The notes below the pieces were generated by a model, which was not told where the DNA came from, made no database searches, and worked only from the letters and a program-made list of their open reading frames with translations. From positions 62,001 through 126,000 of the forward strand of contig JAHLKG010000032.1 of the NCBI GenBank assembly GCA_025526995.1: a stretch of 64,000 nucleotides of DNA, read 5' to 3'. Of this stretch, positions 1 through 64,000 are shown piece by piece. The stretch is from Powellomyces hirtus (Eukaryota > Chytridiomycota > Chytridiomycetes > Spizellomycetales > Powellomycetaceae). Every line of letters starts with the position of its first letter. Positions within the stretch are counted from its first letter, which is position 1. The position numbers were made by a program, and so were the translations under genes.

Positions 1-158
1 GGAATAAACACAATGCAAAGCATACGGGCTATCGATACATCACTCTCACAAGGCGTTTGTAACTTCTGTATGTCTGTCCCGGCGTCGCTCACCGCCCGAG
101 ATCATGAATTGACGAAAAGTAGGAAGAAGAAAACCAAGTTCCATCAATCAACACAAGT

Positions 159-214
159 CACGTGCTGCTGTCGATCGCCCGCTGAGTCATTGCTGAGTCA
201 GAGCTGTGCACGTG
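159..214 (+). promoter_or_regulatory. Clustered promoter motifs upstream of eIF3L
   Basis: Two CACGTG palindromes (159-164 and 209-214) bracket two TGAGTCA motifs (183-189 and 194-200), about 130-190 bp before the eIF3L start codon. CACGTG is the core site of bHLH factors, and TGAGTCA is the GCN4/AP-1-type bZIP site. The symmetric layout suggests a real promoter module, but binding is inferred. I see no other feature in 1-344; the ORF at 13-408 there has no recognisable content. Confidence 0.45.
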
Positions 215-344
215 ACTCCGTAGCTGCCATAGCAGCGAATGAGCGGCGCAGTTGTGCAAGGAGTCGAGACTGGACTATTGGAATGGAACAGCAAAACGCT
301 TTGTGGGTCGCGGCCAGCATTTGCAAAACACCACCTCTTTCGCA

Positions 345-2362
345 ATGTACCAAGAACATTACGACGAGGTATGCGCTAAACTTCCAACTATCATCCCCAT
401 ACTCCTAGGCTCAACGTAGTTCTCTGATCCGTTTGTGTTTTTACCAGGACGAGGTTCGTGCCGAGGAGGTCGAGCTCCCGACCGTCTACGCTGGCGACAA
501 TTACGTCGAGGACGATCTCGAGTACAATGATGGCAACGCCGCGGAATTCGTACACCCGGAAGTCCAAATTCCTGATGTCGTTAGGAACTTTATCCAGCAC
601 TTCCACCGCAACGTCTCTGAGAGGAACGTCTGGGACTTGCACGCCATCTACGAGAATGGATGGAACAAACTGACCGAGAAGTTTTACCCGAAAGCTTCGT
701 GGCCGGAACCGGAAGCGGTTGCTCAGCTTGTGAACGATGGTGAGTGGGGCAAAACCAGTCGGAGGATTGAGGAGCGGAGGGGACGAGCAGTGGAGCCTAT
801 GGCGAAGAAGGCTTCGTCTCTCGATATACAAAGGACCGAACATGCTTGCGACGCGGCGACTTGGACTGGCAAGAATGTGGAAAAGAGCGTTGATGGTTTG
901 CGCACCTTGCGTCTGGAGAGGTTCTGGGGCGCGAACGCAGATGAATGAAGCTAGGCGATTTTTTTTTACTCATTCCGTTTGCTATCCCGTTCAGATGCCG
1001 TTTTCCTGATCCTGTACAAGGAGCTGTACTACCGTCACATCTACTCGAAGCTGACACCGTCCATCGATGACCGGATCGCTTCGTACAGCAACTACTGCGA
1101 CCTGTTCAACTACATTCTCAACTCGTCCACTGAGCCCAGCGACCTCGAGCTGCCGAACCAGTGGCTGTGGGACATCATTGACGAGTTCATCTACCAGTTC
1201 CAATCCTTCTGCATTTACCGCAGTAAAGTGAAGACAAAGAACGAGATTGAAATCGAGCTCCTCAAGGAGCGCCCGGACGTCTGGAACGTTCACAATGTTC
1301 TCAACGTTTTGTACTCGCTCATTCAAAAGTCGAGGATCAATGAGCAGCTCCTTGTCAGCAAAAATGGAGGCGACATGCAGGAAGCCGCTGGCGAGTTTGG
1401 CTCGCGACCGCTGTACCGTCTGCTTGGATACTTCTCCATCATTGGTCTTCTGCGCGTTCACTGTCTTCTCGGTGACTACGTTCTCGCCCTCAAGACGATG
1501 GAAAACGTTGAGCTGAACAAGAAGGGTCTCTTTGCCCGCGTCACCGCCTGCCACGTCACCACCTACTACTACGTCGGCTTCGCGTACATGATGATGAGGC
1601 GATACTCGGACGCCATCAAGGCGTTCGCTCACATCCTTCTCTTCGTGTCCCGCACCAAGCAGTACCACACCCGCTCGTACCAGTTCGAGGCCATCTCGAA
1701 GAAGTCCGAGCAGATGTATGCTCTCATGGCCATGTGCGTTGCCATCTCTCCGCAACGCATCGACGAAAACGTGCACTCGATTATGCGCGAAAAGTACGGC
1801 GACCACTCGATCCGCCTTCAGAAGGGCGAAGAAGGCATTTCTACTTTCGAAGAGCTGTTCAACTTTGCTTGCCCGAAATTCATCTCCCCTGTTCCGCCGG
1901 ACTATGAGATCGCTGTGAACGCCTCTCATGAGCCCACCCGCCACCAGCAGAAGGTTTTCATGTCTGAAGTCCGCACCCAGCTGCTCGTCCCCACCATCCG
2001 CTCCTTCCTCAAGCTGTACACGACCCTGGAGGCCGACAAATTGGCTGCGTTCCTCGACATCCCGGTCGAAGAAGTCCGTACCGAGCTGCTGGTGTTCAAA
2101 CACAAGACCCGTCAAAGGCGTTACGAGAACGGATCCGTTCTGGAAGGAGAGTTTGGTCCCACCACCGATCTCGACTTCTACCTCAAGAAGGATCTGATTT
2201 ACATTGCGGAGAGCAAGCAAGGCCGCCGCGTCGGTGACTGGTTCATTAGGCACATTAACAAGTTTGAAGGTTTGTGTGCTCTTCTACCTTATCGTTTGCT
2301 TATCTGTTCACTCATCACTCTTGCTTCCAACAGACATTGTTTCCAACATGGAGAGGCGATAA
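345..2362 (+). CDS. EIF3L: Eukaryotic translation initiation factor 3 subunit L
   Basis: Subunit L of the eIF3 complex, which acts in the cytoplasm on the 40S ribosome during start-site selection. Exons 345-368, 448-739, 995-2269 and 2334-2362 give 539 aa, close to the usual ~560. The order of conserved blocks fits eIF3L: an acidic N-terminus, then VRNFIQHFHRNV, then LYKELYYRHIYSKL across the exon 2/3 junction, and a C-terminal PCI-type region containing DLIYIAESKQGRRVGDWFIR. The first exon codes for only eight residues, and the last exon ends in SNMERR. All introns are GT-AG and phase is kept throughout. The start is the first ATG in frame with the conserved region. No homologue-level oddities are seen. 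Confidence 0.95.
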
Positions 2363-3519
2363 AGTGGTGGGCATACATCGCTTTCTCTACTGATTCGAGC
2401 ATCCCCTCTTTTGACGCGAGCTTGCCGAGACGTACGCTTGTACACCTACGACGAGCAGGCTGCCAACTCGGTCTCACGCACTCCTCAGCGTCGCCACCAT
2501 ACATCCCGTGTCCCCTCATCCCGCACCCTTTTTATTTTGTTTTCTCCCATTGTGTGTGTACTACTTTCATTGTGAATAGAAGATATATCTGAGGACACAA
2601 TTCTCGTGCCAAACTGGAATGCGCCACGACTTGATCGCTGACCTGGAACACCCCTTTCCAAAAAAGTTCCCTTGCGTCTATCGAGTGCTGTGTTCCCCGA
2701 AGATGGCCACAAAGCAACTAGACATTGTTGCACAATATTCATTTTCATTGTCTGCTCGATATCAAAATGAACCTGTCCTGCCCACCCCTGACAAGTTTGC
2801 TTTCCTTTGGTGTGACATGTCACTGGAACCCGACCGCAAAGCTTTCTTCTCGCAGGATAGGTGTTTCGCCAACTGGCCAAGCATATTCAGCGGACGGCCC
2901 GGTACCTCAAACCGCAAGTGATTCCAAACAACTGAGAGCGTAGCGCGCGACCACCTAGCCAACGAACGCACCTTCCTGGCCTGGGCAAGCAGTGGTCCCG
3001 GTTGTGTCGGACTGGGTGTTGCTGCCGAGCGCATTTCACTCTAAATAATATTACGCTGGTGACGATGACCCAAAGAGAAGATGGGATCTTCTCGACTCGT
3101 TACACTGGAGGACGATGGCCCGAAGATAATATAAGCTCTTCTCGATTTCTCAAACTGTTGAAGCCGGGCAACAATCTCCCAATACACAACTCGTGAACTC
3201 TATAGCTGAAACCAAACATGCTCAACCAGATAGGTCTGTTCGATGTAAAGCCCCTCATGATCTTCCGGCGTGCATCGTTTCGCACCTTTCCCCCAACACT
3301 CGCACGCTTTGTTTCCCTCAGGGCACGGAAGTTCACCCACGGAAAGCCATCATATCGTATCGTGTAGTAACGGTGCAAAGTCCCATCCGCCCCCTTGCCC
3401 CATGCGGTAAAGTGGAGACCTCTTCCAGAGCCCATCGCAGCCTTCAGCTGTAGCTTGTCACCCATCACACAGCAATGGGGTGGCGGCTGGTTCGGCGGGT
3501 TCGGAGTTCTGCGCACTCC
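2363..3519. other. Intergenic, no gene recognised
   Basis: This holds the eIF3L 3' UTR and the region downstream of the minus-strand PADR1 gene. A 138-codon minus-strand ORF (3100-3516) directly follows the PADR1 stop but matches nothing I know, and I could not connect it by a clean splice. A degenerate tandem pair of about 45 bp lies near 3060-3155; each unit has an AGAAGAT...TCTTCTC-type hairpin. Confidence 0.4.
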
Positions 3520-4359
3520 TCACAACTGACCATACAAGGCGAGTTCGTAGGGCGCCAGTGACATCAACCTCCGCATTCGATCCGGAAGTTCATCTTCAGA
3601 TTCAATGACGACGGAGCGCAAGGCAGCCACGCACAACTCAGTCAACGTATGCCCTTCACTCTTGCCAATCAAAGTCTTGGGCCAACGCCAGGGAACGCCG
3701 GTGTATCCGTCCGACACGTAGTCGCAAGAATGAAGGAAGGCACCCTCCCGCCTTCCCATGCATCTGATCTTTGACAGATCCGTTTCCAATTGTCCAGTGA
3801 CGCATTTTGGGCACGATGGGTACGCTCCTTCGATGACCATCCGACATATATTTTTGCCCTTTGCGGGTTTCTGCACCCACCAGCTGCGTTGCTGGTTGTA
3901 AAGTAGCAGAGAATCTAGCTCTTCCACCTTCAGCTTGACCAGCATTTCGTTCAACTCGTCAGTAGGTAGGTCTCTCAGTATGTGGTACGAGGTCTGCAGC
4001 AGCCCTACAAAGCTGGGAGACAATGCCAATTTGTTCGTAAGGCGACGCTTCTTCTTGGCTGGACCAGAGGTCGCATCCGGCCGTCGAGCGTTTGTTTTAG
4101 GTCGCAGAATCAACCCCACGTCGGTCTCCTTGATCTTCCGAACAAGGCGCTCTTTGTCGGCCTCTGTCAGCTTGCTGTGATCGTCAAAGTCTGTCGGCGA
4201 AGAGGTGACGGTGGGATTGATGTGGTAGCAGTCAAAGTGGTAGAAACATTTGGCTCGGTACCACACTTCCTCGAACCTGAGCGAACCCTTTGTGATAATG
4301 TACCCGCAAGTAACGCAGCCTGCCGCGGAGGAAGGAGAGTACGCCACCCGGCGACCCAT
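3520..4359 (-). CDS. PARP-type zinc finger plus PADR1 domain protein
   Basis: A single-exon 279-aa nuclear-type protein. Residues ~15-45 form a PARP-like zinc finger: CVTC, a conserved KGSLRF stretch, then HFDC. After a basic linker (KKKRR), residues ~118-245 resemble PADR1, the third zinc domain of PARP1. It has a helical part ending in LLLYNQQ (PARP1 has a similar LLIFNKQQ), then SCPKC, a single Cys, HSCDY and a W-P motif. In PARP1 these modules sense DNA breaks and relay activation. No WGR, BRCT or ADP-ribosyltransferase domain follows; the stop is in frame after LALYGQL. It may be a catalytically empty DNA-break reader, or the 5' part of a gene whose downstream exons I cannot recognise. 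Domain calls are from recalled motif patterns. Confidence 0.75.
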   Translation of the reverse strand: MGRRVAYSPSSAAGCVTCGYIITKGSLRFEEVWYRAKCFYHFDCYHINPTVTSSPTDFDDHSKLTEADKERLVRKIKETDVGLILRPKTNARRPDATSGPAKKKRRLTNKLALSPSFVGLLQTSYHILRDLPTDELNEMLVKLKVEELDSLLLYNQQRSWWVQKPAKGKNICRMVIEGAYPSCPKCVTGQLETDLSKIRCMGRREGAFLHSCDYVSDGYTGVPWRWPKTLIGKSEGHTLTELCVAALRSVVIESEDELPDRMRRLMSLAPYELALYGQL

Positions 4360-5569
4360 GAGGTACTACAGGATGACGGATGACTGAAGGGGCCGACTGA
4401 AATGATGCAAATGACTTTCCCTTGAAGCTACTTCGTCTCGCGGCTCAAAATAGGCACAACCCCAATTACCGCACCACCACGCGTGTGTCATGTCGTGCCA
4501 CTCGAGGCACCGCGGTCTCTGGAGTGTGCAGAGTGTGAACGGAGACTGCGGGATGCGTGAACTAAATCCGTCATGATCCCCATGAGAATCATGACAATTA
4601 CGCGTTGAACCTTAGAGAGAACAGCATAGGCACCCTCTCCTACTTTTCTCTCTGCAATTTCCGTTTACTGTCAAGGTCTTCACAGTCCTTCACTTACATC
4701 TTGTGCATTACTGCACTCCTGGACTATTTCTGTAGACCCTGTTGCTCAACCGGATTGATTGATTGCTGTCAATTATTTTGCCTACACTTAACATATTTGT
4801 AGTGCTTTTTGACTTCACATTTGTCGAAACAACAGTAACAACAATTCAATGTGTACCAAGTATTGTTGATGAAGTTGGAAAGAAATGTCAATAGTGTAGT
4901 TCTTCAATTTCATATAAGAAAAAGACAAACAATTGTTATGCATTGATATTTTTTAAACAATAGTAAGCTTGTTGAAACAACAAAACCTACTAAAGCACTC
5001 AACGTAAAATTCCGAACTGCTTTTGTTTTTCTTTTTTTACTCAGGGTTGTGAGTGGTTTGTAAATGTCAGCTTGCATGATCTAGGCTGTTTGTTTTCAAT
5101 GTGTGTTCTATGCCAGCGTCATCGACGAAGTCCCATGTTCGCCAAACAAGAAAAACTAACAAGCCATGCCATGGCGGAAGTGTGAGTCCCAGAGCGGAGG
5201 TGGATGTTAAATTCTGATTACAGTTGTTTATATTCGCAATGCGTATAATGTTATAAATACGGACGGGATGGAAGCAGGGTGGGGAGACTACGCTGACTGG
5301 TGAGTACGCAGATATGCGGTGGCGGGGGTAGGACTAAGAGGCTTGGAGAGAAGGCCAATTGAATAGTCTGGGGAAGTCGGTCAAGCGGTGCAGGGGATAG
5401 GCGAGCCTTCACCATGAGGGAGAACAAAGGAAGGAGCCTAGGAGTGATGAGGAAAGAAAGGATATATGGGTGCGGGAGGCATGTATGTATGGCTGGGGGC
5501 GTCAGAGAGTGTGTGGAGAGCACTGGGATTGTCCATCTCCCCTTTTTGACGGCCGTGCTGTCGATCGCT
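4360..5569. other. AT-rich intergenic stretch
   Basis: Between the divergent start of the PADR1 gene and the stop of the zinc transporter. From about 4600 to 5150 the sequence is clearly more AT-rich than its flanks, with A/T runs and no coding signal. No RNA gene or repeat is recognised. Confidence 0.4.
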
Positions 5570-7522
5570 CTAATCAGTAGTTCTGCACATGGCCGGGTTA
5601 CAGTGTAGCCTGGTGACAGTTTTGGGGGCATCCGAGTCGTTTCCTTCCACGTCCAGGTCCACCTCCGACTCTCCCTGCTCTGATGATCCGGTGAGGGATC
5701 CCGCAACAGATCCATGGAGTCCCTCCAGCTGAATAGTGGCGTGGTGGATTCCGTATCTTGCGCAAAGCATGTTTTGGGCTTCCGCGAGGATTGAGTGATA
5801 GTCGGCGAGGGTGAGTTCTGCGCGGGTGGATGGGTGGTGGTACTCAATTTGGAGGTGCGCGGAGAGGGAAACCTATGGAACATCAAATATATAAGGTTCA
5901 GCAAATGATCTAAAAGGTAAATCAGGTGATGTATTTGCTGCAGTACTTTTCCGAGCGTCAGGTTCCAGATGTGGAGGTCGTGAATATCTTGAACGCCCTC
6001 GATTCTCCTCAGGTCGCTAGCGACAGCCAATGGGTCAATATCCTCCGGCGTCGCTTCCATGAGAACCGTCAGACTGTTGTACATGAGCTGCACGGTGGTG
6101 GCGAGGACAAAGATGGAGAAGACAAAGGTGCAGATAGGATCAACGATGGTGCGTTCTGGGTTGATCCAAATGATGGTGGCCGCGATGAGGACGCCGATGG
6201 AGCTGAGGAGATCGCCGATGACATGGATGGCGGCGGATTGGACATTGATGTTCATGTGCTACATGACCCCAACAACATAGATGAGCACCAAGCAACACTT
6301 TGTTCCTGCTATGGTGATCGTACTCACCGTTTTCTTCTTGGGCGGTGCCTCATGAAGCGGGTTCTCCTCATCATGCCCGTGCGCATGATTGTGTTCATGC
6401 TCGTGGTCATGGTCGTGATCATGATCGTGAGCAGCATGGTCATGCGCACCGTGGGAGTGTCCTCCATGTGAGTGGCCACCATGCGAGTGGCCGTGTCCTC
6501 CATGTCCATGATCATGCCCCCCGTGCAGGGTGAATCCCAGAACAATGTTGACACACACTCCGACGGCGGCTGTGCAGAACATGATTCGTCCGTCAATGGG
6601 AACCGGGTTGCGGACCCTCTCAATGGCTTCCCACACGAGAAATGCAGTGAGAATCCAAATCAGGAAAGTAGAGAGGATCGCGCCAATAATTTCGGCTCGG
6701 TAGAAACCATACGAGTGTCCTGTTTTACCAAAAAAGAAAGCCCAGCGTTAGAAGTCTGAACAGCATTGCGAAAGACCAATTCTCTTTCTATCGATGTTTA
6801 CGTTTTGTTGCGGGTTGTTGCGAAAGGTACAGGGCCGCCAGAGAGATAGCGAACCCAGCAATATCAGACAAGAGATGGAAACTGTCGCTCAAAATTGCCA
6901 GAGATCCTACAATTCCGCGATAGGGTTGTTAACATCAGCATGACATTTCGCCAAGCCCAAAGGGCCTGCAAAAACCCGCCTCTTGCCCACACATACCAGC
7001 CCACAGTCCCGCAACCAACTCCACCAAGAAGAAGCAGAAACACAGCACCGTGGCAATGATCAACTTTCTCCTATTCTGGTCAACTCCTGCGGCTGCGGAA
7101 ACGTCCAGTTCGGGACACGCCGACAGGGAGTTCCCATACTTGCTGTTCTTGGCAAGCGTATGCACACCATCTCCCGTCGCAGAATCCAAAAGTTTAGCTG
7201 TCGGAGAGTCGTGGACTCTTACTTGCTCGAGGTCGGCGGTGGAAGAATGCATTGAGGCGCGCCTGTGTTGGGTGAACCCTTCGAGCGCGCCCATAAGAGT
7301 CTGGGTAGCGATAGTAGAGTTTGCAGTTGCTGAACTGGAAAGTTGCTGTGGGTTGCTGTTGCTGGAACTGCTTGAAGCGTTGCTATTGTTATTGCCAGTT
7401 GCAGAATAGTTATGGTGGTTGTTGTTGGGGTTGTTTGAAGGGGAAGTAGCGAGGAGAGCGTTGATCGAGTTTGCGCGGCCTCTTTGTGCGAGGAGCGGAC
7501 TGCGCTCGCTGTGGGACGACAT
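5570..7522 (-). CDS. Cation diffusion facilitator (ZnT/ZRC1-type zinc transporter)
   Basis: Proton-coupled Zn2+ exporter of the SLC30/ZRC1-COT1 type, expected on the vacuole or another endomembrane. Exons (minus strand) 7522-6997, 6906-6802, 6719-6328, 6258-5947 and 5872-5570 give 545 aa. A long Ser/Asn-rich cytosolic N-terminus precedes TM1 (KLIIATVLCFCFFLVELVAG). TM2 carries the metal-site pattern HLLSD, followed by HSYGFYRAEIIGA. A His-rich loop (about 45 residues of HGHGGH/HDHDHD type) lies between TM4 and TM5. TM5 has the second site, HVIGDLL. The C-terminal cytosolic domain includes EGVQDIHDLHIWNLT. Domain order and metal ligands are complete, so it should be functional. The long N-terminus is low complexity and probably regulatory or disordered. 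Confidence 0.93.
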
Positions 7523-8030
7523 GGTCAACTGCTACTTGTATATGATCGAGGGAGGAAGACACACGCAACAGGTATGGGATAGGTGACAACAGCAAGTGCG
7601 TTTGAGAGAAAGGAGATGTTGGCACTTTTTTTTCTTCTTAGCAGTCCAAAGTCTGTCGGTTTATCTGTCACAAAACAAAACACGTCGTAAAAAGATCTGA
7701 ATAATCAGAACTGAGCAAACGCGGGTTTTGATATTTTGACGGGTTTGGAGATTCTCCACTCCTGTACGCGTCTGCTTCCCCGTCACTCACACAAAGACAA
7801 CGGAAGCTTGTGGCCAAAGCTCATGATTGTTCAATACAAAAAATTAACAGCCGACTATGTCCCCCACACGGCGTAAAGGTATCTCTAAGTAAAGTATAAA
7901 GAAACAAGTAAAAAAAAAGCAAAAAAAAGCACATAATCTCTCAACCCTCCATCCAAATCAAATCTCCCTAATCTCCTGGTCAGACACACATCCGTCCAGG
8001 GCTCTTCTCCTCGTCATCATCGTTGTTATG
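7523..8030. other. Intergenic between two minus-strand genes
   Basis: Upstream region of the zinc transporter and downstream region of striatin. It contains A-rich tracts near 7905-7930. No gene, RNA or repeat is recognised. Confidence 0.4.
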
Positions 8031-11000
8031 TTATGAACCCAATCCAAAGCTGTACAGCTTGCATACAGAGTCCGCACCGCCACTGGCCATTGTGTGCGGC
8101 TGTTCGGGATGGAACTTGGCCGCCCAGATGCCTTCGTCGTTCTTTTTGCGATGCGACGTGTACTCCTGCACGCATTTGCGCGTGCTCAGATCCCACCACC
8201 GCAGGGAGCAGTCGTGTCCTGAAAGAAACATAAAACAAAAGCATGACATGACATGCGTCAGCTTTCCTTTCATTTGCTAGTCTTGCTTGATCTCGCAACG
8301 CGTGCTTGGTGCAAATGGCGCTGCTCGCCGATAAACACACAGACCCACCTCCAGAAACCAACGTCAGTCCATCAGAAGATATGTCCAGGGCGGACACAGA
8401 GTCCTGATGAGCAACCATGGAATGTATCATCGCTCCTAAAAACCATTAAAAGACCACATAAGAAACCAAGACCGTAGACAAATGAGCAACTCACAATGCA
8501 CGCACCAGTGTTCACATCAAATATCCGGATGAACCGATCCTCATGCGCAGTGATAAGCAGCGGGAGTAACGGGTGAGCAACGATTTTGTTGATCTGTGTG
8601 TTCACAGTGCCATCTACAAATTCAAGGGCAAATGCGGTCAATCTAAAGCAAATAAAAAAACGACATCCAGAACTGCGACTGGGATCTCTCCCGTTGAGTC
8701 GCTTAGACTTACCAAAACTCTCATTACTCTTGCAAATCAGCACCTGCTGTCCCGTCTCAGCGTCAAAGATCTTCACGACACTATTCTGGTATGATACAGC
8801 GAGCTTGCTGAGGTTGGTCGGCAGCCAGTCCACCGACGTCGGGTTCTGCAGTCCACTTGTATCGGACTCGTCCTCGCCTGCCGCTCCACCGCCATGGCTT
8901 GCGCCACCATACCACATGGTGGTCCGCAGTGAGTATTCGTCGGGCGTAGTGTTCCAGATTTTGAGCGATCCATCGCTGGATACTGAGGCGAGAGAGGGAG
9001 ACTGCTGTGGCAGTGGATGCAGCTTGAGATCCCAAATAACGTCAGAGTGTCCAACGTAGGTGTGCAATTTGTACTGCTTGGAATTCTCTGGAAGGTCACA
9101 GTCAGCATGCTGCGAAAAGCATTTGTCAGGTTCATGTCGTTTGAGCGCCTACCGTAGCTAGCGTAGGTCTCTCGAGAAGCAGCTGGCATTTGCCACGCCC
9201 TAATGGTGGCATCCACACTTCCCGTGTAACACGTTTCGCCATCGGCAGATATCGCCAGTGATATGACGGGTTCCGAATGACCACGGAAGGTATATATCGG
9301 TTCGACGTCTGCCGAAGATCTGAAGGAACCACAGTTAGTATCCAAAGCCCGGCCTCCTGGACGTATTGACGCAGGCATACTTGGCGCCATGATCGAGCTT
9401 GCCCAAGTTCCACAGCTTGGCGGTGTTGTCTTCGGACGCAGTCATGAGCAGTGAGTCCTTCGGGGAAAATGCAATTGCGCGGATGGAGTCGAGATGACTG
9501 CGAGCCGATCAGTAACCACATACAGTGTATTAGGTGGTTATGGAATATGAACAACTCACTTTCTCAGCACGGCTTTCGGTCTCCAGATTCTTTGATTATT
9601 GACTTTCTTGGACCCCTTTTTCTATTCAATCGCTTGCATATTCAGTATTGACTTCTTTCCCGTAACGCGGTGATATCTGCATCTACCTTTGTCCCTTCGT
9701 CTGTATCGTCGTCGTTCAGAGAAAGATTCGCCAACGCATCACCATCAAGACCCATAGCGTTGCCGATGACAGAAGGGATGCCAGACGAAAGCTTGGTCGA
9801 ATCAGCTGAAGCTGGTTTGCGAAGGTTCAGGCATAAGTTATGTCCAGCGTATTTTTGAACATGCAAGCGCTCCTCACCTAGCGATTTCTTCTTCGATTGA
9901 GGACCTTTCCCTTCCATTTTTCTCATGACCTTGCTGAGCTTGTCCGGAGTCAGTTTCAGCTCTTGCATCTCGTCCGCAGTCTACAACCACACCATCAGAT
10001 GTTCATTCTGCGGATAAAAAGGACAAAGAATTTATCATATTGTCATACCAGCTGACCATGCTCATCCTTGGCATTGGTATTATTCGAGGTGGGAGCAGCT
10101 TCTCGCTTCGGAAGCTTGGATTTGGTAGGACTGCTTTTTAATGGGTGTTGATCGTCCTTGCTTTTCGAGGCAGGCGGTTGCGAAGATTCTTCAGATCCCG
10201 CTGCAATTTCCTTGGGCTCAGAGGCCGCCGAGTCCATTACAGAAGCCACGGCTTGCTGATTTGTGTTCGGTGGAGACACCGCGTTTTCGGAAGGCTGTTG
10301 CTGCTTTTTGATGACCTTTGTTTTTGTGATCCCCCTTTGAAGGGGCTCCGCTACGGGAGCCGAGTCTTGTGGCTTGTCGTTTGCCGGGGGGAAAGCAGGG
10401 GAGGCATGACCCCTGTTGGGTTCTCTCCGGAGAGCTGGCGATTCCATCTTAAACGACCCACCGCCCTGGTTGTCACCTCCACTGTCACTCTTATTGTCAC
10501 CCCCTCCAGACCCCGCACCGACGCCTGAGCTCGTCAACAGGAAACCCATCTCTCGAAGGTAGCTAGAAAGGGTTTGGGATGGGTGAGCACACTAGGTCAT
10601 TCCCGGTACATAAAGCGAACAGGCATATACTCACTTTTTGAGGATCTCCTTGCTGCGCACGTGGCCATAACCTTTGGAGTAATTCAGAAGCGTTCCCGAT
10701 CCTGCTGAAAGATTTAATGTGCCGTAACTTGAGGGCGCAGCGAGGACAGCGTCCGGAAGTGTGTGCATTGTTGCTTCCGTCGAAGTAGGTGTTCCGACGG
10801 TCTGCGCATTCGGCGCGCCAGTGCTCTGCGCCTGTTCGCCGGGTAATGGAGAGGACGATTGTTTTTCACTCTGCAGCTTCGTAAATTTGCTCCTACATGC
10901 AGCAAAGAGTTCAGTTCCTTGCCGGATATGCTGTGCTGCTAGGATGTGTTTTGCCACTCCGGTGATGTGTCTTCCACATACCGTTCTTGCCGCAGCGCAA

Positions 11001-11466
11001 ATTCAAGCATCTTCACTCGCCGCATCAAGTCTGTCTTCAGATTTTCCGTGCCTCTGCGTTCTCCTTCCAAAAAAGCGACTCTCGCCTACAATACAACATG
11101 GGTCTGGTCAACAACTTCGTTCGTTTGAAAACGGGACAAGCAATCGAACGCAGCACAATCCCAAAACCGTCATTTCAATATGCGAGCACTTCACACCGTT
11201 TGCCTTCCATGGCCTCCTCGCATTACCTTAAGATCAGCTCTCTCGATTTCCCATTCGTTCCGTTCTCGCTCGAACCGTCTCCATTCTACCTGCAAGAAAT
11301 GCAGGACGCCCGGAAGTGTATACGACGTAAGACTTCCTGGTGCACCGCTCGCAGTTCCTTCATTTGGTCCGCCAGACGGTCCTTGTAGGCCCCCTCCCAT
11401 GCCGCCACGACCGCCTGGCCAACCCGGATGTCCCCTTGGAAGTTGTTGCGCAGAGGGATCTGACAT
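8031..11466 (-). CDS. STRN: Striatin (STRIPAK scaffold, WD40)
   Basis: Core scaffold of the STRIPAK phosphatase-kinase complex (fungal PRO11/Far8 type), linking PP2A to kinases at endomembranes. Thirteen exons: 11466-11227, 11085-10982, 10892-10635, 10562-10049, 9980-9878, 9805-9687, 9606-9560, 9497-9381, 9319-9153, 9087-8713, 8613-8506, 8435-8349, 8218-8031. These total 808 aa, within the family range. The N-terminus is Gly/Pro-rich, then has the striatin hallmark YTLPGVLHFLQVEWRRFER and a coiled coil with GERRGTENLKTDL (caveolin-binding/PP2A-binding region). A long disordered middle follows. At least six C-terminal WD repeats are visible, for example SIRAIAFSP, GHSEPVISLAIS, GHSDVIWDLKLHP, AHEDRFIRIFD, HDCSLRWWDL. 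All junctions keep frame. One exon is only 47 nt. Confidence 0.94.
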
Positions 11467-12478
11467 TGGTGGGTTTTGGAGTCTACGGTTCTAAAATAGC
11501 GCCTGCCCCCGCTTAGTGATTTGACAACAACGGCCTGCTATAAAATGTTGCTAGGCCCCACCTATAAACGTACACAGAATGTCCCTATGCTATCAGATGC
11601 TTGCTCTTATTCGGCAACCGCCAACGTCGTGATGTAGCCGTCGAAACACGTCGTGTGTGGCTGGGCTGTGCGCTGGATTGGGCTGGATGAGCGCGGTCAC
11701 TCCATATGTGAGTGCGCAGAAAGTGCCCAAGTCGTTTCCTATCTCTTCCCTTCGTACTGAGTGAGTGAGCCAGGAAGGAGGCCGTTGTACTGTATGTAAT
11801 ATATATTTTAGTGGGATGTTGAGAGCGTGGGGTTTGTTGCAATCTTCAAAATCCTTGCGGACGTCATGCCAGACGGCCGCACGCGTGAACGATTTAAACA
11901 CTTTGGATCGCCACATTGGATCTCCCAGCGTGTGCCAGCGTGTTCCTTTTCTTGGTAAAATTTCAATCAGAAACAAGTAACAAAACTAGCAAGTTTGAAT
12001 GCGATGGAGAAAATGATAGTATTGAGAGGTGCAGTATACAGTATGCTCTATATATCAACGATGCCATAAAACTCATACCATAGCAGACCTGACAAAGCGT
12101 CAAGACGGAGCCGAGCAGGAGGATGTTGTATTTGTGCTATATGGTCTAATGGGATGTTGAGAGAGTAGAATACTCGAATCCTTGCGGCCGTGTCTGATGC
12201 TCTGGTTCGAATACGGAGGCAGTGGAGAATGCAATGTTGAACTATACATTAAAGAAACAGTACCTGCACTGTTGAGCGGACTCGTAGAAGAAATCACATC
12301 CTTCTTACACATCATTCTATCTCTTAAAAAGCGAAAACCGCTCTAGTGGGGAGCAAGTCTCGAAACAGCCCAACCTAGCTGCGATCTAAGAGCCTTCATT
12401 ATAGATGAGATGACTGCAGTGGTATTGTACGCGGCATCAAAACTACTACGCCTAATCATACGCCGCACGTTCTCGGGT
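11467..12478. other. Intergenic with a degenerate direct repeat
   Basis: Upstream of striatin and downstream of the formylglutathione hydrolase. A related block occurs twice, about 340 bp apart (near 11811-11878 and 12150-12205). Both contain GGGATGTTGAGAG, then AATCCTTGCGG. A 127-codon minus-strand ORF (11593-11976) covers the first copy but has no recognisable motif, so I do not call a gene. Confidence 0.35.
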
Positions 12479-13465
12479 TCAAGCCTTCAGCTTTTCAGCA
12501 TGGAAGCCCAGGTGGTCATTGATAAAAGTGCTGATAAAGAAGTAGCTGTGATCATAACCATCCTGCATCCGCAGTTCCACCTTTACGCGGGCGTTCCCAA
12601 CCTTCGCCACCTTTTCGGTTTGAAGCTGCTCCTTCAGGAAATTGTCGGCGGTACCCTGATCAACCAAGATGGTTCGAGATGGACCATTGTACGCCTTCAT
12701 GACCTCCGTGGAGTCGTACAGTTTCCACGCTTCCTGGTTGTCGGTGCCGAGATACGCACCCAGCGATTTCTTGCCCCATGGGCACTCAATTGGATTTGCT
12801 TTTTGTTCGCGTTAGTATGTGTCTCCCTCATCCAGATAACAACAGCTCATGTACCTATCGGGGCAAAAGCAGAGACGCTCTTGTACTTGTCCGGATTGCG
12901 CAGTCCAGAGACAATTGCGCCATGGCCTCCCATACTGTGACCAAAAATGCCCGCCCTGCTCGGGTCTACGTTGAAGTTCGAGTTTACGACCTCCCACAGC
13001 TCTTGCGTAATGTATGAGTACATATTGTACCCGTTCCACTTTTCCACCGTTGCATCGACGTAAAAACCCGCGCCTGTGCCGAGGTCCCACGAATCGTCCT
13101 CTCCCTCAATCCCGAGACCACTTCAATCCCCAAACAGGAAGCTTAGTTTTGCCAGTGCTCTCCCGCAACCGTGACCTAGACGCAACTCACCGTGGGCTGG
13201 TATCTGGGCATACGAGCACAATACCCAATTCGGCAAGCTTGTCCTTTCCGCCGGCCTTCTGCATAAAGTTGTCCTCATTGCACGTAAGGCCGGAGAGCCA
13301 GTAGAGAATGGGGTACTTCTTGCTGTTCTTCTTCTCGTAACCAGGCGGGACGAATACGCTGAACTTCATCGAGCAACGCGAGAGCGGGGAATCATGCTCG
13401 AACTTCACGACATAGCCGCCTGATGCCTTGCTGCGAGAGATTTCTCGAATCTCTGTAGGTGCCAT
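12479..13465 (-). CDS. ESD: S-formylglutathione hydrolase (esterase D)
   Basis: Hydrolyses S-formylglutathione to formate and glutathione, the second step of formaldehyde detoxification after class III alcohol dehydrogenase. Exons 13465-13191, 13120-12855 and 12798-12479 give 286 aa (family ~280). Conserved marks: [17 protein letters not shown] near the oxyanion region, GAGFYVDAT, the nucleophile elbow [34 protein letters not shown] across the second splice, and the late catalytic His in DGYDHSYFF. Using the upstream in-frame start at 13531 would add 22 residues rich in Ser/Thr/Lys/Arg, which resembles a mitochondrial leader. The shorter start fits the family and is preferred. The gene diverges from the F-box gene with only 196 bp between starts. 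Confidence 0.94.
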
Positions 13466-13661
13466 TCTGTCCGTATAGATGCGGATGAGATTTCTGGATT
13501 TTGTCAATGAAGTAACTTTTGACGTCAACACGCGAAGCGAGGCTCGTTGTTCCGCGTCACAATTTACAAATCAGCTTGCATGTAACAAGCTCATACCCGT
13601 TTTCAATTGCACTGCATGTCTCTGTAACATTAACACCTTTATCCACCTGCAACACACCACC
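13466..13661. promoter_or_regulatory. Shared divergent promoter, ESD / FBXO9
   Basis: The two start codons face away from each other across 196 bp, so the core promoters must overlap. No single motif stands out. The upstream alternative ATG of the ESD gene (13531) lies inside this interval. Confidence 0.5.
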
Positions 13662-15228
13662 ATGGACCTGGAAGCGCCCGTAGTAGGGGAGGACGAGCTG
13701 CTAACCTTCCGGCAGCAGTGGAAAGAAGAGGTTTCCGCAAAAGTCTCTCATAAGGACAAGCAGCAGGCCCCGCAACAGCACACGCAAGAACCGCAGCGTA
13801 CGCCGAGCAGGCCTTCCCGGAGAACAGATGTCACTGCCACCGCCTCCTCCTCCGCAATGGTGTCCTCAATCTCTGTCTCGCCTGGAAAGAAATTGGTTGA
13901 CGCGAAGGCAGTAGCGCCCGTTGTTGGCGACACTAAGCGGTTAAGCAAGGAAATTGCCATTGAAGCGGCGCCGTTGAAGTCGTCAGAGCTTGCAAAACCT
14001 TCACAGTTGGCGGTCAAAGACAGTGGACCTGTGCTGGACAAGAGTCTTCAGGCCTATTTGTCTGGAACGAGGTGCGAAAGGATGGGCAATCTTGCAGAAG
14101 CGCTCAAGTTCTACCGCGAAGCACATCGCCTAGACCCCGACGTCGAACGCAAGTTCCGCGAGCTTCCACCACGTCCAGCAGTCGATGATCCCAATTCCAA
14201 GTTTTACACATTCTACGATTTTCCAACGATAAGCGCAGATGGGGAGCAAATGGCAACATCTACACGAGCACGTTCAGGCACCGACAGCCTTGTAGAGCAG
14301 TTCCGCGCGCTCGATCTTTCGTTCACACCAATGAGGGAGACCCGCGTCCCGAGCACATTTTTCCGGCTGCCGGCCGAGATCCTCTCGCAGATCATCACAT
14401 GGACGGTCTTGTTGCATGGACAGTCCGCCATCTGTCCCATATCGCTGGTATCAAGGAAGATGTTTGTGCTGTGTGCGGAACAGAGCGTTTGGCGGAGAGT
14501 GTGCGAACGCGTACACACCCCGATCCCTACAGCTACTGCTCTGCCAGAGGTACCACGGCTTCATGATGAATCACAGCATGAGCGACTGCGGAACCCGGAA
14601 GAGCAAGAGCCCTCCACGGCGCTTACGATGGAGCTCCCATTATACAATCATAGCTGGTTCGACATGTGGCTCGACCGCCCGCGGATACGCGGTGACGGGA
14701 TTTTCATATCGAGAATGAACTACGTCCGCCAGGGCGTCGCCGTGGAAAGCTACTACGCTCCCGTCCATCTGATCTCGTATTTCCGATACATTCGGTTCTT
14801 TCCCGCCGACCGCCGCGTCGTGTTCTGGACATCAACGATCGAACCCGCGACCGCTGTACGGCAAATGGCCGCTGACGCTCTGGATGTAAAGCTGAAGGGC
14901 CTCATGCTAGGCACCTACACGTTGGAAGGCAAACATCTGCATCTGGATATGACCGCGCATGATAGGCGCGGCGCGAGATTCAAGGCCTCGTTAGAGGTTT
15001 TGCAGTCGAGACGCGGGAGAATGAACAAACTTGTCTGGGGTATGATCAATGATCGCAGATCCATCCATCCCTACTTCCTGTCGCTTGTCTCACTCATCTT
15101 CCACCCCTATTATCTCTGCAGTTGCTTACTATCAAGAAAAGAACAACACGCGCAGTGATATACCCTTGGAGACCCTCCGCCCATTTATGTTCTCAAAGGT
15201 CAACTCGTACCCACGTAGTCTCGCCTAG
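13662..15228 (+). CDS. FBXO9: F-box protein, FBXO9/Pof7 type
   Basis: Substrate receptor for an SCF ubiquitin ligase. Exons 13662-15039 and 15122-15228 give 494 aa. A Gln/Ser-rich N-terminus leads into a TPR-like helix pair (residues ~130-165, with GNLAEALKFYREAHRLDPD). The F-box follows (FRLPAEILSQIITWTVL, then VSRKMFVLC). The C-terminal FBXO9 signature follows: DGIFISRMNYVRQG, LISYFRYIRFFP and LGTYTLEGKHL. Splicing at GG/gtatga...ctgcag replaces an intron read-through and restores the family C-terminus, LETLRPFMFSKVNSY. That ending is strong support for the last exon. Confidence 0.92.
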
Positions 15229-16015
15229 CCTTACGACAGGGTGTCCTAGTGGACACGGGCATAGCGAGTTTTTTTTTTTGATTTCTGATTATCTTATGTA
15301 TTTAGATTCCCACCTACTAAAAAAATAACACATCAATGGTAATCACCGGAGAACGCGTCTAGGGTGCTGCGTCCCCTTCTGTGGATGGGGTCTGTTGGTG
15401 GCACCTGTAACGTCGTTGAAGGCGTGATACTGCCACTACTTTCGTTGAGAGGGAGTTGAGACGGGTTGGGGTTCGGTAACGCGATCACCGCCGCATTGGG
15501 CTCAAAGTTGGAGGGAAGATTGACGTTACTGTCTGGAGTGGAAGTCATCTTGTATCGCGTTTTCAACGCTTCAGGCAACAGGTAATGCTCGGTGATGTTA
15601 CGATGAAGCTCAGGAAACGTCTGGCTAGCCAAGAGAGGGTTTGTAGAGCTTTCCTGTTACTTCAGGAACTTGTTCACCGTCGCTAACGTCGTGGTGACGA
15701 CTGAGAGTAGTGCAATCACATACTTGAAAGCTTACCCGTTAAAAAACGGTATGTAAGTGATATGGCGCTCACGGAAAGATAGGAGTTGTAGTATTATCGC
15801 GGAGGCTTCATGAATGTCTCAATAATCTTTGCACTTTATGGAAATGCTGCTGACATAGGCATTGGCTTGCTGACATCTCAATCTGTTGCGTTTAACCATT
15901 GGTCCCATCCGCAAGATTGATCTCGGAGCTCCCTGCAACATCATGTGGCGGAGGGGAGGAGGCGGTAGCGGATTCTCCGCGACAGCAGCTGCCTTCGCAT
16001 CGAATTACATTAAGA
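15229..16015. other. Intergenic, weak ORF only
   Basis: A 99-codon minus-strand ORF (15333-15632) has composition like a disordered protein tail. It might be the last exon of a minus-strand gene, because acceptor-like sequence precedes it, but I could not find an upstream exon in a matching phase. There is a T-run near 15272. Confidence 0.3.
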
Positions 16016-16867
16016 CTATGTCTGCAAAAGTTCTCTCATCCGTTCTAGATTGGTCTTCCTGACTTCGGCCGTCAAATCCAGAAGCTGCTCACTCGTCAGG
16101 CTTGTGGCGAACACTCCTTGATAGAGGTTGTTTCCCAACGTGAGCACAGAGAGGCCGAGATGCTTGTGCAGACGGACTGTCTGTGTCGAATGAGGGTATC
16201 GTATTGTTCAGCGGTGAATGGCACGTTATGGTTTTGAGCTCACTTCAATTCCTCAACGATACCCTGTCTTTGTTCCAGCTCGGGCGTCTACCAGGCGTGT
16301 CCGTTGCTGGAACTGCCGGACAAGTTCCTCCGCTTCTTCTGCTTCCTTCTGCGACTGTTCTGCAACTGTTCTGCTTCCTTATGCAACTGTTCTGCAGCCA
16401 GACGCTTTTCCTGAGCTATCTGCTTCTGAACCTCCAGTTGATCATGTAAAACACGCAACCTTGAAATGTTTCCGCCGTTTCATACAGGTAGGTAGATACC
16501 TTTCCCTTGCGGGCGGCACAAACCTTGATGACCCGGTCAGTGTTTTCCACCTCCAAGCCATTCCCGTCCAGTGGATACATACACGCCATAGCATGATAAT
16601 GTCGGCTGCCTTCTTTGGTCCAGCAAGCATCCTTTCTCTTGTACTATATACGTAAGTTAGGGTCCATCACTGCTCCCAATGCGACCGTCCTACTGAGCGT
16701 CCATTGTGGAACGCATACTGAGCTGGTCCGTAAAACTCTGCAATCTTCACCGCAAACTCTGAGCTCAGGAGACTAGATCCGGTATGTCGAAAAACACGTG
16801 CGATCGGATAAGACCGGTGACGTTCGCGTTTTCCCCACAACCGCATCAATCGGCGACGCTTCCACAT
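16016..16867 (-). other. Probable coding locus with coiled coil, structure unresolved
   Basis: Several blocks on the minus strand look coding but sit in different frames. Near 16867-16690 a block ends in KIAEFYGPAQYAFHNGRS with a GTAGGA donor. Near 16655-16510 is a block with HAMACMYPLDGNGLEVENTD. A Gln/Glu/Lys-rich coiled coil near 16450-16300 changes frame midway. A final block near 16180-16016 contains HKHLGLSVLTLGNNLYQG and ends in TAG at 16016. Short introns explain some of the frame changes, but one join inside the coiled coil has no good splice site. It is either a real multi-exon gene that I cannot splice by eye or a decaying one. I recognise no family. Confidence 0.4.
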
Positions 16868-16916
16868 TCATCACACCAAGTCACCCATCTGCAACATTCA
16901 TTCATCATCCATAAAT

Positions 16917-18685
16917 ATGCCTGAAGTCACCGACAAAGCGTGTCTGATCGTCATTGACGGTTGGGGAATCTCTGAAGAGAAGGACCCCAGGGGGGATGCT
17001 ATCAGAAACGCCGAGACGCCCGTCATGGACGGCTTGGAGAAGAAGTATCCTTTCACTCAGCTCGCTGCCCACGGTGAGGCCGTCGGTTTGCCCGATGGCC
17101 TGATGGGCAACTCTGAGGTTGGACACCTTAACATTGGTGCCGGACGGATTGTATACCAGGTATGTGTGCCACCCCCGAGCTTCTGGTCCGCGCTTTAGAG
17201 GGCGACGCGGTCTACGGATATTTGATTGATTTTGGATGTGTGTGATAGGACATTGTGCGAATCGACCTGTGTATTCGCCAAAAGAAGCTCGGCGAGCAAC
17301 CCAACCTCGTGAAGGCGTTGAAGCGTGCGAAGGAGGGCAACGGCCGACTTCACCTTCTCGGTCTGGTGTCCGACGGTGGCGTGCACTCACATATCAAGCA
17401 CCTGCTTGCACTTCTTGAGGTCGCAAAGGACTACGGCGTTCCCGAGACGTACGTCCACTTCTTTGGTGACGGACGAGACACGTCCCCACGGTCAGCCGAC
17501 AAGTACCTGAAGGAGCTGTTGGCGTTCATGGACAAGATCAAATACGGCTCCCTCGCGACCATTGTTGGTCGCTACTACGCCATGGACCGCGACAAGCGTT
17601 GGGAGCGGATTCAGGTCGCCTACGACGCTCTTGTGGAAGGAAAGGGTGAAGAGACCAATGACCCGGCAAAGACGGTCGATGAACGCCACAAGCAGGGCGA
17701 GACGGATGAATTCCTCAAGCCCATCATCATTGGCGAGAAGGGTCGTCTGCAGGACGATGACACCCTCGTGTTCTTCAACTACCGCAGTGATCGTATGCGC
17801 GAGCTCACACAGGCCATTGGGCTCGAGACACCGTTCGAGGCCAAGAAACCCAAGAACTTGGTGCGTTGCGTTTGGGACATGATTCCGTTTACAGATAAAC
17901 TTTTATGCTGATTGACGTGTATTTTTCTACCTTCTAGTCTCTCACCACCATGTCCCGATACAAGACCGACTACCCCTTCGATGTCATCTTCCCGCCACAA
18001 GCCATGACCAACGTGCTTGCCGAGTGGCTCGGCGAGCAGAAGGTGCCTCAGTCGCACATCGCTGAAACTGAAAAGTACGCGCACGTCACATTCTTCTTCA
18101 ACGGCGGAACCGAAGCTCAGTACCCTATGGAAGACCGCGAGATGATTGCGTCTCCTAAAGTTGCGACCTACGACAAGAAGCCCGACATGAGCGCCATCGA
18201 GGTTGCCCATAAGGTTGCCGAGACGATCGAGAGCAAGAGGTACCCCTTCGTCATGTGCAACTTTGCTCCCCCCGACATGGTTGGCCACACCGGGGTCTAC
18301 GAAGCCGCTGTCAAGGGTGTTGAAGCCACTGACAAGGGCATTGGAATCATCTACGAGGCTTGCAAAAAGGCCGGCTACACGCTCTTTGTTACTGCGGACC
18401 ACGGTAACGCGGAGAAGATGTTTGGCGATGACGGGCAGCCCCACACGGCGCACACTTGCAACAAAGGTATTGTTCACATACATTGGTCCATGTCACTTTT
18501 TCCCTCTTCTTGTGGCCTAACGTAACGACATTCGTTCTCCAGTCCCGTTTGTCATGACTTCTACCAAACGCAAATTCATGGACCACAAGACCGGCTCCCT
18601 TGCCGATGTTGCCCCGACACTCCTCGAGGTCATGGGATTGCCCATTCCGGAAGAAATGACCGGCATGTCGTTGATCCAGAAGTGA
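16917..18685 (+). CDS. gpmI: 2,3-bisphosphoglycerate-independent phosphoglycerate mutase
   Basis: Interconverts 3- and 2-phosphoglycerate in glycolysis using two Mn2+ ions and a phosphoserine. Exons 16917-17159, 17249-17860, 17938-18466 and 18543-18685 give 508 aa, the standard iPGM length. Metal and catalytic motifs are complete: IDGWG near the start, the phospho-acceptor Ser in [44 protein letters not shown] and [10 protein letters not shown]. The last exon gives [13 protein letters not shown]. This is the alkaline-phosphatase-superfamily enzyme, unrelated to the cofactor-dependent dPGM used by yeasts. Confidence 0.97.
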
Positions 18686-20089
18686 GATACACATTCCAAT
18701 TAGCATCACCACGACACACCACACGATTTTCTTGCACGTAGACTACATCTATATATTGTTGTAAACTACTTCATCTATTCACACAAGCCAGAGGGACGGC
18801 TTGTTTTTCCCAAACCTGAGGGTAGACATATAGGAATGGCCACTCGGGTGTAACCAGCCATGACTTTTTAGATGTAACGTGACCGTGTGCATTTATGCAT
18901 TGTTCCAACATGACACACCGACAAGAAAGCATACATTTTAACAATGGAAAAATCCGTCTGGATGCGGCGTGAATATCGGTAGCACAGAAGGGATGCAACT
19001 TGGTAGATGATGATGATGTTCGGTAACACAGGAATCAAATTGGAGGCGCTGTGCTCCTTTTTCTTTGACAAGCCCTTCCCCTCCCTACATGGCCTGCCGC
19101 AAATGAAAATCTCAACTACATTTGTGCTGGGCGAGGGACGACAACAGGCAAAGCGCCCAACCCACTCTCACACTCTGGCTGCAAAAATACACTAAGAAGA
19201 CACCTGTTGTTCCAATTACCCATTCCCGTATCAATGTCCATCGATGAAGCCCGCGGACGCCGAACAGTAAGGTAAAACAAGCCTGAGGCGCATGTCTGCA
19301 TTTCTCATCGTGGGTGCGTAGATTTGTAACCGACAGGAGTAAAGTTTCAGCCGCTTGACCGTGCTGTACATTCCTACACCTCCTTCATCACCAAACCATC
19401 TAACATTGCGCAAACCCCGAGGTGACTCGAAGATGAAGCGTTTGCTATTGTTTGATTATCTGAGCCACTCAGCTGTTGGGAAAGGAGTTTATGACGTAAA
19501 AAAGGAAGGAGGGCACGCGACGAACAAGAACGCGTCACGGTTCAAGTTCTCGGTTCTCTCTTTGCCGCGCGCGCCTCCAAACTCCGCGGGCAACTCGAAT
19601 GCGTGGGGGTAGGGCAGGGAAGGGAGGGCGGTGCACTACGTTACCGTTATCCACGGACAGGTCACCCGAGTCAGGAGGGGAAGTGCTTGACGCATATGCG
19701 CGATAGAGACTAGGTTACCAAAGGTCACTTTGGTGGCATATGGTGGGTTTACCGGTAAAGCCAGTGTTTGCAAAAGAATGGGTGTAATGGGTTATTGTGA
19801 CTGGGGAATCATCTGAACTGTATCTCCATCAAAAGGAGAAATCCGTTATAAAAGTCCATGACTTTGATCCCACCCTCCCTCCCTCCCTCCCTCCGATCTG
19901 TGATAACAATCTTTACAACTCCTCTGCCCACTCGCAAAAAACAATAAAAACCTTCTGATTCCCAATCGAGTAGTTCTTCAACGTGTGTGCGGGCCTCATC
20001 TTTCCTCGTAGTAAACTGCACCGTGGGAACACCGCGCTCGTCATTTCTCTCGGTTTCATCATCGTTGCGCTAGCCGATCCTTCGCAGCA
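18686..20089. other. Intergenic with a CCCT microsatellite
   Basis: Downstream of iPGM and upstream of the sugar transporter. A (CCCT)n tract lies near 19871-19892. No gene or RNA is recognised. ORFs on both strands here are short and lack motifs. Confidence 0.4.
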
Positions 20090-21729
20090 ATGACTAACAC
20101 GTCTACGATTCTCATATGCCTCTTCGTGTCCTTTGGAGGGTTTCTGTTCGGATACGACACGGGACTCATCTCCGGTATTCTTGAGATGGAGGCCTTCAAG
20201 GCCGACTTTGGACCAGGGAACGGCGCTCCCGTTGGTGCCAGCACCAAGTCTCTGATCGTATCCATCCTTTCCGTTGGCACCTTCTTCGGCGCCTTGGCCG
20301 CCGGCCAACTGGCTGACAAGCTCGGCCGTCGCTGGGCAATCATTTGCTCTTCAGGAGTGTTTCTCATCGGTGTTGCTCTCCAGACTGCCGGCCACAACCT
20401 GGGCCTCATGCTTCCCGGTCGCATCATTGCTGGATTCGGCGTTGGTTTGCTTTCCGATTTGATTCCGCTGTACCAGGCTGAGGCGGCACCCAAACACCTG
20501 AGAGGCACTCTCGTGTCGACGTACCAGCTCGCCATCACCATCGGTATTCTTGCTGCATTTGGTGTTAATCAAGGTTTGCAGAACGTTGACGGCCGTGCTT
20601 CCTACCGCGTTCCCATCGCCATCCAATTCTTTTTTGCCGCGTTCCTGGCCGGTGGAATGTTCCTCCTCCCCGACTCTCCTCGCAACCTGCTCCGCCTGAA
20701 TCGTCGCGCCGATGCCCTCAGCGCTCTCTGCCGTCTCCGCAGCCGTCCCGCACACGACGTAGAGATCACCAATGAGATGGCCGAGATGGAACAACACCTC
20801 CGCTTCGAGCAGGAACTGGGCGAGGCCAGCTACATGGACTGTTTCCGCGGAAAGGGCTACCGTCGGACCATGATCGCTATCTGGATCCAGGCCTTCCAAC
20901 AACTTACTGGTGTCAACTTCATCTTTTACTACGGAACTACCTTCTTCCGTCAAGCCGGTATTGAGCAGGCCTACCTCACTTCTACCATCACGGGAGTTGT
21001 GAACGTGCTGTCTACCTTCCCTGCCCTGTACATGATTGACCGAATGGGCCGCCGGAAGGTGTTGCTCATGGGAACCACCATCATGTTGATTGGCCAGCTG
21101 GTTGTTGGAGCAGTGGGAACTGCCTACCCTGCCACCCTCGACCCCAACACTGGCGCCGTCCTCACCTCAAATAGCGAAGCTGGAATTTGCACCATTGTCT
21201 TCACCTGCGTATTCATCTACGGATTTGCTTCCACTTGGGGTATGTCTGTCTCCACAGGGAGCATTGAAAAATGGCACATCTCCTTTGTGTACTGACCAGC
21301 TTCCTTTCTCTCTCTATCTTCGTAGGACCGGGAGCATGGGTGGTCACCACCGAAATCTTTCCTCTCCGTCTTCGTTCCAAGGGCGTGGCCCTCGCGACCG
21401 CCTCCAACTGGTTCTGGAATTTTGTTCTTGGCTTCACCACCCCATACATTGTTGACCCGGACGAAGGCGACCTGGGCCCGAAGATTGCGTTCCTCTGGGC
21501 TGCCCTCATTCTCGCCGGAGGTGTTTTTGTCTACTTCCTTGTCCCCGAAACCAGGGGTCTGGCCCTCGAGGACGTTGACGAGCTATTTGATTCGGGCATC
21601 CCACCCTGGAAGAGCTCGGCGTTCATCGTCAGTGACAAGCATAACCCGCATCATGACGCCATGGAATTTGCTGGAAAACAGAACGCAAATATCGAAAACC
21701 AAAAGTCGGAGGCGACTATTGGCGCGTAA
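20090..21729 (+). CDS. MFS sugar (hexose) transporter
   Basis: Plasma-membrane sugar/H+ symporter or facilitator of the sugar-porter family. Exons 20090-21239 and 21326-21729 give 517 aa with about twelve hydrophobic helices. Family signatures: GFLFGYDTGLISG in TM1, LADKLGRRW in loop 2-3, PGRIIAGFGVGLLS, PLYQAEAAPKHLRG, PDSPRNLL in the central loop, QQLTGVNFIFYYG in TM7, DRMGRRKVLL, and after the splice GPGAWVVTTEIFPLRLRSKG and VPETRGLALEDVDELF. All expected conserved blocks are present. Substrate specificity cannot be read from sequence. The N-terminus is very short before TM1. Confidence 0.94.
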
Positions 21730-22121
21730 CGCAAACCATTCCCCCACTGTCTCATGGATGTTAGAACCTGAACCACTTGTGTCTCATATGCTCTTCCTAC
21801 CCACATGAATGTGTAACCCTCTTTTGTTTCTACTCCCATGTATCCCATCCTTTCCCTCTTGTCACTGTAAAGCCCCCTTCTTTTGATGGCCACTCGTGTT
21901 TGTCCTGCGTTGTTTGAATACAATGATGATGCGCTTTGCGCTTCCTTCTAAGTGCTCAGTTCTCGTTCACACACGATTCACATGTTTAATATGCTAATAA
22001 CAAAATCATTGTACTACTATGCAATCCAAAAACCCTATATCTTAGATGTACAGTCCAATATCCCCATCACGCTCAGCCAATCGACATACATCACGTGTAT
22101 CCCAGATAGTCCGATATCTTA
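21730..22121. other. Convergent 3' region
   Basis: Lies between the stops of the plus-strand sugar transporter and the minus-strand antiporter. Pyrimidine-rich on the plus strand; no feature recognised. Confidence 0.4.
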
Positions 22122-24032
22122 TCACACAACCATCACTCCCTCTACCGCACTCCTCAAAATCCTGGGTTTCTTCCCCAGCGACAGGGTTTCTTTACTCGCC
22201 GTCTTTTCCAGCGACTTCATCCCCGCCGCTTTCTCCCCAATCGCATCCGCATCACCCTCGTTCGTGGCGTCTGCTGACCGTGCTGCAAACTGCATTGTGG
22301 TAGTATTTGCTGTCGGTGATCCTTTGTAAAACGCGACCCAGGAGGCCGCCAAGGGGGCCCCAATGAGGATAGCAGCGACAATAGCAGCGAACGCGGTTTG
22401 CCCATGGATGGATTCTTGGGCAAGGTCGGGGATGGTGAGCGCGTGTTTGGAAAGGAGGGATAGCGGGACGGACGATAGAGCCGCCTGCACGCTGGCTTTT
22501 CCCGTCCACACCCCAGCCGCGAAGCCACGTTCCCAGCGCTCAAACCGGGTGATGGTCGTGGCTGCGTAGGTTGTGCATAGCTTGATGGCGACTGAGGCGG
22601 CGACGCAGGCGCCTGCGGCTGCGAGGATCCGTGGTTGGAAGGCGGCGAGGTGGATAGAGGAGCCGATCAGAGGGAATAGGAAGGGTTCAGTGAGAGTCCA
22701 GATGTGTTTTAGCCTGAGGCAAAGTGATGCTAGGAATTAGTGTTGTACAGAGGGATTGAGCATGAGAAAATGTCCCGGAATATACCGTTTGTCAGCAATA
22801 TCGACATCAGTCGAATCCCACATATTCCCCACCGCAGCCCACGCAACCAGCACCCCACTGGTAGCTGCACCTGGACACCCCATTGTTTTCGCCAACGCCA
22901 TCCACGTACTCGTCGCCGCAAACAACGCTACATGTTTATCCCCGCCCCACTTCCACACCTTAACCACCGTTTCATGCCTAACCCGCGGGGCGAGCACGAC
23001 CGCAGCCGCAGCAATGCCCGCCCCCGCCATGCCACCTAATGCTAATTCACGCGCGGCGCGAAATAGGATCCACCACAGAGTTACCGGTGAATGGTTCCCG
23101 CACAGGCGTCGTTCGAGCACTGCGGACGCGACGCCAAAGAGGGTGGTTGCGACCAGCACGTCCACCCCGACCGCCGCCAGCAAAGTCCGCACAATTCTTG
23201 CCTCCGCCCACTCACGGGACGTGTCGGCTAGCCCCACCAGAATTGGCACGACTACCCCAGGCGACACGCACGCGACCGCAGCGGCCGCCACTGTTGCCCA
23301 ATCTAGGGGCACTCGCAAAGCGCCATGCAGAATCCCCGCCAACCACACCGTTTCAATCAATACCGGCGCACCGCCAATCAAAACCGTGCTCCATACACCG
23401 ACTTTGCTGGTATTTCGTCGCAATGGGACTCGAATACCCGCTCGCGCAACAACAGCCGACAATGCAAGGGAAAATAATATGGTCGTCCACCCGTGAGGGA
23501 CCCCATGCACGAACCCCGAAGTGCGCAGGAGGAGACCGGTTGCAAGCATGCCAATCATCCCACCGCCGGCGCTCCGGACGGCTGCGCCCGCTGCAGCGGG
23601 AACAATGAGGGATACGAGTGAGGAGGCCAATGTGATGCTGGTGGTCGGCCGTGTGCCAAGTGTTGGATCGATGCTGTTGTTAATGTTGCTGCGAAAATTC
23701 CCCGGGCTGAGAAAGTGCAGTAAACCAAGTATGAGCACGACGGCGCCCGCCGCACGCAATCTTCTCCGCGTCTAAACTCCCCAAAGGACATCATGAAAGT
23801 TAGATGAAAATGCCTTTGCAATGCTTATATGAGTTCTCCAAAGCCTACCACGTACCAGCCCGCGCGGCAGCCTCCACCGCGTCCCCAATCCACCGCTACC
23901 ACCACCCATCATGTTCGCCTCCGCCGTTCCAATCTCCGCTCGTTCAGCAGCGGGCGCCGCCGTCGTTGTCGTGTCCCGGTGATGGCTTTCCGCGCTACCA
24001 TGAACGTCAACTCGTATCGGGTAATCTGGCAT
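22122..24032 (-). CDS. CPA2/SLC9B-like Na+(K+)/H+ antiporter
   Basis: Multi-pass monovalent cation/proton antiporter. Exons 24032-23856, 23771-22786 and 22713-22122 give 584 aa. The N-terminal 59 residues are polar. About twelve hydrophobic helices follow. CPA-type marks include CVSPGVVVPILVGL (unwound TM4-like region), a polar helix VRTLLAAVGVDVLVATTLFG where NHA/SLC9B proteins place their ion-binding acidic residue, and GVWTGKASVQAALSS, resembling the SLC9B pattern PKATVQAAL. The final 90 residues are a polar Ala/Lys-rich tail. The acceptor TTTAG/ACG for exon 2 removes an in-frame stop. SLC9B is the best match by motif; a bacterial-type NhaP/KefB relative cannot be excluded. Confidence 0.75.
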
Positions 24033-25848
24033 TGATGTCTGCGTTTACAGAGGGGTCCAATCTATAGTCTGTCTGATATACCTCGTGTGGGATGCAGAGT
24101 GAATGGGCGGACCCTCGATTGGATGCGAAGGGCTCTATAGGTTTAGTTTCCCTTGTATGAACGCGAGGCGCGTAACCGACGCGTTGAGAACGTTCTAATG
24201 GCTGGCTGACTCAGCAATGCCACCGACTTCTCAAGTACTTTCCATGCAAATTCGCATTCGAACATTTTTTGGATGTGTGTACGGTCTGTGTACAGTTAGG
24301 AAGTAATAGATCATTGAAACACAGTTGATGTGTTCATGAAACTACTGTCTATATGTTTGTTAAAGAAAAAAGAGACTAAGGGATGCAGAGAGATACAGTT
24401 TATAGAAATTTGAGTAGAGATTTTCAAAGTCAGACATGACACATGTCTACATCAAAATATAAAGAATAGAAGATAATAACAAGCTTTATGTGAAACTGCA
24501 TGATATCATTAAGTCATCTTTTGTGGTGCAAGACAGTGCGAATGCAATCGATACGTCCATTTAGCGTGAACAGATTCCATGTCTTCCCGTTCCACATTTT
24601 GATTTTGTAATTGTAGCGGCTAGGTTGAGTGGAAAGCAACACCTTGCACGGGCCCTGTAGAGTTGCCAGTCGTCATCGGGGATTAATCAGGACCAGTTGG
24701 GGAGAACGCAATAGTCGAATTCGTGTGTGATTCCTGGGAGTGAAAAAAGCATGAAAAGCTATTAGTGCACAGTTGCAAATTTTGTCAAGTCCGGTATGGC
24801 AATTGTCTAATTTGAATCCCAACAGACTGATGAGTGAAAGCACACCGAATCTAAAACGCCTTTGCCTGAGAGGTCTGCGTGGGCTGGAAGCGTGGCACAG
24901 ACCCCCATCAGATTGTCTTTAGGATTGTGATTCCCACAAAAAGGACCCGTCTTGGCGGACAAAATGCATGGCCAAAAACCCCCCGGACTCTCCATTTCGC
25001 GAGACTTTGTGTCTGAGCGGTATACCATCATGGCGCAGGTTCCGATTTTCTCCATCAAAAATCACAGTGTTCCAATCGGTGCACATTTCTGTAGCATAGT
25101 CCTTTCCCGAAAGGTCTGCGCGGGCTGAGCGTAGCTGGAAGCGTGGCGCAGACCCCCATCAGATGGTCTTTAGGATTGTGATCCTCTTTAACAAAGAGAA
25201 CCCATCTTGGCGGGCGAGACGCGTGGCCAAGAACCTCCCGGACTCTCCATTTCACGGCAGGCACCAGCATTTGGTATTGGGTTTGCCACGCGGGATTCAG
25301 GGATTCAGGGCTCGGGCACAGACGGGTTGCAAACTTGTCTGAGAAAATGTGTTGTTGTTGTTGTCCGGCCAATCCAGTGGGGCAAGAACCGTTCGTACTC
25401 TGGGACAACAAACGCAGATTAGTTCACAGATTGTGACTGAAGATGCGCCGTTAGAACTAACCTGAGGTGACAGATGCATTATGATGGACTATTGTTGTTG
25501 TCTGTCTCCCATGCACGGGGAAGCCTTGATGTGCATGCAAAAGTGAACAATAGCCACGTAAATAGGTAGCAATAAGAGATGGGGAAATGGGCAAAAGTGA
25601 ACAATAGCCACGCATATATAGACAAACTGGTCACGTGCACGGTCACATGGAGTTCTGCTGACAAGGAACTGGGTGACTGACCCGTTGGTTCGAGTTGGTT
25701 CGATCGCCCTAAGCCCCAGCGCAGCGGATCGTGAATCTGGTATCCACTTGTTGCCATGGACGTACACTCTCCTCCTCCCTCCACTTCCCTCGAAATCAAC
25801 ACTTCCCCAGTTTGGCTTCCTGACCTGTCAACCCCGAGCGCAATCGCA
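24033..25848. other. Intergenic, repeats, RNase promoter
   Basis: 24100-24800 is AT-rich with no coding signal. 24859-25258 holds a decayed direct duplication, listed separately. Near 25538-25615 the 20-nt phrase GCAAAAGTGAACAATAGCCA occurs twice, 50-60 bp apart. ATG 25756, upstream in frame with the RNase gene, is a less likely start. No gene recognised. Confidence 0.4.
24859..25258. repeat. Decayed tandem duplication (~145 bp units)
   Basis: Segments 24859-25000 and 25101-25258 align over most of their length. Both have AGGTCTGCG(T/C)GGGCTG, GCTGGAAGCGTGGC(A/G)CAG, ACCCCCATCAGAT, GTCTTTAGGATTGTGAT, then TCTTGGCGG and CCCGGACTCTCCATTTC. Differences are mainly transitions and small indels. 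The shared phrase translates on the minus strand as LMGVCATLPA, but neither copy is a convincing gene. It is probably a degenerate noncoding duplication. Confidence 0.6.
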
Positions 25849-28800
25849 ATGCTTCGTTCGCTCAGATTGCAGGCCGCTTCTCGTGTCCTGGCGCGGCGCT
25901 GCCTTCTGCCACGTATTGTCCCTCTTTGTTCACGCTCGTGCCCAGTGAGCTGGTCTCCGAGCCGAGCTCTTCATACCACCTGCCCACAGTTCAAAGATGC
26001 TGATGTTGAACGTATCGTCTCGAGGGATGCAGATATCAACGCCGAAGGGGATGTGGACGCGAAGATGCCGGATTTGAAGCCCGGTGACTACGTCGAAGTC
26101 CGACGCGGAACTCAGGTCTTCCATGGAGTTCTAGCTAGCGTTCCAGAGTTCACCACCTTCGACCAAGACCACCGAACCATTCTTTACAACGGCCACTACA
26201 TTCTCCACCAAGCCAGTCATGTAACATATCAGATCCCGGGGTGGGCGCTCAGCAGCATTGTGTCAAAACCAATCTCCAGTGGATTCGCTACAGCAGCGCT
26301 GTCAGTAGACTGTGCGCAACTTCTCGCCGAAGCGAATATACCAATGCACTCGATCGCGCATGTCGAAAAGTTTAAGGAAGCTGTCGACACGTACGCCTTT
26401 GCCAAACGGGAAAAGTTCCTGCGAGTGTACCGGTTCTTTTCGCATACAAAGAAAGTAAAGTCGGTAACCGTGGACGAGGTGGCAAAATGGGTGTTTTATG
26501 GTGACGATGGCAGTGGATGGGCAAAGCCAACACCGGCTGAGCACTTTGCGACGTATCAGTATCTGTTGAAACAGTCGAATTGCTTCGAAGCCTGCAAGGC
26601 GACACGGATGAGGCACGAGCGCAAATTCTTCCTCCGACCACCAGAGGAGGTAGAGGATATCAATTGGAGCTGGGACCAAGTCCGTGCGGCAGGTGCTCGC
26701 GGTCAGTCAAGAACTGATGCTGAAGAACTCCAGCTCCAAACATTTATTGGCAAAGTACGGGGACTAATTGAGGCGCATCGGGACAACCACGGCGGTCTCC
26801 CATCAGAAACATCCGTCAGATTCACTCCCCGAGAACATGTCTTCATTCGGTCCATCAAAGCCGCAGCATACCACTCCACCGTCTTTCCCAACCCACATCG
26901 GCAGATTGCCGTGAACGGTATCTTGAAAGCGCTTTACCCATTGTACGGGAACCGACCTGGTCAGACCGAAGCTCTTCAGATGCTGAAGGAGATTGGGATC
27001 TTGGCGCCGTGGGAAAACATCTCAATGTACAAAGCGAGCGAGCGCTACAAAGTGCCTACACTGGAAGGTCACGGCATGAGCTCATGGGCGGAAGACGTGG
27101 CGGAGCAGTCACTGGCGATGGGCAGGCAACTGCTTGCTGGAGGGGAATTCACGTTCCGTGAGGACGGAGTCCTGGATGTCGCAGAACCGGGGACGGCAGG
27201 TGGGAACCCCGAAATACGGCAAGATGTCGCTGACTTGGTGAAACAAATGGTGGTTAGTCCGACGGGGCCACTCGAAGAAAGTTTCTATCAACGTGACCCA
27301 TGTGCCGAGATTCGGCGAGACTTTGGTCAATTACCCGTATATGTTATTGACGATCCGTCAGCGCACGAGCTTGATGATGGAATGTCCGTAGAGGACACCC
27401 CAGAGGGTCTGTGGGTACATGTTCACATCGCAGATCCAACTGCCTACATCCCGCCAAGTCACCCCTTATCCCTCACTGCTCAGCTGCGAGCCAACAGCAT
27501 CTATCTTCCCGAACGACACTACCCAATGATGCCAGATTTCCTCAGCAACGAGCGATTCAATCTGGGCAAATCGCAGTGCGCTATCACATTCAGCGCACGC
27601 GTCGGCGAAGATGGAGAGTTTGTAGACATCGACGTGAAACCTAGCATTGTCCGAAACGTGAAGATTATTCACTATGATGATGTTGATGAAATACTCGACT
27701 GGTCCAAGATTTACGGCGTCAAGCAGAAGCCGAGCGACCGATCTCCATGGATACACGAAATACTGGAAGCAAAGAACGCGAAACCGGGAGTGAAGGGACA
27801 CTCGGCACGAGGCCTAGATGCCAACGGCGTGAAGGCACTCAGACTGCTACAGAAGACAATGCTGAACGCCACCGCCGCACGAATCCGTAATGGAGGTTGC
27901 ATACCCGACCAGCTGGCGACTCGCATCTCTGTCAACCCGTATCCACAGCCATTCACTCCAGCCACTAACCCACCCACTCCTTACTACCCAGCAAAAGAAA
28001 CCTGGCCCTCCATCTCCCTGAAAGCAGAGACATCAGGACATCTCAGTCCAGCCCACATGATGGTCTCCGAATGCATGATCATGGCCGGGAGAGTCGCTGC
28101 CAAATGGTGCATTGACAGAGACGTTCCTGCGATCTACAGAGGCCAGCCGTACATGATCGACTCGGCAAAGTCACAGAACCGGAACTTTGAGGAAGCGATC
28201 AAAGCTCTGGATGCGGCACGGGCCGCTCAGGACCCGGAAACGGGTGTCATCCCTTTCGTACCTTTCAGTAAACTCCTACCATACATGCCCTCTGCCGTCG
28301 TCGACATGAAGCCCATTGGACACTTCAGCATGGGTATTCCGGCGCCGTCCGAAACGACCGCCGCTCCAGGCATGGCTCTCAGTTCCATGACAGGATACGT
28401 CAAAGTAACGTCGCCGCTTCGCCGATACAAGGACATGATTGTACACTGGAACATGAAAGCACATATGCTTGCCACCCACAACAAAACCAAGGTCGTATAC
28501 CCGTTCGAATCAGACGCCGTCCGGCAGGTTGCCACGCCACTTCGTAACATGGAGAAGAGCACCAGCCTCCTCAACAACAGAACGGAGCGCCATTGGGCAA
28601 CCGAATGGATCCGTCGTCGTGAAATTCTCGCCCGGACAGGAAGACTCGCCTCTCCATCTGACATCGACATGCCGTACGTCGACTTTAGAGACATTGTCAA
28701 CGACAACATCGAGGTCTCGAACGCCATCAAAGGAGATGGAATCATTTACGATGCCCTGGTCACCAGAGTCTCCGACCGCGTCACGTGGGTCATCCTTACC

Positions 28801-28953
28801 CAACTCGGCGGCATCGCCGCAAAGATCCAGCCGGCGTTTGGAACGCACTCTCAATCTGTCGCCTGCAAGGGTCTGGAGGAGGGATCCATGGTTCGCGTCG
28901 CCATTGAGCGAGTAGATGTTGCCAGAGGTGTCGTGGATGTACGGGTTATGTAG
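25849..28953 (+). CDS. DSS1: Mitochondrial exoribonuclease II (RNB), DSS1/CYT-4 type
   Basis: 3'-to-5' exoribonuclease subunit of the mitochondrial degradosome (partner of the SUV3 helicase), expected in the matrix. A single long exon gives 1034 aa from this start. MLRSLRLQAASRVLARR at the N-terminus is a typical matrix-targeting leader, so I prefer it over the in-frame ATG at 25756, which adds 31 non-leader residues. The RNB domain spans residues ~485-830. Its metal-binding signature is VIDDPSAHELDDGMSVE, followed by WVHVHIADPTAYIPP, LPERHYPMMPDFLSNERFNL, and later FSMGIPAPS and YVKVTSPLRRYKDM. A C-terminal S1-like region ends in VARGVVDVRVM. Catalytic Asp residues are present. The absence of introns in a 3.1-kb gene is unlike its neighbours. 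Confidence 0.93.
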   Translation: MLRSLRLQAASRVLARRCLLPRIVPLCSRSCPVSWSPSRALHTTCPQFKDADVERIVSRDADINAEGDVDAKMPDLKPGDYVEVRRGTQVFHGVLASVPEFTTFDQDHRTILYNGHYILHQASHVTYQIPGWALSSIVSKPISSGFATAALSVDCAQLLAEANIPMHSIAHVEKFKEAVDTYAFAKREKFLRVYRFFSHTKKVKSVTVDEVAKWVFYGDDGSGWAKPTPAEHFATYQYLLKQSNCFEACKATRMRHERKFFLRPPEEVEDINWSWDQVRAAGARGQSRTDAEELQLQTFIGKVRGLIEAHRDNHGGLPSETSVRFTPREHVFIRSIKAAAYHSTVFPNPHRQIAVNGILKALYPLYGNRPGQTEALQMLKEIGILAPWENISMYKASERYKVPTLEGHGMSSWAEDVAEQSLAMGRQLLAGGEFTFREDGVLDVAEPGTAGGNPEIRQDVADLVKQMVVSPTGPLEESFYQRDPCAEIRRDFGQLPVYVIDDPSAHELDDGMSVEDTPEGLWVHVHIADPTAYIPPSHPLSLTAQLRANSIYLPERHYPMMPDFLSNERFNLGKSQCAITFSARVGEDGEFVDIDVKPSIVRNVKIIHYDDVDEILDWSKIYGVKQKPSDRSPWIHEILEAKNAKPGVKGHSARGLDANGVKALRLLQKTMLNATAARIRNGGCIPDQLATRISVNPYPQPFTPATNPPTPYYPAKETWPSISLKAETSGHLSPAHMMVSECMIMAGRVAAKWCIDRDVPAIYRGQPYMIDSAKSQNRNFEEAIKALDAARAAQDPETGVIPFVPFSKLLPYMPSAVVDMKPIGHFSMGIPAPSETTAAPGMALSSMTGYVKVTSPLRRYKDMIVHWNMKAHMLATHNKTKVVYPFESDAVRQVATPLRNMEKSTSLLNNRTERHWATEWIRRREILARTGRLASPSDIDMPYVDFRDIVNDNIEVSNAIKGDGIIYDALVTRVSDRVTWVILTQLGGIAAKIQPAFGTHSQSVACKGLEEGSMVRVAIERVDVARGVVDVRVM

Positions 28954-29398
28954 ACACTGCCTTATTGAGAGTTTGTATATAGTTAATTTATGGCATCATT
29001 GGCACTGTTTTTTCCATGAGTAGTAGTTTCTTCCTATGCCCGACATTTGGGGCTGTATCCAGCCATTACTTTGTTTCCACAACTACATAGCATGATAAGT
29101 GCGCGCTGAGAAGTTTGTTATTTCTGCTACCCGAACCACGTGACGAACTAACGGTTGCTGCTCTGCTGCGCCGCAGGCGTTCGAGTGCTTACCCAACTGC
29201 TTAACCAATCCGTCACGTCACTTCTTACCCTTTTTCTAGCCTGGAGACCACTAGTTAGCGGCACAGTCATGACCCCAAGCAAGCCAAACAATCCATCGAC
29301 CAACGACGACGACGACGACGAAGACGACGAACCGACGAACGTTTCTAAAGGATAGATAATTCTTCCGCCCCGGCATCCTCTCGTCCCCATCTCCCAAA
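28954..29398. other. RNase 3' end and TOM40 promoter
   Basis: A CACGTG motif lies near 29136 (ACCACGTGACG). A GAC-repeat microsatellite lies at about 29303-29330. The 29155-29355 ORF, which ends in a poly-Asp run, is judged noncoding. A short block near 29040-29068 recurs inverted near 35119-35147. Confidence 0.4.
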
Positions 29399-31013
29399 AT
29401 GGCTGACTTTAAAAAGCCGGCCGCTGCTGCCGCTGCTGCTTCCCCGGTCTCTCAGGGCTTTGCCCAGGATGTTCTCAACAAGATCGCTGCCTTCCGTGCC
29501 CGCATGAACTTGCCTTCCCCCGGGCCCTGGGAGAACTTGCACCGTGAAATGAAATGTACGTCTTCTTTCTTTCCTGCCCATACCTCGCTGCATGGAATGG
29601 AGAAATTCCGCACGACAACGGAGAGCCGGCTGAGCGGAACACTTGAAACGAGACCTCTCAAATCTCGTCCGTCGCGTTGAAGCAATGGGGTTCACGATCT
29701 CGGGCGAGTTGGCATGATCACGTCACTTATCACCCTGTCCCTTTGTCTCTTTCATTTTCTTGGTACAGCGGTGCAGTCGACAAACTTCCTCGTGGAGGGC
29801 GCCAAGTTTGACCTCACCTCGGTCCTGTCGCCAAACTTTACTGTCATGCACTCGTTCGCCTGGGGTTCCGCTCAGTACCCTCCGAGCTACCACTTTGGTT
29901 CCATGTATGCCAGCGGAAAGGTGAGACGATGAGACGTGGGAGTATTTGTGTTGAGGAAGACGTGCGTGGTGGAGTACTTCGCTGTGCGAGTTGGCGGAAG
30001 GGGAAGCAGAGTCTCGGCCTCAGCAAGTGGAAACAGCGCGTTCGTCTTATCGGGCTGACAGACTAAACGTGGCAGACGTGATCTCGACTCTTTGGCTAAC
30101 TCTTCTCATTCTGTTGTTATAGACGATGATGCACGGCCAGATCGACGACCAAGGTGGTCTCCAAGCTCGCGCGCACTACAACTGGGCCGCTCCCCAGCTG
30201 CCTCCCGCCGCCACCGAGCCCTTTGACCCGACCAAGCCCGCCGACCAACAACAGCCTCTTCCCGCCGAGCTCCCCAAGACGGCCTCGACCTCCAAAGTCA
30301 CTGCGCATATGTCGGGACAACCAGGTCAAAACATGGTCCAACTCGAGCACGATCACGTTGGCTCCGACTACTCGATCAACGTCAAGGCCGTCAATCCGAA
30401 TCCGTTCGACAAGGCTGCGTCATGGGCCAGCAAGGGCTCGACCACCTCTACTACCGGCGTATACCAGCTCGCCTACCTCCAGTCCGTCACTCCGACCGTC
30501 GCCCTCGGAACCGAACTTGTCTACCAGCGCATGCTCCCGGACTCGGAAGAATCGGCTCTCTCGTTCGCCCTGCGCTACGCCCCCGCGCCGACCCCCGTGC
30601 CCCCACCCTCGACCCTGCCCATGGGAATGCCCTCCCCCTTCCCGCCCGTCGACCCTAAAGCTCCTACACAGGTCTTCACTAGCGTATACTCCCCCGGAAC
30701 CGGCCTCCTCCACTCGTCTTACTGGCGTCGCGTCTCCCAACGCCTGGAAGTCTGCGCTGAGCTCCAGCTGCTCATGACGGGCTACGGCAAAATGGGCCCA
30801 GGTCGCCGCGAGGGTCTTGCTTCCGTCGGGTTCAAACTCGACACCATCAACTCTACCATCCGTGGCATGATTGACACCACTGGCCGTCTCTCGGCCATCC
30901 TCGAGGAACGCATCGTGGGCGGAATTGCGTTCCAGCTTTCGGGTGAAATCGACTACGCAAAGGGCGGAGGCGGTGCCGGCCGCGTCGGAATCGGATTCGT
31001 TATGGAGGCTTAA
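29399..31013 (+). CDS. TOM40: Mitochondrial import receptor subunit Tom40
   Basis: Beta-barrel channel of the TOM complex in the mitochondrial outer membrane, through which nearly all imported precursors pass. Exons 29399-29555, 29769-29920 and 30123-31013 give 399 aa (yeast ~387). The N-terminus is Ala-rich. Family marks: PGPWENLHREMK, then across the splice TNFLVEGAKFDLT, LSPNFTVMHSFAWGS, PPSYHFGSMYASGK, then GQIDDQGGLQARAHY and late strands such as GMIDTTGRLSAILEERI. The C-terminus FVMEA follows a Gly-rich strand containing AGRVGIG. The Pro-rich insertion around PAPTPVPPPSTLPMG lies in a predicted loop and is probably lineage-specific. Confidence 0.94.
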
Positions 31014-32036
31014 AGAGACAGAAAACCGAATGCCAGACAAGGAAAAAAAAGGGGACGTGATGACCTAGTTTCTTTCACCCTACCACTCAACAAACATCAT
31101 CGATGAAATTCGGGTCGAGCGCGACACCAAGGCTCGATCAAATGATCAATCACCGCCGCCGTTCTCCCTGCTTCTTTCTCGTGCCCTTCTCTTTTGTCTG
31201 CCCTGGCTTTTTCGCGTAGCAAGTACGGCTCAGTTCCCTAAACATGCGCAGCAAATACAGTTATTCCCCGTCATCTCCCCCCCATCTACCCCCTTCCCAC
31301 ACACTGCATGTATTGCTTTCTCCCCTCTTTTTTTTCTTTCTTTTTTTCCTGTGTTCTTGTTTTCACGGTGCGAAACGAGGTATATATATATATAGACAGT
31401 CGCAGTTTGTGCTATCTTTATTCCATAGGTCATGATTCTGATTGGCGCCGAGGCACATAAAGGAGGCCCCGACACCTAGCAGAAACCACTGCGCCATTGC
31501 GGTTTTGACCGTTCATCTCGGATCCCATGGACGCGGCAGCAGTCCGCGTGAATGCGTTGCGCCGCAACTATGCTAAAGAAAGTAGAAGGGTTGAGGCCGA
31601 ACATCAAAGAGGAGCACAAGAAGGCAAAAATCATAAGCTCCTGAGCTGCACAAAATTCTCAACCATACGTTAAGGAACAAAAAGCAGCGGGGAAGAGGTG
31701 CAAGGAAAGTTTTTACAAGAGCAGAAACCATACACTTGGCAGAGGTAGTTTACAGTGCCAATGTTGGACTTCAATGTTGGACGTTTGCCGGCTGGCAAAT
31801 GCATTAGCCATAGTTAGCCTCGCTCATGTCAGCTCAGGCGCCGACTCTGGCTTGCTTATGGAGTTTTTTTTTCTAATTGCAACTGCCAACATGTGCACCT
31901 ACGGCTGCTAACTGTTGGTATATAAACTACCTAAAGTTTGAGGACAAACAGCGAGCGTTTGGGTTGGGCGAGCAGGTGGGACGGCATGGAGGCAAGGCTA
32001 TTGGCCGAATTTGAGCCGGCTTGGTCGCGGTCTTGG
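31014..32036. other. Convergent 3' region, no gene
   Basis: Between the stops of TOM40 and the aminopeptidase. Contains a pyrimidine-rich stretch, a short (TA)n tract near 31381-31394 and otherwise nothing recognisable. Confidence 0.4.
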
Positions 32037-34994
32037 TTACAGACCGAGGTCTTTGGCAACCTGAAGGGAACGGAGGGACGCAACCATCAATGTCCAGCAT
32101 TCATGAGCTTACGACAAACCTCCCTCGGACTTACCATAGCCGCGCAGATAGGATGATAAAAGCTCCTATTCTTCAGGAACGTCTGTTTCGCGACCTCCCT
32201 GCCTTCCGCTCCGCACTTGTCCAGCGCGCGGTACAGCACACGGACAAACTTCATGCGACCGACCTGGCCAAGGAAGGTGGCGACCTGCGGGAAAATGGGC
32301 GTGTACGCCGCCTGGAGACAGAGCCACTGCCAGCGGAAGCGGATTTCGGCGTTCTGGATCGCGGGCATGTTGTAGAGCTCGCCGAAATGCGCGAGGTGCG
32401 AGTGGGAAAGAGACGGTTTTTGGAGGAGCTTTTCCAGGAACATGACTGGTGGGGAAGAAGAGAAACCGTGAATCAGTGTTTTCTTGTGAAGCTTTGAGAT
32501 CCTGCCTTTTGTTACCTTTCTGGTTCGAGCTGAACTGCTCCCAAGACGATTTGTCAATGTTTGGCTTCTCCTGATCACGGGCCGCGTCCCATCTACGATA
32601 CATGCGTAAATCAGTAAAGATAGAGGCAAAGCGTTGACAAGAGAATGCCATATAGACGAAAACTTACTCATCAGCCAGTTGCTGGCAAGCCTTGGCCAAG
32701 CTGTCATCAAAGACATTCGTTACCGGCGGCTAAATGAAGCAACATGAGAAAATCATTCTGCAAGGCGACGCAAGTGCATTGCACAACGTACCATGCCGGG
32801 CTTGTGGAACCAAGCCTCCCAATCGACGGCATTAAGAATCGCCGTCTTTCCCTCCTGGTCCTTGTAGAACTCGTACAAGAACGTCTTGAAGTCGTCCGTG
32901 TTGATAGACTTGTGCGCAAACTTGGTGACATGAGCCTTGAGGTACGGTTCAAATACAGCGGGGCCACCGAGTTCCTTCTCGAGGTAAAAGAGGAAGTTGA
33001 ATCCCTTTTCGTATGGGACCGAGGAGAAGGCTTCATCAGGGTCCTCATTTTCGAGACGTGGGCACAGGCATGTAAACTCGGGACGCTTGATGTCGTCGTA
33101 GTGCTCGACGGATTCGGTCAGAGCCTTAAGACCGATGATGGCGTCGAATTCGAGCACGGGCTGCCCTTGCAGACGGCCGACGATTTTGCGTTCGAGGAAA
33201 ACGGTGAATCCTTCGTTCAACCAGAAGTGCTCCCAGTTTTGGGTGGTGACGAGGTTCCCAAACCTGAACGGCAAAATGTCAGCAAGAGGCATCGAAAGGA
33301 TCAAGTCCAGCGGAATGGATCGGCAGACTCACCATGAGTGCGCGATTTCGTGAGCAACGACATCAACCAGCGATCGGTCTCCCGCGAGCAGAGTAGGTGT
33401 GACGAAGGTCAGGCAAGGGTTCTCCATTCCTGTATACAAGAGATGAGCAACGAATGGCATGCTCAACTATGTGCATGTCAATTTCGGCAACGCACCTCCG
33501 TATGGGAAGGAAGCAGGGAGCACCAACAGGTCGTAGATTCCCCAGTCGTAAGGTGTCAGCAAGCTCTCTCCAGTTGCAATGAATTCTTCTGTGCCGGCAA
33601 ACTCCCAGGCAGCGGCCTCGATGACTTCCGGCTCGCTCCACACCGTGGAACGGGGGCCAATTGGGATGCTGGCCAGGTTACCGACGGCGAGGGCAATGAG
33701 ATACGACTGAGAAGCGCGTAGAAGAGCGGGGACGTTATTCAGCCACGCCGAGTCGCAAACACCAAGCTCAACATCTCTGGAGCTCAAACTCACCGGAATG
33801 CTAGTCTCCTGGGAGAATCGGAAAATCTTCTTATCACCGACCGTCTCTTCACCAGTCCTGACCGCACTCATGAGCACGCGGAGGTTGGCGGGGCCGGTAA
33901 TATCAGCAGAGTAAGTAATCTTCACTCCGGGGGTGTCGCTAATCGGTACCATGCTACGCGCGTGAATAGCCTATTTATGTATATATTCAGTAATTTGACA
34001 CCCTTGTCCGTAATGAACGTTTTGTTCCTACCTGGCACTGGGAGAACAAGTAGGGAAGCTTCTTCCCCACAGTCTGACTGGGAGTCAACCACTGCAACGC
34101 CGTGCACTTGTCGGTGGTGGCGTACTTGATGCACACTTTAAAGACCGTTTCGGCAGGGACCGCCTGTATTCCCAAAGAGTCTGCGTCAGTTGTTCCATGC
34201 CATATCATTCATCTCCGCCATGTACAAGCCATTCGCTGACCTCGCTGAAGTGGATAGTGAGCCTGGATCCAAACTTCTCATCCCTCGTAGCCAGCTCGAA
34301 CTGCAAATCGAAAGTATTGGTCAGACACCAACATTGCAGTGCTTGAGACCACTTTCGCGTCTACCTTCAAAGTCTGGCCTTCTTCCTGCTCCTTGCCGAG
34401 AAGCGTAATCTGTTGGATGTCAAGGTAGCTGGTATCCTACAACAAATCAAAACGTTTGCAGTCGGTCAATAAACCGAGCACGTGTGTTTTCAGCTCTCGA
34501 GTTCATGTGCCATCTCACCAGGACAAATTCCGTAACGCTTTTACCGACGACTTTAGCGGTGTGGGTCACACTCCCCTGAAGAATACGTTTGTCGAAATCG
34601 ACCGCAAGGGACAGGTGCGAGTGGGTGATCCTAATCTCGTCTGTGTTCGCGAACGAGTTGGGATCTAAGGTAAGATCACAAGCATGATGAACAAGACAGC
34701 CGGTAAGCAAATATCAAGAGGGTCGGTTGAAAGAGAGCCAGGCAGCGTCATACCAGTGGGACAGAATCGGGGAGCCATGTTGAGGAGCGTAGCGGTCTGC
34801 GAGTGAGAAGACGTTGACGAGGTGGGGGAAGGCGAACGGTGGACAGCAGGGGCAACCGATCCGCCACTGTTGGGAATGTTCGACGAGGCGAGGCGCGACT
34901 GTGCACCAGGTGCCGCCGCAGAATTCGTGGCAGCTAGCCCACGACCAGCGGGCACTCCGCGGAAGCAACGCAAAAGACGTTGGATCGTTGACAT
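32037..34994 (-). CDS. LTA4H: Leukotriene A4 hydrolase-type aminopeptidase (M1 family)
   Basis: Zinc aminopeptidase/epoxide hydrolase of the LTA4H/yeast Lap2 family. Thirteen exons: 34994-34754, 34664-34519, 34436-34365, 34300-34241, 34163-34032, 33970-33794, 33706-33496, 33429-33333, 33263-32792, 32729-32668, 32592-32516, 32445-32135, 32060-32037. These total 693 aa. Key motifs: [12 protein letters not shown] (substrate-binding GGMEN), HEIAHSWFGN with the third zinc ligand in [19 protein letters not shown], and the C-terminal helical domain ending [14 protein letters not shown] 24-nt terminal exon supplies VAKDLGL, which fits the family end better than reading through the GTAAGT donor. The internal Met 73 (MAPRF...) gives the usual cytosolic length of 621 aa. 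The 72-residue extension is Arg/Ser/Ala-rich and may be an organelle leader. Confidence 0.94.
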
Positions 34995-36296
34995 TCTGAA
35001 TATGTATGATAGTATCTGAAATCAATGGAATGTGTTGAAAACACCATACATCTGTCGTAGGATTGTCGCTGGTTTTACATTTACACTTTGTGAGTTCGCG
35101 CCAAAAAACGTGGAACTACTGGCTAGATATAGCCCCAAATGTCGGTAGATTTCGCACTTCGCATGGAAGAAACAGTATGTGAGACGCTGATGCACCTGAT
35201 ACTGTTGTGGAGCATCCTCCTTTCGGATGGGAATTGAACGGACAGAGTCCCGGTAACTGTGTGCGTGAAGGGAACCAAAATGTCAGGTCCGAGACTCCCT
35301 CAGATCTACAGACTAATGCCACACACCAGTTTGCAGGCCTTTTCTTTTTCCTCGCCGGGGCTCTGTGCGCTGTTTCTGGCCCTAGAGTTCGTTATCAGGA
35401 AAGTACAAAGCGAGACGTTGCCTATAGCCAAAACCGCGTGCTTGGGCATAGCTCAGCCAATACCTGAGCAGATTGAATGGAAACGGGAGCTACGATGTGG
35501 GCCATGGCGCGCAGGACGATTGGCACCGTGTCTGGGAACGAAAACCCTTAGACCTGCCTCATTCACTCGCTCCACTCTTAAGATATCTGGCCTAGGGCGT
35601 TGGATGGTCACCACCGCCTATAGCATAATGACCGGATGAACTAGTGAGGCAGTAGGATAGTATTTATTGTATAGATCTACGGAAAGACGGCGACGATTTC
35701 TCATAGATAGCTGGATATAGGCTGTCCAAACTGTGACTCATTGACTTGACTGACGAAATAACTCTTTGATGCATTTTGCAGACGCTCTCTTTCGTCCTGA
35801 AGGAATTACTTCTCGTCTCCCCACACAGCATCGCTGCATCGGCGTTCCCAGTCGCTTGCTTTCATGGCAGGGGCAAATGCTGCTACTCACTCTCCCACTC
35901 AGCATATTCGCTCCCAACTCAAAAACGGCTCCGGATCCACCTTACTCATTCACCCACCCCCGCCCGGAGATTTACTCGCCGTTTGACTCCGATACTTACT
36001 ATTTTTAAACGTCGCTCCCGCCCCACACTATCGACTCTCACTCTCAGTATCTCTCGAGCTTTCTTTTTGGACCCGACCCCTCCCAAAGACCCTCAAAAGC
36101 GAACGGCACAGTCAGGCAATCAAGCGACCCCCAACGTCAGCTAGTCAGTCAAAAAGGGACGCTCCACTCCGCCCTTCTCTCCATCTCTTCCTTCTCCAAA
36201 ATCCAATCTGCAAACAATAACCATAGGCCTACTGCCGTCTACAAGAGCAAAAAAAAAAACAAACAGTCTTACGGGCCACCAGAAGGTGGACAAAGT
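34995..36296. other. Divergent intergenic region
   Basis: Between the starts of the aminopeptidase (minus) and the USP10-like gene (plus). No coding signal is convincing; the ORFs at 35116-35640 and 35766-36144 lack motifs. A short block near 35119-35147 (core AGCCCCAAATGTCGG) recurs inverted near 29040-29068. Confidence 0.4.
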
Positions 36297-39280
36297 ATGG
36301 GAGTTCAACTCCCCCAACAACAGTTTGCCTCAGACCATCGATACCCCAAACAAATACCACAATCGCTGATGGTGACCCGCATGGTACGTCCAATGAAGGA
36401 AAGGGATTGAAGAGGGTGGCTGGCTGCATCTGGGACTGGATTTGGGCCGCATGCTAGCGATCGAGTGAGCGAAGGGTTTTCGCTCGCAAAATGGAGCATT
36501 TAATCATGGGCCGGGCAGGGAAAGAAAAACCTCCGAGTTGCGCAAGGAACGAGTGGGCGAGCAAACAAGCAAAAGCCGCAGTGCTGATGTGCAAAGTTCT
36601 ATTCTGATTTACAAATTCCTGCTAATGTTCCTTTGCATGTCCTTTTCAGGCTGGCGGAAGCTTGTGCGAGAAATTCTCGTTCGGCGGTTTGTCGCCGACA
36701 GAGATTCGCAAGGTCGTTGACTTTACCTCTCTCACTACATACGCAGTAAGTATTGCTATCACATAGCATTGTGCAATCATAAAATACACTTCAAGCTGCC
36801 TATCCTTTTACTGATGACCTTCATTTTTCCGTTTCTATTACAGCCACAATGGTCGCCACGACCACGCCCAAAACGACCCAGCATCGTTTTTGGAACCATC
36901 GTGGTAGAGGTGTATGACAAGACGTCACCAACGCCAGGGCCTGACTCGCCGGTGCTGATATGCCCAGATGGGCAGTCATATGTGCCAAAGAGGGAGAGTG
37001 GTCGCAAGAGACGACCAAAGAGCGCCCCGACTCCCTCTACACCTGGTAAGACACAAGTATCATATCTAATACGGGTTGACGTCAATCCTAATTTCCATCT
37101 TCGTGCTAGTGAAAACAGAACCGATTAAACGTAGCGCAGTAACCCCCACTGCGGCTAAATATCAGGCGCCTACAACACCGTCACCTCAGAGAAATATGGC
37201 ACCATTCTCTTCACTACAAACATCCCCAGCTCAGGGACTGAACGACCAGAGAACTGCCCCTGATACTGGCTTGGAAGTTGCCATACCTGCTCCGAAGATC
37301 ATGCCAGTCACTTATGCTGAGCGCGCCAAGTCCCCATCGAAGGCGCCAACGCAGACCCCGGTGACAAGCCCTGTCAAGTCTCCAGTTGAATCACCCGCAA
37401 AATCACTGGCGAAGCTGATTACTTCACCGCCCACGTCCGGTCAAGGAAAGGTGAATGGGCGGGCGCCTAGTATTAGTCCAACCTCGCCAACGAGCGCAGG
37501 TCCCGGTCCCAAGCGCTGGGCAGATCTGATCAAGGCTGGGCCGGTGCCCACTCCAAACGGCGTTTCCCACAAGCCCGCCGTTCCGAAACCCAGCATTGGA
37601 AATAAAAAGACCATTGGTGGTAGGTTTAATGCTTGTTCTGCTTGTTTGCAATATCACTGGCGCTGATGTGTTGTTTTGTCAGAGGTCCTCGGTGGCCTTA
37701 CTGTGTCGTACCATGGAAACCTGGTACACCCTCGAGGGCTCATCAACTCGGGGAATATGTGCTTCCTTAACGCAATTCTGCAACCCTTGCTGCATTGCGC
37801 CCCCTTCTACAATGCGTTCAAGGAGCTGTCCCGGCAAATGATACACAGTTTCAAAGCTAAGCAGTCCATTCTTGCCTCTATGTAAGTGTAGTGTGTCATT
37901 GCCGGCATTGCTCATGTTGCATTGGGCGTTTGGCTCATTTGCACCATTGCTCTCAATAGGATTATGTTCTTGGATGAGTTCCGTGAGGATGAGCCCGGCA
38001 AAAAGCTCATTTTGCCAGAAGGCGATGACCCGGACGCCTTTGCGCCAGAGTACGTTTACACGGCTATCCGTGCTCTCATGCACCTTGATTCCGCCAAGGT
38101 AACCAAATCATTGTTGCGTGCATCATCCCGTGAACATACTTGTAAGTCTCTCTCGCCATGTTTTATCTGACTGTTTCCACAGGGACGGCAAGAGGATGCC
38201 CAAGAGTTCTTGGGGTTCATTTTGGACGGTCTCCACGAGGAGATGCTCCAACTCCAACGCACGTCCCAGAGTCCTCAGCCCAATGGGACTGCCAGCGATT
38301 CCGACAGCTGGGTCGAAGTTGGACGCAATAACAAGACCCTCGAGACCCGATCGGTGAGTTTCCATCTCCACTCTATCCGATAAACCATGATCACAGTGTT
38401 TGCTTTATCGGATACAGAACAAGTGCTAATCCTCGTCTGTCTTTTGCACCTTCCTTCTAAGACGGACATGCCATCCTCACCCATCTCCAGCATCTTCGGG
38501 GGAAGAATGCGGAGTGTGGTTAGATGTTCTGGCCGCAAGGACTCGATCACACTAGAGCCTTACGATACATTGCAATTGGACCTGGCTGTAAGTCTTTGGA
38601 GTGATTGTCTCCCGCAATGGCTCGTCTCTTTGTCAGTTGCTAAAAGTGTCGCCTTCTTTGTGCCATTTCTCTCTCTCCATTTCCGCTCGGACTGACCTGC
38701 CATCTTTAGCCGGACTCGGTCCATACTATAGAAGACGCGTTGGCAAATTTGACCGCATCAGAAATCTTGGAGGGCTTTACAACCCCAAGCAAAGGAAACA
38801 AGGGAAACGCAACCAAGCAGACGTTTGTGGAGTCACTTCCCCCGATCCTGATCCTCCATCTTAAACGCTTTGTGTATGACAACGCCAAGGGCGCTCAAAA
38901 GTTACATAAACACGTTGACTACGGCATGGAATTGAAGATCAAATCTGGTAAGAGCCTGACCCGAGTCCAATCAAGCAAAGCTGCATGCCCCACCCACTGA
39001 CCCTCCCGCCGCTCGCCTTGTTTTTTTTTTTTTGTTTCTTGTCACAGAAATCATGTCCCCCTCGGTGCGTCAAAAAGCGCAACAACAGTACCGACTCTTT
39101 GCGGTCGTTTACCACCACGGGCGGCTCGCAGCCGGAGGCCATTACACGTGCGACGTGCAACGGCAAACGGGCGAATGGATCCGCATGGACGACGCTGCCA
39201 TGGCGGTCGTATCGCCCCAAGACGTGCTGCAGGAAAAGAAGGACCGGGCAGCGTACATGCTGTTTTATTGCCGTGCCTAG
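36297..39280 (+). CDS. USP10: Ubiquitin carboxyl-terminal hydrolase, USP10/Ubp3 family
   Basis: Cysteine deubiquitinase; in this family it works with a G3BP/Bre5 partner in stress granules and selective autophagy. Ten exons: 36297-36383, 36650-36745, 36844-37045, 37110-37619, 37683-37881, 37960-38098, 38183-38353, 38462-38587, 38710-38947, 39048-39280. These total 666 aa. The N-terminal FSFGGLSPTEI resembles the FGDFSPDEF G3BP-binding motif of USP10. A disordered Pro/Ser/Lys region (about residues 130-290) follows. The USP fold has the Cys box NSGNMCFLNAILQ, QEDAQEFLGFIL, ILILHLKRFVYD, the His box AAGGHYTCDV and RMDDAAMAVV. Catalytic Cys and His are present. Exon 1 was chosen because ATG plus donor joins in frame to the motif exon. 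Confidence 0.92.
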
Positions 39281-40609
39281 AGAAAAATTATTGTGGTTGT
39301 TTTTTTTATTATTTCTCTCTTTCCCCCCTTTGGGTTTCTGGAAAACCCCCCGCATATACACTCGCTCTCTCCATAAGAGACCCCCCACCTCACAAACTAA
39401 ACCCCCCCCCCCCCCCCCCCTCTACACACACACATACATACCTGCTCAATGGTAGCAAAAAAAATACACACTGTCGTCACCCACGCTTTTGAGGTTCTGA
39501 CCCCGTGGTAACCCCATGGATATAGGTGTCAAAACGGCCCGCGGCAACAAACGAGGCGGGGCTGCTGCGGATCAGCCCTTTGGAGATTTGTGGTTTCTGG
39601 ATGCTTTGTGGATGCGATGCGCATTTTTCATCTCGGTAGATCGCGATGGGGGGTCATGTGCGGGCGGTCAGGATATGGACATCCAAACCGTCCAGAAAAG
39701 GAGAGAACAAAAAAAAGGGAAAAAAACGGCCGGGAGTGCGTATTGCGTACTGTACTGTACGAGTTTGTAGCACGCCACGCCACGGGTTGAAGAAACCGGG
39801 TCATGCAAAAAAAAAAAAAAAAGTTTTCCGCAACCACAACAACCACTTCCTGACTTGGACCACACCCACACCAAAAAAATAGATAAAGCGACGTTCCGTA
39901 TTCGGTGTGGTGTGAGGCAGACACGAGACTGTTATTAAATAGATAAACCGTGCCCCCCCCCCCCCCCCCCCCCCCGCCATCCATCCCAGAAAAAAAAAAC
40001 ATACGGAGCTCTGCATAATTTCCTATCTCGTGGCAAGCGCAGCCCCTAACGGGGATGTATATATTTCAGTGTAGCGGGGTTACGCGCTCTCCCATGCCCA
40101 AGAGACGCCCCAACGCGGGACGGCGACTCTCACAGTTCAATGTTCCCCCAGCCTTCCTACGCATATTTCCGGGTGGCTGTTTTTTGGTCGGTTGCTCGGG
40201 TTGAGCGAGGGGGGAGAGGAGAGAGGGAGCTGATGTTTTCGTTGCCATGGTGCATGGGGTGGCATGGGATGGCGCGCGGGTGGGTTTGAACGGTGCGGGG
40301 CGGAAAACGTCGTGTGGCGCGATACGTGCCGTGAGTGCGTTTCACTAACGGGGTGGGAGGAGGACCCAGTGGTTGGTTTGCGCTTTTTTGTATGCCACAT
40401 GAGGTATCTACCTCTCGTCGTGGGGTCGGGATAGCGAAATGTCGTGTGCGTGGTGCGTACCGATTTGATTAACCCACCAGACTCGATTCCAAAGATATCG
40501 AGGATAAAATATCTTCGGGACCCAAGCCCTGTTATCTTTTCCGAACCACTCACTTCCACCTCTTTTCCATCAGCTGAACGACCGGCTTCCTACTCTCTCT
40601 CGCCCACCA
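39281..40609. other. Intergenic with long poly-C tracts
   Basis: No gene recognised. Plus-strand C homopolymers occur at 39402-39420 (19 C) and 39953-39975 (23 C). A-runs occur near 39808 and 39991. ORFs across these tracts are artefacts of low complexity. Confidence 0.5.
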
Positions 40610-40800
40610 CGACCTCAGGTCGTACCCGCTGCCGGCTTTGCCTTGTATTGTCTATACGGGCTCTCGCAGATGATTAGAAGGTAGGGCCGTATGGGTCCCT
40701 CATCCCCTTTCCCCCTCTTGCAGGACTTTACGCGCGCGTTCAGTCATATCTTCGACAGACAATTGCGACCCCAACGACAATGATGCCAGAGGCGTCGCCG
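40610..40800 (-). pseudogene. Decayed partial duplicate of the TAF11 last exon
   Basis: The plus-strand sequence 40630-40800 aligns with 40915-41085, the histone-fold part of TAF11. Shared phrases include TCTCGCA-ATGAT, ATGGGTCC, CGCGTTC(A/G)GTCAT, CGACA and CGACAATGATGCC. The copy has indels that break the frame and many substitutions, so it cannot code for the domain. Its position directly downstream, in the same orientation, points to a local tandem duplication followed by decay. Confidence 0.75.
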
Positions 40801-40867
40801 AGGATGGCGGTATTGCACGATGGTCTTTCCACCGCTATTTGATGAATCACCCCCTCCTCCTCCCCCA

Positions 40868-41700
40868 TCACCTAAACAAGCGCTTCCGACTCCCGCCCGC
40901 CGGGACCGCCGCCGGGTCCGTCTTGTACCGGCGATACGCCTCTCGCAAATGATCAGGACGAATGGGTCCGTCGTCATCGCCCCACTCCTGCATGACTTCG
41001 CGTGCGCGTTCGGTCATGTCGCCGACAAACAGTTTGGCGACCCCGGCGACAATGATGCCGGACGTGTCCGTGAGCGTGGCGTTCGTGAGGTGCGCAATGT
41101 GTTTCTTCATGGCTTTTTTCTCGATTTTGGAGCGCCGGAAGACTTCGTAGCGCGCTTGTTGCTCCGGTGTGAAGGTTTTGAAGAGGGCTCTGGCGGGGGC
41201 GAGAAGAGAGAAGAGAGAAAAAAGGAGGGTGGGTGGGTTGGAATAAAGCTTCACGACTGTAGGATCAGGGGATGCGATGTAGATGATCGGTCGACATACT
41301 TTTCCGCTTCCTTGTCAACCACTCCCTGCGGCAACGTATACTCATCCAACTCATCATCCACATCCGACTCCTCCTCCTTGGTCGCAAGGGCGAGCTGACT
41401 CGTCTCCCCGACCACCGCCCCACCCGCACTGCCACCCACATCGGCCTCACTCGCTCCCGCTGCGGTTGTCGGATCTGGGTGCAACGCCGGCGGGGGATCC
41501 GACACTGCGGGTGGGTGGGTGGTGAGCGTGTTGGGTTTTGCACTGGGTGGTGCGAACGGGTTGGACATGTCGGTGGAAATGTGCGGTGTGAAGCGGCCCT
41601 CGGAGGCGGCTCCACTGCGGGATTTGGATGCGGGCGTGGAGAGGGTGGTGCGCGAGGACAGGGTTTTGCGCTTTTTCGTCGGTTTGGTTGTTTCGTCCAT
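40868..41700 (-). CDS. TAF11: Transcription initiation factor TFIID subunit 11
   Basis: Histone-fold subunit of TFIID that pairs with TAF13 and contacts TFIIA and TBP in the nucleus. Exons 41700-41300 and 41189-40868 give 240 aa. The N-terminal 130 residues are polar (KKRKTLSSRTTLS, acidic EEESDVDDELDEY). The C-terminal histone fold begins FTPEQQARYEVFRRSKIEKK and continues through TDTSGIIVAGVAKLFVGDM, EWGDDDGPIRPDHLREAYRR and a basic tail ending RKRLFR. Positions 41701-41724 are an in-frame GTG-initiated extension; the ATG at 41700 is the first Met. The gene diverges from VMA3 408 bp away. Confidence 0.93.
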
Positions 41701-42108
41701 GGTTTGTGCGGGTGTCGTTTTCACGTATGGGTCGATTATGGATGAATGACCGAGTGCTGTCTTCTATCTTTCGACCTTCTTTTCTCCACTTTTCCCTTCT
41801 TTTGTTGATTAGCGTGCAGGGTGTGGGATGGTATGTGCTCTCCGGTTATCTCTATTTCCCAGGAAGATCGTTGTGGGAGAAACAAATTTGGGAATGACAA
41901 TGCACACGTCACGTGGAGAGCGCGCTGCGGGGGGTAGCGAATTCTGACGTTCCCAAAAGCTGCAAGACCCGCTCGCCACATTCCCATCCCGTCACCCATC
42001 GCAAACAGAGACCCACACGTGCGGGAGAGAGAGAGAGAGAAAGAGAGAGAGTGCATACACATTCATTCCTCCAGCATTTCCAACGCAGCCGCATCAGCAT
42101 TGAACCCC
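41701..42108. promoter_or_regulatory. Divergent promoter, TAF11 / VMA3
   Basis: A 408-bp region between the two opposed starts. It contains a purine microsatellite of GA units near 42024-42050 on the VMA3 side. No binding site is assigned. Confidence 0.45.
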
Positions 42109-43099
42109 ATGTCGACATCCGAGGCCTGTCCGGCATTCGCGCCCTTTTTCGGGTTTGCGGGCGCGGCGTCCGCAATGATCCTCTCGGCCGTCGGCGCCGC
42201 ATACGGCACGGCCAAGGCGGGAATTGGAATCGCGGGTGTGGGGACGTTCAGGCCTGATCTGTGAGTAGAGGTCGGGGGAGTGATGGCAAGTGCGGTGGAT
42301 CGAGCTGGGTTTGGGTGCACGTAACCATTCGGGGATGGAATGGTGGCGGAGGAGAGGTGCGGCGGAGAGCAGGAGGACTTGATTTTGTGCTGATACCGAC
42401 GGATGCGATTCTTTTGAAACTCCATCCCGCACTTGCCACTTTTGAGTTTCTGACGGTTATTATGTGTTTTGATTATTATGTGTCTTTCTAATCATGTTCT
42501 TTGATCCCAAACGCGCGTGATTCAGCATGATGAAGTCGTTAATTCCTGTGGTTATGGCAGGTAAATCCCCCCCCCCCCCCCCCAACCCACCCAAACCTTG
42601 CTCATTCCCCCCCAAAACAAATTGCGCACACCACACATCCATCCCACTAACCCACCAGCGCCTCCATTCTCTTCACCACATGGATCATGTAGGAATAATA
42701 GCAGTGTACGGCCTCGTCGTGTCGGTTCTCGTCAGCAACGACCTCAACCCGGACGGCGACTACTCGCTCTTTGCCGGATTCGTCCACCTCGCCGCAGGCC
42801 TCTCCACGGGCTTTGCGGGCTTGAGCGGCGGGTATGCGATTGGCGTTGTGGGTGATGCGTGTGGTAAGTGAGGAATTAAAAATGAAAAACCACAAAACCA
42901 CACACACACGCGCCGGGGACTGATGGGTATTTTGCATTTTGCTTTTGCTCCTTTTTTTTTAAAAGTACGAGGATACCTCTACCAACCCAAAATGTTTGTC
43001 GGCATGGTCCTGATCCTCATCTTTGCCGAAGTCCTGGGCCTCTACGGACTGATTGTCAGTCTGATCCTCAACACAAAGGCCACCAGTGATTGCACATGA
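42109..43099 (+). CDS. VMA3: V-type ATPase proteolipid subunit c
   Basis: Membrane rotor subunit of the vacuolar H+-ATPase. Exons 42109-42260, 42526-42560, 42693-42863 and 42966-43099 give 163 aa with four transmembrane helices (yeast Vma3 is 160). Signatures: [17 protein letters not shown] at the start, [14 protein letters not shown] in TM1, [22 protein letters not shown] in TM2, [14 protein letters not shown] in TM3, and the proton-carrying Glu in [18 protein letters not shown] in TM4. One exon is only 35 nt. The intron after it starts GTAAAT and runs straight into a 17-nt poly-C tract (42567-42583). The paralogue Vma11 is an alternative label. Confidence 0.95.
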
Positions 43100-43675
43100 G
43101 AAGAGAGGGGACTTGCAAGCGAGCGTAGCCACGCCCCCTCCCAACGCAGGGGCGTCTTTGTCTCTTTTCCGGCCTCCCACTTTTCTCCCCCCACCCGTTC
43201 CCGACCCCACGCAAAACCTCTCCCCCCCCCCCCGCGCTGCCATGCGAAATATCGTTTTTTTACGACTCTTCTTTGTTTCCCGCGGTTGCGGGTGAAATCG
43301 TAATTGTGGTGCAACAATGAGAAAGCGCTTTTCGTGTATACATGTGCAGCAACGGTCGTCAATGTGGACCCCCGCACGCGCGTAGGAAGAGGGGGAAAAT
43401 GTGAATGTGCAATTGGTAGCTTGCTCCTTTTGTAATATGGCGTTTCTTGTTGCTGGTAGGCACCGGATCATCTCTGTTGGACTGTTTATTGAGGCTCGTC
43501 TCAATCAATGAGAATGAGGACACACGACATCCAAGGCAATCGGCAAAAAAGAGTGGGTTATATTTCTCTCGGGGGCAATTTACAGTCCGAGGGAATTGTA
43601 GAGAGGGGTATTTACACATACAAGGGTGTGGTGAGAGGGAACGGGAGGGGGGAGAGACTAGGATCAGACCGGGGT
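43100..43675. other. Convergent 3' region
   Basis: Between the stops of VMA3 and UBE2S. Contains a 12-nt poly-C tract (43222-43233). Nothing else recognised. Confidence 0.4.
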
Positions 43676-44810
43676 CTATAGTCTCCTCAACGTCCTCTTC
43701 TTGTCCGTCTTTTCGGGTTTCTTATCCGCGACGCGCTTTTTGGGGCTCGTTGGTCCATTCGCATTACTGACGCCGAGCACTTCCGCCGCCTCTGGTACGT
43801 TGCCGCCCCTCGTTGCTGTCGATATGGGTGGTGATGAGAGTTTTTCAGACGCGGGTGTGGTTGTGGAGGGGAGGGAGATGTTTTCTTGTTGTTTGCTGGT
43901 GATGGTGATGGTGGTGTTGGAGGGAGAGGCAAAAGAGCCGGTCTGTTTGTTGCTGGTGCCGTGGATGGATGTCATGAGGCGGGCGTGTTTGGCGTAGGCG
44001 TTGTAGTTTTCGAGCAGTAGGCGGCCGGCTTCTTCGTTGAGGGCGGATTCGGGGTTGGGGTCGATGAGCAGGCATTTGATCGTCTATGGAAACAAAGTCA
44101 AAGCACCATGAATGTCCCATCCAAAACACGTTCTCACGGCAAGCTCATGCATGCAATGACAGCGAGCCCCGCGTTTGTGAGATATACAGGGGCTGTTGTG
44201 CCTTACCGGCAGGATATGAGCGATTCCATATTCCTTTTTCCATTCCTTCTTGAGCACATTGACGCAAATGTCGCCCGATTTGGACACGTTGGGGTGGAAG
44301 ATTTTGGTCAGGAAGGTGCCGTGGGGCGGGACGTTGGGGAAATCGGCGCCGAGAGAGAGACGCACGCGGAACGTGCCGCCCTCATAGGGTGTTCCTACAT
44401 GCGAGAGACCCGTTAGAATGGATGCGGGGGTTGGAGGAGGAGGGAGCACCAGGAAGACAAGAGTGGGGGCGAGGGGTGTGCGAGTACCTTCAGGTCCCTG
44501 GATCCAAGCCTGCACATCGGTCAGATTGTCGGGATTGACAATGACTTTGATGCCCTCTGGTGGCGCGGTGGTGAGGGTGGCAAACTCTGCCATGGACAAG
44601 GTATTGAGTCAGTCACGGCTGCCTGCAGCGGGAGGACATGCTGACTGCAGCTTGTGGAGCAAGAAAATACCTTTGGAGAGACGCTTGATGACGGCAGGAG
44701 TGAGGTTCTCGGAGGATGCCTGAGGCGGTGGCAGAAAGTCAGTCAACCCGGGGTGTCAGTTTACGGCATTTGCATTTCGAAAACGTTGGACCAACGACAG
44801 GGTGTACCAT
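43676..44810 (-). CDS. UBE2S: Ubiquitin-conjugating enzyme E2 S
   Basis: E2 that extends K11-linked chains for the anaphase-promoting complex. Exons 44719-44671, 44586-44488, 44394-44207 and 44083-43676 are firm. A 5' micro-exon that is just ATG (44808-44810, followed by gtacac) would give 248 aa and start [11 protein letters not shown]; it is tentative. The UBC fold shows [35 protein letters not shown], the catalytic Cys in [12 protein letters not shown], and [21 protein letters not shown] disordered linker of about 90 residues follows. The basic tail ends [11 protein letters not shown], close to the APC/C-docking tail of animal UBE2S. Confidence 0.92.
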
Positions 44811-45445
44811 GTGGAATGTGTTCTTTTTGGGCAAGAATCTGTCGAGTCAGAGAAGAGGGGTGGGCGGTTTGAGTGGGTGGGTATGGACGGTAGGGTGTGG
44901 GTTGTTGGCAGGAGGTTCTTGAGAGTCGTGGGGGTAGGAAGGGCGGCGTTATCGGAGGCAGGAAAACAAAGAGAAGGTTTTCGAACAATAAGCAGTCCAC
45001 CGCTGACGGCGACCGAGACGCGAGTAGTCAGGGTTCTTAGGAAATAAGTACCACCTTTCCATGGTCACACATACAATATCACGTCACATAATGTTACTCC
45101 AAATGTTACTGCAACTACTTCCATTGAGATCCTTGAGACACATGGTGTCACATGATATTACCGTTTTATTATAATCATTATAACACAGGATACGTTCGGC
45201 CCCACAGGGCTACCGTCACACTCCCGCCAATGCTGCGGTAATCGAGTCGGAGTGTCCTTGGCGATTTTGTGGCTTTTGAACTCAGTATGATATGCAGACT
45301 ATTTATTCTCTTAACTTATTTGCCCCAATCCTTGCCCGCTGGGAGCAGACGTTACTTGAACGAGCACAAGGTGTCATCACTTCCCGTTAGATTTCCTGCG
45401 CGCCAACAGAGCCGACATCTCAGCAACTGATAGTATCTTATCACA
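44811..45445. promoter_or_regulatory. Divergent promoter, UBE2S / 7TM gene
   Basis: Contains the upstream regions of both genes. Near 45081-45155, ATCACGTCACATAATG and CATGGTGTCACATGATATTA share a TCACAT(A/G)AT core. No coding signal. Confidence 0.35.
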
Positions 45446-46663
45446 ATGGCTAGTGGAGGAGAGTAAGTTCTCTCGTCTGAAATCTTTCTATCCCGAACCT
45501 TTTTCGGCTCTGTATTGATCAGCCGAGGACGGCTTTTTTTACTGTGTTCTTGCATGAATTACACTTAGATTCATGGTCATGAGTTGGCTGTTGAGCTTCA
45601 CATCTGCTCACTCCCTTGTTATTGCCAATCAAGTCATATATGACTCACGCATCAGGCCGCTCCATAAGTTCATGCTACTGTGGACATGCGCCACCCACAC
45701 GCTTCAGAAGTATGCGCAAAGGCCTTGAAACTGAAATGTAAATGCTCAGTCGGAAATTAAGGTCGGATACACCATTCCTTTTCTCCACAGGATCCTCTTT
45801 ACCTATCTTTTCGATGCTTTTGCCCCTCGAAACTGTTGGGCGACGATCACAGTGTCGAACGTTTTTGGTCTTTGTTGTTTCCGATTCTCGATGATGTTTA
45901 TGTTCGGACAGCTTCTTCTAACTCTGGGCAAGCGGGCGATGTGGGCGAAGGTCTGTTGGGCACTGGGGATGATCTGCTGGGCTATCAGCTGTGGAATTTT
46001 ACTCTACGTGGAGTACACGTCCCCGCCATTTGGGACGTGCATGCAGGATCTCGCGGCAAACCTCACCACAGGAAACAACGTAGCCGCCCTAATAGCGTTT
46101 GCTTTCATGGCGTTTCCGATCATTGGCGTGCTTGCAAAACATATCAGTTCAACCAAAGGGACTTCAATGAGCAGCGGGTCGGCCGTCAAACGAGTATATA
46201 TCACGCAAATTGCATTCCTGGTTGTATTCACGGTCATGTACATTGTGCTTTGCATTGCCTCCGTACGTACTGCATACGATGATGTGTTTCAGTCCGGTCG
46301 ATTGGCTAACGTAATGGTCTCTTCATCTCTCAAATTCACTGTAGCAATACATGAACGAGCTTTACCCGATGCTTTACTGCTTCATTTTTGCTGGTACAGT
46401 TTGTTTTGGCATTGATGGGTCTTGCCGGCGGAGTGCAGTAAACTCACCAAAATTCCAAATATTCAGACTATGTTTGGCTTTGCGGTATCTACCTGTGGCT
46501 TTTGCCTCAAGCTCCGCAGTCCACCTCCCAGACTTCCCAGCTTGGTGGTGCAAAGACTCAAATGGTCACTGCCACCGGACACCGCCAGAGCATTGCCAAT
46601 GGTGGCACGGCTGCGATGCCAGGTGATCGCAGAAGGACAACGGAAATCACCGAAGAGGCTTGA
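45446..46663 (+). CDS. Orphan seven-helix membrane protein
   Basis: I do not recognise the family. Exons 45446-45462, 45569-45709, 45791-46262, 46345-46393 and 46467-46663 give 291 aa in a continuous frame. Hydrophobic segments: MSWLLSFTSAHSLVIA, FMLLWTCATHT, a long helix around NVFGLCCFRFSMMFMFGQLL, VCWALGMICWAISCGILLY, VAALIAFAFMAFPIIGVLA, ITQIAFLVVFTVMYIVLCIA, and MLYCFIFAGDYVWLCGIYLW. The short N-terminus is MASGGE, and the last ~45 residues are a polar Ser/Thr/Gln tail, as expected for a cytosolic tail. No Lys in the last helix suggests a retinal site. The first exon codes for fewer than six residues. It could be a GPCR-like receptor or a lineage-specific membrane protein. Confidence 0.75.
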
Positions 46664-47296
46664 ACCCGAGCATACCTGTGGTGGTCGCGTCTGGGAAAGC
46701 CTAATAATGGGGGAATCGTGCGATGGTGTCGGTTAACAAAGTCGTGCATCAATATGACAAGTTCATCATTACATTCTCATATGGTAATAGCAGAGGGGGA
46801 AAAACAAATGCTTCGACGACATAATCTTTGCCCGCCGGGTTCGAGGCATACGGGGTGCCGCGGGTGTATCTATGATGTTGGTGGGAAACTGGGTAAGGTT
46901 GCTAAGCAGTAAGCAGTAAGCACTTGGGACGAGATGGAGAAACCGAAAGAGGACTGCATCAGAATGTTCTTGCCAGATCCTCGGGAGAAGGAGAACCATG
47001 CATATCAGGTATGTTACCAGACTACGAAAGCACCATAATGATTTAACAAACTCTACGTCAGAGGATTAAGACAAGCTGCCTTCCTCTCAGTCTGTGCACG
47101 CCTCAAGCAGTTCCTGATTCAATTCACAAAATACTCGCCGTTTTCAATATAATGCTACTTTGATTAAGGCTTGCGCTCGTTCAGCATCGTGAGCATTCAA
47201 ACGGCACATATTATTATCTTTAGGTTTGCCTTCCAAAGTGGCCACGTGCGCGTTGTACCCTGCTCCACTCTGCTCCACCCTGCGTCCACCTCCTTT
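46664..47296. other. Intergenic, no gene
   Basis: Downstream of the 7TM gene. A short tandem AAGCAGT repeat lies near 46903-46919. No coding signal. Confidence 0.35.
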
Positions 47297-47942
47297 CTAA
47301 TATAAACAAGTCGTGCGACGACCTCCTGGCAAAAACATTCGCTTGTCTTGTCTTTTAGATAAACCAGCTTTCGTTTGATCATATTGATAGGTTTTTGTTC
47401 CGTGGTGCCCAAATCCATGATTCTCGCTATTGAGTTTGTGATTGCAATCGTTATGAGGACAAATCGCTGTCGTTGTTGTCAGTGTATGCATAGAAACTTT
47501 CAAATAGTTCTCATATGTGATGAGATCTCCGTTTTGTTTGGGATTGACACCCTTACAGATGAACTTGTCACGCACACGATTGACTTCTTTAGTTTTCACG
47601 TCGCTGGTCATTTCATTGTCGGATAGCACACAGTCAATTTGTTTTTGAAGTTTTCCATTCTTTTGTGCATAGAATCATCATTTTGGATATGTTTCTTCAG
47701 GACATCCCCGCGGAGACCGATAACGTAGTAGCACTTTGGTGCAAGAGCGACAGCGTGACTGCCGAGGAGCTCAAGTTTAAAGAGTCCTGGTGTGCCTTCG
47801 TCGATTTGGTAGTCACGAGCCAATCAGCTTTGACCTTTCCATACTCTTCATGCATATCCGGCTCCACCAAGTCGTCGAGTTGTTCCGCTGAAAGAGCCAT
47901 GTAGGGAGAATCGGTATCAGTCAATGTTGAAAAACTGAGCAA
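47297..47942 (-). pseudogene. Fossil of a protein-primed family B DNA polymerase
   Basis: Three overlapping minus-strand frames carry consecutive pieces of the C-terminal part of a family B polymerase of the Polinton/adenovirus-like type. The first has the catalytic motif C region DTDSPYMALS (47918-47889), then LVEPDMHEEYGK. A frameshift leads to TPGLFKLE (about 47793-47770) and KCYYVIG. Another shift leads to ICKGVNPKQNGDLITYENYL and a last piece with TKAGLSKRQDKRMFLPGG. The order and spacing match what I recall of such polymerases downstream of motif C. No upstream palm motifs and no capsid or integrase gene are seen nearby. It is a broken remnant, not an active gene. 47943-48120 holds nothing else I can read. 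Confidence 0.6.
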
Positions 47943-48120
47943 GGGAAGTTCCAGCGGAAAGGAACCCTTTACTGTCTACAAAGTGCAATCTGTTGTTCAA
48001 TGATGTGTATGTGTTGCGGTTTTTGACAATTCCATTTATGGCACACACTTGGTTTCGTTGTTCTTTCTGCTCCTTTAGCCACTGCAAGCCCACACTTTCA
48101 GAACATTATAGCCCAGGATC

Positions 48121-48379
48121 TGTTGTGCGTAGGTCCAATTAAGGTGTAGCACAAGACAGGGAAGCTTGCTCGACGCTCTATATGACAAGGGTGCAATGTA
48201 ATGGGCTGTTGTTAAACGATGTGTGGAAAGAAGAACTACCTTAAGACGAAGGTAAAGTGGCTGTGCAAGCTATCTGAGCAAACGCGGTTAAATGAAGCAC
48301 CATTGCGCAGCAGAAGTGGCGCGGAGTCTTGGGAGCGCTGTCGATTTGACAGGTTTATCTCACAAGTCCAATCTCAACA
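48121..48379 (-). repeat. 3' LTR of copy D
   Basis: On the plus strand it begins TGTTGTGCGTAGGTCC and ends CAAGTCCAATCTCAACA, so in element orientation it reads TGTTG...CAACA. It is the most diverged of the five LTRs in the window, at 259 bp against 257-264 for the others. Confidence 0.8.
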
Positions 48380-48400
48380 CTCCCCCCACTTTGGAGACCA

Positions 48401-48842
48401 GAACATACAAAACGGTCGCGCTCCAAGGTATGCTGTTTGTTTTGAATGGGATCCCGAGTTCTGTGAGGACTATGGGCACCTGCTGTGCTTCCAGGGTTTG
48501 AAGTATGTTTTGGTGACACCTGACGACGTTGTGTGCAGATGTCTCATTTGCAGGTAAGGATGGAGCTCTGTTGTGCTGGTTCTGCGATACTGATGTTCTG
48601 AATTGCACAGGAAGCAGTGGGTTAACCTCTTTAAAGTGGAACAGGAGGGAATGCAGCGTCAGATGTGTCACAACATAAAAGAATGTTGCACGCTGCACAC
48701 CTGTGGAGAAAATAACCCTTGTATTTTGTGTGAGAGCTGTTCATGGGGTCTGGTGCATTGGAGTGGAGAAGGATGCTGCCAAAGATGCAACAAGTGGGAT
48801 TGTCAACTGAGATGGTGGTTGCGGCGGGTGAATTTCAATTAA
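48401..48842 (+). pseudogene. Antisense RING gene of copy D (diverged)
   Basis: Homologous to the intact RING gene at 58881-59321. Exon 1 runs to 48553 and exon 2 is 48611-48842, with the same donor and acceptor positions. The start codon is lost (ATG is ATA), and the first Cys-X2-Cys pair of the RING is gone, although EFCEDYGHLLCF is still alignable. Exon 2 is fully open for 77 codons, with CGENNPCILCESCS and LRWWLRRVNFN conserved. An open frame is notable because the pol of the same copy is full of stops. Confidence 0.7.
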
Positions 48843-48880
48843 ATTTGGCTTGGTTTTGTTTGGAATCCAGTTTGGTGTTG

Positions 48881-49143
48881 TGTTCAAACTGGACTTGTGA
48901 GATAAACCTGTCAAATCGACAGCGCTCCAAGACCCCACGCCACTTCTGCTGCACACTGGTGCTTCATTTACCCGCGTATGATTAGATAGCTTGCACAGCC
49001 ACCTTTCTTCTTCTTAGCGTAGATCTCTTTCACCCATTGTTTACTAAAAAAAAAAACCAACAACACAACATTCCATTGTCATTGAGAGTGTCGAGCTAGC
49101 TTTCCTCTGTTGCACTACCCCTTAACCGGACCTACGCACAACA
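48881..49143 (+). repeat. 5' LTR of the outer element
   Basis: Starts TGTTCAAACTGGACTTGTGA and ends CGGACCTACGCACAACA (263 bp). It carries an A11 run preceded by GTTTACT. The second base after the TGTT terminus differs from the 3' LTR (C against G). Confidence 0.88.
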
Positions 49144-49157
49144 GGTTATGAGCCCTG
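49144..49157 (+). other. Primer-binding site, initiator tRNA-Met anticodon arm
   Basis: GGTTATGAGCCCTG directly abuts the 5' LTR. Its reverse complement, CAGGGCTCATAACC, is the anticodon arm of fungal initiator tRNA-Met (yeast sequence recalled; CAT is the anticodon). Drosophila copia and yeast Ty5 prime from this internal site with a half-tRNA, so the same mode is inferred. Confidence 0.8.
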
Positions 49158-49224
49158 ATAGCCCGCTCAACGCTTAAAATGACGAGTTCCCTGTATCCTT
49201 CTTCTCGTTGTTCAATACTCAATC

Positions 49225-50487
49225 ATGCCATTGTCCCGTAGCCCCGTTCGGACCCGGTCCGGAACAAACACTGCGCCTGCGCCGATGCAGGCTTCTGCAG
49301 ATGGGGGTCCTTGCAGCAAGGACGACAGAGGTCGAACCGGTCGACCTGACGATGCGGTCGTCACTAAGGAGTATTTGGAGAAGGCGCTGTTGGAATCCCA
49401 ACACATTACCGCCGAAATGCAGGAACGCATGCTGCTAGAATCGCAGCGACTTGCCGCCGAGTCACAACGAGAGATGATGGAGAAGATGATCTCCACTTTT
49501 GCACAGATGCACATGCAGACGGCCGCCGCTGCAAACTCTCAAGTCTTCCCGGAAGACCGCCCAGACTCTCGTTCGTTGGAGAACTCTTCTCCCACTTTGT
49601 CCTCGATGAATCCTGTTGCAAAGGAGCTTCCTAAGCAGGTTCCTAACTTCAACGGTTTTGCAACTGCTTCTCAAATTCATTGCAAAACTAGACGACTTCT
49701 TTGAAGTTGCATACCTTCCGCCGCTTCTTGAAACAAAGATGGCAGGGAGCAAACTCACATCCACCACTCACATTTGGTGGAGAACTCATGAAAGTCAGGG
49801 GAACGCTCCCCAAACGTGGAATCTTCTCAAAACATCGCTTTCTTTGAGGTTCACACCACCTGTGTTCAGTTTGATACTCTGTGATGAGCTGGATGGTCTC
49901 TTACAAACCACGTCGGTAGTTGCATACCACAACGTGTTCAACAAGCTTGTCATGCAAATCCTTGACATGAACAAAGGAGAGGTCGAGCACTGCTATCTCA
50001 AGGGACTCAAATGTCCCATCTATTCGGCCATCATCTGGAAGAATCTTTTGAATTTAGACATCATGCAGGAAGCTGCAACTTGTCAGGAACAACTTACCTC
50101 AGAACGGGGCACTTGCGCACTCTTAAACGGTCTTCTGTTGAGGCTTATGTGATGCACGGCGGCCTGGCCGCCAACGTCAACGTCAACACACACGCGCATC
50201 AAAAACCGTGGAAAACGTATCCATGGAAGGATCAACAACAACGTCGCTGTTTAGTCCCAGGGTCTCCTTGTCATCTCTGTGAACAAACTGGTCATTGGAT
50301 GAAGGACTGCCCGCAAATGAGAAATGCGCGTGCGCTTCTCAAACAACATCAACAGGGACCCGCTGCAGAAGCAAACCTCGTTTTGGCAACGAACACAGAT
50401 CCTCACACTCAATTGCTCTAGACTCTTGCGCAACACATCATATCATCAAGGACGCTATCCTTCTCACCGACCTGCGACCCATCCCGG
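49225..50487 (+). pseudogene. Outer element gag and start of protease (frame-broken)
   Basis: Nucleocapsid/capsid region in three frames. Frame 1 (49225-49704) is coiled-coil rich (KEYLEKALLESQHITAEMQE) and ends near QVPNFNG. Frame 2 carries FIAKLDDFFEVAYLPPLLET and HCYLKGLKCPIYSAIIW. Frame 3 carries the zinc knuckle CHLCEQTGHWMKDC (CX2CX4HX4C). The first two breaks are identical in the inner copy. A third, private one (near 50394, one C fewer than inner) separates the knuckle from the protease block SIALDSCATHHIIKD. The usual DSG of copia protease reads DSC. The region ends where the inner element is inserted. Confidence 0.75.
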
Positions 50488-50744
50488 TGTTGTGCGTAGG
50501 TCCGGTTAAGGGGTAGTGCAACAGAGGAAAGCTAGCTCGACACTCTCAATGACAATGGAATGATTGTGTTCTTGGTTAGAGTAAACAATGGGTGAAAGAG
50601 ATCTGCGCTAAGAAGAAGAAAGGTGGCTGTGCAAGCTACCTAATCATACGCGGGCAAATGAAGCACCAGTGTGCAGCAGAAGTGGCATGGGGTTTTGGAG
50701 CGCTGTCGATTTGACAGGTTTATCTCACAAGTCCAGTTTCAACA
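50488..50744 (-). repeat. 3' LTR of the inner element
   Basis: 257 bp, reading TGTTGTGCGTAGG...CAGTTTCAACA on the plus strand, i.e. TGTTG...CAACA in element sense. It pairs with 55587-55843. Confidence 0.88.
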
Positions 50745-50768
50745 CTCGCCCGACTTTTGAGACCAAAC

Positions 50769-51209
50769 ATGCCACAAAATGGTCAAGCTCCAAAGTGTCC
50801 CATTTGTCTTTTTCAAGACGCCAAGTTCTGTGGGAGCTGCGGACACCTGTTTTGCTTCAAGTGTTTGCAGTACAGTTGGGTGGCATCTAACGACGCTGCA
50901 CACAGATGTGCTATCTGCAGGTGAAGAAGGAGTTCCGTTGTGCTGGTTTCAGGGTATTGATGTTTTGTAATGCACAGGAGGTCGTGGGTTAACCTCTTCA
51001 AAGGGGACATGATGAGAAAGCGGTGTGCAATGTGTCATATGGAAAAGAACTGTCGGACGCCGCACGCATGTGGAGAAAATGACCCCTGTTTTCTGTGTGA
51101 GAGCTGTTCACGGGGTCTGGTGCATTGAAGTGGAGAAATACGCTGCCCGAAATGCAACAAGTCAGACCGTCGATTGAGATGGTGGTTGCGGCGGGTGTAT
51201 TTCAACTAG
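50769..51209 (+). pseudogene. Antisense RING gene of the inner copy, one nonsense change
   Basis: Exons 50769-50920 and 50978-51209 have the same architecture as the intact gene at 58881-59321. All RING cysteines and the His are present in exon 1 (CPICLFQDAKFC, CGHLFCFKC, CAICR). In exon 2 a TGA (51126-51128) replaces the CGA codon of the intact copy, a C-to-T transition at a CpG. The reading frame is otherwise open to the TAG at 51207. Confidence 0.8.
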
Positions 51210-51383
51210 ACTTATGACGTGCGTATATCAATGAGATTTGGCGTAGTCTGATTTTGTTCAGAGTCCAGTTCGGTGTCGCAGATCATCAAGTAATGGACGA
51301 GGTAGCGGTTTTGTCAGGGCGTCAGCCAGCATGAGCTTGGACTCAGTGTACTGTAGGTGAATGCGCTCGTTACCGACAAGGTC

Positions 51384-54300
51384 TCACAGAAAGTGATAAC
51401 GGACGTCGATGTGTTTGGTTTGTTGGTGATGCGTTGGATTGGCAGCAAGCTTGATAGCGGCCTGATTGTCCTTGTAGATGAGAACTACTGTCTGCTCCGT
51501 TGCTGACAGTTCGGATAGGAGACCCTGGATCCAGAGTGCTTCCTTTGCACATTCCGCGAATGCAATGTATTCTGCTTCTGCTGTGGATAGTGCCGTTGAT
51601 TTTTGACGTTGAGATTTCCATGAAATGGCAGCTCCGTTGAGCATGAATACATAGCCAAAGGTTGAGCGACGTGTGTCCGTACAGCGTGCGTAGTCGGCAT
51701 CCGAATATCCGACAATGTCTCCCCCATCTTTGAAGACAAGAGAGAGATCACTGGTTGTGTTTGCATACGCGCAAACTTTCTTTGCGGCCGTCATGTGTGC
51801 AGCCGTCGGTACTGCCAGAAACTGAGATAAGTGGGAGACTGAGTAGGCCAGGTCGAGGCGAGTCCCTAACATCAGATACATTAGTGTTCCAAAGATTGAC
51901 TGATATTCCTTGATTCCTGATGCGTCAAGGGCGTCGGCTCCATCGTTCGCATTTAGATGTAAGTTTGGGTCCATCGGGATGTGATGCAGCTGCATGCCGT
52001 TAAGGTTAAACTTGTTGATCATGTTTTTGATGTACTTCTGTTGGCCAATGGTAATGCAGCGCTTTGACCGGTCGCGCGTAATCTGGAGACCAAGAAGGAA
52101 AGAGATCTCCCCCATGTCCTCCATCTTAAAGCGTTCGGCAAGCGCGGATTTGAGAGCGAGCAGGTCATCAAGGTCTGATGCAAAAATCGTGAGATCATCC
52201 ACATAGACAGCAACAATCAGGATCTTTGTGTTGTCAGTCCGCTTGATGTAGAGCGCGGTGTCGAGTTCTGATACTGAGAACCCGAGCTGTTGAAGGAAGG
52301 AGTCGAGAACCTTGTTCCATAGGTGTGGCGATTGTTTAAGGCCGTAAAGAGAACGGCGTAGTTTGACAACGTCGTCAGCGACGCCGGCTGGGAGCTGCAT
52401 CCAGATTTCTACGTCGAGATCTCCATTGAGAAATGCGGTGATGACATCCATCTGATGGACATGAAGGTCGAGCTTAGCGGCAAGCGCGAGTAGCACCCGC
52501 AAGGTGTTAAACTTGACGACGTGCGCATACGTTTCGTTGAAGTCAATGCCTTCACGCTGCGTGAAGCTTCGGGCGACGAGGCGGGCTTTGAACTTCTTGA
52601 TGGAACCATCGGCGTTGCGTTTGACTTTGAAGACCCATTTGGAATCAACAAGGTGAGTGCCGGACGGTGTTTGCGTGGTATCCGTGTCCCACGTCTTGTT
52701 AGTGCGGTGAGATGACAGTTTGGCGTCGATCGCTTGTTTCCACTCTTTTGCATACGGCGAGTTGACCGCCGCCTGGTAAGTGGCGGGCTCGTCAATGTCA
52801 GTGCTGCATGCGGCATGCAGTTCGGCAATTACGGGTGTGCCGTCATCTTCAATTCCGGTGAATCGCGTCAGGGCCTCTGAATCCTTGACGTTGTTGAGGG
52901 GTTCCCATGTTGGTTCGTTGTAGCCAAGCCACTTGACCAGGAATTCCTCTCCCCCTTTGCCGTTGCAAGAGAGTAAGATGCACTCAACCACATATTTGGG
53001 AGTGGTGTCGCTCTGAGCGACAGGACTGATGTAATCAGCCTTGTTGATTGTGACGTCTTGTGCGTCAATGATCGAATCCGTCGATGCATCATAAAGGCGA
53101 TAGTTGCCTTGTTTAGTGGGGTGATATCCCACTAGTCGGAACGGTCCGACTGCGCAAGCTCTGAGCTTGCGGTGTGTGCGACGGTGCACAGGTTGATGCA
53201 TATAGGCCACACTTCAGATGGTGCGGAGGTTTGATACATTGGCAAGGGTCCCAAACCAACGTTGGTATGGGGTCTCTCCGTTGAGAGACGTTGATGGCGT
53301 CCGTTGACGCAGATAGTTGACGGCCATAGCGAGTTCTCCCCAAAGTTTGAAAGGAGCGCGGCTGTCATGAAGAATCGCTTGGACCTGGTCCATGAGCGTA
53401 CGGTTGAACTGTTCAGCAATGCCATTTTGCTGAGAGAAGTACGGATGAGTGGGGTTTAACGTGATCCCGTCGGCGTGCAGCTCAGCCTGTAGGGGATAGT
53501 ATTCACCGCCGTTATCGCAGCGCAGCTCCTTAATCTTGGAGTTGAGGTGACGTTCAGCGTATGCACAATAGTTTGGCCAATAATCATTGGTTTGATCTTT
53601 GGTCTTGAGGGGGTAGATGACGGAATACTGTGTGTATTAGTCAATGAACATGAGGATGTAGCGGGCGCCAGAGAGAGAGAGAAGACTGGCGCCCATGTCA
53701 AGGATGTCCAAATGTATACAATCAAGAGGTTTGGTCGCAGGTCGAGGGTTTTGCCCATTGAAGGGCAGCCGGGTGGATTTACCGAGAGAGCAGCCGGAGC
53801 ACAATGCGTGTTCCAGTTCGACGTTGTTTGGCAGATCAAGAGAATAGATCAGATTCGCAGCTTGAAGCGCTCGTTGTCCGATGTGCCCAAAGCGTTGATG
53901 CCATAGTTCATAGACATTGCGGTCCTTTGTTTTGCAGTTTCGGTTGCAAAAGCAGCAGCGGTTGTTCTCGACGTAGCCATCGATAAATGGCTGGTTTCCG
54001 TTGTGGCGGAGCGGCAGGATGACGCGGCCGTCCTTTGAAATAGAGGAACCTTTAGTTGAGAACGTAATCTCATAACCTCCCTGGTTCAAGGGCGATGTGG
54101 AAACCAAATTGCGGCTTGCGTCGGGTACGTAGAGCACGTTGACGCAGACTATCGCTTCGTCCGTGTCGTTATTGTTGACGGTGAGCGTGCCTGCTTGACA
54201 AGCGATGAGGTTTTTGCCATTTGCGACGCTGATTTGAACTGCCGGGATGGGTCGCAGGTTGGTGAGAAGGATAGCGTCCTTGATGACGTGATGCGTTGCG

Positions 54301-55505
54301 CAAGAGTCTAGAGCAATTGAGTGCGAGGATCTGTGGTTCGTTGCCAAAACGAGGTTTGCTTCGGCAGCGGGTCCCTGTTGATGTTGTTTGAGAAGCGCAC
54401 GCGCGTTTCTCATTTGCGGGCAGTCTTTCATCCAATGACCAGTTTGTTCACAGAGGTGACAAGGAAACCCTGGAACTAAGCGACAACATTGTTGTTGATT
54501 CTTCCGTGGATACATTTTCCATAGTTTTCGATGCGTGTGTGTGTTGACATTGGCATTGGTGGCTGGGCCACCGTGCATCACATGAGCCTCAACAGAAGAC
54601 CGTTTAAGAGTGTGCAAGTGCCCCGTTCTGAGGTAAGCTGTTCCTGACAAGTTGCAGCTTCCTGCATGATGTCTAAATTCAAAAGATTCTTCCAGATGAT
54701 GGCCGAATAGATGGGACATTTGAGTCCCTTGAGATAGCAGTGCTCGACCTCTCCTTTGTTCATGTCAAGGATTTGCATGACAAGCTTGTTGAACACGTTG
54801 TTGTATGCAACTACCGACGTGGTTTGTAAGAGACCATCCAGCTCATCACAGAGTATCAAACTGAACACAGGTGGTGTGAACCTCAAAGATAGCGATGTTT
54901 TGAGAAGATTCCACATTTGGGGAGCGTTCCCCTGACTTTCATGAGTTCTCCACCAAATGTGAGTGGTGGATGTGAGTTTGCTCCCTGCCATCTTTGTTTC
55001 AAGAAGCGGCGGAAGGTATGCAACTTCAAAGAAGTTGTCTAGTTTTGCAATGAATTTGAGAAGCAGTTGCAAAACCGTTGAAGTTAGGAACCTGCTTAGG
55101 AAGCTCCTTTGCAACAGGATTCATTGAGGACAAAGTGGGAGAAGAGTTCTCCAACGAACGAGAGTCTGGGCGGTCTTCCGGGAAGACTTGAGAGTTTGCA
55201 GCGGCGGCCGTCTGCATGTGCATCTGTGCAAAAGTGGAGATCATCTTCTCCATCATCTCTCGTTGTGACTTGGCGGCAAGTCGCTGCGATTCTAGCAGCA
55301 TGCGTTCCTGCATTTCGGCGGTAATGTGTTGGGATTCCAACAGCGCCTTCTCCAAATACTCCTTAGTGACGACCGCATCGTCAGGTCGACCGGTTCGACC
55401 TCTGTCGTCCTTGCTGCAAGGACCCCCATCTGCAGAAGCCTGCATCGGCGCAGGCGCAGTGTTTGTTCCGGACCGGGTCCGAACGGGGCTACGGGACAAT
55501 GGCAT
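51384..55505 (-). pseudogene. Inner element gag-pol
   Basis: gag occupies 55505-about 54250 in three frames, broken at the same two places as the outer copy. From 54719 one frame runs without interruption through the zinc knuckle, protease (SIALDSCATHHVIKD), the integrase HHCC (WHQRFGHIG...CSGC) and the first catalytic Asp. It stops at a TAA after YILMFID, where the outer copy has GAA. A second stop (TGA for TGG) lies before VAYMHQPVHRR near 53211. The 608-aa remainder holds the integrase C-terminus, chromodomain (about 53005-52857), reverse transcriptase with YVDDLTIF and RNase H. The canonical RLVARGFTQ reads RLVARSFTQ. Confidence 0.85.
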
Positions 55506-55572
55506 GATTGAGTATTGAACAACGAGAAGAAGGATACAGGGAACTCGTCATTTTAAGCGTTGAGCGGGCTAT

Positions 55573-55586
55573 CAGGGCTCATAACC
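55573..55586 (-). other. Primer-binding site of the inner element
   Basis: CAGGGCTCATAACC on the plus strand, i.e. GGTTATGAGCCCTG in element sense, directly inside the 5' LTR. It is identical to the site in the outer copy and complementary to the initiator tRNA-Met anticodon arm. Confidence 0.8.
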
Positions 55587-55843
55587 TGTTGTGCGTAGGT
55601 CCGGTTAAGGGGTAGTGCAACAGAGGAAAGCTAGCTCAACACTCTCAATGACAATGGAATGATTGTGTTCTTGGTTAGAGTAAACAATGGGTGAAAGAGA
55701 TCTACGCTAAGAAGAAGAAAGGTGGCTGTGCAAGCTATCTAATCATACGCGGGTAAATGAAGCACCAGTGTGCAGCAGAAGTGGCGTGGGGTCTTGGAGC
55801 GCTGTCGATTTGACAGGTTTATCTCACAAGTCCAGTTTCAACA
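55587..55843 (-). repeat. 5' LTR of the inner element
   Basis: 257 bp, matching 50488-50744 except for six transitions. It lies head-to-head against the pol half of the outer element, so it looks like an inverted repeat of the outer 3' LTR. Confidence 0.88.
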
Positions 55844-55848
55844 CCCAG

Positions 55849-58706
55849 CAGTTCAAATCAGCGTTGCAAACGGCAAAAACCTCATCGCTTGTCAAGCAGG
55901 CACGCTCACCATCAACAATAACGACACGGACAAAGCTATAGTCTGCGTCAACGTGCTCTACGTACCCGACGCAAGCCACAATTTGGTTTCCACATCGCCC
56001 TTGAACCAGGAAGGTTATGAGATTACGTTCTCAACTAAAGGTTCCTCTATTTCAAAGGACGGCCGCGTCATCCTGCCGCTCCGCCACAACGGAAACCAGC
56101 CATTTATCGATGGCTACGTCGAGAACAACCGCTGCTGCTTTTGCGACCGAAACTGCAAAACAAAGGACCGCAATGTCTATAAACTATGGCATCAACGCTT
56201 TGGGCACATCGGACAACGAGCGCTTCAAGGTGCAAATCTGATCGATTTTCTCGATCTGCCAAACAACGTTGAACTGGAGCACGCGTTGTGCTCTGGCTGC
56301 TCTCTCGGTAAATCCACCCGGCTGCCCTTCAATGGGCAAAACCCTCGACCTGTGACCAAACCTCTTGATTGCATACATTTGGACATCCTTGACATGGGCG
56401 CCAGTCTTCTCTCTCTCTCTGGCGCCCGCTACATCCTCACGTTCATTGACGAATACTCACAGTATTCCGTCATCTACCCCCTCAAGACCAAAGATCAAAC
56501 CATTGATTATTGGCCAAACTATCGCGCATACGCTGAACGTCACCTCAACTCCAAGATTAAGGAGCTGCGCTGCGATAACGGCGGTGAATACTATCCCCTA
56601 CAGGCTGAGCTGCACGCCGACGGGATCACGTTAAACCCCACTCATCCGTACTTCTCTCAGCAAAATGGCATTGCTGAACAGTTCAACCGTACGCTCATGG
56701 ACCAGGTCCAAGCGATTCTTCATGATAGCCGCGCTCCTTTCAAACTTTGGGGAGAACTCGCTATGGCCGTCAACTATCTGCGTCAACGGACGCCATCAAC
56801 GTCTCTCAACGGAGAGACCCCATACCAACGTTGGTTTGGGACCCTTGCCAATGTATCAAACCTCCGCACCATCTGGAGTGTGGCCTATATGCATCAACCT
56901 GTGCACCGTCGCACACACCGCAAGCTCAGAGCTTGCGCAGTCGGACCGTTCCGACTAGTGGGATATCACCCCACTAAACAAGGCAACTATCGCCTTTATG
57001 ATGCATCGACGGATTCGATCATTGACGCACAAGACGTCACAATCAACAAGGCTGATTACATCAGTCCTGTCGCTCAGAGCGACACCACTCCCAAATATGT
57101 GGTTGAGTGCATCTTACTCTCTTGCAACGGCGAAGGGGGAGAGGAATTCCTGGTCAAGTGGCTTGGCTACAACGAACCAACATGGGAACCCCTCAACAAC
57201 GTCAAGGATTCAGAGGCCCTGACGCGATTCACCGGAATTGAAGATGACGGCACACCCGTAATTGCCGAACTGCATGCCGCATGCAGCACTGACATTGACG
57301 AGCCCGCCACTTACCAGGCGGCGGTCAACTCGCCGTACGCAAAAGAGTGGAAACAAGCGATCGGCGCCAAACTCTTATCTCACCGCACTAACAAGACGTG
57401 GGACACTGATACCACGCAAACACCGCCCGGCACTCACCTTGTTGATTCCAAATGGGTCTTCAAAGTCAAACACAATGCCGATGGTTCCATCAAGAAGTTC
57501 AAAGCCCGCCTTGTCCCCCGAGGCTTCACGCAGCGTGAAGGCATTGACTTCAACGAAACGTATGCGCCCGTCGTCAAGTTTAACACCTTGCGGGTGCTAC
57601 TCACGCTTGCCGCTAAGCTCGACCTTCATGTCCATCAGATGGATGTCATCACCGCATTTCTCAATAGAGATCTTGACGTAGAAATCTGGATGCGGCTCCC
57701 AGCCGGCGTCGCTGACGACATTGTCAAACTACGCCGTTCTCTTTACGGCCTTAAACAATCGCCGCACCTATGGAACAAGGTTCTCGACTCCTTCCTTCGA
57801 CAGCTCGGGTTCTCAGTATCAGAACTCGACACCGCGCTCTACATCAAGCGGACTGACAACACAAAAATCCTGATTGTTGCCGTCTACGTGGATGATCTCA
57901 CGATTTTCGCATCAGACCTCGATGACCTGCTCACTCTCAAATCCACGCTTGCCGAACGCTTCAAGATGGAGGACATGGGGGAGATCTCTTTCCTTCTCGG
58001 TCTCCAGATTACGCGCAACCGGTCAAAGCGCTGCATTACCATTGGCCAACAGAAGTACATCAAAAACATGATCAACAAGTTTAACCTTAACGGCATGCAG
58101 CTGCATCACATCCCGATGGACCCAAACTTACATCTAAATGCGAACGATGGAGCCGACGCCCTTGACGCATCAGGAATCAAGGAATATCAGTCAATCTTTG
58201 GAACACTAATGTATCTGATGTTAGGGACTCGCCTCGACCTGGCCTACTCAGTCTCCCACTTATCTCAGTTTCTGGCAGTACCGACGGCTGCACACATGAC
58301 GGCCGCAAAGAAAGTTTGCGCGTATGCAAACACAACCAGTGATCTCTCTCTTGTCTTCAAAGATGGGGGAGACATTGTCGGATATTCGGATGCCGACTAC
58401 GCACGCTGTACGGACACACGTCGCTCAACCTTTGGCTATGTATTCATGCTCAACGGAGCTGCCATTTCATGGAAATCTCAACGTCAAAAATCAACGGCAC
58501 TATCCACAGCAGAAGCAGAATACATTGCATTCGCGGAATGTGCAAAGGAAGCACTCTGGATCCAGGGTCTCCTATCCGAACTGTCAGCAACGGAGCAGAC
58601 AGTAGTTCTCATCTACAAGGACAATCAGGCCGCTATCAAGCTTGCTGCCAATCCAACGCATCACCAACAAACCAAACACATCGACGTCCGTTATCACTTT
58701 CTGTGA
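55849..58706 (+). CDS. Outer element pol: integrase, chromodomain, reverse transcriptase, RNase H
   Basis: The 3' part of a copia polyprotein, open for about 950 codons. The open frame extends upstream to 55770, but those codons are inner-LTR sequence. Residue numbers count from 55770. Zinc-binding HHCC ~138-177 (WHQRFGHIG, CSGC). Integrase DDE: Asp in HLDILDMG (~203), Asp in RCDNGGEY (~267), Glu in GIAEQFNRTL (~302). Chromodomain ~441-490: YVVECILLSC, EEFLVKWLGY, TWEP. Reverse transcriptase from ~556 (VDSKWVFKVK, DFNETYAPVVKF, HQMDVITAFL) with YVDDLTIF at ~706. RNase H from ~872 (GYSDADYA, TALSTAEAEYIA). It ends at a TGA where copy D has CAA, which removes the last ~45 family residues. The domains are intact but lack gag continuity. 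Confidence 0.9.
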
Positions 58707-58880
58707 GACCTTGTCGGTAACGAGCGCATTCACCTACAGTACACTGAGTCCAAGCTCATGCTGGCTGACGCCCTGACAAAACCGCTACCTCGTCCATTAC
58801 TTGATGATCTGCGACACCGAACTGGACTCCGAACGAAATCAGACTATGCCAAATCTCATTGATATATGCCCGTCATAAGT

Positions 58881-59321
58881 CTAGTTGAAATACACCCGCC
58901 GCAACCACCATCTCAATCGACGGTCCGACTTGTTGCATTTTGGGCAGCGTATTTCTCCACTTCGATGCACCAGACCCCGTGAACAGCTCTCACACAGAAA
59001 ACAGGGGTCATTTTCTCCACATGCATGCGTCGTCCGACAGTTCTTTTCCATATGACACATTGCACACCGCTTTCTCATCATGTCCCCTTTGAAGAGGTTA
59101 ACCCACGACCTCCTGTGCATTACAAAACATCAATACCCTGAAACCAGCACAACGGAACTCCTTCTTCACCTGCAGATAGCACATCTGTGTGCAGCGTCGT
59201 TAGATGCCACCCAACTGTACTGCAAACACTTGAAGCAAAACAGGTGTCCGCAGCTCCCACAGAACTCGGCATCTCGAAAAAGACAAATGGGACACTTTGG
59301 AGCTTGACCATTTTGTGACAT
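58881..59321 (-). CDS. Antisense two-exon RING-type zinc-finger gene carried by the copia element
   Basis: Lies between pol and the 3' LTR, opposite in strand to the element. Exons 59321-59170 and 59112-58881 flank a 57-nt GT-AG intron and give 127 aa with no stops. Exon 1 encodes a RING finger: CPICLFRDAEFC, CGHLFCFKC and RCAIC. Exon 2 encodes a second Cys/His cluster: CAMCHMEKNC, CGENDPCFLCESCSRG, IRCPKCNK, then the basic LRWWLRRVYFN tail. The E3-ligase-like role is inferred. The intron survives retrotransposition because the element's genomic RNA is the opposite strand. Homologous copies lie at 50769-51209 and 48401-48842. I know of no such accessory gene in copia elements. Confidence 0.8.
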
Positions 59322-59330
59322 GTTTGGTCT

Positions 59331-59345
59331 CAAAAGTTGGGGGAG
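59331..59345 (+). other. Polypurine tract of the outer element
   Basis: CAAAAGTTGGGGGAG directly precedes the 3' LTR, the expected position of the plus-strand DNA primer. The inner copy has AAAAGTCGGGCGAG at the same place. Confidence 0.6.
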
Positions 59346-59609
59346 TGTTGAAACTGGACTTGTGAGATAAACCTGTCAAATCGACAGCGCTCCAAGACCC
59401 CACGCCACTTCTGCTGCACACTGGTGCTTCATTTACCCGCGTATGATTAGATAGCTTGCACAGCCACCTTTCTTCTTTTTAGCGTATATCTCTTTCACCC
59501 ATTGTTTACTAAAAAAAAAAACCAACAACACAATCATTCCATTGTCATTGAGAGTGTCAAGCTAGCTTCCCTCTGTTGCACTACCCCTTATCCGGACCTA
59601 CGCACAACA
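59346..59609 (+). repeat. 3' LTR of the outer element
   Basis: 264 bp, TGTTGAAACTGG...CGCACAACA, followed by the TGTTG target duplication. Same orientation as 48881-49143. Confidence 0.88.
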
Positions 59610-59614
59610 TGTTG

Positions 59615-61640
59615 CAGATCGTTAGTACTGGACAAGGTAGCAGGTTTGTCAAGGTGTCAGCAAGCATGGGCTTGGACTCAATGGACTGTAGGTGAATGCG
59701 CTTGTTGCCAACAAGGTCTTGCAGAAAGTGATAATGGGTGTCAATGTGTTTGGTCTTTTGGTGATGTTTCAGATTGGCCGCAAAGTTGATAGTTGCCTGA
59801 TTGGCCTCATAAATGGAAACTGCAGTCTGTTCCGTTGCTGACAGCTTAGATAGGAGACCTTGAATCCAGAGTGTTTCCTTCACGCATTCTGCAAATGCAT
59901 GGTATTCAGTTTTTGTTGTGGACAATGCCGTTGGTTTTGGACATTGAGATTTCCATGAAATGGCAGCTCCGTTGAGCATGAAGACATAGCTAGAGGTTGA
60001 GCGGCATGTGTTTCTGCAGCATACATAGTCAGCGTCCAAGTATTCAACAATGTCTTCTCTATCTTTGAAGACGAGAAAGGACTCACTGGTTGTGTTTGCG
60101 TACACGCAAACCTTCTTTGCAGCTGCCATGTGTGCAGCTGTCAGTGCCGCCAGGAACTGAGCTAGATGAGAGACAGAATAGGCAAGGTCAGGGCAAGTCC
60201 CTAACATTAGATACATTAACGTTTCAATGATTGTCTGATATTTCTTGATTCACGATGTGTTGCGAGCATCAACTCCATTGTTTACATTTAGATGTAAGTT
60301 TGAATTCATTGGGATGTAATGCAACCGCATGGCGTTGAGGTTAAATTCTTCAATCATGTTTTTGATGTACTTCTGTTGATCAATGGTGATGCAGTACTTT
60401 GACCAGTTGCACGTAATCTAAAGACTGAGAAGAAAAAAGATCTCCCCCATGTCCTCCATCTAGGAGCATTTGGCCAGCGTGGACTGGAGGGTAAGCAGGT
60501 CATCAAGATCTAATGTGCAAATTGTGAAATCATCCATTGAGACAGCAACAATCAGAATCTTTGTGTTGTCAGCCCGCTTGATATAGATTGTAGTGTCAAA
60601 CTCTGATACTGAAAACCTGAGTTGTTGAAAAAAAAAGGCAAAAACCCTGTTCCATAAGTGCGGCAATTGTTCAAGACTGTAAAGAAAACAGCGTAGTTTG
60701 AAGATGCTGTCAGCAATGCTGGCTGGAAGACGCATCCAAATCTCCTTGTCAAAATCTTTTGTGGAGAATCCAGTGATTACATCTATCTGATAGAGGTAAA
60801 GATCAAGTTTGGCGGCAAGTGGAAGTAGCACCTGCAAGGTGTTAAACTTAATGACAGTCATGTACGTTTTGTTGAAATCAGTGCCTTCACACTGCATGAA
60901 ACTTCAGACAACAAGACAGGCTTTGAACTTCATGATTTAACCATTGGCATTGCGTTTAGCTTTAAAGGCCAATGTAGGATCAACAAGGAGAACACCAGCA
61001 GTGTTCGTACGGAATCCATGTCCCACATCTTGTTTGTGCAGTGAAATGAAAAGTTGATGTAGATTGCCTGTTTTTGCTCTTTTGTGTATGGCAAGTTAAC
61101 CGCCTTCTGGTAAGTTATGGACCTGTTGATGTCAGTGCTGTATGCGGCATGCAATTTGGCGCTTATGGGAATGCAGTCATCTTTGATTCTTGTGAATTGC
61201 ATCAGGGCTCTGAATCCTTGACTGTCGCAAGGTTCTTATGCTGGTTTGTTATAGCTAGGCCACATAATCAGGAATGTCTCTTCTTCGACACTGTTATGAG
61301 AGAGTAAAACGCGCTCAACAACGTATCCAAGGATGTTATCAGCCTTGTTGACTGAAAAGTCTAGTGTGTCAACAATCAAATCTGTTGATGCATCAGAAAA
61401 GACAAGAGTTGCCTTGTTTAGTGAGGTGATATCCCACTAATTGGAAAGGTCTGACAGTGCAAGCTCCAAGCTTGCGGTGTGTGCAACGGTGCACAGGCTG
61501 ATGCATATAGGCCTCTCTCCAGATGGTGCAGAGGTTTGATACATTGGCAGGGGTCCCAAACCAGCGTTGGTATGGGGTCTCTTTTTTGAAGACGTGGACT
61601 GTGTCCGTTGATGCAGATTGTGAGATGGCCATTATGGCAT
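59615..61640 (-). pseudogene. Pol remnant of copy D
   Basis: Aligns with the pol 3' half of the inner copy in the same orientation, from RNase H (near 59700-60216, SVSHLAQFLAA, YVFMLNGAAISWKSQ) through reverse transcriptase (60460-60897) to the integrase C-terminus (61393-61632, YMHQPVHRCTHRKLGA). It has many stops and frameshifts. In one sampled 160-bp stretch most CpG sites of the inner copy are TpG or CpA here. Codon CAA in HFLQDLVG keeps the sense reading where the two younger copies have TGA. The chromodomain region (about 61200-61330) is still alignable but broken. Confidence 0.85.
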
Positions 61641-62176
61641 CTTTATACTTTACTTATTTTTTGGCTAGTAAAAAGCCATATCCCAAGTTAAGGCAGATGC
61701 ACCTCATAAGCGATTACCCAATCCTTCATAAGCAGAACACCCCAAAAGTTTCCCCTGGGGTCACAGTACTGCACAGCTACACTTCCATTGCTGCACTGCC
61801 ATAGATCCCTAGATTATCTCCCTATTCTCCAAAAGTTAGTTACGGATTCAGAACCCAAGAACCACATATATAAACAAGAATGAAAGTACCCCAGATAGAG
61901 ATCATCATTCTTCAATACATCTGTAATGAGGCGTGGCTTGCCAGCCTAAGCCTAAATACGTGTTGGGAAGGGCCCCATGCAAGATGGATGCTAGCGTCAG
62001 CATCCCAAAGGGTACTAGACCTCAGGGATGGCCACGGATGGCCATCATGTGACCAGGACTGCCTTGCGGTCCAGAAGAAACGTAGGAATACTCCAACAAG
62101 GGCGTATTCAAGACTTAGAGATCTTACAGTAGAATTAGAGACAGGCAATTCCTGAATAGAAGACTAGACTCTGGCA

Positions 62177-63436
62177 ATGGACCTAGTATTGTTACATGGT
62201 AGCACCGCCCTGTATATGACAACAATGGCACGTAGCACCAGGAACAGCCCAATGGCAGTAGGAGAACCCGAAGTCAACACACCAACCGACAACCCCATTG
62301 CAATGTTGGCTGCACAATTGGTGGGGACCCAATGCCTACTGCAGGAAGAGATCGCAATGGGAGAGGCCCGCTTTGAAGCCCTTCTCTCAAGGATTCCGAC
62401 TCCAGTCCAACCAGCGGTTGCAACACCGCATGTCAATATCCTCCTGGCGGAAGAAAACCGCACACAAATGCAAGCCGAGAAGGAACGCTGTGAGAACCTT
62501 CGCAAGCAGCTGACACACTGCAACGGAAAAGGGAACAGTCAAGAACTGGTGTCAAAGGTCAATGAGTTCTTGAAGGTCCACACACGCTACCTTGAGGCAA
62601 CCAACTTCAGGACGGACCACCGGGACATCGACCACACCTTGGGGTACCTCAAGAAAACTGCCGACGAATGGTGGCAAATGCTCAGAGATGCCGGCGACCA
62701 GCCCACAACATTGGGAGAATTCATGAGGATCCTCTGCATCCGCTTCTACCCCGCCAACTTACGAAACACCGCAGAAGCAAAGATGAAGCGGCTGGGTTTC
62801 ACTAATAGCATATTGGAGTATATCCCCAAGTTCAATACCTTTTGGGCCCGGATTGCGACGCTCAACAACAAGGAGCGGTTGACCTCAAGGCAAGAGCGTG
62901 ACTATTTCTTGACGGGATTCTTGACCAACCATGTCGGCCAGCGCATTCGGGACCACTGCTATGCTGCAATCATGAGGAATAATGGCGCCAAGATTCCAAT
63001 CACCAAGCTACAGAACAAAGCTCTACTATGCTACAGGATTTGAGGCTATGCGGACAATGTTGCGCGGGTAACCCCCAGCGGAAGGAGACGTCAGTATGCT
63101 GCAGTCCAGCCGGCTCAGGTACATCAAGGGAACTATCAAGCACAAGAAAGGGGACGCCACAGCCCCTATGGCTCAGGTCGTTCCACACGCAGTACGGACA
63201 ACCACCAAGGGATCTCACACTGCGAGTGCATCACCTATAACAAACATCGTGAACGCAACAAATGTTTCAACTGCGGAGGCAAGGGGCACTATGCCCGTGG
63301 GTGCTCAGCAGGTAAAGGTATGACCGGTGAGCATAGAACATTTGCCACCCCTGTAGAGATCACCAAAGAGCCCGGGAACGACACGGTCAGCGACGGGGGC
63401 TCAGTCAACAGCTCGGATTTTCGCCCCGGGTGCTGA
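62177..63436 (+). pseudogene. Gypsy gag with zinc knuckle, one nonsense codon
   Basis: A 288-codon capsid-like ORF with the retrotransposon gag pattern (DHTLGYLKKTADEWWQML, FMRILCIRFYP, FNTFWARIATLNNKERLT) stops at a TGA (63041-63043). The same frame stays open beyond it and encodes a basic Gln-rich linker and the knuckle CFNCGGKGHYARGC (CX2CX4HX4C), ending at TGA 63434. The in-frame stop is most simply CGA changed to TGA. A shorter start, MARSTRN, is possible. The frame changes between knuckle and protease. Confidence 0.75.
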
Positions 63437-64000
63437 ACGTTTGCACCGTCTCAGTACCCCAACCCTGGATGCAAGGCAAGATCCCCACGGACAGGCCGGG
63501 ACCCAGCATCCACAGGGAGACATTTGTGGTTCATGGGAAGATACAAGGGCACTTCGCCCGCATTCTAATCAATACCAGGTGTAACACTCTGATCATCAGC
63601 AACACTTGGGCAGCCAAGCACGGCCTCCGGACCTACACCTCTCCAACTCCGCTGGAGGTCCCATGGGGCGATAGAGCGGGAAACTATGGTGCAACGAAGA
63701 TGACCTGTGGGGACCTCTTGGTGTTCACTGAGGAGAAGATTACCTACCGGGAAGACACCATACCATTTGTGGTCTCACCAATCAGGGTCAATGTCATACT
63801 CAGCTTGCCGTTCATATTGGGATGAGACGTCCAAGGGCTTTTTGATCAAGAAGGCTTCCCAACAATGACGTTTTACCACAACGGCCAGACCCTCAGCCTT
63901 CTAGCCAAATCGACTAATCGCCATTGGGAAGCACCGTCCGCGTGCGCCGCCCGCCTGCTCTCCCCATGAGAGATACGGCCCCGCAGATTTCAGCCGGCGA
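63430..64000 (+). pseudogene. Gypsy retropepsin with altered active site, truncated by the window
   Basis: Aspartic-protease fold: VHGKIQGHFARILINTRCNT, TLIISNTWAAKHGL and VNVILSLPFILG. The catalytic triad position normally reads D-T/S-G but here reads N-T-R, so the enzyme should be dead. The frame ends in TGA (63823-63825) where a Trp is expected before DVQG. The frame is open beyond it (DQEGFPTMTFYHNGQTLSLL) to a TGA near 63967. Confidence 0.7.

Follow-up and report, generated by a model that had tools for sequence, protein, structure and literature searches.

Does the gene that lies on the strand opposite pol, between pol and the 3' LTR of a copia element of Powellomyces hirtus, belong to that element as a working gene, and what is its origin? 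The locus is part of a 64,000-nucleotide stretch of genomic DNA (contig JAHLKG010000032.1; hereafter, the window), in which three copia copies are nested, copy X (minus strand) inside copy Y (plus strand) inside copy Z (minus strand) (Table 1). An earlier description made from the letters alone (the sequence-only reading) had reported the same antisense, two-exon RING-finger gene in all three copies, fully open in one, interrupted by a single stop in another and diverged in the third. Spliced translation of the copy Y gene (window 58881-59321, minus strand, two exons) yielded a product of 127 aa with no internal stop, and the genes of copies X and Z were also found in the states described.

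Table 1. Features of the nested copia copies in the window, and copies of the non-copia lineage elsewhere in the genome
Feature	Position	Strand	Remarks
Copy X	about 50488-55844	-	Inserted in copy Y
Copy X 3' LTR	50488..50745	-	LTR comparison
Copy X RING gene	50769..51209	+	98% identical to copy Y gene; one in-frame stop
Copy X copia pol frame	51384..53210	-	Profile-matched pol frame
Copy X 5' LTR	55587..55844	-	LTR comparison
Copy Y	48881-59609	+	Target duplication TGTTG; inserted in copy Z
Copy Y target-site duplication, left	48876..48880	+	TGTTG
Copy Y 5' LTR	48881..49143	+	About 96% like copy Y 3' LTR
Copy Y copia pol frame	55770..58706	+	Integrase, chromodomain, RVT_2; early stop at 58704-58706
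Copy Y RING gene exon 2	58881..59112	-	232 nt; rest of codon 51, residues 52-127, TAG at 58881
Copy Y intron	59113..59169	-	57 nt, phase 2, spliceosomal-type, GTGAAG..TTGAT..CACAG
Copy Y RING gene exon 1	59170..59321	-	ATG at 59321, 152 nt; residues 1-50 and two bases of codon 51
Putative polypurine tract AAAAGTTGGGGGAG	59332..59345	+	Abuts 3' LTR; within predicted leader of antisense gene; labelled by resemblance
Copy Y 3' LTR	59346..59609	+	TGTTG...CAACA; presumed antisense promoter site
Copy Y target-site duplication, right	59610..59614	+	TGTTG
Copy Z RING gene	48407..48841	+	76%; frame open, ATG gone, 4/16 ligands lost
Copy Z pol-side part	59610..61632	-	Separated from copy Z RING gene by copy Y insertion
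Non-copia homologue	C1:350938-351361		Intact, 119 aa; stop codon just beyond; protein search of genome
C34 copy			Duplicate of C1 gene; has a stop
C17 copy (L056)	C17:559327-559554	-	Exon 2 of non-copia lineage, no recognisable exon 1; part of intron readable ahead of exon 2
C3 and C5 copies			Non-copia lineage; broken

The elements are of the Ty1/copia type, since RVT_2, an integrase upstream of it, LTRs with TG..CA ends and a 5-bp target duplication (TGTTG in copy Y) are all present. The pol stop of copy Y is premature and its position in the family corresponds to 58860-58862, so that the ends of pol and of the antisense gene are 18 nt apart. The two genes are arranged tail-to-tail, with 25 nt between the ATG of the antisense gene and the 3' LTR. 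A chromodomain (PF00385, E 3.7e-7 and 6.9e-8, above cut-off) was observed between integrase and RT in both pol frames (window 55770-58706 and 51384-53210); Gypsy elements are the best-known carriers of chromodomain integrases. Near copy Z, a 288-aa frame on the plus strand (window 62177-63043) matched Retrotrans_gag just over the cut-off (E 3.2e-5).

Coding by the sense strand, including an env-like gene, was ruled out by 1-7 stops per sense frame across the region (13 copies), and an unspliced antisense frame by 2-8 stops per frame, the final stop included (13 copies). The copy Y gene, with its coding frame on the opposite strand of the interval between pol and the 3' LTR, falls under the definition of an antisense additional ORF. 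Exon 1 carries the ligand pattern C10-x2-C13-x10-C24-x-H26-x2-C29-x2-C32-x14-C47-x2-C50, which is the C3HC4 order of RING fingers, and exon 2 carries eight cysteines in the pattern C67-x2-C70-x11-C82-x5-C88-x2-C91-x2-C94-x12-C107-x2-C110. AATAAA or ATTAAA was absent within 500 nt past the stop of the antisense gene in three of the four copia copies checked.

The intron was scored in 38 of the 41 copies listed by the genome search described below (L029, L039 and L041 were left out). GT..AG was kept in every scored intron and the intron was lost in none of them. No change was seen in the 152 splice-dinucleotide cells, whereas 145 of the 2011 cells at the other intron positions had changed, a comparison for which p-values are too small because the copies are related. 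YTRAY is a branch motif of the fungal type, and a branch-site-like motif of this form was present in 36 of the 38. In copy L037 a 2-nt insertion sits inside the intron. In the sense (genomic) RNA the same intron reads CT..AC and lacks normal splice sites. Replication through sense RNA therefore preserves it, and the proposal that antisense orientation accounts for the retained 57-nt intron is supported. Intron retention of this kind illustrates a way for an intron-bearing gene to pass through the RNA stage of an element. In all 38 unspliced readings a stop codon directly follows R51, and unspliced RNA would therefore encode a RING-only protein of 51 aa; this stop is a by-product of a GTRA-type splice site in phase 2 and does not require selection. 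Use of the intron as a neutral clock was dropped, because its 57 nt include functional sites and are too few for the purpose.

In order to determine how general the gene is, its copies were counted in the whole genome (29.26 Mb in 60 contigs), as the sequence-only reading had also recommended. The eIF3 subunit L encoded by this genome shows 97% identity to the Powellomyces hirtus protein across 82% of the query, which marks the host as a chytrid. At least 41 gene matches were listed by DNA search (43 candidates, 40 scored), which is a lower bound, and 18 of the 41 listed were fully open with an ATG. Linkage was examined separately with the last 861 bases of pol as query, which gave 41 listed rows (45 candidates, 40 scored); 38 of these reached the 3' end of pol and three ended short of it. 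Among the 38 listed places that keep the pol 3' end, the antisense gene lies 1-26 nt beyond pol on the opposite strand in 37, and the remaining place is copy Z, whose gene was cut off by the nested insertion of copy Y. Conversely, four of the 41 listed gene rows had no adjoining pol, namely copy Z, C3:1049225 and fragments at C4 and C33. The antisense gene is therefore a fixed part of one copia family, occurring in every listed copy that keeps the 3' end of pol, and not an unrelated host fragment confined to a single lineage of copies, the case that had been named as refuting it. In one copia copy (C3:1784036-1788888) the pol frame of 912 aa (measured stop to stop) is overlapped by a frame of 590 aa, and the antisense gene follows. 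Around that copy, at C3:1778681-1789169, LTRs recur in 5,116-bp steps, as two family copies in tandem with one LTR common to both.

That the RING gene might be a general copia trait was also considered and was rejected, as tblastn (E up to 0.01) did not find the gene at the 3' ends of five other copia copies (L049-L053), which were drawn from more than 100 other copia copies among 150 scored RVT_2 rows. A second, much larger copia family was noted in the course of this search, with open frames of about 1361-1368 aa and many members without stops among the 150 scored of 630 RVT_2 candidates. A RING gene at C12:192607 (L060), which we take to be RNF10-like, is a separate gene and not a member of the family.

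Outside copia, an intact homologue was found at C1. It contains a 67-nt intron at the same position and in the same phase as the copia gene, and has kept 16 of 16 putative zinc ligands, compared with 43 of 103 other residues. Its RING profile score is 22.8 bits against a cut-off of 27, and it has Q where the copia copies have R51. At both C1 and C34 the RING gene is arranged head-to-head with one for a dynein light chain (recognised at C1 by Pfam, E 5.6e-38, and at C34 by DNA match). In addition, a stretch at C23 matches the C34 segment; it gives a weak TET/JBP hit (E 1.5e-4, under cut-off), and the RING gene was not found in it. The three loci (L054, L055 and L063 at C1, C34 and C23) are duplicated chromosomal segments in which a dynein light chain, a weak TET/JBP-like frame and, except at C23, the RING gene are combined.

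The C1 lineage looks like a chromosomal gene that was taken up by copia. Exaptation from copia fits too, because no relative was found among database proteins: relatives in other organisms were absent from 5.8 billion sequences, a collection that includes at least one P. hirtus protein, in a search needing shared words of five residues, and one scan of viral contigs with exon 2 gave no match. The reversed origin, by which the gene was born in the element and the C1, C34, C17, C3 and C5 copies are exapted or stranded relics, agrees with this lack of relatives, with the broken or partial state of several chromosomal copies, with their small number and with the position of the C1 and C34 copies within duplicated segments. 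We nevertheless consider it somewhat improbable, as the 0.6-2.3 kb retrieved on the expected side of the chromosomal copies contained no copia pol, and the C1 copy is intact, has an AATAAA about 40 nt past its stop and lies beside the dynein light chain gene. This alternative concerns the origin only and is compatible with the function proposed below.

The dN/dS ratio across copies had been suggested as a check of the gene, a value near 1 being counted against it. Tables of dN/dS drew on 13, 27 and 17 of the 41 gene rows. A codon model of 17 of the 18 open copies, from which L011 was excluded because its protein equals that of L010, gave an omega of 0.67 (p 0.008 against 1), below 1 for the gene as a whole, though codons 82-127 alone reached 1.02 (0.54 for exon 1 and 0.52 for codons 51-81). 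The pol control was at 0.37 (14 copies, stop codons masked as gaps). Pairwise omega was spread over 0.12-0.94 (78 pairs, 13 copies). Comparison of copy Y with L010 gave dN 0.134, dS 0.253 and a ratio of 0.53 for the gene, and dN 0.033, dS 0.129 and a ratio of 0.25 for 368 codons of pol; L017 was omitted from the pol comparison (dS 1.09, 15 stops). The frame control is soft, with pN/pS of 0.59 in frame against 0.62-0.87 in the other five frames, and the frame at 0.62 is a sense frame with 2-6 stops. These selection tests within the family are rough because the copies are related and include dead ones.

Residue changes were rare in the ligands, which were altered in 6 of 448 cells, compared with 374 of 3108 for the other residues, in 28 gapless copies. 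Survival of the gene without constraint was simulated by substitutions only, starting from L010, with 4000 trials each; the targets (copy Y, L037 and L035) were chosen because they are open. At the 54 substitutions that separate L010 from copy Y, 0.05% of trials retained an open frame with all 16 ligands; the share was 0.10% at 57 (L037), and at 77 (L035) no trial retained both. The presence of such a frame in the diverged copies is more than chance. The flank profile of L030 was not used, as it duplicates that of L035, the two genes being only 0.8 kb apart.

Against three copia copies, the C1 homologue gave pN of 0.35-0.38 and pS of 0.82-0.86, with synonymous sites saturated. Constraint over this deep split is strong, and selection inside the copia family is weaker. 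These values bear on the explanation that the gene is only a passenger, a captured fragment copied along without function and open through youth. Many copies are near-identical and young, and omega among them is only moderately below 1, as such a fragment would predict; however, frame length, ligands and splice sites are conserved between subfamilies that differ by 15-25%, pN is far below pS over the deep split, and the linkage to pol is fixed, all of which makes this explanation very improbable.

Divergence between copy Y and L010 was raised in codons 1-81 (sd 8.7 of 18 sites in the middle part) against a pol dS of 0.13, and gave a first impression of diversifying selection. Synonymous sites were raised as well, so recombination near the 3' end is an equally good explanation. 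Divergence between L010 and L001 is a mosaic, in which synonymous divergence is far above that of pol in codons 51-81 and less in codons 82-127, and recombination may have occurred near codon 81.

RING fingers are defined by the spacing of their ligands, and in exon 1 all eight occur in C3HC4 order with RING spacing, which supports the RING finger of the sequence-only reading as a RING-like motif. The profile search it had called for was in partial agreement: Pfam RING profiles matched exon 1 (E 8.6e-5 and 1.2e-4), but under their curated cut-offs (best 22.9 bits against 25.2). The Pfam matches of the copy Y protein were of RING type, together with weak zinc-ribbon, B-box and DUF matches, all under cut-off; a bZIP domain was not found in the same profile search. 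The top PDB sequence match was a complex I subunit (E 0.037, mid-protein), with RING domains from E 0.11 upwards. The model of exon 1 was only fair (pLDDT 64.6) and gave 195 PDB fold matches (best E 0.037), the best 50 of which were nearly all RING domains, with one LIM domain; the exon 2 model (pLDDT 51) was unusable.

The protein may be real without being an E3 ligase, for instance a double zinc-binding protein for nucleic acid or Gag that serves as a chaperone or in nuclear import. Its basic C-terminal tail, RRLRWWLRRVYF, is strongly conserved in the non-copia homologue too, and the C8 pattern of exon 2 is unusual and has no significant Pfam match, as might be expected of such a protein. 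I or V after C10-P and R after the last ligand are found in many active RINGs. Exon 1 has the full C3HC4 order and spacing; in most copies C10-P is followed by I or V, and R51 stands past the last ligand in seven of seven aligned copia copies. For this reason we regard a role other than ubiquitin ligation as quite unlikely.

From the observed structure, linkage, coding constraint and same-intron homologue we infer a course of expression, E3 activity, target and capture as follows. The gene probably began on a chromosome, where its transcription ran in the direction of a copia insertion, which acquired it in antisense with the intron still in place. Transcription from an antisense promoter within the 3' LTR, followed by splicing, would yield the mRNA for the 127-aa protein, while the genomic RNA, in which the intron is read backwards and could not be spliced, would hand the intron on at each transposition. 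The protein would act as an E3 ubiquitin ligase, with the RING binding an E2 and the eight-cysteine domain binding the substrate. Its target, acted on in trans, would be either a host factor that limits the element or the Gag of the element itself; we give the host factor a slight preference, since the gene evolves faster than pol. Taken as a whole, this account of an antisense-expressed, spliced accessory E3 in copia derived from a chromosomal gene has, in our estimate, an even prospect of being correct. Its most specific form is doubtful: that the captured intron-bearing RING gene became a fixed, spliced accessory ubiquitin ligase directed against a host defence protein, with the intron as a possible switch between RING-only and full-length products.

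The gene could instead serve self-limitation, the RING protein or the antisense RNA lowering Gag or genomic RNA in trans as a form of copy-number control. Ty1 is controlled in copy number by p22 and antisense RNA. Antisense transcription over the 3' end of pol could pair with genomic RNA, and dsRNA silencing is named as a possible role of such transcripts in the part of PMC7264820 available to us; HBZ of HTLV-1 is described, in the accessible text of PMC10186651, as inhibiting effects of Tax and Rex. Yet an RNA role needs no deep constraint at the protein level, and a self-limiting gene should be easily lost although this one is present in every listed copy with the pol 3' end, so we judge self-limitation unlikely. 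The intron provides a tag, since antisense reads from which it has been removed would demonstrate expression. With a strain of the chytrid in culture, both the origin and the function of the antisense gene become testable.

Among the known carriers of antisense genes, Grande, RIRE2 and Retand are Gypsy elements. Antisense extra ORFs between pol and the 3' LTR have been described in plant LTR retrotransposons, such as gene23 of Grande, RIRE2, TRP28 of Retand and PvRetro13 (PMC7264820, PMC11963269, consulted in part). The excerpt of the 2020 review PMC7264820 reports no clear similarities of their proteins except an SMC domain in PvRetro13 and gives the origin of most such ORFs as unknown. The chytrid gene is like them in place, orientation and presence in most family copies, and antisense transcription, reported for Grande, is presumed for the chytrid copia; it differs, as far as these excerpts extend, in that its element is a copia, its product is of RING type, its intron is conserved and it has a homologue outside copia. 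The word intron is absent from PMC7264820 and PMC11963269, and a whole-word search for RING gave nothing in PMC5408684 (rotifer extra ORFs) or PMC3248453 (fungal LTR elements). In the literature searched, as listings and starts of abstracts, with most subscription journals outside its scope, there was no report of an intron-bearing RING gene lying antisense in an LTR element.

Among fungi, brtn of the Boty-like elements of Botrytis cinerea (Zhao et al. 2011) is likewise an antisense extra gene in an LTR retrotransposon (PMC8365987, PMC7264820, both in part), but its element is a Gypsy element (BcGypsy1) and not copia, and the part of PMC8365987 available states neither a RING nor an intron for brtn. 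RING E3 ligases such as TRIM, CBL, RNF141 and Bre1 share the C3HC4 order and spacing of exon 1, with weak profile, sequence and fold matches, and the chytrid protein differs from them in a second, C8 cluster without significant database match and in having no sequence relative found. HBZ and APH of HTLV are similar as antisense genes whose RNA starts in the 3' LTR, as presumed for the chytrid gene, with spliced and unspliced forms of HBZ, and differ as bZIP or related regulators (APH without bZIP) of a mammalian retrovirus, HBZ expression being shown and that of the chytrid gene predicted (PMC10186651, in the portion accessible). Antisense genes near the 3' LTR are thus a recognised class, and in the chytrid copia the class of the protein can be read and a relative with the same intron is present in the same genome.
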